From Nitrospira sp. (GTDB lineage: Bacteria > Nitrospirota > Nitrospiria > Nitrospirales > Nitrospiraceae), in NCBI GenBank assembly GCA_003135435.1, contig PLBR01000088.1, positions 1 to 54,638 of the forward strand: 54,638 nucleotides of DNA, written 5' to 3'. Positions 1-54,638 of this stretch are shown in pieces. Below the pieces are notes generated by a model. That model had not been told where the DNA came from, made no database searches, and saw only the letters and a list, made by a program, of their open reading frames with translations. How positions within the stretch are numbered: position 1 is the first letter of the stretch; each line of letters begins with the position of its first letter. A program made the translations under genes and the position numbers.

Positions 1-553
1 CGGCCGGTGGCAAGGTGGTGGCGGCGATGGCGTTGAACAACCGTGCGCCGTCCAAATGCATCGGGATGCCATGGGTGGCAGCCACCGCGCGAATCCGTTC
101 AATCGTCGCCAGCGGATAAATTGTTCCGCCGCCGCTGTTATGGGTGTTCTCTAGACAGATCAGCGCTGTTTGAATCGTATGCGGGTCTTTGGGGCGGATG
201 GCCGCCTCAACCTGCTCGGCTGAGATGAGCCCCCGGTTTCCCACGACCCAATGGAGTTGGACTCCTGCCAGCGCCCCGGCGGCGCCCTGCTCGTAGCGCA
301 CGATGTGCGCCTTGCTCTCGACAATGACTTCTTGGCCCGGTTGCGTGTGGAGGCGAATGGCGAGTTGATTCCCCATTGTGCCGGACGGCACGAAGAGTGC
401 GGCCTTTTTTCCAAACATCGCGGCCGCCATCTCTTGGAGGCGATTCACGGTGGGATCTTCGCCATAGACATCGTCTCCCACCTCCGCACAGGCCATAGCT
501 TTTCGCATGGCGTCGGTGGGTTTCGTGACTGTATCGCTGCGCAGGTCGATCAT
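1..553 (-). CDS. ltaE: Low-specificity L-threonine aldolase, partial (C-terminus outside window)
   Basis: Reverse-strand translation reads [41 protein letters not shown]...[19 protein letters not shown], typical threonine aldolase; not in the ORF track because it has no stop in the window. Confidence 0.9.
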
Positions 554-651
554 CAAACGTCCGTGGGAATGCCCCAAGATCGTGGGCCTCGCGCATTCTA
601 GCAAATTTTCTCCTTGCGTGGGAGAGTCGGTCACGGCAGGATGCCGCTCGT

Positions 652-1920
652 ATGGCGTGGCTTCGAGACGTGCTCCCCTCGGTGACCGATGCAGAACCGG
701 ACGAAGCCGTCCCGGTGGGCTGGGCGTTCCTCTATTTTTTCTGTCTCCTCTGCGGCTACTACATTCTGCGTCCCGTTCGCGATGAGATGGCGATCGAAGG
801 CGGGGTGCAGCACCTGCCATGGATGATAACCGCCACCTTTGTGACGCTCCTGCTCGTGACGCCGCTCTTCGGGTGGCTCTCCGCCCGCGTGCCGCGGTAT
901 CGGTTGCTCCTGACCGTATATGCATTTTTCGGTCTCAACTTGGTCCTGTTCTTCGTGACGATGATGAGCCACCTGTCTCCTCAGTGGGCCGCCCGCACGT
1001 TCTTCGTATGGCTGTCGGTATTCAATCTGTTCGTCGTGTCGGTGTTCTGGAGTGTCATGGTCGATCTCTTTACTCCCACGCAGGGGGCCCGACTCTTTGG
1101 TGTGATTGCCGCCGGCGGTAGTATCGGCGCGATGGTCGGCCCGCTTCTCACCACGGGGTTGACCTATCTCATGCCGATTCCCGCGCTGCTGCTCATCTCG
1201 GTAGGATTTCTCGTCGCCTGCGGGTTCTGCGTTCATCAGCTGGATCGATGGGCGATGGCGCGACCCTCTCAACAGATCGGTCGGCAGGGTGAACCGATTG
1301 GCGGCAGTATCTGGGCGGGGGTCAGGCTGGCATTCTCGTCGCCCTATCTTCTGGGCATCTGCCTCTATCTGTTCTTCCTCACGACAACCGCGACATTCTT
1401 GTATCTGGAACAAATGAGGCTGGTGAGTGAGCAGATTCCATCCCCGCAAGGGCGCACCCGCCTGTTTGCCCTCATTGACTTGGTCGTCAACGTGCTCACC
1501 TTTCTGATGCAGGTGACTGTGACGAGTCGTGTGATCAGTCGGTTCGGGTTGGTGTCGGCGCTCGTCGTCCTTCCCGTTGCGAGCGCCATCGGGTTTGGCA
1601 TGATCGCTGTCATGCCGTTCCTGGTCGTCTTCATTCTTTTTACTGTCGTGCGGCGCGTCGGTGAATACGCGATTGCCAAGCCGGCTCGCGAAGTCCTGTT
1701 TACCGTGGTGAGTCGGGAGGAAAAATACAAGGCCAAGAACTTTATCGACACGGCGGTCTCTCGCGGGGGCGATGCGACGACAGGGTGGATCGTGAGCGGG
1801 GTGAAGGCGCTGGGTGTCACGGCAGGACAGATGGCATGGGTCCTGGTCCCGCTGGCATTGCTCTGGGGATGGGTGGGGTGGTTCCTGGCACGGCAGGAAG
1901 AGAAGTTGAGGAACAGGTGA
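652..1920 (+). CDS. MFS-type / ATP:ADP-translocase-like membrane transporter
   Basis: 422 aa, about 12 hydrophobic segments, N-terminal '[22 protein letters not shown]' typical of NTP/NDP-exchange-like MFS proteins. Confidence 0.75.
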
Positions 1921-2148
1921 CTTGTTTCTGCTTCACTCTCTCCCTCTAGGGTGGCATGGGTACTCCCAACTGCGCGCTATTGACCGAGCACATTCTGATC
2001 GTGCGCGGTCTGCGAGGAAGAAGGATGGTCTGGCTGCCCCTACCCCTGCTTTACGTGTGAAAAACCTGCGTGCTATAGTCGCGAGCAAGTTTTCGAGAGA
2101 GAGTCCTTGGCGAATACGCTTTACGTCTCATGATTCACGGGGGGCATA

Positions 2149-3513
2149 ATGCCTGAAGTTCCTGTTAAGCTCTACCTTGATAAGCTATTGAAAGAATGTC
2201 GTGATGTGGTGCGGCCTCTCGCGCTTTTGTCTGGCCCTGTCAAAGAGAAAGCCTTGCGCGCGATGGCGGATCGATTGGCGGCAGACGAAGAAATAATTCT
2301 GGCGGCGAACAAGAAAGATGTAGATGCGGTCGGCAAGTCTTTCGAGGCCGACGTCATGAAAGACCGGATGAAAGCCGCCGTGGCCCGTCTGCGCATGACG
2401 ACGGATGATATCAAGGAGATGGTCGATCGTCTCCGCATGATCGCAGATCTTCCAGACCCAGTCGGTGCAGTCACCTCACGATGGGAACGGCCGGACGGAT
2501 TGCAAGTCAGCCGTGTCCGCGTCCCGATCGGGGTGATCGGCGTCGTGTCAGAACTGAGCCCGCTCGTTACGGTGGAGTCGATTGCGCTCTGCTTCAAGTC
2601 GGGTAACCTCTGTGTATTTCGTGGCGCGCCGGAGTGGGGTCTGACGCAGCAGGCTATCGGGACCGGACTGCGCGAAGCCGCGGAAGAGAATGGGGTGCCG
2701 ACTGGCGCATGGATCATCATCGAACGTCCAGAAAAAGAGGTGGCGGTCGAGCTGATCCGGTCCGGCAAAAGTCTCGATGCGATTATCCCTCGTGGCGGGG
2801 CCGGCCTCCGCAAAGCCGTAATTGAACAGGCGAAGATGCCGGTGCTCTGCCACGACGGGGGGCTCACGCATATGTACGTGGATGCCGACACCGATATGCC
2901 CATGGCGCAAAACGTGGCGATTAATTCTAAGGTACAGAAGGCCTTGGCGTCGAACTCGCTCGACACGCTGCTCGTGCAACAGGTGATTGGGCGACAGTTC
3001 TTGCCTCCGTTGGTCAACCGCATGCTCGAAGAATTTAAGATCGAGGTGCGGGCCTGCCCGAAGACCATGGTCCTCATGGGGCAAATGGCGATGACCGGAC
3101 ATGCCTCGATCATCCCGGCAAAGGAGGAGGATTGGCACACCCAATTCCAGTCGCCCGTGTTGGCCGTCAAAATGGTTGAGAACATGGACGAGGCGTTGGC
3201 GCACATTGTGGCGCATGGACCCTGTCTCACCGCCGTCATCGCGACCACGAGTTATGAGTCAGCTCTGCGGTTTACGCGCGAAGTGGATGCCAGTGCGGTG
3301 TTCGTCAATGCGTCGTCCAGGCTCAATGCCGGTGATAGCTATGGTATGGGCCTCGATATCGGACTCAGTGGCTCGCGTCTCCATGCCAAGGGCCCGATCG
3401 GGCTTGAGCAATTGACCTGCGAAAAGTATGTCGTCTTCGGCTCGGGGCAGCTGCGCTACCCGCATCCGGTGCCGGAGACGTATTTTGACGCGATTATGCT
3501 CAAGAGGCCGTAG
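2149..3513 (+). CDS. proA: Glutamate-5-semialdehyde dehydrogenase (gamma-glutamyl phosphate reductase)
   Basis: 454 aa; 'PIGVIGVVSELSPLVTVESIALCFKSGN', 'IIPRGGAGLRKAVIEQAKMPVLCH', 'SRLNAGDSYGMGLDIGLSGSRLHAKGPIGLEQLTCEKYV'. Confidence 0.9.
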   Translation: MPEVPVKLYLDKLLKECRDVVRPLALLSGPVKEKALRAMADRLAADEEIILAANKKDVDAVGKSFEADVMKDRMKAAVARLRMTTDDIKEMVDRLRMIADLPDPVGAVTSRWERPDGLQVSRVRVPIGVIGVVSELSPLVTVESIALCFKSGNLCVFRGAPEWGLTQQAIGTGLREAAEENGVPTGAWIIIERPEKEVAVELIRSGKSLDAIIPRGGAGLRKAVIEQAKMPVLCHDGGLTHMYVDADTDMPMAQNVAINSKVQKALASNSLDTLLVQQVIGRQFLPPLVNRMLEEFKIEVRACPKTMVLMGQMAMTGHASIIPAKEEDWHTQFQSPVLAVKMVENMDEALAHIVAHGPCLTAVIATTSYESALRFTREVDASAVFVNASSRLNAGDSYGMGLDIGLSGSRLHAKGPIGLEQLTCEKYVVFGSGQLRYPHPVPETYFDAIMLKRP

Positions 3514-3514
3514 T

Positions 3515-3637
3515 CGCCTGCTGAAAACGCTCTCCAGCTTTGTTCTCAGTTGCTAGAACCACTTGACGTACCCTCACCGCGTACGCCTCGTGGTTCGCAC
3601 TCCTTGCGGCCTCGCTGGAAAACGTTTTGAGCAGGCG
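3515..3637. repeat. Palindromic intergenic element (diverged copy)
   Basis: Terminal inverted repeats CGCCTGCTGAAAACG / CGTTTTGAGCAGGCG; internal CGTACCCTCACCGCGTACG. Confidence 0.7.
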
Positions 3638-3653
3638 TGCCGAGGCTGGATCA

Positions 3654-4838
3654 ATGATCAACGTCGCACTGTTGCCGGCGCTCCATTCGCATTTGGCCTG
3701 GTGGGGTCTCCGGCAGTTCACGTCGGACGAGGCCTACTTTCAGTGGCAGCGGGAGACCCTCTCGCCTGCGGAACTCACAACACTGCATCGGCAGGTGGAG
3801 CAGAAGCGTCGCGGATCGTCTGCCGACGAGGTAGTGTTTTACAATGCCACCACCGATCCACACATCCTGCCGGTTCTCTACAGTCAACGGTATGACTATT
3901 ATCTGGCCATCGGCCTGCGCGTGGCAGCTCGCATCGGTGAGGGCCGCTCAATTCTAGATGTGGGCTGCGGCGTCGGCATCCTCACGACGTTCTACGCGAG
4001 GCAGTATCCTGACAAGACTTTCGTCGGGATCGATCGATCACCTGCCTCAATCGCGCGCGCGCAAGAATACGCGAAGGTACTTGGCCTGACCAACGTGCAG
4101 TTTGAATGCCTCGATCTCGATGAAACGCCTCCCACTTGCTCCTCTGATCTGATCCTCGCCACGCATGCCCTCGTGCAAGCTGAACAGGACCCGGGCATTC
4201 CCAGTCGCTGTTGGAACACCTTCGAGCGTGCCGGCGAGAGCCAGCCGCAAGCAGACTTTGAGCGTCGAACGGGGATCGGTACCAGGCTCGATCGTTTGAG
4301 CGCCCTGCTTTCTGCACAAGGACGCATGGTCGTGTTTGAGAAAACCCGTCAGTTGGCAAGACGAATCCCGCTGCAGCGCGCCTTGGCTGCACGAGATCTT
4401 GGTCTGATCGAGCAGCCGGAATTAATTCGATACCGTCTAGTCGAAGAAATTGCCGACGATGGACCCTTCTATCTGTTGGGGAGGGGAAAGTCGTACCAGC
4501 TTCACTGGGATGAATCCCCGGAGCCAGACGAAGGGGGTCCGTTCGATCGAGCGAAGCTGAAAACTAGTTCAACCGATTCGGACGCGCCGCTCTACGAGAA
4601 CCATTGGCCTTCCGCGCAACGCGTCTGGGAACAGCTGCACGAGAAGCATCTCCTCAAGGAGGCCACGCGCCAGGAGCCAGACGGCCGCCAGTTGCATGTT
4701 GAGCTCGGGCAGGCAGAGGAGGGGGTCTATCTGTATTGCGCTAACACCTTGGATCAACGCCAGTTGGTGATTGTCGAACTAGCCCGCACGGTCATGCTGG
4801 AGGCCTATTATCAGGAGATTGTGAGCGGTGCGCCCTAG
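3654..4838 (+). CDS. Class I SAM-dependent methyltransferase
   Basis: Motif I 'ILDVGCGVGILTTFYARQYPDKTFVGIDRS'; ATG at 3654 preferred over TTG at 3627, which lies in the upstream repeat. Confidence 0.75.
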   Translation: MINVALLPALHSHLAWWGLRQFTSDEAYFQWQRETLSPAELTTLHRQVEQKRRGSSADEVVFYNATTDPHILPVLYSQRYDYYLAIGLRVAARIGEGRSILDVGCGVGILTTFYARQYPDKTFVGIDRSPASIARAQEYAKVLGLTNVQFECLDLDETPPTCSSDLILATHALVQAEQDPGIPSRCWNTFERAGESQPQADFERRTGIGTRLDRLSALLSAQGRMVVFEKTRQLARRIPLQRALAARDLGLIEQPELIRYRLVEEIADDGPFYLLGRGKSYQLHWDESPEPDEGGPFDRAKLKTSSTDSDAPLYENHWPSAQRVWEQLHEKHLLKEATRQEPDGRQLHVELGQAEEGVYLYCANTLDQRQLVIVELARTVMLEAYYQEIVSGAP

Positions 4839-5000
4839 TAGGATGCTGAAAAAGTCGCTCTTCTCACCCGCCCGACCCCGGCGCGCCGAGACGCGCCTTT
4901 TCCCATGCGTCATTCTCGCATCGTTCAGGGCCTCAACGTACCCCAGAGGGTACGCCTTCACTCGCTGCGGCCTTGCTGACAGCCTTTTTGAGCATCCCGC
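4839..5000. repeat. Palindromic intergenic element (core module)
   Basis: TAGGATGCTGAAAAAGTCG ... CCTTTTTGAGCATCCCGC; internal AACGTACCCCAGAGGGTACGC. Confidence 0.85.
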
Positions 5001-5019
5001 AGCAGCAGCGACGGCCTGA

Positions 5020-5427
5020 CTATAGTCCGACCAGCTTTTTGATCTCTGCCCGCAACGTTTCTTGTTGCTCAACCGCCCAGGCATCGAGTCGCGCGAACAA
5101 ATGAGCCAGTGGCCCCGTGAAGGGCGCCACGACGGTATCGAGACGTTCTGCCAACATGCCGTCAGCATCGGCGATGCGAATTTTTTCGTCCGCGATATGT
5201 CGCGACAAGAGTTTCGAAATCATGAGCTGCTGACCCGGTGTCCCCGCGATGGCCCCGAAAATCTTTCCACGGAGTACATCCAGCTCCTCTGGGATTGCGA
5301 CCTTCACGCGCACAGCCTGGGCGGTCGGCCAGGACGCCCGTTGGATCGAATAGTCATAAGAAAATACCTGCTCGCGAGGTTCGCGGTACGGTCCAGTCAC
5401 ATCCGTAATCTTCATCCGAGCATCCAT
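5020..5427 (-). CDS. Hypothetical protein (135 aa)
   Basis: Uninterrupted ORF with plausible amino-acid composition. Confidence 0.55.
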   Translation of the reverse strand: MDARMKITDVTGPYREPREQVFSYDYSIQRASWPTAQAVRVKVAIPEELDVLRGKIFGAIAGTPGQQLMISKLLSRHIADEKIRIADADGMLAERLDTVVAPFTGPLAHLFARLDAWAVEQQETLRAEIKKLVGL

Positions 5428-5451
5428 CGTTATCCCTCATTTCGAATTAGC

Positions 5452-5640
5452 CCACGTTATTCATGACGGTTCGTCGCGAAATCGCGCAGTCGGGTTGTGA
5501 GACGGGCAGGCGGAGCCGCGAAGCCCCGAGGCGTACTTGAACAGTACGTCGAGGGAGCGAGCGGCGAGCCTGCCCGCCGAAGGCTCGTCGCAGCAGCGAA
5601 TCCGCGATTGCAGCAGAAGCGCTCATAAATAATGCGGGCT
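5452..5640. repeat. Second repeat family, imperfect inverted-repeat element
   Basis: Ends pair: TTATTCATGAC vs reverse complement of CTCATAAATAATGCGGGCT; the left end recurs at 54597-54638 (CATAATTCACGACGGTTCGTCGCGAAATCGC). Confidence 0.7.
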
Positions 5641-5827
5641 AGGAGCCTGTCCGCCATTGCCTTCGTGACGAGGCGAAGGAGGTGCGGCCAGATGCGAGAC
5701 CGCAGGCCCGGAAAAACCGGAGGCGTATTCGCTGGAATACGTTGAGGTTTTTTTTCGGGCCGAGCACGAAGCAGATGGTCGCGGATCGTTCGCCGCAGTA
5801 GAACGGTCAATGTCGGACAGGCTCCTA
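5640..5827. mobile_element. MITE-like element with 20-bp terminal inverted repeats
   Basis: TAGGAGCCTGTCCGCCATTG at 5640 and CAATGTCGGACAGGCTCCTA at the other end: inverted 20-mers with one mismatch. Confidence 0.8.
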
Positions 5828-5892
5828 AGTCACATGCCATCACACAAGAAAACGGTTCTCGCCACCTTATTCCTGCCTATCCCCTTTATCTC

Positions 5893-5950
5893 TTCTAACG
5901 TTTGAGTTCAGCGGCCGCCGAAGGCGGTCCGTTTGAACGAAGGGTTGGGC
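5893..5950 (-). other. Integron attC-like recombination site, downstream of the GFA gene
   Basis: Minus strand: GCCCAAC CCTTCGTTCAAACGGACCGCCTTCGGCGGCCGCTGAACTCAAAC GTTAGAA; R''=GCCCAAC (RYYYAAC), R'=GTTAGAA (6/7 to GTTRRRY), foldable arms. Confidence 0.75.
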
Positions 5951-5997
5951 ATCTGATTCTCGCAAGCACAAGATTTGGGTGCCTGAAAGCCAATGTG

Positions 5998-6438
5998 CTA
6001 TTCGGGTACGCTAACGCCCGAGCCACCCATTTCCTTCGGGAGGTCCTTCATCTTCGGCAACCCGTCCTTGATGCGCAGCACCGTCTCCTCATAGTGCACG
6101 TGAACGCCAGCGTTATACGGAAAGTCCGGAATGACTGCGGCATACACATCCGTGAGTCCCGGCCCCATGTTTGGATGCTCGGTGAAGATGTGACCTCCAC
6201 ACGTCTTGCACCATTTGCGATAGCTCTTCGGCGTCTTGTTGTAGGTACCGATGTTGTCCGCTCCCCGGGTAACCTGCACGGCCTCGGTTTTCCACAGAGT
6301 GAAGGCATTGACGGGACCTGCCGACCAGTGCCGACACGACTCGCAATGGCAATAGCCCATCCCGACCGGCTCACCGCTGACCGTGAACTGAACCGCGTCA
6401 CAAAAGCAGCTGCCCTTGTAAGATCTTCCGTTGCTCAT
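5998..6438 (-). CDS. GFA / CENP-V family zinc protein
   Basis: 'GSCFCDAVQFTVSGEPVGMGYCHCESCRHWSAGPVNAFTLW...SYRKWCKTCGGHIFTEHP' Cys pattern. Confidence 0.85.
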   Translation of the reverse strand: MSNGRSYKGSCFCDAVQFTVSGEPVGMGYCHCESCRHWSAGPVNAFTLWKTEAVQVTRGADNIGTYNKTPKSYRKWCKTCGGHIFTEHPNMGPGLTDVYAAVIPDFPYNAGVHVHYEETVLRIKDGLPKMKDLPKEMGGSGVSVPE

Positions 6439-6851
6439 GATGCACCTCCCTGGTGATCCGCCCGGCGACAGGGTCCGGAGTGCGGCTTTTTGCTCAGATT
6501 AACTCTAGCCCGAAACTTCCCGGGTTCTCGGACTCCTAACTATTCGATCTACTGCGGCGTTATCCTTGCCACATAGCGTAGCAGGCTACGCACTCCGATG
6601 GGAGCAAAGCGTACTTCGAAACCCAAAACAAAGACGGAATCGATTCTCGATTTTGCACTTGCCCGCCTGGCCAACAATAAAATCCACCCATCCCACCTCT
6701 GTATAGCGACAGGCCCTGCAGCAGTGTCAAGTCAAGCAATGGCCTCTTTACGATGACCCCAGGAATGACGATGGAAGAACGAGACCCCCTCGTCGCCGAA
6801 TGGGCCGACACCATCCGAGTCGAAGAAGCCCCAACCGCCGCAGCACCAAAA

Positions 6852-6915
6852 ACCTAACGCGAAAACTCAGCGGCTGCGAGCGTAGCGAGCGGTCAGCTGC
6901 AATACTCTGTTAGAC
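6852..6915 (-). other. Integron attC-like recombination site, downstream of the HEPN-like gene
   Basis: Minus strand: GTCTAAC AGAGTATTGCAGCTGACCGCTCGCTACGCTCGCAGCCGCTGAGTTTTCGC GTTAGGT; both core sites match RYYYAAC/GTTRRRY. Confidence 0.8.
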
Positions 6916-6931
6916 CGCACCTCGAGACTGC

Positions 6932-7579
6932 TCATTCATCGGCGTCAAAGTCAAACCTTGGAGCCTTAACACCCATAGACTCCATGAGTTTAACCAACCC
7001 CTTATCCGCCCGCCTTGGCACCATCGCGGGGCCGGCGTTGATTACAAAGCGAGAAACGAGGCCGTAGAAATCAGCCGCGAAGCTATACAGGGTCTCGAAT
7101 TCGGCATGGGATGGGAGAGAATCGAGAGCAGTTTTTGAGTCACTGTGAGCGCCAATCGTGTCACGGAATTCCTTCAGACGATCCAGTGTTCCAGAATGGA
7201 TGCCATAGAAGAGGCCAACTGTCTCTTTGAGATGGGGCTTCGCTTCCATAGGCTCCGCATCGTTCCCGTACTTCTTTCCGAAGGCAAAAAATGCTGATCT
7301 CTGATCAACAGAGAGAGCGGTCGGTGGGAGTGAGCCGATTATTCCAGGAATGGAATTCAGCTCGTTTCGTGTCGATGATTCAAATATCTTGCAGAAGTAG
7401 ATGGCGAGGGATTCTTGGGCTGCCTTTTGGAGATAGCCAATGAACGCGTTGCTGATATCGCTATTCCGAAGCGAGTCAACATTCAATCCGATAATGCGGT
7501 GGATGTCGATATGATCACGAAGCTGGGCGAGTAGCTTTATGAGCTCGATGTTCTTCTTGTCGGTCTTCGTCCCGAGCAT
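6932..7579 (-). CDS. AbiU2/HEPN-like hypothetical protein in a gene-cassette context
   Basis: 215 aa alpha-helical protein with 'FRDTIGAHSD' (R-x5-H). Confidence 0.5.
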   Translation of the reverse strand: MLGTKTDKKNIELIKLLAQLRDHIDIHRIIGLNVDSLRNSDISNAFIGYLQKAAQESLAIYFCKIFESSTRNELNSIPGIIGSLPPTALSVDQRSAFFAFGKKYGNDAEPMEAKPHLKETVGLFYGIHSGTLDRLKEFRDTIGAHSDSKTALDSLPSHAEFETLYSFAADFYGLVSRFVINAGPAMVPRRADKGLVKLMESMGVKAPRFDFDADE

Positions 7580-7617
7580 GATTTGAGCTAGGATTTCGGT
7601 CAGCTAACGACGAATTT

Positions 7618-7708
7618 CATGGGCTGAATGGTTCCCCCACTGCGCCCGTCGAACGAGCACAGCTTTATCGTGCGCGTTCCGGGAGCACAGGGGAACCATC
7701 AGCCCATG
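7618..7708. repeat. Inverted repeat (19-20 bp arms, one bulge)
   Basis: CATGGGCTGAATGGTTCCCC ... GGGGAACCATCAGCCCATG. Confidence 0.8.
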
Positions 7709-8133
7709 ACCGCACTTCCATGATGATGAATCAACAACCACTCATCCCCGATCCGTTCGAAGAGATTTGTGGCTAACACCTTCGCCTGCTGCGGTTCGTC
7801 AGATTGATGGGTGGTGATGTTCTCCACGCAGACGACCCAGGCCATATCGCCGGCCACCTGCACTATCACGTCGGTGAGTTCGAAGGTCATGGAAAAAGTG
7901 TTATTGAAGATCAAGACCCAGGAGTCTCGGACCGCAGGCCAGTCCGACCGCAACGTCCAGCCGGGATGGATGCAGGTCACGTACTCTTGGTGCGCCCAGA
8001 CCTTATCCATCTCACCGATGTCGAGGTTGCCAAACGCGGCATAGAACACGTGGTTCGCTTTGTTCACTTCTTCGATGCGTTGTTCCAGCATGCGCGGCTC
8101 CTCAACTGAAAATTGAGCCGTATCATACTGCAA
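7699..8133 (-). CDS. SnoaL-like / NTF2-fold protein
   Basis: 'DIGEMDKVWAHQEYVTCIHPGW...WVLIFNNTFSMTFELTDV...NLFERIGDEWLLIHHHGS'. Stop codon lies inside the inverted repeat. Confidence 0.75.
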   Translation of the reverse strand: MQYDTAQFSVEEPRMLEQRIEEVNKANHVFYAAFGNLDIGEMDKVWAHQEYVTCIHPGWTLRSDWPAVRDSWVLIFNNTFSMTFELTDVIVQVAGDMAWVVCVENITTHQSDEPQQAKVLATNLFERIGDEWLLIHHHGSAVMG

Positions 8134-8189
8134 TCACGGAGACGAGGGCGAGGGAAGAATGGAGAACGGAAACAGCCAGGCTGTCCAGC

Positions 8190-8308
8190 AATCCGTGAGA
8201 CGTGAAACGTGAAAGGTTCCGGAGAAAGAGTACCCCGCAATCCTACGTTTCACCTTTCACGGCTTACCTTTTACGGCTCTGAGAGCGGCCTTTTTCAGCA
8301 GCCTCCTA
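8190..8308. repeat. Palindromic intergenic element (variant containing the GTGAAACGTGAAAGG / CCTTTCACG module)
   Basis: CGTGAGACGTGAAACGTGAAAGGTT ... CGTTTCACCTTTCACGGC ... GCCTTTTTCAGCAGCCTCC. Confidence 0.65.
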
Positions 8309-9208
8309 TTTCGTGAGCCTGGATGTTTGCCAATCCACGACCCAGACTCCGGTCAAGATCAGCACGATGCCGAGGATATCACTTGTGCCCACTGGTTCTT
8401 TCAACAGCACTGCAGACAGAACGACGGCGGCCACAGGAGTCAGATTGCCAAGGACGGAGGCGCGCGAGGGCCCAATGCCCTTCACGCCGAACAGCCAGGC
8501 CTGTTGCGCAATGGCCGTGGCGAACAGGACCAGATACCCCAGCGCCATCCAGTCCGCCTGCGTCACGGACCCGAGTCCCGCGTCCAGCATCTTGCGATCC
8601 GTCCACAACAGGGGAATTTGGAGGACGGTGGCGACGAGCAGCGTCGTCCAATTGACGGTTAAGGCCGAGTGGCGCTCCATGAGCTGTCGGCTGCCGATAC
8701 TGTAGAGGGCCCAGCTCACCACGCCGAGAAAGACCAGCAGGCTACCCCACAGCGGCTGATCGCCCGCGGCCTGGAACCCCGCCACTGAGACCAGCCCCAC
8801 CCCCGCGAAGGACAGGAGACCGCCCGCCCACACGGCGCGCAGCGGAACATCCCGAATCAACATCGCCGACAACAGCGCGGTCACCACCGGACTCGATCCG
8901 ATGATCACCCCACCCACGGCCCCGCTCACATAGTTGAGCCCCGTGAGAATGAACAGGTGGTTGCCCAACACGCCGAGCCCGAGCAGTCCCAGCATACGTG
9001 CATCCGCCTTGGTCAGCTTGGCCAAGGTGCCTTCCTGCCACCACCACGTGGCCAGGAGGATCGCCAACCCGCCGATGTCCCGCAGGACCGATGCCTCGAC
9101 GGCAGAGAACGACCCGAGGGCCATTTTCTGCGCCACAATTGAGCCGCCCCAGAGGGCTGCCGCGAGAAGGACCGATCCGTAGGCTAGGCCGGTGGAGGGA
9201 GGGGGCAT
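8306..9208 (-). CDS. EamA/DMT family transporter
   Basis: 300 aa, about 10 TM, 'AALWGGSIVAQKMAL', duplicated EamA pattern. Confidence 0.85.
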   Translation of the reverse strand: MPPPSTGLAYGSVLLAAALWGGSIVAQKMALGSFSAVEASVLRDIGGLAILLATWWWQEGTLAKLTKADARMLGLLGLGVLGNHLFILTGLNYVSGAVGGVIIGSSPVVTALLSAMLIRDVPLRAVWAGGLLSFAGVGLVSVAGFQAAGDQPLWGSLLVFLGVVSWALYSIGSRQLMERHSALTVNWTTLLVATVLQIPLLWTDRKMLDAGLGSVTQADWMALGYLVLFATAIAQQAWLFGVKGIGPSRASVLGNLTPVAAVVLSAVLLKEPVGTSDILGIVLILTGVWVVDWQTSRLTK

Positions 9209-9328
9209 GAGATAAGGGGATACCGTCGTTTCCGTCTGCCGTCAAGGAGTATTGTTCGATCAGCCTCGTTTCGCTTGCAGCCTTGCGGCACAACTCCCTT
9301 GAACTTCCTTCTAGCACACAGCACGTTT

Positions 9329-9994
9329 CTATCGACTTTTATCTTTCAGTCTCACCACCAAGACCCCATCGCGGATCGTGACGAGTACGGCAGAGACGCG
9401 CGGATCGCTCGATACCACTCGATTCAGTTCTTGAATGGCCGCCGTCTTCTCATCCGGCGCCGGCTGTTTCAGCACATCTCCATCCCACAGGACGTTATCG
9501 ATGAGAATCACCCCACGCGGCGACAGCAAGTCGAGGGCCCGCCGGTAATAGTTCACATAGTTGATTTTGTCGGCGTCGATGAAGATCAGATCGAACGGTC
9601 CCTTGAGGTGCCGCATCGTATCGAGCGCCGGCCCCATGCGGACCTCGATCTTTTTACCGATTGGTGATCGCGCGAAATACTGGCGCGCGAGAGCGGCTGG
9701 CTCCTCATCGAGCTCACACGTAAGCACCGTCCCATCCGCCGGTAAGGCTTCCGCGAAACAGAGCGCGCTATAGCCGGTGAACATGCCGACCTCCAGCACG
9801 CTGGTTGCCTGCACCAGCTGCGCCATCATCTTCAGAAAGGCCCCTTCGAGCGGCCCAACAATCATCTGCGGGGACTCCATTCGCCGCTGGATCTCTTCAC
9901 GTAAGGATCGACAGAGGTCCGACTCCGGTATGGAGTGGGCCTGGGCATAGGCCTCGATGTCTGCAGATACGAGTCTATTCATCGCTCTGTGCAA
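9329..9994 (-). CDS. Class I SAM-dependent O-methyltransferase (CCoAOMT-like)
   Basis: 'VLEVGMFTGYSALCFAEALPADGTVLTCELDEE', 'FDLIFIDADKINYVNYYRRALDLLSPRGVILIDNVLW'. Confidence 0.9.
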   Translation of the reverse strand: MHRAMNRLVSADIEAYAQAHSIPESDLCRSLREEIQRRMESPQMIVGPLEGAFLKMMAQLVQATSVLEVGMFTGYSALCFAEALPADGTVLTCELDEEPAALARQYFARSPIGKKIEVRMGPALDTMRHLKGPFDLIFIDADKINYVNYYRRALDLLSPRGVILIDNVLWDGDVLKQPAPDEKTAAIQELNRVVSSDPRVSAVLVTIRDGVLVVRLKDKSR

Positions 9995-10093
9995 CTATCG
10001 GTTTGAAAACGGATGGTTCGTTGCGTACACTACATGACAGGATGCAGATCGGCGCGATCATAGCATGACGGTTCCTGGAGGAAACACCCTACT

Positions 10094-11626
10094 GTGAAGA
10101 CTCTGAAGACTGTGGAAGATTTGACGACCAGACTCTTGGAGATCCAGCGCATTAACAGCGCGGCCTCGCTCCTCTCGTGGGATCAAGAAACCTACATGCC
10201 GGCCGGCGGGGGCGATGCCCGCGCCGAGCAGATTTCGACGCTCCAGGGCATCGCACACCAGAAGCTCGTCTCGCCGGAGATTGAACGATTGCTCGCCACC
10301 TGGGTCGATCCAGAGACCGGTGAGATCCGTGACAGCCCCGGGGATGCTTGGGACGAGCCCGCTCGATCGTTGCTCCGCGAAGTGTGGCGTGACTATAGCC
10401 GCGCGAAGAAGCTGCCCTCCAATTTTGTCATTACGCTCAGCCGGGAATGTTCGCTGGCGCAGCAAGTATGGGCCGAGGCAAAAGAAAATCACGCCTTCTC
10501 GCAATTTCTCCCAAACCTCCGCACAGTCCTGTCGCTCAAGCGAGAAGAGGCCGAGTACCTCGGCTACCGAGACTCGCCCTACAATGCCTTGCTCGATGTG
10601 TACGAGCCGGGCTCCACCATCGCGGCATTGCGCCCGTTGTTTGCACAGGTCAAGGCACGTCTCGTGCCGCTGCTCAAAAAAATTCAGCAGAGCTCAGTTC
10701 AGATCGACGATACAATTTTATTTCACACCTTCGATCAGGCGCGCCAACTAGAGTTCGGCCGCTTGGTGTTGATTGCGATGGGCTACGACTTCGAACGGGG
10801 CCGCCTCGACTTGTCGGCGCACCCCTTCACGACGTCATTCCATCCGACCGACGTTCGCGTCACCACACGTGTACACGAACACGACCTCCAATCCTGCCTG
10901 TTCAGTTGTATCCATGAAGGCGGGCATGGGTTGTACGACCAGGGTCTCGATACACGCTACTTCGGGACGCCTCTTGGCGATTCGGTCTCGCTCGGCATTC
11001 ATGAGAGCCAATCGCGCATGTGGGAAAACTGCGTGGGCCGCTCGCGGGCGTTCTGGCGATTCTTCTACCCTATGCTGCAGCAAACCTTTCATCATCAATT
11101 GCGTGCCCTCGACGGGGAACAATTCTACGCGGCCATCAATCGCGTGAAGCCGTCGCTGATTCGGGTCGAGGCCGATGAGCTCACCTACAATCTCCACATC
11201 ATGCTGCGGTTCGAAATCGAGCAGGATCTCATCGAAGGGCGGACGCGCCCGGAGGACTTGCCGGGGATCTGGAACCAAAAAATGGAGGAATACCTGGGCA
11301 TCGTCCCCTCCAACGATGCGGAAGGCGTGCTGCAAGACGTGCACTGGTCGTTAGGCGCCTTCGGCTACTTCCCGACGTACACGCTCGGAAATCTCTACTC
11401 CGTTCAATTCTATGAACAGGCCAAACTAGAGATCCCGCATCTGGAGGATGAAATTGCGGCAGGACAACTGATGGTGCTGCAGCGTTGGCTCGGGCAAAAG
11501 ATCCATCGCTGGGGCCGAATGTTCACGCCAGACCACCTTGCCCAACGCGTGACGGGGAAGAGCCTCGACCCTGAACCGTTCTTGTCATATGCGGAACGGA
11601 AATATGGCGAGCTCTACCGACTCTAG
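10094..11626 (+). CDS. M32 family metallocarboxypeptidase
   Basis: 510 aa; 'HEGGHGLYDQG', 'SLGIHESQSRMWENCVGRS'. Confidence 0.9.
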   Translation: MKTLKTVEDLTTRLLEIQRINSAASLLSWDQETYMPAGGGDARAEQISTLQGIAHQKLVSPEIERLLATWVDPETGEIRDSPGDAWDEPARSLLREVWRDYSRAKKLPSNFVITLSRECSLAQQVWAEAKENHAFSQFLPNLRTVLSLKREEAEYLGYRDSPYNALLDVYEPGSTIAALRPLFAQVKARLVPLLKKIQQSSVQIDDTILFHTFDQARQLEFGRLVLIAMGYDFERGRLDLSAHPFTTSFHPTDVRVTTRVHEHDLQSCLFSCIHEGGHGLYDQGLDTRYFGTPLGDSVSLGIHESQSRMWENCVGRSRAFWRFFYPMLQQTFHHQLRALDGEQFYAAINRVKPSLIRVEADELTYNLHIMLRFEIEQDLIEGRTRPEDLPGIWNQKMEEYLGIVPSNDAEGVLQDVHWSLGAFGYFPTYTLGNLYSVQFYEQAKLEIPHLEDEIAAGQLMVLQRWLGQKIHRWGRMFTPDHLAQRVTGKSLDPEPFLSYAERKYGELYRL

Positions 11627-11831
11627 CAGGCTGCGGAAAAACTATTGTGACACGCGAGAACTTCGAGGGTCCGTACGTGTGGCACACCAGGAGAACACTC
11701 CCGCAGGATGCTCAAAAAGACCGTTCAGCAAGACCGCAGCGAGTGAAGGCCCGAGGCGTACCCTCTGGGGTACGTTGAGGGTCTGAACGATGCGAGAACG
11801 AAGCTGGCGGACTTTTTCAGCATCCTGCTAA
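11624..11831. repeat. Composite palindromic intergenic element (outer arm plus core)
   Basis: TAGCAGGCTGCGGAAAAACTAT ... GAACTTCGAGGGTCCGTACGTGTGGCACACCAG ... CAGGATGCTCAAAAAGACC ... CTTTTTCAGCATCCTGCTAA; TAG is the preceding gene's stop. Confidence 0.85.
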
Positions 11832-11839
11832 GCGCCGGG

Positions 11840-12421
11840 CTAATATCCCATCGCTTGATTGAGCTTGGCCAGGATCGCGGGGGACAACGTGAACTCCGCC
11901 TGCACCTCGATACGAGACGGCACCAAGAGCGTCGTGTGGAAGACAATATCACGGATCGGGATCTTGAACTCCGGTTGCTGAGGGGTACTCAATTCGACTG
12001 ACTCGACCGACTGGGTGATAGACCCGCTATCTTGAGGCCCATACACCGTCACCACCGCCTTCAGAATCTCCGCGATCTTCTCGTTCGTTTCGACCCCCTC
12101 AATACTTTTCTCCAGCAAGGGAATGACCTCTTCCTGTGCCTGATCTGAGAGCGAAAAGTTTTCCACCCGTTCTTTCCGCCGCAGCGACATCAGGTCGTTA
12201 TCGAGATCCTTGCTGAAGGCCCCATAGGCGAACCGAAAGAATTCAAAGTGAAAGCCCTTGAATCCCTTGCCGAATATTTGCAGTTCGCACAAAAAGCAGA
12301 GCTGCTGCAGCTTCACATCGCTGAGCAGGCCGTGGGGCTCCGCTAGATGCAGGACATAGAGCAGAAGGGCCCGGTCGACCGTAATCTGATTGGGTTTTCG
12401 CATGCGATAGTGCCTCGTCAT
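11840..12421 (-). CDS. Hypothetical protein, possibly Panacea/DUF4065-like
   Basis: 193 aa; 'VKLQQLCFLCELQIFGKGFKGFHFEFFRFAYGAFSKDLDNDL'; family call tentative. Confidence 0.5.
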   Translation of the reverse strand: MTRHYRMRKPNQITVDRALLLYVLHLAEPHGLLSDVKLQQLCFLCELQIFGKGFKGFHFEFFRFAYGAFSKDLDNDLMSLRRKERVENFSLSDQAQEEVIPLLEKSIEGVETNEKIAEILKAVVTVYGPQDSGSITQSVESVELSTPQQPEFKIPIRDIVFHTTLLVPSRIEVQAEFTLSPAILAKLNQAMGY

Positions 12422-12562
12422 TCCACTTTTTTTGAAGACGCACTATAAAGAGCGCCGGAGATCTCCGTCAATTCCTCTTCTCCGTCCCCCCTCTGACGCG
12501 GCCCCCCCCTTGACCGGTTGGACAGTTTCGTCTTTAATGAGACCCCATTCGGAGGCGTGGTC

Positions 12563-12997
12563 ATGGCGAATAAGCATGTGAAAGAAATGGAGGCCCTGAG
12601 AGAGCACCTGGGCAAGCATCAACTCAAGCTCACACGCCAACGTGAATTGATTCTGAGTGCCTTCCTCCGGCAAGAGCACATTACCGCGGAGGCCATGTAT
12701 CACCAGCTGGCGAAGTCCGATCCTCACCTTGGACTCGCGACCATCTACCGGACGCTCAATCTGTTCTGCGATGCCGGCCTCGCACAGGCCCGGCACTTCG
12801 GCTCTCAGACGAAGTACGACAACGTCTCGCACAAGGGCCATCACGATCACCTCATCTGCACCGGCTGCGAGAAGATCGTGGAGTTTGAAAACGAGGAAAT
12901 TGAGCGACTCCAGGAAGAAGTGGCCACCCAAAACGGATTTACCATCAAAACCCACCGACTTGAGCTCTACGGCCTCTGTTCTCGCTGCCGCCATTGA
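12563..12997 (+). CDS. Fur family transcriptional regulator
   Basis: 'LKLTRQRELILSAFLRQEHITAEAMYHQLAKSDPHLGLATIYRTLNLFCDAGLA...HDHLICTGCEKIVEFENEEIERLQ'. Confidence 0.9.
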   Translation: MANKHVKEMEALREHLGKHQLKLTRQRELILSAFLRQEHITAEAMYHQLAKSDPHLGLATIYRTLNLFCDAGLAQARHFGSQTKYDNVSHKGHHDHLICTGCEKIVEFENEEIERLQEEVATQNGFTIKTHRLELYGLCSRCRH

Positions 12998-13066
12998 CGA
13001 ACCGGCTTTTTTTTAGTATCATTTTGAGAGAGTTTATCAATTTCAATTCCATAAGGACTCCACTCC

Positions 13067-14107
13067 ATGCCATTCGTATGCTCCCTGCCCCCATTGCGCC
13101 AGACGATCCTCTCAGGTCTCCTTCTGCTCTTCGCCGCCGGGATCTTCGTACCCTGCGCCCCGGCCGCCGACAAACTTACGATCTACTCCGGCCGCTCGGA
13201 ACGCCTTATTAAGCCGGTACTCGATGCCTTTACGGCGAATACCGGCATTCAAATCGAGCTGTTGTCGTCAGGCACGACGGAATTGGTCAATCGGCTGAAG
13301 GCTGAAGGCGATCGCACATCGGCAGACCTCCTGATCACCAACGACGCCGGCAGTTTGGAACTGGCCCGGACAGCCGGCCTCCTTCGCCCCTTAAACATGC
13401 GGGAAATTGAACGGGCCATCCCTTCGCAGTTTCGCGCGCCGGATAATGCCTGGGTGGGGCTCTCCGGACGATTCTGGATCGTGGCGTACAACAGCACGAT
13501 GGTGAAGGCGGACCAAGTGAAGTCGCTCCTAGACCTGGCCGATCCAAAATGGAAAGATAAGATCGCGATTCCGAATTCAGGCAGTGAGTATTTACAAGCC
13601 GGCGTGTCGGTCATCCTCACCACCTATGGCGAGGAGAAGACCAAGCAATTCCTGCAAGGTCTCAAGACCAACGCAGACACCCAGGTCTACCAAAAAAGCT
13701 CGCAGATCGTGGAGGCCGTCGCCAAGGGGCAAGTCGCGCTGGGTATCGTAAATCATTACTACGTGTACCGTCATCTGGCTGCTCAGCCAGAAGCGCCGAT
13801 CGCCGTGTTGATGCCGGACCAGCAAGAGGGCGGCATGGGGGCGATCATGAACGTCGCCGGCGTTGGCATCGTCAAGTCGACCAAACATTTGGACAGCGCG
13901 AAGCTGCTCGTAGAATTCTTGGTCGCTAAAGCGGGGCAGAAATTATTTGCGGATCTCGACAAGGAGTATCCGCTCCACCCGGACGTGAAGGCGGACCCGG
14001 CGCTCGTGGAACGGAAGAGTTTCCGTGCCGCACTAGTTCCCCTCACCAAGCTGGCTGAATTGCGCGAGCCGACCCTCGCGCTGATCGAACAAGTGGGTCT
14101 CCGGTAA
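13067..14107 (+). CDS. Iron(III) ABC transporter substrate-binding protein (FbpA/FutA type)
   Basis: Signal peptide then 'DKLTIYSGRSERLIKPVLDAFTANTGIQIELLSSGTTELVNRLKAEGDRTSADLLITNDAGSLELA'. Confidence 0.85.
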   Translation: MPFVCSLPPLRQTILSGLLLLFAAGIFVPCAPAADKLTIYSGRSERLIKPVLDAFTANTGIQIELLSSGTTELVNRLKAEGDRTSADLLITNDAGSLELARTAGLLRPLNMREIERAIPSQFRAPDNAWVGLSGRFWIVAYNSTMVKADQVKSLLDLADPKWKDKIAIPNSGSEYLQAGVSVILTTYGEEKTKQFLQGLKTNADTQVYQKSSQIVEAVAKGQVALGIVNHYYVYRHLAAQPEAPIAVLMPDQQEGGMGAIMNVAGVGIVKSTKHLDSAKLLVEFLVAKAGQKLFADLDKEYPLHPDVKADPALVERKSFRAALVPLTKLAELREPTLALIEQVGLR

Positions 14108-14122
14108 TCAAAGGGACCCACC

Positions 14123-15706
14123 GTGAGCACGATTCGCCAACAGCTTGCGTCGCCACTGCAACTCCTCGCCTTAGCCACTGCAGGCATCATCCTGCTCCCG
14201 CTCGGCTATGTCACCGCGCGAGCCCTCTCGGCAGATCGGGCTGTCTGGAGCCGCTTGTGGGCGACCCGCATTCCTGAGCTGCTGTTCAACACCGTCTCAT
14301 TAGCCGCCAGCGTGGCGGTCATCACGCTGGTCCTAGGCGTCTCGACCGCCTGGCTGGTCACACGCGTGGAGTTTCCCGGTCGCCGGCTATGGGAAGGCGC
14401 CTTGGTCCTTCCGTTGGCGATGCCGACCTACGTGCTGGCCTATGTCTACTCCTACCTATTGGGGTTCGCCGGCCCTGTTGAGCATCTCTGGCAACTGGTA
14501 GCCGGCCCCCAGGCGAGAATCTTTTCTCCCCATAGTTATGGGGGGGCGACACTCGTCATGGCGTTGGATACGTTTCCCTTCGTCTATCTCCTCAGCCGGA
14601 GTGCCCTCCTCAGCATGAACGTGTCGTTCGAAGAGGTGGCACGGGCCAGCGGCGTCTCCCGTCTCTCGACCCTCTGGCGCGTGACGCTGCCGCTGATGCG
14701 CCCCTCGATTGCTGCCGGGGTCGCCCTCGTCATCTTGTACGTCGTGTCGGACTTTGGTGCAGTCTCCTTGCTTCGCTACCAGACGCTCACCTATGCCGTG
14801 TTTCAGCAGATGACCGGACGATCCGACAATACCGCAGCGAGCATCTTGAGCCTCTTGCTGGTCGGGCTTGCCCTGATTTTCCTGATCACTGAACGGTGGT
14901 TCCGACAGCGGAGCCGGTTTTATCAGACTACCGGTCGCTACCGGACTCCGCAACGGCATCGCTACGGATGGCTCGGCACCCTTGCCGTCACCGGCTATCT
15001 CGGACTGATCGTCGGCGCGGCCTTCGCACTCCCAGCCTCGCTATTGATTCAATGGAGCCTGTCGCCCGAGGCACAAGCGACACTCGACAGCCGGTTCTTC
15101 GGCTTCGTCTGGAACAGCGGCGTCCTGGCCACCAGTGCCGCCACCGGAGGCGTGTTGATCGGCTTGCCACTCGCCTACCTCGCCAGCCGCCGCCCGACCA
15201 TGCTGAACCTGAGCTGCCTGCAAGCCGCCTATGCCGGCTATGTACTGCCAGGACCGGTGGCCGCACTGGCCGTCCTCGTCCTGTTTACCAGGTTAGCCCC
15301 CATCTTCTATGGCTCGGTCCTGATCCTCATCGTGGCCTACGTGATCCACTTTCTTCCGGCCGGTCTCCAGTCGCTGGAGCCGGCGCTCCAGCATATATCG
15401 CCGAATCTGGAAGAAGTCGCACGCACTCTTGGCCTTGGGATGCGTGACACCTGGCGACGGGTGACATTGCCACTCGTCCGGAACGGATTTGTCGTCGCCT
15501 GGGTCTTGATATTCCTTCAGACGATGAAGGAATTACCTGCGACCCTCTTGTTGCGGCCGGTGGGATTCGACACCCTGGCCATTCGCGTCTGGATGGAAGC
15601 GAGCGAGGAGTATTTTCAGCTCGCCGCTCCCTCCGCGCTCCTGATCGTCTTACTGAGTCTCCCAGCGCTGGCCTTGCTCGTCTCGAAAGATTGGCGCGCC
15701 GCCTAA
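14123..15706 (+). CDS. Iron ABC transporter permease (FbpB type)
   Basis: 527 aa, two permease modules, EAA-type motifs ('EEVARASGVSRLSTLWRVTLPLMRP', 'EEVARTLGLGMRDTWRRVTLPLVR'). Confidence 0.9.
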   Translation: MSTIRQQLASPLQLLALATAGIILLPLGYVTARALSADRAVWSRLWATRIPELLFNTVSLAASVAVITLVLGVSTAWLVTRVEFPGRRLWEGALVLPLAMPTYVLAYVYSYLLGFAGPVEHLWQLVAGPQARIFSPHSYGGATLVMALDTFPFVYLLSRSALLSMNVSFEEVARASGVSRLSTLWRVTLPLMRPSIAAGVALVILYVVSDFGAVSLLRYQTLTYAVFQQMTGRSDNTAASILSLLLVGLALIFLITERWFRQRSRFYQTTGRYRTPQRHRYGWLGTLAVTGYLGLIVGAAFALPASLLIQWSLSPEAQATLDSRFFGFVWNSGVLATSAATGGVLIGLPLAYLASRRPTMLNLSCLQAAYAGYVLPGPVAALAVLVLFTRLAPIFYGSVLILIVAYVIHFLPAGLQSLEPALQHISPNLEEVARTLGLGMRDTWRRVTLPLVRNGFVVAWVLIFLQTMKELPATLLLRPVGFDTLAIRVWMEASEEYFQLAAPSALLIVLLSLPALALLVSKDWRAA

Positions 15707-15886
15707 CAGGCTGCGGAACAACTATGTGGGCACACCAGAACTTCGATGGTCCGCACGTCTGGGACAAGCCCGGTCTGTCTGGTTATCTGGTCTATCTGGT
15801 TAGTCTCATGCAACCAAACAAACCAGACAGACCGAACAGACCAAATGAACAAGACAGGCTGGCGGACGTTTTCAGCATCCTGCTAA
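15704..15886. repeat. Palindromic element between the iron-transporter permease and ATPase genes
   Basis: TAACAGGCTGCGGAACAACTAT ... internal GTCTGTCTGGTTATCTGG/CCAGACAGACC segment ... GTTTTCAGCATCCTGCTAA. Confidence 0.8.
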
Positions 15887-15904
15887 AGGAAGGATCGTGA
15901 TTCA

Positions 15905-17029
15905 GTGACCTCAGACCATTCCACTGCACCAAGCCCTTCCGAGGAGAGCACACTCCAGGGCCACCTCTACACACCGGCCTCCTCGGTCTTGGAACTGCGC
16001 TATGTTTCCTGCGCCTACGAAACCGGACGCCCCGCGGTCCAGGAAATTTCATTCGCGGCACGGGAGGGTGAAATTCTCTGCCTGCTCGGCCCCTCAGGCT
16101 GCGGGAAAACGACGATTCTTCGGGCGATCGCCGGATTTGAACCGGTTCGCTCCGGCCAAATTTTCCTATCAGGCCAACTCGTATCGTCGCCAGACGTGAT
16201 GACCCCTACGGAGAACCGGCGTGTCGGAATGGTCTTTCAAGAGTATGCGCTGTTTCCCCACTTGCGCGTACAGGACAACATCGCCTTCGGGCTCCGCCAC
16301 CTTGCCAGGAAGGAACGCGCCGTGCGGGTCCAGGAGATGCTGCGTCTCACAGGATTGGAGGGATTCGAGCGGCGGTATCCGCACGAATTATCAGGCGGCC
16401 AGCAACAGCGGGTCGCGCTGGCTCGCGCCCTCGTCCAGAATCCCGTCGTGCTGCTGCTCGACGAGCCGTTCAGCAATTTAGACCCCGACATGGCCGGGCG
16501 CATGCGCCAAGAGTTGCACGACCTATTACGCCGGACGAAGACGACGACCGTGCTCGTCACGCACGATCATGACGAAGCATTTGCCATGGCCGATCGGATC
16601 GCCGTCCTCAACCAAGGCCGCTTGGAACAATTCGATACGCCGGAGATGATGTACCACATGCCGGCCACAACCTTCGTGGCCGACTTTGTCGGTCAGGCAG
16701 ACTTCATTCCTGGAACCGTCTCTCAGGGCATGGTCCACACCGAACTGGGAGAATTTCCCGACACGATCGAGTGCAAGGACGGCACCGCAGTGGTCGTCAT
16801 GATTCGACCGGACGACATTCACCTCGTCCCCACGGAAGGCGCCCGCTCACGCGTCCTCTCTCGCCAGTTCCGTGGCTCGGAGAATCTGTACACGGTCAGT
16901 CTCCCCTCCGGCCAAATCGTCCATAGCAGTCAAGGCTCCACAAGCGTCTATCGGGCAGGCACTACGGTGGAACTCCGTGTTCTGGCTACCCATACGGTGC
17001 TCTTTCGGCTAGAGGAATCCTCGGGCTAG
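15905..17029 (+). CDS. Iron ABC transporter ATP-binding protein (FbpC type)
   Basis: Walker A 'LLGPSGCGKTT', signature 'LSGGQQQRVALARAL', Walker B 'VLLLDEPFSNLD'; GTG start. Confidence 0.9.
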   Translation: MTSDHSTAPSPSEESTLQGHLYTPASSVLELRYVSCAYETGRPAVQEISFAAREGEILCLLGPSGCGKTTILRAIAGFEPVRSGQIFLSGQLVSSPDVMTPTENRRVGMVFQEYALFPHLRVQDNIAFGLRHLARKERAVRVQEMLRLTGLEGFERRYPHELSGGQQQRVALARALVQNPVVLLLDEPFSNLDPDMAGRMRQELHDLLRRTKTTTVLVTHDHDEAFAMADRIAVLNQGRLEQFDTPEMMYHMPATTFVADFVGQADFIPGTVSQGMVHTELGEFPDTIECKDGTAVVVMIRPDDIHLVPTEGARSRVLSRQFRGSENLYTVSLPSGQIVHSSQGSTSVYRAGTTVELRVLATHTVLFRLEESSG

Positions 17030-17232
17030 CAGGCTGAGAAGAACCATTTCGGCCCAGTAGGACTTCGAGGACCTGCGTGTCTGTGACAAAGAGAGAGCAC
17101 CCAGCAGGATGCTCAAAAAGGCCGTCCAGCAAGGCCGCAGCGAGCGAAGAGGCGAGTCGTACTTTGTGTCGTACGTCGAGCCTCTGAGCGAAGCGAGAAC
17201 GAAGCTGGCGGACTTTTTCAGCATCATGCTAG
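17027..17232. repeat. Composite palindromic intergenic element
   Basis: TAGCAGGCTGAGAAGAACCATTTCGG ... CAGGATGCTCAAAAAGGCC ... CTTTTTCAGCATCATGCTA; TAG is the stop of the ATPase gene. Confidence 0.85.
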
Positions 17233-17233
17233 A

Positions 17234-17428
17234 TCAACCGCTCGCTTCGTCACACTTCTTGCACTTCAAGGTCTCTCCGAGATGCTGTCTCCGGCCTTCC
17301 TCTGTCAAGACCCAGAGCCGATTCGTCATCGGTGGCTGGTGCCGCACGTGCTGACCATGGCCGCATTGTAGATCGGCCACCCAATCACCATATTCGTCCA
17401 GATGAAATCCAACAATGGGTTGATGCAC
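17234..17428 (-). CDS. DUF3565-like small zinc-ribbon protein
   Basis: 'MHQPIVGFHLDEYGDWVADLQCGHGQHVRHQPPMTNRLWV...LKCKKCD'. Confidence 0.75.
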   Translation of the reverse strand: MHQPIVGFHLDEYGDWVADLQCGHGQHVRHQPPMTNRLWVLTEEGRRQHLGETLKCKKCDEASG

Positions 17429-17529
17429 GCATGAACCTCCCTTCCTTGCTTTTTATCGGCTTCTTAGGGGTATGCTAAACTCGCTCGTTCCAGCGACCGC
17501 ATGCTAACACGAACGAAAGGGCAAGAGAG

Positions 17530-18429
17530 ATGAGGCAGTCTCATTCGAGGATCGGCTTCGTGGGAGTCGGACGGATGGGGGCCAACATGGCCCGGCGTTT
17601 GAGAGATCAACAGGAAACAATCGTAGCCGTGTTCGACAGGGATCATGCCACGGCCACCGATCTTGCGACTGAGCTGGGATGTGAAGCGGCTGCGACCCCC
17701 GCCCGCGTTGCAGAAGTCGCGGGCATCATTTTCACTGTCGTGTCCGATGACGCGGCGATGCGCCACATTTTTCCCGCGACCGGCACGGAGAGTCTTCTCC
17801 GCCACGCCAAGGATCGGCTCTTCGTGAACTGCGCCACCCTCTCGCCGGCTGTGCACGTCGACGTGGAGACTCTGGTGACGCAACGCGGAGGCCAGAGCCT
17901 CGAAGCCTGCATGGCCAGCAGCATCACGCAGGCGCGCCAAGGCACATTATACCTTATGTGCGGTGGGCGTCCGAATGTGTTCGAGTCCGCGAAGCCGCTC
18001 TTGGAAAAATTGAGCGCACACATCCGCTATATCGGATCGGCAGGAGAGGCCGCGAAGGTCAAAGCCCTCGTCAACATGGTGATGAACCGCAATACGGCCG
18101 CACTGGCAGAAGGGCTTGGGCTTGGAGCAGCACTCGGCCTCGATCTGACGATGTTGCGAGAGATCTTCGCCCAAACGGGAGCCGCGTCACGCGTGTTAGA
18201 AACGGACGGCGAGGATATGCAGAACCGCACCCATGACTGCTACTTCTCGGCTGCCCATGCAGCCAAGGACTCAGGCATCGCCCTCGCGTTAGCGAAGACC
18301 GCCAGGCTCACCGTCTCGTTAGCTCAAGCGACCTACGATCAATACCAGCGACTGGTCGCACTCGGCAAAGGCGAGCTGGACAAGTCCGCCGTCTCCGAAC
18401 TCACCTTCAAAGACCGGAGCTCACATTAG
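17530..18429 (+). CDS. NAD(P)-dependent oxidoreductase, 3-hydroxyisobutyrate dehydrogenase family
   Basis: 'IGFVGVGRMGANMARRL', 'AAKVKALVNMVMNRNTAALAEGL'. Confidence 0.9.
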   Translation: MRQSHSRIGFVGVGRMGANMARRLRDQQETIVAVFDRDHATATDLATELGCEAAATPARVAEVAGIIFTVVSDDAAMRHIFPATGTESLLRHAKDRLFVNCATLSPAVHVDVETLVTQRGGQSLEACMASSITQARQGTLYLMCGGRPNVFESAKPLLEKLSAHIRYIGSAGEAAKVKALVNMVMNRNTAALAEGLGLGAALGLDLTMLREIFAQTGAASRVLETDGEDMQNRTHDCYFSAAHAAKDSGIALALAKTARLTVSLAQATYDQYQRLVALGKGELDKSAVSELTFKDRSSH

Positions 18430-18591
18430 CGCCAAGAAGGGCTTCAAGAAGGCGATGTGATGGGCATCGTCGTGCGGGGTAACAAGGACGCACGGCTGGA
18501 ACAAGAGGAAAAGAATACGCTGCAAGCGAACTGGCTTAGGAGCGGCGTCTCAGAAACGACGCACGCGAATAAGGCCCCCAACTGGCTGGGA

Positions 18592-19200
18592 TTACTTCTG
18601 ACCGAGGGTGGAGCCCGCTAGTGAATTGATAACCACACGGCCACACTCTTGGCACCCCTTGCTGCTTCCGCCACCAGACCATTCAGGCTCGTTGTTGCCC
18701 GACATTCCACCGCCAACATAGATATTCATGGCCTCGATGGAAGTCATCGCCGCCGCATTGCCCATATATCGTACACTCGCAAACGCCCCAAGATCGCTCA
18801 CGGGGATCCGGTCCACCTGCACTGAACCATCATGATAGCTCGTTAAGAGCCAGGCGTCAGTCGCTGATGCCGCGACCGGCAATGCACGGACCTGATAGCT
18901 GATTTTGTCTGTTGCGAATCCCATCCGTACCTCGGGTGTGTAGTACTTCAACGTCCCTGTCATCGGAAATCCCAAGTCGGCAAAACTGTCCGTGTACCCA
19001 TCGTTAGATGTGTGATAGAGATCCTCCAAGCGGTCAACCTCATGAATTACGATCTCTCCCTCAACAGTCTTTGCCTTGATCACAAAGTGGTTATACGAAA
19101 CTGTGGCCACCGAGATGAGAATCCCCAGGATGGCCACCACGATCATCAACTCGATCAAGGTGAACCCGTCAGGGCTCTGTACGCGAGGATGTCGATACAT
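18592..19200 (-). CDS. Type IV pilin / pseudopilin-like protein
   Basis: Prepilin motif 'GFTLIELMIVVAILGILISVATVSY'. Confidence 0.9.
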   Translation of the reverse strand: MYRHPRVQSPDGFTLIELMIVVAILGILISVATVSYNHFVIKAKTVEGEIVIHEVDRLEDLYHTSNDGYTDSFADLGFPMTGTLKYYTPEVRMGFATDKISYQVRALPVAASATDAWLLTSYHDGSVQVDRIPVSDLGAFASVRYMGNAAAMTSIEAMNIYVGGGMSGNNEPEWSGGGSSKGCQECGRVVINSLAGSTLGQK

Positions 19201-19202
19201 CG

Positions 19203-19877
19203 TTATGACCGTCGAGGTTCGTGAGATGGCCCGATCTCAAATCGGCGCAGCGCAGCTTGAATGCGATCCAACGCCTCCGTTGCAGTCTGTAACTGGCGGA
19301 GCGCGTCTGATCCCCCCACACCCTGAGCCGAAATGATTTTCACCGCGCCATCGACGGCCGCTCGAGCGCGAGACGATTCCTGCTGCATCGTCTCGATCCC
19401 CTGCCCAACTTGACTCCAACCTTGATTGAGAAGCTGTGCCAGATCCTTCAACCGGTCTGCCTCCCGGAACTGGAGTCGATGCGACACCATTCCGGATGCC
19501 CAGGCTCTGGCACTCTGACCCATGCGCTCGAGCGCATCGCCAATGCGACGCGTCACCAGCAAGCTAAAGAGGAAAGCCCCAAGGAAAAACACTGGGATGG
19601 CAACCCACACCGTGTCGCTCAGCAGGAGCAGCTGGCTCGCGGCGACCTGGCGATCCGTCAATGGTGCATCTGAAAAGAGCGTAATGGCAGGCAGGACATA
19701 TGGCCCGCAGAAAGCAAGCACGAAGAACAGACAAGCATAGAGCGCCATACTCACAGCCATCTTGAACGTGTAGGCCCTCTGCTCTTCTCGAACGGCCGCC
19801 GCAATGTGCTCAGAATTGGAGTGGGGCACGCTCAACGCCACAGTTGCCATATCATCCTCCTTGGATCGCTCTTCCAC
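19203..19877 (-). CDS. Membrane protein with two TM segments and a HAMP-like region
   Basis: Hydrophobic segments followed by 'RRIGDALERMGQSARAWASGMVSHRLQFREADRLKDLAQLLNQ'. Confidence 0.6.
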   Translation of the reverse strand: MEERSKEDDMATVALSVPHSNSEHIAAAVREEQRAYTFKMAVSMALYACLFFVLAFCGPYVLPAITLFSDAPLTDRQVAASQLLLLSDTVWVAIPVFFLGAFLFSLLVTRRIGDALERMGQSARAWASGMVSHRLQFREADRLKDLAQLLNQGWSQVGQGIETMQQESSRARAAVDGAVKIISAQGVGGSDALRQLQTATEALDRIQAALRRFEIGPSHEPRRS

Positions 19878-20048
19878 CGAGACTACATGTCACGCGCCTA
19901 TGGCGCCGTTCCTCATCAGATCAAAGCGTACCACCACCTCCTGAAACCACAAACATTTTCTCGACTTGATCGCGTCCAAATAGATCACGGCTGGACAGAT
20001 AACCTACCGCCCCCACCGCCCATTCCTTCGACGCTCTGGAGTGCCCTG

Positions 20049-20504
20049 TTACCGTTTCTCAAAGGGAAGTTCTGGCCGCTGACTGGCGGGAAAGTAGGTC
20101 CACTGCTTCTGTTCGTTCTCATCGAAGCTACCGAGAAATGTCACGTAGAGATCGAGGGTGCGAAACTCGGCAAGTGTGATCGTGCAGTGCAGAGAATCGA
20201 TGACGCGAGCATCGAATTGGCCCACCACGTAGAGCACACCCGTTCCTGCTTGATAGAGATTCCGCCGGCTCGCATATCCCGTATTAGGGAACAGCTCCGT
20301 TGAAGACGAGCAGCCTCCCGCTCCCTCGACCTTCAATGTGAGACTGTGCCGGGAGAGGAAGGGATCGGTCGCCGCTCGAATAATGGCAAGTTTGGCCTGT
20401 GCCGAAGGGATATCCACGGATGCCGGTTCGGGAGCGGTGTTGTTGCAAGCACCGCAGAGCATTGCCACGATCCCAACGGCAGCCAACCAGTGTTGGCGCC
20501 TCAC
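20049..20504 (-). CDS. Hypothetical lipoprotein
   Basis: N-terminal 'LAAVGIVAMLCGACNNT' lipobox-like. Confidence 0.6.
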   Translation of the reverse strand: MRRQHWLAAVGIVAMLCGACNNTAPEPASVDIPSAQAKLAIIRAATDPFLSRHSLTLKVEGAGGCSSSTELFPNTGYASRRNLYQAGTGVLYVVGQFDARVIDSLHCTITLAEFRTLDLYVTFLGSFDENEQKQWTYFPASQRPELPFEKR

Positions 20505-21052
20505 TTGGGCGCTGGAGCTTTCGGCGCTGCGCCAATCGCGTCCAGCCCTGCTTGGGCACAGGCATCGTCGAGGTGTGCACCGGGTGCCCCACCGACGCCA
20601 ATCCCTCCAACGATCTCACCGCCGATCTCGATCGGTAGCCCACCTCCCAGCATCAACACCTGATCGTTCATCTCGCGAAGAGCCTGCATGGCCGGCACCT
20701 TGTTGATCAGCTCAGCCAATTCGGTCGTAGGACGGCGGAGACTTGCCGCGGTATAAGCCTTCTTCCTGCTACTATCGACCGTATGCGGCCCAGCCCCATC
20801 GGCTCGGGCCATGGCGCGAAGCACGCCGGCTCGATCCACGACCGACACGCTCACCCGGTAGCCATCTTTGTTGCAGGCATCCAACGAGGCCTGGATCGCC
20901 TTGCCGGCCATACCCATCGGCAAGACTGCCTCTTTCGGCAATTCATCAGCGGCCAGCACCGTATAAGGAATCAGCATCATGAACGCCGTCGCGATCATGA
21001 ACCGACACGCCACAGTCACAGAACACCTATCATGCAGGCGAACGCATGCCAT
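20501..21052 (-). CDS. GlcG/HbpS-type heme-binding protein, secreted
   Basis: Signal peptide then 'AIQASLDACNKDGYRVSVSVVDRAGVLRAMARADGAGPHTVDSSRKKAYTAASLRRPT...LMLGGGLPIEIGGEIVGGIGVGGAPG'. Confidence 0.85.
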   Translation of the reverse strand: MACVRLHDRCSVTVACRFMIATAFMMLIPYTVLAADELPKEAVLPMGMAGKAIQASLDACNKDGYRVSVSVVDRAGVLRAMARADGAGPHTVDSSRKKAYTAASLRRPTTELAELINKVPAMQALREMNDQVLMLGGGLPIEIGGEIVGGIGVGGAPGAHLDDACAQAGLDAIGAAPKAPAPK

Positions 21053-21131
21053 CGGTGTGTCTCCTGGTGATAAAGGGAAGAGATACGACAAGAGCGTACG
21101 AAGGCACGAGAGGCCTGTCAAGAGGGCGACT

Positions 21132-21384
21132 TTAGCAGGTGCGGAAAAACTATGTTGTCACGCGAGAGCTTCTATGGTTCGCACAGATGGCACAATGGGA
21201 AAACACCAGGTAGGATGCTCAAAAAGGCCGGACTTCTCACCCGCCCAACCCCGGCGCGCCGAGACGCGCCTTGTCCCAAGCAAGGCCGCAGCTCTATGGC
21301 TGACCCTCGTTTCACGTCTTACCTTTCACGGTTTTTGAAAGCAAAGCGAGAACGCCGCTGGCGGACTTTTTCAGCATCCTGCAA
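21132..21384. repeat. Composite palindromic intergenic element (chimeric)
   Basis: TAGCAGGTGCGGAAAAACTATG ... CACCCGCCCAACCCCGGCGCGCCGAGACGCGCC ... CGTTTCACGTCTTACCTTTCACGG ... CTTTTTCAGCATCCTGC. Confidence 0.8.
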
Positions 21385-21417
21385 GATCGGGGGATTCAGG
21401 TAGTGGCAAACGCGTCG

Positions 21418-21603
21418 TCAGCTCCAGACGACGCGTTCTTGATTGAGGAGGTAATCGATGACTTCGATGCTATTGCGCATCTGGATCTGTGCCTTTTCTG
21501 ACATGGGAAGGACAGCACCGGCCAGTTTGCCTGATTCAACGTCGTCGAGCGACGGAATCCCGTCAAATCCACGCTTTTCCAGCTCTTGTCGGTAACTTGC
21601 CAC
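21418..21603 (-). CDS. Small hypothetical protein (61 aa)
   Basis: Short ORF with protein-like composition. Confidence 0.45.
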   Translation of the reverse strand: MASYRQELEKRGFDGIPSLDDVESGKLAGAVLPMSEKAQIQMRNSIEVIDYLLNQERVVWS

Positions 21604-21747
21604 GGTCGCCTCCTGTTTTCTCTGACAATTGGATCAGCAATTCCTACGCCAGAGACTCACCACCTAGTTTCTTACTGACGGCGTACAGGTAGCATAGCAC
21701 ATGGAGATCCGTGTTCTGTTGGAAAGGCCTATCATATTGATTGAAGA

Positions 21748-22959
21748 CTACTTTCCAGTCGATCGACGTGCAGCGGTTGAGGCAGGAGCCAGGGCGCCAA
21801 GGTATGGGAAATGACCGATCTTGAGAAGCGGCGTATCGAGACGCAGGTGAAAATCGTCATGCCCTGGGTCAACAAAGTGCGGGTCACCGGTAATATCTGA
21901 CTGGGCCTTCAGTTCCGGAGCCGGTTGGTTCGGATTACCCACGCGCAGATAATCACCATCCCTGTTGTAGAACGCATTGAAAGAGGTGGTGGTCTGACTG
22001 GATGGGGCGATCACAAAACCCACTCGATTCAGCCCGACCACGTTGCCGGTGACGTCACTCTGGGACTGCCCGAGAAACGCCGCTCCGCCACCATTTTTGA
22101 CCAAGGTATTGCTCACCAGTACGGCTCGGGCACGATCGCTGACAACCACCGCTTCAAAAAGGCTCCGCATAATCACGTTTCGTTCCAACCGCACATTCGA
22201 CTTGCCGGCAATCGAGACGCCATGATCGTTATCATGAATAAAATTCCCAATGAGGACGGCTTCTGAATCGGCAAACTGTGCGCCGGTCGTTTCGCTCCCG
22301 CCGATGATACAGTCTTCGATTCGCACATCGTGGACTTGCTGGCTAAACAACATGCCATTGATCTTGATCCGGCGAAGGACAATCCCTTGTCCATTGAACA
22401 GACCGACGGCATGCCCCCCATGATCATTAATGGTCATATCGCTGATTTCAATGTCCGTCGCCCCATAGGGCCACTTGCCCACATGGAGAACGCCCACCAC
22501 AATATCACGCCCCAGAATCGTCACCTGATCCACTCCAGCCCCGACAAGCTTGATCATCTCTTTGCTGTGAATGGTCACGTCCTGAGGATATAGGCCTGCC
22601 TTGACGAAGACGGTGTCGCCTTTCTTGGCGGCATCGACCGCTTCCTGAAGAGAGACGTAGTCCCCGGTTCCGTCGAGCGCGACCACGATAGTCCGAGGAC
22701 CAAGTAGTGGCCCCTCATCGGCCCACACCAGGCCGAAGCCCCAAAAACCAAATGCCGTGATGAGAACGAGCAGGCTGAGGTAAAACCATTTCGGTATCGC
22801 ATCGCTTCGATCGCCTGCACGTCTAGGACAAGAGGAGCACACCCCCGCAGGATGCTCAAAAAGGCCAGACTTCTCACCCGCCCAACCCTGGCGCGCCGAG
22901 ACGCGCCTTGTCCCAAGCAAGGCCGCAGCTCCGCAGCTGACCTTCGTTTCACGCCTCAC
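21748..22959 (-). CDS. Right-handed beta-helix (NosD-like) protein; start uncertain
   Basis: 'GDYVSLQEAVDAAKKGDTVFVKAGLYPQDVTI', repeated 'IGNFIHDNDHGVSIAGKSNVRLERNVI'; N-terminal part overlaps a repeat. Confidence 0.75.
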   Translation of the reverse strand: MRRETKVSCGAAALLGTRRVSARQGWAGEKSGLFEHPAGVCSSCPRRAGDRSDAIPKWFYLSLLVLITAFGFWGFGLVWADEGPLLGPRTIVVALDGTGDYVSLQEAVDAAKKGDTVFVKAGLYPQDVTIHSKEMIKLVGAGVDQVTILGRDIVVGVLHVGKWPYGATDIEISDMTINDHGGHAVGLFNGQGIVLRRIKINGMLFSQQVHDVRIEDCIIGGSETTGAQFADSEAVLIGNFIHDNDHGVSIAGKSNVRLERNVIMRSLFEAVVVSDRARAVLVSNTLVKNGGGAAFLGQSQSDVTGNVVGLNRVGFVIAPSSQTTTSFNAFYNRDGDYLRVGNPNQPAPELKAQSDITGDPHFVDPGHDDFHLRLDTPLLKIGHFPYLGALAPASTAARRSTGK

Positions 22960-22972
22960 GTTTCACGGTTCC
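22769..22972. repeat. Composite palindromic element overlapping the 5' end of the beta-helix ORF
   Basis: AGCAGGCTGAGGTAAAACCATTTCGG ... GCAGGATGCTCAAAAAGGCC ... CACCCGCCCAACCCTGGCGCGCCGAGACGCGCC ... CGTTTCACGG. Confidence 0.8.
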
Positions 22973-22974
22973 TG

Positions 22975-23358
22975 TTATATCCGTTCGATCCGAATGGTGG
23001 GGACTTCCATGACACGCCGCAGCACCGAGGCATCCCCAAGAATGCGGCCGATCACGTTGACACGGTCGGCCGGAACCGGATCCTGCCCCATACTCATCGG
23101 TGTGCGTCCGAAGAATATGGCCAGAACCTGCCCGGCTCCCCAGAAGGCAACATCGCCGACTTTAACTTGATTCGTCGCCGTCTCTCGATAGTCCTTCACC
23201 CCGGCCAGTTTAAAATAGAACTCTTCGCCCCACGTGTTGACCGGACTTTCAATCGGCAACGCGGCATAGACTTCCTGCGCCGTCTTCGTCGACTTGAGTT
23301 CCGCGTCGAGCTGCACAGATCCGACGGTGATGCGAATTTTGTTGGGGAGATCAGCCAT
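22975..23358 (-). CDS. Cyclophilin-like fold protein (TM1367/DUF369 type)
   Basis: 'IRITVGSVQLDAELKSTKTAQEVYAALPIESPVNTWGEEFYF...GDVAFWGAGQVLAIFFGRTP'. Confidence 0.75.
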   Translation of the reverse strand: MADLPNKIRITVGSVQLDAELKSTKTAQEVYAALPIESPVNTWGEEFYFKLAGVKDYRETATNQVKVGDVAFWGAGQVLAIFFGRTPMSMGQDPVPADRVNVIGRILGDASVLRRVMEVPTIRIERI

Positions 23359-23464
23359 TGCGTTCCAAGCGGCGCCTCACGGCGACCATAAGATGAAAAC
23401 CCGCTCCGGCCGCGGACTTTAGCTTGTTTATTCGGTGAAATCAAGGCTACAATCCCGCGATCAC

Positions 23465-24271
23465 ATGCTCACGTCATCCTTCGTGCTTCTCAAAGGTATC
23501 GGCCAAAGTTCCGAACGCCGTCTCTGGCAGGAAGGCATTCTCAATTGGGCCGTATTCCTCCGATCTTCGACCCTGCCGGGCATCTCCTCGAGCAGAAAAG
23601 AGTGGTATGACCGCGAACTCGCCACCGCCCAATCGCGTTTAGAAGAAGGCGACGCGCACTTCTTCGGCACTTGCCTGAAGAGTCGGGAGCACTGGCGCCT
23701 CTTCGAGACGTTTCGCCATCGTACGCTCTATCTAGACATCGAGACGACAGGACTGTCTGCGCGCGAGGGTCATGTGACGGTGGTCGGATTGTATCGCAAC
23801 GGGCACATGATGAGCCTGGTCCGTGGGGAAACGTTAACAGAGGACCGATTGCACGCAGAACTGGAGCAGACAGACCTCTTCATTACGTTCTTCGGCAGCG
23901 GGTTCGACATTCCCTACCTGCAGGCGAAGTTCCCCCGGTTGAATTTCAAGAAACCGCACTTCGACCTGTGCTTCGCGGCGCGCAGGCTCGGCATGCAGGG
24001 CGGGCTGAAACACATCGAGCACGAAGTCCAGATTGCGCGCGAGACCGACGTGGTGGGACTCGACGGATGGGAAGCCGTTCGCTTGTGGCACCAGTGGTGC
24101 GCAGGAGACGAAGCCGCACGCGACCTATTGCTGAGGTACAACGCGGCCGATACCAAGAACCTCGAACCGCTCGCGGTATTGCTCTACGACCAGATGGTCG
24201 CGCGATTCGGCCCGTCCTCTGTAGGATTTCCATCCACCCGTCACCAAGAGCCGGTCGAGGTCGCTCCGTGA
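23465..24271 (+). CDS. RNase H-fold exonuclease-like protein (YprB-like)
   Basis: 'TLYLDIETTGLSAREGHVTVVGLY', 'FITFFGSGFDIPYLQAKFP', 'YNAADTKNLEPLAVLLYDQM'. Confidence 0.8.
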   Translation: MLTSSFVLLKGIGQSSERRLWQEGILNWAVFLRSSTLPGISSSRKEWYDRELATAQSRLEEGDAHFFGTCLKSREHWRLFETFRHRTLYLDIETTGLSAREGHVTVVGLYRNGHMMSLVRGETLTEDRLHAELEQTDLFITFFGSGFDIPYLQAKFPRLNFKKPHFDLCFAARRLGMQGGLKHIEHEVQIARETDVVGLDGWEAVRLWHQWCAGDEAARDLLLRYNAADTKNLEPLAVLLYDQMVARFGPSSVGFPSTRHQEPVEVAP

Positions 24272-25046
24272 CGCAACCCCAGCAGTGGATCGGGGTCGGG
24301 CGAACCGAGACGGGTCATGTTCGAACGTCGAATTAAGATGCGCTGGCCCTCCTGAATGACTGTTGCGTCTGGATTGTGGCAGATGAGATGGGGGGTCACC
24401 CGGCAGGGGATCTCGCGGCCCAAACCGCCATAGCTGTGGCCACACAGCGGGCGCGAGAACGAGCGGGCTGGCTCCACGAGCACCCAACGCAGCCGCCGAA
24501 TTCGTGGCAGACCTCGTGACGAGCGCCAACCGGCGGATCCATGACCTCATCCTGGCAAAACCATCTTTGAAGCGGATGGGCACAACCTTCGTCGCCTTGG
24601 CGATGCCGCCGGCATCAATGCCGGTGGCCCATATCGCCCACTTGGGAAACAGCCGCGCCTACCTCTTTCGAACGGGACATCTTAAGCAATTAACGCGCGA
24701 TCACACCCTCGTCGAGAAATTTGTGCAGCGCGGCCTCATTGATGCGGCCACGGCACTTACACATCCTGAGTGTCACATCTTGACGAAAGGCCTGGGGCTG
24801 GGCGTCGACATGAAACCGGAGCTGACCTCGACACCGGTAACTCCGCACGATCTCATCGTCCTCTGTAGCGACGGGCTTACGAAAATGTTGGAAAACGCGG
24901 CCATCGCTTCGGTCCTCTTCCGCGCGAACGGCGATCCCCACCGCGCCTGCCACGACCTAATCGAGGAGGCGCTGGGCAGAGGGGAAGAAGATAATGTGAC
25001 CGTGATCGTCGTGGCGTGCATGCCTCCTGCCGTTGCGACAGTTTAA
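24268..25046 (+). pseudogene. PP2C-family serine/threonine phosphatase, disrupted
   Basis: GTG at 24268: VTQPQQWIGVGRTETGHVRTSN*DALALLNDCCVWIVADEMGGHPAGDLAAQTAIAVA..., TAA at 24334-24336; then a frameshift near 24480-24490 into ...EFVADLVTSANRRIHDLIL...GTTFVALA...VLCSDGLTKML...EEDNVTVIVV. Confidence 0.85.
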
Positions 25047-25139
25047 TCATTGACAAGAATCTATCGGCCCTGTAGCCTGAGTCTCTAGCCAGACAGTCTT
25101 GCCTCCCGTTTCCCTTGTGATCCCGACAGGAGCATCATC

Positions 25140-26027
25140 ATGCGTGTATCCGTACTGGTCCGTTTCATAGTGACCATGGTCATCGGAGGAGCCTGCTGGG
25201 TTCCCGCAGCCATGAGCGGGGCCGCGGATAACACCGGACTCGAAACAACGGTTCGTGCCCTCGTGCGAGCCAATGCTGAGAAGGATTTGCCCGCCATGTC
25301 TTTGCTGATGGCCCACGACGCCGATATCACCAGCTATACCATCGGAGGCCGGAAATACGTCGGCTGGCCTGACCTTGAGCGAGATATCAAGGAGGAGTTT
25401 GCAAACGTCGCTGCGCTCGACCTTCCCATTTCCGAACTCAAGGTGTGGTCGAAGGGCGATATTGGGTGGTACACGATGGAACTGGACTATGTGCGTATCC
25501 TCGGTCAGGGGCCGGATCAGCAACGAGCCGTCCTGCCGTTACGAGAAACCGGCGTGCTTGAGCGTCGAAATGGCCAGTGGGTCCTCCTGTCCTGGCATGA
25601 ATCCCTCCGCAATGCCACCGGCGCGATGCCAGTCGATGATCGGCTGAAAACCGCTGCACCACGCACCGTGGCTTCATCGACCAGCCAACCCGCCGCCCCT
25701 GATTTGAGTGGGGAATGGGATATCCTGGAAGTCGAAGACAACAAAAGCTACAAAGCTACCCTGGATAAGGCCGGCAATGGACCGTATACCCAACACGATG
25801 GCCGCTTCGTCACCACAAAGTATACGGACCGACTCTGGCAAGGCACCTGGCAGCAGCCGGGCAACGATCGCGAAGGAGAGTTTGAACTCCTCCTTTCCGA
25901 GGACGGGACCCAGGCCAAGGGCGTGTGGTGGTACTCGCGGGTCGGCACCCAAAAAAACATACCCCCTCGTGAACACGGCGGGACCTATGTCTGGAAACGT
26001 TTGGCCCCGTCACCATCCACACGATGA
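25140..26027 (+). CDS. Secreted NTF2/SnoaL-like (DUF4440-type) protein with C-terminal extension
   Basis: Signal peptide; 'TVRALVRANAEKDLPAMSLLMAHDADITSYTIGG...VLERRNGQWVLLSWHESL'. Confidence 0.7.
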   Translation: MRVSVLVRFIVTMVIGGACWVPAAMSGAADNTGLETTVRALVRANAEKDLPAMSLLMAHDADITSYTIGGRKYVGWPDLERDIKEEFANVAALDLPISELKVWSKGDIGWYTMELDYVRILGQGPDQQRAVLPLRETGVLERRNGQWVLLSWHESLRNATGAMPVDDRLKTAAPRTVASSTSQPAAPDLSGEWDILEVEDNKSYKATLDKAGNGPYTQHDGRFVTTKYTDRLWQGTWQQPGNDREGEFELLLSEDGTQAKGVWWYSRVGTQKNIPPREHGGTYVWKRLAPSPSTR

Positions 26028-26104
26028 CACCTGCGTACCCCACAAGCGTATACGAACATCGCACCACATATTCGCGTGACTACTTTTCATTCTTTGGAGG
26101 TTTT

Positions 26105-27109
26105 ATGCGTCAGGCACTCCTCACTCTGCTCGCCAGCATCTGTCTGGCAACCCCTGTCCTCGCAGACGGCGGGCACGACCACCACGCCGTTCCAACCCTT
26201 TCCAACCAAACCACGACGACGGTGACGTTCGAAGCGAATACCGTCACCCTCACCTTCGGTCCCATCGACCTGCCAGCCGGTCACGACGGAGACCTCGCGG
26301 CGTCGATGCCCAAGCATAACTTTCAGCTTCCCAAAGATATGTATATGGTGGGGTATAAAACCGCAGTCTTCACCAAAGAAGGGATGGCCCTCCCCAAGAA
26401 CTATCTCCATCACATCCTGATGATCAACAACGATAAACCAAGCGTCTCATGCGAGGGCGAGCCGTTGTTCTTTGCGGGGGCAGGGCTGGAGATGACCGAG
26501 ACGCGTTTTCCGGAGGGCTACGGGGTCAAGCTCGCCAAGGGTGATCACCTCATGTCGATTGTCGCGTTTTATCATAAGGCGCCGATCACCAAGGATGTGA
26601 TGGCCACCTTCACCATGTATATGGCACCCGAAGGCGGCCCCGTCAAAGAAATGGACGTGTATCAGGTGGGAGTCAATATTGTGTGCTTCAGTAAGTTCTC
26701 CCAGCGAGGCCCAAACCAGACGGATGAAGGGATTGAGGTGACAACCGGAGTCCAGGTCCACAGCGAGCCACTCAAATTCTCGATGGATGGCTGTGTGAAG
26801 TTCGCCTACCCACATGGGCATGACGAACTCCTCATGATCGGGCTGGACAATAAGACCAAGAAACAGACCCTGCTCCGGACGGTTCCCGACGTTACCCAGG
26901 ACGGGACCTTCATCGAGTTTCGACCCCAGCAAGTCTATAAGGACAGTCAGGGGTTTCCTGTGACGAAGGCTGATGACTATGAAATGGTCATGGTCCATCA
27001 CCATCCCCTGCAGAAACAAGAGGCCCAACATGGAATGGGAAACTATTTGCTGTACATGACTCCGGGTGCCTGTCCGACGACACCCCCTACGCCACTCGCC
27101 AACAAGTAG
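26105..27109 (+). CDS. Secreted copper-monooxygenase (PHM)-like hypothetical protein
   Basis: Signal peptide 'MRQALLTLLASICLATPVLADGGHDHH'; 'LPKNYLHHILMINNDKPSVSCEGEPLFFAGAGLEMTETRFPEGYGVKLAKGDHLMSIVAFYHKAP'. Family tentative. Confidence 0.5.
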   Translation: MRQALLTLLASICLATPVLADGGHDHHAVPTLSNQTTTTVTFEANTVTLTFGPIDLPAGHDGDLAASMPKHNFQLPKDMYMVGYKTAVFTKEGMALPKNYLHHILMINNDKPSVSCEGEPLFFAGAGLEMTETRFPEGYGVKLAKGDHLMSIVAFYHKAPITKDVMATFTMYMAPEGGPVKEMDVYQVGVNIVCFSKFSQRGPNQTDEGIEVTTGVQVHSEPLKFSMDGCVKFAYPHGHDELLMIGLDNKTKKQTLLRTVPDVTQDGTFIEFRPQQVYKDSQGFPVTKADDYEMVMVHHHPLQKQEAQHGMGNYLLYMTPGACPTTPPTPLANK

Positions 27110-27459
27110 CGGCAACGCACGCATCCTGCGCCCGCCGCGCAGTCTGCGGGTGGGTGCCACGACGTTCCCTCACTTATCCCACGCCCTGTCCCCCTCCAAT
27201 TCCGTTCAATTTTGTTCGTCATCGAAGTCCGTGAGGGCTCCCCCTACCAAAGAAGGAGCCCATTCCATCGCATGTAGACTGGGTTTCTCACCTCCGCCTA
27301 TGCTATTCACATCTTCATCCTCAGACGCGGGGCCGAGTCGCTGGCAACAGAAGAACAGAAGAGTAGGGGCTGGTGCGTCTCAGATCACATGAGGAGCGAA
27401 CCTTGTGATGTCCCTCTGGGACTGGACTTGCTCGGATTCCCCAGAAACACAGGGATATC

Positions 27460-35840: not shown

Positions 35841-37532
35841 TCACTCAGACCGCTTCCCCTTCGCCCCCGCAATGAGTTCCGCTGCTGTTTCGCGCACTTT
35901 TTTCGTAATGGTCAGACCGCTCAACATGCGGGCGATTTCCTCTTCTCGCCCCATTCCCTTGAGCGCTCTGACAGACGTGGATGTCCGTTGACTCTCCAGC
36001 CCCTTTTCCACAAGCAGATGATGCTCCGCTTGAGACGCGACCTGAGGAAGATGGGTGATACAAAACACTTGATGGAACGCCCCGAGCTTGCGCAGTCTAG
36101 TTCCCATGGCTGCAGCGACTGCTCCACCGACTCCCGTATCGATCTCGTCAAATACCAGGACCGGAACCTGGTCCATCTCGGCCAACACCGTCTTGAGCGC
36201 CAGCATGATACGCGAGAGTTCCCCGCCGGACGCCACGCGCCCCAAAGGTCTCGGCGGTTCACCCCGATTGCTTGAGAGAAGAAACTCCACTCGGTCACGC
36301 CCAGCCGGTCCGAGCCCCTCGGCCGACTCATCGCTCGAGACCGTTATCTGAAACACCGCCTGCTCCATTTTCACCGCTACCAGCTCCGCTCCCACAAGCG
36401 CCGTCATTCGCGTGGCCGCGTCAATTCGCTTCTTGGACAGCTGCTGTGCCAGGGTGCGAAGGCGGCGGTCCTCTTCGTCCAGCCGCGCGGTCAACTCAGC
36501 AATTCGCGCTTCACGATTGTCCAATAACAGAAGCTCCTCCTGCGCCAATCTGCCCGTCACAAGTACCGCCTCAACCGATCCTCCATACTTTTTCTTCAAC
36601 CGTTGGATCAGATCGAGTCGGTCCTCCACGACAGCCTGTCGGTCAGGATCAGCCTCTAACTGTTGCGCATAGTCGCGCAACCGCCCGGCAAGTTCTTTCA
36701 GTTGGATCGCCGACTCCGAAGCAGCCTGTTCACAATCACCCATCGCCGGATCGGTCTGGGCCAACTCTGCAAGGATCCGTCCGATCCGTCCAAGCCTGGT
36801 GAGGACAGCCTGCTCATCCTCCTGCAACTCGACATGAGCCTCCTGGGCCAGTTCCCTGAGCCGATGCGCATGGACCAATCGCTGCCGCTCGCTACGAAGC
36901 CGCGCTTCTTCATCAGGCAGCAGGCAAGCTTGTTCGATCTCCTGGGCCTGGAATCGCAACATATCCTCACGTCTTGCACGATCGACGACGTCACTCTGCA
37001 AGACATCCAACTGCGTACGGAGTTCCTTCCATCCCCGGTAGGCCTGCTCGTAGCTCCCGCGTAGCTCGTAGAGGCGTCCGAACGCATCGAGCGCATCCAA
37101 TTGTTTGGCGGTAGCCAACAGCGATTGCTGTTCATGCTGGCCATGGATATCGACGAGGGTACCACCCAGTTCTTCGAGCACACGCAGGGGGCACAGGCTA
37201 CCGTTGACGTACACCCGGTGGCGACCCGATCGGGAGAGCACACGCCGAAGAATCAGCTCAGACTCGTGCTGACCGATGATGTCTTGTGACCGCAGACGTT
37301 GAAGGAGTGGATGGGTATCTGGGAGATGGAAGGCTGCTTCGAGCTGGGTCTCGTCTTCTCCTGAACGAATCTGATCGGTCGAGGCCCGTCCGCCGACCAA
37401 CAAGGCGATGGCATCAATGAGAAGTGATTTACCGGCCCCGGTCTCCCCGGTCAGGACCGTAAACCCAGACTGGAATTGGAGACTGAGCTGCTCGATGAGC
37501 GCGAAATTGACAATGCGCAACTCGGAGAGCAT
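35841..37532 (-). CDS. recN: DNA repair protein RecN
   Basis: 'MLSELRIVNFALIEQLSLQFQSGFTVLTGETGAGKSLLIDAIALLVGGRAS', 'VASGGELSRIMLALKTVLAEMDQVPVLVFDEIDTGVGG'. Confidence 0.95.
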   Translation of the reverse strand: MLSELRIVNFALIEQLSLQFQSGFTVLTGETGAGKSLLIDAIALLVGGRASTDQIRSGEDETQLEAAFHLPDTHPLLQRLRSQDIIGQHESELILRRVLSRSGRHRVYVNGSLCPLRVLEELGGTLVDIHGQHEQQSLLATAKQLDALDAFGRLYELRGSYEQAYRGWKELRTQLDVLQSDVVDRARREDMLRFQAQEIEQACLLPDEEARLRSERQRLVHAHRLRELAQEAHVELQEDEQAVLTRLGRIGRILAELAQTDPAMGDCEQAASESAIQLKELAGRLRDYAQQLEADPDRQAVVEDRLDLIQRLKKKYGGSVEAVLVTGRLAQEELLLLDNREARIAELTARLDEEDRRLRTLAQQLSKKRIDAATRMTALVGAELVAVKMEQAVFQITVSSDESAEGLGPAGRDRVEFLLSSNRGEPPRPLGRVASGGELSRIMLALKTVLAEMDQVPVLVFDEIDTGVGGAVAAAMGTRLRKLGAFHQVFCITHLPQVASQAEHHLLVEKGLESQRTSTSVRALKGMGREEEIARMLSGLTITKKVRETAAELIAGAKGKRSE

Positions 37533-37553
37533 TGCGGCGGGTGGCTACATTCC

Positions 37554-37901
37554 TTAGGCTGAGCCGGCTGGTTGCGCCAGCAGCGAATCGATCATTTCCT
37601 TGAACTGCCGCTTCGGTCGCGCTCCAACCAGTTTCTCCACGACCTGGCCGTTTTTGAAAAACAGAATCGTCGGGATACTCATGACCTGATAGCGGCCTGC
37701 GACTTCGGGATTTTCATCGGTATTGAGCTTCCGGACCTTCACCTTCCCTGCATACTCTTTGGCCAGTTCCTCAACGATCGGAGCAACCATTTGGCAAGGA
37801 CCGCACCAGACGGCCCAGAAGTCCACCATCACAAGTTCAGAGGCCTTCATGACGTCTGCATCCCACGTTGCATCTTCGACCTTCAGTGCATCACTTGCCA
37901 C
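37554..37901 (-). CDS. trxA: Thioredoxin
   Basis: 'VMVDFWAVWCGPCQMVAPIVEELA'; GTG start at 37901 with upstream GGAGG; the longer ORF to 38270 is not supported. Confidence 0.9.
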   Translation of the reverse strand: MASDALKVEDATWDADVMKASELVMVDFWAVWCGPCQMVAPIVEELAKEYAGKVKVRKLNTDENPEVAGRYQVMSIPTILFFKNGQVVEKLVGARPKRQFKEMIDSLLAQPAGSA

Positions 37902-38112
37902 GTCGCATTCCTCCTTCGCTGAGTACACGATAATATCTGAAATCGCTATGGCATCGTATACCAGCCCTCTTCGAGGAGTCAAATCCTCCGGACCGGCACA
38001 TGACATGACCAGTGCAGCTCGGCGGAGGAGAACTCCGCAGCTCACCAGAGGGATACGGCAAGGAGAGCGGGCCCCAGACTGAGCATCACACGAGCCGTTC
38101 TTCCAGACAATC

Positions 38113-40578
38113 TCACCGTCCACTCCCATCCATCCCAGGCTGGGGTATGGCCGATTGTGGCATCCCATACGGTCCTCCCGGCGCAGCCCAGGGCAGACCC
38201 TTCTCCCCGATAAGCAACGGACTGAGAATATTTTTGATGACGGCCGTTCCGAAGTTTTCAGTCCATCCAACCCCGGTTAGATTGAGCATGAAGTTATACT
38301 GCTGACGATCGGGGAACTCCAAAATGTAGAGTCCCATCGACCAACACTTACAGGGATTCTGATAGAGGGCAACGACATCATACTCCGGGCTCCTGCCGTT
38401 CTTCACATCGTAGTAGGCCTTTGCCCCAATCGTCCACCCCCACGGCGTACGAAACGCCCCTCCCGCTGTGACAAATTGAATCTCAGGGGTTGGGGCGTAG
38501 ACCTGACTAAACGAAATCGGATTCCACACGTCTCCGCGTTGTACGCGATTACCATCATGTGTGAAACGCTGCCCCACTTGGAGGTACCAGTAGTTGGACT
38601 GCTGGACCCGGAAGTCGGTGTTGAATTGACTCACCGACGACCGGTAGGGATCGAAAAACGCATCGATGGTCAGATACTGGTTAATGGCAGGCTGCTGACC
38701 GGGGGCAGCCACGCCACCCCGGCCAAACGCGGCATCCGCTAACTGAGCCGGCGTGAACTGAGGGGTCGTATTGCCGATCACGGCCCGCATCCAGAGATCG
38801 GAAAGTTTCTTCCCCTCAACCGCCGTGGTTGCCGGCTGTAACGGCTGTGTCACGGTTCCGAGCGGAGGAATCACTCCAGGCGTGAAATCCCGAGCTCTCG
38901 TTTGCACGGCACCCACGTGATAACTCTGGGCCATCGTGAAATCCAGCCAATTGAAACTGCTGCTGCCCGCTTGCTCTAACAGCCGGCTGCGGAGCGCATA
39001 GGTCAGCAAGTTTTTCTTCGGCAGATCGTCTACCTGATCGATCTGAGTCAATTGTGACTGGTCAGTCGGCGGGACATATTCATACATGACGCCGGGCTCG
39101 AAGGTATGCAGAAAGGTATTGCCCTCGCTCGTTCCGAAGCGGCGGCTCAGCTTCGACCTCGCATCAAGTCCCGCCCAAAAGGTCTCACGATGCTGGCTTT
39201 CAGGATTTTGTACCCCCCGCGTGTAGTAGACCTCGCGCACTTTCAATTGGGGGGTCAGGCCCACGATGTGGCCGAAATCCAGGACATCGGTCGACAGTCC
39301 CGGCAGAACATCGATTCGATTCTGGGTAAATCCCTGTTCGCGATAAAAATTCACGAAATTCATATCCGTACCTAGCAGCATCGGCGAATTGAACAATGAA
39401 AGATTCGGCAGACTGTAGCCGATTTCCGGCAGGCGCTGAAACGTATCCACTCCTCCCGATTGCAACGGCTGCAGATATTGACCGAGCAGGTACGTGTTTC
39501 CATAAGCTAGACGTTGCGTCGCCAAGAGATTCGATTCGCCGCTGGGAAGGGCCCGCTGGGCTCCCGAGTTGCTCAATTGCTGGAGATAGCTCGCGTCCGA
39601 TACAAGAAGCACTTTCGCTCTCAGCAACAAGTCCGGCGTGAACTGTTGGGTGTGGGTCCCACTGAGTAAGCCACGAGTACGATTCGCATCTTGTCCCGTC
39701 TGGCTCATGCCGGACACATTCGGCAACTCTGTCTGCTGCAAGGCACTGACGAGCCACTGCCCACTCGATTTCTGGTCCAACACATACCGATACTCAAAAT
39801 CGCTGCCATACCCGAGATTCGCGTAGTATTGCGGGGAGATCGTCAGATCCTGACTAGGATTGATGGCCCAAAAGAAGCTTTCTTGGAGGTGCATGCCGAA
39901 TCGATTGTCGTACCCGACATTGGGAATGAGGAACCCACTGCGGCGCGTAGAGAGCGGATACGTCAGCGTGGGAATAGGAATCACCCGGACATCGTTCACG
40001 CAGAGCCATCCACCCGTAAACGCCACGTTGTCGCCGGCATTCAGGTCGAGATCCTTGAACTGGAACCGCCAGGCCGGCGTCTCACCTGCCTGCGCATCGC
40101 AGTTCGTAAAGCGGCCCTCTTTCACCCGATAATGGTCCTCTGAAAACCGCTGCAGAAGGCGCCCCTCCACCGAGGTATTCGTGGATTTGAAATTCACCCG
40201 TCCGTGCGTGGCCACCCCAGCTTCAGTATTCACGTTGAGTTCCAACCGTTCGGTCACAAGATCGGCTTTGGGATCGGTGAGTCGGACGTGGCCCGTGGCA
40301 ATCAATACGCCAGGCATTGCCTGGAGAGTCATGTGATCGGCCGTCAGACGCAGGGTGCCCTGGTTGACCACCACCGAGCCATCGGCTTCGTAGACTTCTT
40401 GTTCTTGTAGATAATCGATTCGTTCTGCGGTGATGTCGAGCGGGAGCCCACCGGGGGATGTTGTCGTCGCTACGGAACCTCCCCCATTCCCTGCAGCAAC
40501 CCCCGCGTGTGGAAGCAGTAATCCCAGCAGCAACCAACCAACCAGACACATCCACAGCCGCGTTGCGATGCCTGCCAT
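38113..40578 (-). CDS. lptD: LPS-assembly protein LptD
   Basis: 'ITAERIDYLQEQEVYEADGSVVVNQGTLRLTADHMTLQ', 'LTYPLSTRRSGFLIPNVGYDNRFGMHLQESFFWAINPSQDLTISPQYY', beta-rich C-terminus. Confidence 0.85.
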   Translation of the reverse strand: MAGIATRLWMCLVGWLLLGLLLPHAGVAAGNGGGSVATTTSPGGLPLDITAERIDYLQEQEVYEADGSVVVNQGTLRLTADHMTLQAMPGVLIATGHVRLTDPKADLVTERLELNVNTEAGVATHGRVNFKSTNTSVEGRLLQRFSEDHYRVKEGRFTNCDAQAGETPAWRFQFKDLDLNAGDNVAFTGGWLCVNDVRVIPIPTLTYPLSTRRSGFLIPNVGYDNRFGMHLQESFFWAINPSQDLTISPQYYANLGYGSDFEYRYVLDQKSSGQWLVSALQQTELPNVSGMSQTGQDANRTRGLLSGTHTQQFTPDLLLRAKVLLVSDASYLQQLSNSGAQRALPSGESNLLATQRLAYGNTYLLGQYLQPLQSGGVDTFQRLPEIGYSLPNLSLFNSPMLLGTDMNFVNFYREQGFTQNRIDVLPGLSTDVLDFGHIVGLTPQLKVREVYYTRGVQNPESQHRETFWAGLDARSKLSRRFGTSEGNTFLHTFEPGVMYEYVPPTDQSQLTQIDQVDDLPKKNLLTYALRSRLLEQAGSSSFNWLDFTMAQSYHVGAVQTRARDFTPGVIPPLGTVTQPLQPATTAVEGKKLSDLWMRAVIGNTTPQFTPAQLADAAFGRGGVAAPGQQPAINQYLTIDAFFDPYRSSVSQFNTDFRVQQSNYWYLQVGQRFTHDGNRVQRGDVWNPISFSQVYAPTPEIQFVTAGGAFRTPWGWTIGAKAYYDVKNGRSPEYDVVALYQNPCKCWSMGLYILEFPDRQQYNFMLNLTGVGWTENFGTAVIKNILSPLLIGEKGLPWAAPGGPYGMPQSAIPQPGMDGSGR

Positions 40579-40579
40579 G

Positions 40580-41875
40580 TCAGCCCCGAAGCGGCGAAAG
40601 CCCACAGCCACGGAACCATGCCGTGCACTCGCCCACGAGCATGAGCGAGCCCGTCACACACACCAGACCGTCCGGCATCGCCAGCTGTCTGGCCAACGCC
40701 ATCGCATCACTGAGCAACGGCACGACATGTGGATGAGGCAGCAGACCTTCGAGCGAGGCTCGGAGTTCCTGCGCGGTGGCAGAGCGTGGGAGATTCGCCT
40801 GCGTCAACACCACCCCATCGACCAGACCCCTGAACGGTTCAACAAAGCTTCGATGGTCCTTGTCGCGCATCATTCCAAGGACAAGGACCACAGGGCGGGA
40901 CGGATGAGATCGGTCAGAGCGCGTGAGATAGTCGGCCAAGACCGTGGCGGCAGCAGGATTATGCGCGCCATCCAGCAGGATCGTCGGACGGCGATCGACC
41001 ACTTCCAATCGTCCGGCCCAGTTGACTGCACACAGCCCCTCCCGCACCGCCTCGCCCGTGACAGCAATCCCGTGAGGGGCGGCCGCCCCTACCAGCGCCA
41101 GCGCACAAGCGGCGTTATCCAGTTGGTGGCGACCCTCCAGGGCACAGGTCAGCCCGTCATAGTGCATACCCAGACCACGATAAGAAAATTGCTGGGGCGT
41201 CTCTCCCTCTGTGCGAAAATCCTCATGCAGACGAAACACCGGGGCCTGCCGCTTCTGTGCCACCTGTTCGATCGTCCGCCACGCGTCATCGTTGAGTCGC
41301 CCCAGCACCACCGGCACCCCCGGCTTGATAATGCCGGCCTTCTCAAACGCGATCGCGGCACGGGTGGTCCCCAAATACTCCTGATGATCGAAGGAAATAG
41401 TCGTGATCGCACAGGCCATGGGTGTCACCACGTTGGTGGCATCGAATCTCCCGCCCAATCCAACCTCCAACAGGGCCACGTCCACCCCTGAGTCGGCAAA
41501 GTGCTGAAACGCCATCGCCGTCGTATATTCGAAGAAGGTAGGTGACAGATCCGGTTGACAGAGGGTCTGAAGTTGTTCGGTCAATTGTGCTACCTGCGAT
41601 TCAGCAATCATCTCGCCGTTCACGCGGATCCGCTCTCGGAACTCCACGAGATGAGGCGAGGTATAGAGTCCCACTCGATACCCTGCCGCCTGCAACACGG
41701 CGGCGGCTATGGCCGCGGTGGATCCTTTTCCATTCGTGCCGGCGATGTGCAACGTACGGTACCGGATCTGCGGCATGCCGAGTCGCACCATCAACGCCGT
41801 CATCGTCTCAAGACCCAGTTTGATGCCATGCTTTTGCAGGCGATACAAATAAGCCACGGCAGAGGAATAGGTCAT
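40580..41875 (-). CDS. folC: Bifunctional folylpolyglutamate synthase / dihydrofolate synthase
   Basis: 'HIAGTNGKGSTAAIAAAVLQAAGYRVGLYTSPHLVEFRERIRVNGEMI', 'ILLDGAHNPAAATVLADYL'. Confidence 0.93.
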   Translation of the reverse strand: MTYSSAVAYLYRLQKHGIKLGLETMTALMVRLGMPQIRYRTLHIAGTNGKGSTAAIAAAVLQAAGYRVGLYTSPHLVEFRERIRVNGEMIAESQVAQLTEQLQTLCQPDLSPTFFEYTTAMAFQHFADSGVDVALLEVGLGGRFDATNVVTPMACAITTISFDHQEYLGTTRAAIAFEKAGIIKPGVPVVLGRLNDDAWRTIEQVAQKRQAPVFRLHEDFRTEGETPQQFSYRGLGMHYDGLTCALEGRHQLDNAACALALVGAAAPHGIAVTGEAVREGLCAVNWAGRLEVVDRRPTILLDGAHNPAAATVLADYLTRSDRSHPSRPVVLVLGMMRDKDHRSFVEPFRGLVDGVVLTQANLPRSATAQELRASLEGLLPHPHVVPLLSDAMALARQLAMPDGLVCVTGSLMLVGECTAWFRGCGLSPLRG

Positions 41876-41930
41876 GGTGTAGCCAGGCGGGACGGGAGGT
41901 TAGCCAGGATTCTTCATGCAGAGTCCGGAA

Positions 41931-42767
41931 TTAAAAATGCGCGACGAGGGTGCTTAAGGTTTCTTTCAGCTGTTTGCGCTCCACGATCATATCGATCATG
42001 CCATGCTCCAAGAGAAATTCCGCACGCTGAAACTGATCCGGCAGCTGCTGCTTAATCGTCTGCTCGATCACGCGTGGACCGGCAAATCCGATCAGCGCTT
42101 TCGGTTCGGCCAGAATCACATCGCCCAACATGGCGACGCTGGCGGTGACACCCCCGAATGTAGGATCGGCTAACAGACAAATAAACGGGAGTTTGGCCTC
42201 GCCCAACTTGGCGACAGCGGCAGAGGTCTTGGCCATCTGCATCAGGGAGAGAATCCCCTCTTGCATCCTGGCTCCTCCGGAGGTCGTGACCAAAATGACC
42301 GGCAACCTGCCCTCCAATGCGCGATCGATCGCCCGGCAGATCTTTTCCCCGACGACCGACCCCATGCTGCCACCCATAAAACTGAAGTCAAACACGCAGA
42401 GCACCACACGACGGCCATTGAGCATTCCTTCGCCAATCACCATGGCATCTTTTCGGCCGGTCTTCTCCTGGTGCGCCTTCACCCGATCCCTGTACGATTT
42501 CGTGTCCTGAAAGTTCAGCGGGTCCTGGGGACCGAGCTCCGCATCCCACTCTTTGAACGTCCCGAAGTCGACCAAGAGCGCAATACGCTCCATGACGGAA
42601 ATCGGGAAATGGTAGTCGCACTTCGGACAGACCTTATTATTACGCTCGACCTCTTTGCGATAGACAATTTCTCGGCAGTGATTGCACTTGAGCCACATCC
42701 CTTCCGAAATTTTCGATCGTTTCGGGGCTTCAGGCTCGGTTGTTTTCTGTTTTTTAAACCAGGCCAT
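41931..42767 (-). CDS. accD: Acetyl-CoA carboxylase carboxyltransferase subunit beta
   Basis: '[35 protein letters not shown]', '[24 protein letters not shown]'. Confidence 0.95.
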
Positions 42768-42810
42768 TCTGGGCTCCTCCTAGTCCGACACAGGACCACC
42801 GCGCTTCACT

Positions 42811-43013
42811 ATCAGGATGCTGAAAAAGTCCGCCAGCGGCGTTCTCGCATCGTTCAGACCCTCAACGTACCCCAGAGGGTACGCCTCGGGCCTTCACTCG
42901 CTGCGGCCTTGCCGGACGGCCTTTTTGAGCATCCTGTGGGGTGTTCCCTCTGTGCCACACGTACGGACCCTCGAAGTTCTCGCGCGCAAACATAGTACCT
43001 GCGCAGCCTGCTA
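42811..43013. repeat. Composite palindromic intergenic element
   Basis: CAGGATGCTGAAAAAGTCCGCCAGC ... CTCAACGTACCCCAGAGGGTACGCCTCGG ... GGCCTTTTTGAGCATCCTG plus outer arm to GCGCAGCCTGCTAG. Confidence 0.9.
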
Positions 43014-43093
43014 GAGTTTGAGGATGGAAGAATACCATAGCCGCCCGTATGACGCACGTAGATTTCCCATCGATGAACGTGACGGCGCGGATG

Positions 43094-43801
43094 TCAGAAA
43101 AGTTGGCCGCCAAAGGCAATCTGGAACATCATCGTAAGTCCGACGGCAACGCTTCCAAGACTCGCCAGCCCTTGGACCGTGAGAAAGATGGGACGCCCGA
43201 GGTTCAGCGACCACAGCACCGGAAGGCTCACGACTATCCCGACCAACATCATCCCCAGGATCGAGCCAACCCCGAACACCGCGATATACGTGAGCCCCTC
43301 CGACACCGATCGCGCAGACGACAGCACGATCAACAACAGCGCCGCCGACCCGGCCAGACCATGGGCCATCCCGATACAGAACGGTCTAACGGAATCACGC
43401 CACCAATGTACATGCCCGTGATCCTCGACCAGCGCATGACTATGCAGGTGCACGTGCCGCTCACCGTCATGGTCGTGCGTATGCACATGCCAGCGTTCTC
43501 GGACCAATCGCACCCCGAGCATTCCGCCGAGGAACACGAGCATGGCGCCAACGCCGAACTCGGCCGCCAATGCAATCGGTTCAGGGATCGGCACGCGAAG
43601 CACCAACACCACCGCCCCGACCAGCAACAAGACCACCGTATGTCCGAGCCCCCAGCTGAATCCAATCATGCCGGACGCGCGCAGCGAGGGTCGCTGCGAC
43701 AGCACCGTGGATACGGCAGCTAAATGATCCGTGTCCAAGGCGTGGCGAAGCCCCAGCACAAATCCAAGTCCCAAAATGGTCAGAAATTCAGTGTCCAGCA
43801 T
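43094..43801 (-). CDS. NicO/UreH-type nickel/cobalt transporter-like membrane protein
   Basis: 'LGLGFVLGLRHALDTDHLAAVSTVL' with His-rich loop 'HVHTHDHDGERHVHLHSHALVEDHGHVHWW'. Confidence 0.8.
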   Translation of the reverse strand: MLDTEFLTILGLGFVLGLRHALDTDHLAAVSTVLSQRPSLRASGMIGFSWGLGHTVVLLLVGAVVLVLRVPIPEPIALAAEFGVGAMLVFLGGMLGVRLVRERWHVHTHDHDGERHVHLHSHALVEDHGHVHWWRDSVRPFCIGMAHGLAGSAALLLIVLSSARSVSEGLTYIAVFGVGSILGMMLVGIVVSLPVLWSLNLGRPIFLTVQGLASLGSVAVGLTMMFQIAFGGQLF

Positions 43802-43821
43802 ACGCCATCAACAGGAATTGG

Positions 43822-44028
43822 CCTGGCAGAATGCTGAAAAATCTCGCCAGCGGCGTTCTCGCATCGCTCAGAGGCTCACCATACCGAAGCGTACGCCTCG
43901 CCTCTTCACTCGCTGCGGCCTTGCTGGACGACATTTTTGAGCATCCTGCGGATTATTCAGGCGCTATCGCCATTCGTAAAATCACAGCGGCACATTGAGT
44001 AAAGCCGAGTTTTCCCGCAACCTGCTAG
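43822..44028. repeat. Palindromic intergenic element with degraded outer arm
   Basis: GCAGAATGCTGAAAAATCTCGCCAGC ... ACATTTTTGAGCATCCTGC ... TTTTCCCGCAACCTGCTAG. Confidence 0.75.
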
Positions 44029-44057
44029 GACACAGGAATCGGCCGGCAGGTAGGACG

Positions 44058-45125
44058 TCAGCCGCCACGAGCGTGCATTTCGAGATGTGGGTCTTCACGA
44101 AGTTTCTCAATACCGATGAGTCCCCCGACACGCAATCCGTCCCGCTCGAGCGCCTTACGCTCTTCTGCGCCTCGGTCGCGGCGGCCTTCCCAGCCGGCAC
44201 GGATCACGGTCCGCATCTCCTCCGCGGAAGCACCGGCGCGGAGAGGCTTACGAAGATCCGTTCCCGTCGTCGCGTACAGACAGCGGTACCACATGCCGTC
44301 GGCGGTGACCCGGCTGCGATCGCAGGTCGCACAGAACGGCGTAGTCGTCGAAGGAATGATCCCAAAGGTCGTCCCATCCGGCAACAGATATCGCTGTGCC
44401 GGCGCAGCCCCCCGCTCAGGCATTGGCTCGATCGTCCCATAGTGCTTGCTCAGCATTGTGAGCATCGCCACTCGGGAAAATACTTCTTGTTGAGACCATT
44501 CGTTTGCGCCACCGACGTCCATATATTCGATAAACCGAACTTCCGCCTGCACATGCTTGCCAAATTCGATCAGCGCGACCAACTCATCGTCATTGAAACC
44601 CCGAATCACCACTGTATCGAGTTTCAAGCCGGTGAATCCCGCCCGAACCACCGACTCAATCCCTTCCAACACGCGCGCATACTCATCACGGCGGGTCAGT
44701 TGGCGAAATCGTTCCGGTCTCAGCGTATCGAGGCTGACTGTGACGCGGTGAAGCCCTGCCTCATACAGCGCCTCTGCCTGGTCCGCCAGAAGAATGCCAT
44801 TCGTCGTCAGCGCGATATCCGTCACCCGCCGATTTTGGAGCAACAGGCGAATCAGCCGAGGCAAATCGCGTCGAAGCAACGGCTCTCCGCCGGTCAGCCG
44901 CACGCGATCGACGCCGAGGTCGGTGAAATAGCTCGTCAGGCCTGCCATTTCCTCATGGGTCAGCAGATCCTCGCGCGGCAACCAGACATAGTCCTGCTCC
45001 GGCATGCAGTACTTGCAACGGAGATTGCATCGATCCGTCACGGACAAACGCAAGCTCCGCAACGGCCGGCCAAAGGCATCGGCAGCGGGAAAAAGAGAGG
45101 TACTTGTTGGTAACTGATCAGCCAA
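44058..45125 (-). CDS. moaA: GTP 3',8-cyclase MoaA
   Basis: 'LRLSVTDRCNLRCKYCMPEQDYVWLPREDLLTHEEM', 'VRLTGGEPLLRRDLPRLI'. Confidence 0.95.
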   Translation of the reverse strand: MADQLPTSTSLFPAADAFGRPLRSLRLSVTDRCNLRCKYCMPEQDYVWLPREDLLTHEEMAGLTSYFTDLGVDRVRLTGGEPLLRRDLPRLIRLLLQNRRVTDIALTTNGILLADQAEALYEAGLHRVTVSLDTLRPERFRQLTRRDEYARVLEGIESVVRAGFTGLKLDTVVIRGFNDDELVALIEFGKHVQAEVRFIEYMDVGGANEWSQQEVFSRVAMLTMLSKHYGTIEPMPERGAAPAQRYLLPDGTTFGIIPSTTTPFCATCDRSRVTADGMWYRCLYATTGTDLRKPLRAGASAEEMRTVIRAGWEGRRDRGAEERKALERDGLRVGGLIGIEKLREDPHLEMHARGG

Positions 45126-45165
45126 GGCTTTCTCGATATTTCTGGACGTTTCACGTTTGACGCTT

Positions 45166-45618
45166 CTAGGGATGTTCCTCCACCCAGACTTCGCCTTCCG
45201 GCGTATGTTCGAGTTTCCAGATCGGCGTGATTCGTTTCAATTCATCGATCGCCCACGTGCAGGCACGAAACGCTTCCGCTCGGTGCTCAGCCCCCACAAC
45301 AATCAGCACGATGTTTTCGCCGATGCCGATTTCGCCATACCGGTGGAGGATCGCCACCTCGATGATGTCAAAGTCCTTCAACGCCCGTTCGCGGATCTCG
45401 CGGAGCGTCTTCTGCGCCATGCCCTCGTAATGCTCGAACGTAATGCGATCCACATCCCGCCCCTTCGACCGGTCGCGCGCCGTCCCGAGAAAAATCGAAA
45501 TGCCGCCGATGCGCTTCGACCGACCCCGCACCCGATTGATCTCCGCATCCACGGAGAAATCCTCCCGTTGCACGCGGACAAACTTGGCATCGTCACCGGC
45601 AGGCTGCTGCATACTCAT
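45166..45618 (-). CDS. moaE: Molybdopterin synthase large subunit MoaE
   Basis: 'GGISIFLGTARDRSKGRDVDRITFEHYEGMAQKTLREI', 'IVVGAEHRAEAFRACTWAIDELKRITPIWKLE'. Confidence 0.9.
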   Translation of the reverse strand: MSMQQPAGDDAKFVRVQREDFSVDAEINRVRGRSKRIGGISIFLGTARDRSKGRDVDRITFEHYEGMAQKTLREIRERALKDFDIIEVAILHRYGEIGIGENIVLIVVGAEHRAEAFRACTWAIDELKRITPIWKLEHTPEGEVWVEEHP

Positions 45619-45666
45619 CTTTGTTCCTCTTAACTAGCGCGATCCACAGCCAACGAGTAAGTAGCC

Positions 45667-45837
45667 CGCAGGATGTTCAAACAGGCCAGACTTCTCACCC
45701 GCCCAACCCTGGTGCGCCGAGACGCACCTTGTCCCCAGCAAGGCCGCAACGAGCGAAGAGGCGAAGCGTACGCTTCGGTACGTTGAACCTCTGAGCGACG
45801 CGAGAACGAAGTTGGCGGACTGTTTCAACATCCTGCC
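45667..45837. repeat. Palindromic intergenic element abutting the moaD 3' end
   Basis: GCAGGATGTTCAAACAGGCC ... CACCCGCCCAACCCTGGTGCGCCGAGACGCACC ... CTGTTTCAACATCCTG. Confidence 0.85.
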
Positions 45838-46127
45838 GAGGCTCCACCGGCGAAGGGAGGTAACAGGGCTACCTCGTCGCCATCCTGAATCGTCGTATCT
45901 TCGTGCGCGATTTCTTGATTGACCGAGACGAGGACTTTTTTCTTCTGAATCAGTTCTCCGATGGCGGGGTATCCAGTTTCTAGCACACCGACGAGGTCTT
46001 TCACCCGTCTTCCATTGACGAGGTTCAGGGACAAGGTTCCCTGATTCCCCGCCAACATCTTCGTCATCCCAAAGAGGCGAACCGTGATCACGCAGTATCC
46101 TTTACCAGTTCCTTGAACCTGACTCAT
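45825..46127 (-). CDS. moaD: MoaD/ThiS family sulfur carrier, C-terminal extended
   Basis: 100 aa; 'LVSVNQEIAHEDTTIQDGDEVALLPPFAGGASAGC'; GG followed by five residues, stop codon inside the repeat. Confidence 0.85.
   Translation of the reverse strand: MSQVQGTGKGYCVITVRLFGMTKMLAGNQGTLSLNLVNGRRVKDLVGVLETGYPAIGELIQKKKVLVSVNQEIAHEDTTIQDGDEVALLPPFAGGASAGC

Positions 46128-54638: not shown

Follow-up and report, generated by a model that had tools for sequence, protein, structure and literature searches.

The moaD gene studied here encodes a MoaD in which the conserved Gly-Gly is followed by five further residues, and the locus raises the question of how these residues arose and whether such a protein can still serve in molybdenum cofactor (Moco) synthesis. 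The window, meaning the whole stretch of 54,638 nucleotides that was analyzed, belongs to a draft Nitrospira sp. genome of 254 contigs (G000). Domain scans of the window recover the gene order moaC-moaD-element-moaE-moaA, with the following features:

46128..46619, minus strand: moaC (Pfam MoaC, 190 bits), abutting moaD
45825..46127, minus strand: moaD, 100 aa, ending ..LLPPFAGG-ASAGC-stop (Pfam ThiS 54.9 bits, NCBIfam moaD 46 bits, and translation)
45843..45848, minus strand: conserved Gly-Gly codons, the C-terminus in canonical MoaD and the putative processing site here (translation and alignment)
45837..45842, minus strand: Ala-Ser codons left over from the MoaD-MoaE linker (Ala-Pro or Ala-Ala in fused relatives; linker alignment)
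45825..45836, minus strand: codons for Ala-Gly-Cys and the stop, which are part of the element's terminal inverted repeat
45668..45836, minus strand: 169-bp repeat element in the former linker, with inverted ends at 45668-45687 and 45817-45836
45619..45667, minus strand: 49-nt spacer with Shine-Dalgarno-like AAGAGGAACAAAG just before the moaE ATG, absent in fused relatives and homologous to the spacer of genome G025
45166..45618, minus strand: moaE, 150 aa, the sole MoaE of the genome (Pfam MoaE, 122.6 bits)
44058..45125, minus strand: moaA (Pfam Radical_SAM 119 bits and Mob_synth_C 116 bits)

Translation of the minus strand from 45848 to 45825 (GGT GGA GCC TCG GCA GGA TGT TGA) yields G G A S A G C stop, with GGT GGA at 45848-45843, GCC TCG at 45842-45837, and GCA GGA TGT TGA at 45836-45825; this confirms the frame LLPPFAGG-ASAGC-stop, and the placement of its last three codons and stop within the terminal repeat, as proposed in an initial sequence-only reading. 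The ubiquitin-like ThiS/MoaD domain is present (residues 16-95 in the Pfam ThiS match), and the best model for the protein is NCBIfam moaD, though the score falls under the cut-off (46 vs. 66). In alignment, the solved MoaD chains 1fm0_D and 2q5w_D have the aligned Gly-Gly exactly as their last residues; the five residues ASAGC are therefore extra relative to canonical MoaD. As Gly-Gly is not at the very C-terminus of the encoded window protein but is followed by ASAGC and a stop, the product is a MoaD precursor at most. The MoaE partner is encoded beside it, as a separate ORF rather than in one reading frame with MoaD.

The element has 20-nt inverted ends that are 90% complementary, and its strand, taken with short flanks, folds far better than shuffled sequences (z −4.65). 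The window contains 11 occurrences of the 17-mer GCAGGATGTTGAAACAG and its near variants, as compared with 0.1 expected, and a blast search of the genome with the 169-bp element gives 43 matches. Additional copies in the window lie at 4838-5000, 11703-11828, 17104-17229, 21213-21382, 42812-42934, and 43826-43927. Most copies in the genome read CTAG-CAGGATGCTGAAAAAG...CTTTTTGAGCATCCTG, although the moaD copy lacks the preceding CTAG; many run on for about 80 nt to ...AGTTTTTCCGCAGCCTGCTAG, and the full element may therefore be longer. The window repeat resembles REP/MITE-like palindromic repeats (PMC3733652) in being short, multicopy, non-coding, and bounded by inverted ends, but differs in that its moaD copy interrupts a coding linker. 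Querying G000, G020, G021, and G025 for the 49-nt flank as part of the repeat did not identify a further copy; an 8-nt flank match in G021 most plausibly reflects the chance proximity of another repeat copy. Neither this repeat family nor a MoaD-MoaE fusion in Nitrospira was the subject of any paper found in literature searches.

The window MoaD was searched in 32 congeneric genomes, its own included, and the junction with MoaE was readable at 26 loci. At 22 of these, MoaD, Gly-Gly, a linker of about 11 residues, and MoaE form a single ORF with no stop after Gly-Gly. In the nearest relatives, the junction is LLPPFAGG-APMDQVSDDAR-FVRVQREDF in G020 and LLPPFAGG-AAMDQVNDDAQ-FVRVQREDF in G021; in the window it is LLPPFAGG-ASAGC-stop, followed by MSMQQPAGDDAK-FVRVQREDF 218 bases past the Ser codon. 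The sequence-only reading had supposed that insertion of the element removed an original stop codon, a view that repeat-free relatives with a comparable extension would contradict. Close relatives without the repeat, at 95% nucleotide identity, do carry residues past Gly-Gly, and in a stronger form than anticipated, running straight into a fused MoaE in one frame. Because the fused gene had no stop after Gly-Gly, the insertion created a stop rather than removing one.

The one-ORF form is the commonest across the family (178 genomes; most of the 175 with a match) and spans many genera; N. moscoviensis (L086) and an N. lenta genome (L122) both have it. Other classes of the phylum also have fused genes, whose linkers span 9 to 84 nt. 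Several order-level relatives carry split genes. Linker DNA was compared at 165 loci, a set that was later extended, giving 114 distinct fused and 44 distinct split genes. Fused linkers measure 30 or 33 nt in 81 of the 114 (mostly 10 or 11 residues); those within the genus of the window are homologous and mostly 33 nt long (xPMDQxxDDxQ). Gly-Gly is followed by a small residue (Ser, Ala, Thr, Cys, or Gly) in 110 of the 114 fused genes, and the third codon after Gly-Gly is ATG in 41 of them, such that MoaE may also arise by internal initiation and fused genes may release some free MoaE. In such fused genes, with the linkers of L004 and L048 as examples, GGN-GGN just upstream of the ATG can be read as a Shine-Dalgarno sequence (e.g., GGAGGAGCACCAATG). 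AlphaFold2 modeling of a fused relative (16 sequences; mean pLDDT 58) recovered the MoaD domain well; we make no structural claim, as the linker and much of MoaE were modeled poorly.

Gene phylogenies bear on the direction of change. A tree built from 158 distinct moaD+moaE pairs, spacer excluded, groups the window gene with eight fused genes in a nine-row clade; in this tree, every early-branching genus of the family is fused. A second tree, carefully built from 28 rows, places the fused gene of G021 (L005) as its sister (99/95) and that of G020 (L004) next (96/92), and grouping of the window gene with the other gene bearing an ASAGC-like tail (L022) is rejected (p-AU 3e-7). Sliding identity between the window gene and its relatives showed no break near the junction that would mark a recombination tract. 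The nesting among fused genes, together with the fused early-branching genera, makes the fused state the likely ancestral one in the lineage of the window. These placements and the homology of the fused linkers support descent of the window gene from a fused gene, with some doubt left by the spacer common to G025.

We regard it as probable that a MoaX-type MoaD-MoaE fusion gene was split by a repeat in its linker, and that the resulting MoaD is trimmed after Gly-Gly, likely by a JAMM peptidase. As the sequence shows, the 169-bp repeat and the adjoining 49 nt keep the two domains apart and give MoaD its TGA stop and the tail ASAGC; MoaE has a start and a ribosome-binding site (RBS) of its own, from which it is presumably translated in the window.

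The same arrangement recurs. A repeat of this family lies 5-8 nt past Gly-Gly, in the same orientation, in 15 of the 44 distinct split genes (14 other sampled genomes): three in the genus of the window, two in genus g16, one in g9, and nine in g14. The resulting MoaD tails are ASAGC, APAGC, SEGC, SDGC, SDGW, SAGC, or M; where the reading frame does not meet the TGA, they are longer. Mapped on the gene tree, the repeat label requires 13 changes, at least 10 of them forced by well-supported branches; these are label changes, not counts of insertions. The elements of G000 and G025 agree at 158 of 169 positions (93.5%), while the best other full-length copy in G000 reaches 83%. Their 49-nt spacers are 67% identical (33/49), and agree outside the RBS at 19 of 32 positions, a match equaled by 13 of 200,000 shuffles; the moaD-moaE genes of the two genomes, however, are not sisters (p-AU 3e-7). 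Because element and spacer are shared while the gene trees stand apart, one simple insertion per lineage is insufficient, and the history must include either spacer exchange among lineages or a split allele of long standing.

This shared spacer, extending beyond the repeat, also speaks for an alternative in which the split gene with its element came first, the fused genes arose by repeated deletions that removed the spacer as far as the moaE ATG, and trimming is ancestral for some other reason. The frequent GG-x-x-Met of fused linkers (41/114) would then look like a retained start codon. Split genes in several order-level relatives are compatible with this order of events, as is the gene of G069 (L221), a re-fused MoaD-MoaE with a 75-nt linker and no stop inside the otherwise split g14 clade. 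However, independent deletions would not yield the homologous, mostly 33-nt linkers found within the genus; fusion is also the state of the family's early-branching genera, of other classes of the phylum, and of the nearest and next-nearest relatives of the window gene. We therefore consider an older split state unlikely.

The tail of the window MoaD can be compared with those of other split genes. Among the 44 distinct split MoaDs, 42 keep 1-56 residues after Gly-Gly (31 keep 1-7), and two stop at Gly-Gly; the residue that follows is Ser in 25, Asn in eight, Ala in five, and Thr in two. Across these sequences, burial of Gly-Gly is the rule in this phylum. The two genes with a stop directly after Gly-Gly, L173 (G124) and L176 (G125), share one other genus code and are not close to the window gene on the tree. 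Both read GGT TAG AT ATG, with moaE starting 2 nt on, a junction that resembles a fused linker broken by small changes. A stop after Gly-Gly is only a few mutations away yet rare, which suggests that a tail costs little, as would be expected if an enzyme cutting after Gly-Gly were present.

The sequence-only reading had offered two options, proteolytic trimming or use of another MoaD, and had pointed to a JAMM-type peptidase as the enzyme to look for. The genome does encode a JAMM protein, with an intact metal-site motif, outside the window and about 17 kb from moaD (G000:C128, about 62845-63358). It scores 58 bits against Prok-JAB, aligns with 2kks and 2kcq, and contains the expected metal site (Glu plus H-x-H-P...S-x-x-D) as YECCGLL and HSHPHDPARPSITD, with HSHP-x5-PS-xx-D intact. 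Its neighbors are a ThiF protein, a PLP-synthase-like protein, and a CysO-like carrier ending PAIAGG. The JAMM gene (G000:C128:62639-63458; L044:12640-13460) has copies of the family of the 169-bp repeat on both flanks, and its TAG stop is part of the CTAG ahead of the downstream repeat (gcgacCTAGCAGGATGCTG). JAMM matches occur in 176 of the 178 family genomes (163 above Pfam's cut-off), and with nearly all genomes matching, no correlation of JAMM presence with the fused or split state could be obtained. Given this near-universal distribution and the adjacent CysO-like cluster, the main substrate of the JAMM protein may be a protein other than MoaD.

Other ThiS/MoaD-family carriers in G000 also have residues past Gly-Gly (..IGGGAEELRH, ..VISGGSPRFTPHVSRLTSQE, and ..GMGGTGLGPSM, at C94:38683-38919, C219:39642-39917, and C177 [L002:1462-1734]), which fits a general trimming activity. 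By analogy with MoaX and DR2607, the ancestral fusion would have needed a cut after Gly-Gly to work, and we infer that the cell hence already had an enzyme cutting there. That enzyme, probably the JAMM protein, would also remove the short tail of the window MoaD, and the trimmed MoaD-GG would then be adenylated and thiocarboxylated and work with MoaE. The trimming requirement of the window MoaD is thus probably inherited from the fusion, and a retained Gly-Gly-cutting enzyme would explain the near-absence of split lineages with a stop at Gly-Gly.

Even less probable than an older split state is a tail that stays in place, leaving the window MoaD poorly active or inactive, with Moco made through another carrier, e.g., one ending PAIAGG or CALSGG. 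Further ThiS/MoaD-family proteins are indeed present, and two end exactly at Gly-Gly, but the only MoaE of the genome adjoins the window moaD, and the MoaD domain is 94% identical to that of a fused relative, with Gly-Gly intact and no signs of decay. Additionally, the PAIAGG carrier lies in the ThiF/PLP-synthase-like/JAMM cluster, suggesting another sulfur pathway, and mycobacterial CysO behaved unlike MoaD1 or MoaD2 in an E. coli assay (PMC3227635). The single MoaE and five above-cutoff matches to the molybdopterin oxidoreductase family indicate that the window MoaD-MoaE pair is most likely in use. Between the two options first offered, trimming is thus the best reading, and replacement by another MoaD is the weaker.

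It is very improbable that the window MoaD was a free-standing protein that once stopped after Gly-Gly and lost its stop to the repeat; the present stop does fall within the repeat, but near relatives are all fused, no close relative stops after Gly-Gly, and that form appears only in the two genomes of the other genus code, neither of which is a near neighbor on the tree. An assembly error at a multicopy repeat, conceivable in a draft genome with so many matches to the element, can practically be dismissed, as the 49-nt flank occurs once in the genome and is homologous to that of the independent genome G025, and the same arrangement is found in single-contig genomes such as G048.

Beyond this locus, we lean slightly toward the broader proposal that JAMM maturation of the MoaD C-terminus is normal in Nitrospirota, such that a mobile repeat can settle more than once, in one orientation, directly after the cleavage site of a MoaD-MoaE precursor, turning a protease-processed fusion into two genes and leaving the buried Gly-Gly unrepaired. 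In the literature cited here, MoaD-MoaE fusions are those of the M. tuberculosis complex and Deinococcus; across the Nitrospira family, they are the commonest form. This family includes the main nitrite oxidizers, whose key enzyme needs the molybdenum cofactor. Natural split MoaDs with tails of 0 to 56 residues provide a ready series for the requirements of the maturing protease, and the presence of a repeat at the processing site in the linker illustrates how a fusion can be undone without evident loss of function. For annotation, a Gly-Gly that is not C-terminal is no evidence of a broken MoaD in this phylum.

Several known systems offer comparisons. In sulfur carriers of the QbsE/QbsD type, a JAMM peptidase removes a few residues after Gly-Gly and thereby frees it; there, the tail belongs to the normal gene of the carrier, whereas the window tail consists of linker remnant and repeat DNA. 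In D. radiodurans, the JAMM peptidase DRJAMM (DR0402) cleaves the MoaD-MoaE fusion DR2607 (PMC8832034). The window genome likewise has a JAMM protein with an intact motif, and its close relatives have the fusion; the window gene differs in being split, and the activity of the Nitrospira JAMM is predicted from that of DRJAMM. The M. tuberculosis fusion MoaX (Rv3323c) is cut between Gly82 and Ser83, a cut required for its action, by a mycobacterial protease left unidentified in that study (PMC4326299); MoaX was not processed in E. coli (PMC3227635). Fused Nitrospira relatives have the same MoaD-GG-MoaE order and internal Gly-Gly, often followed by Ser; in the window, by contrast, the fusion has been split at the DNA level by a repeat, leaving MoaD with a five-residue tail.
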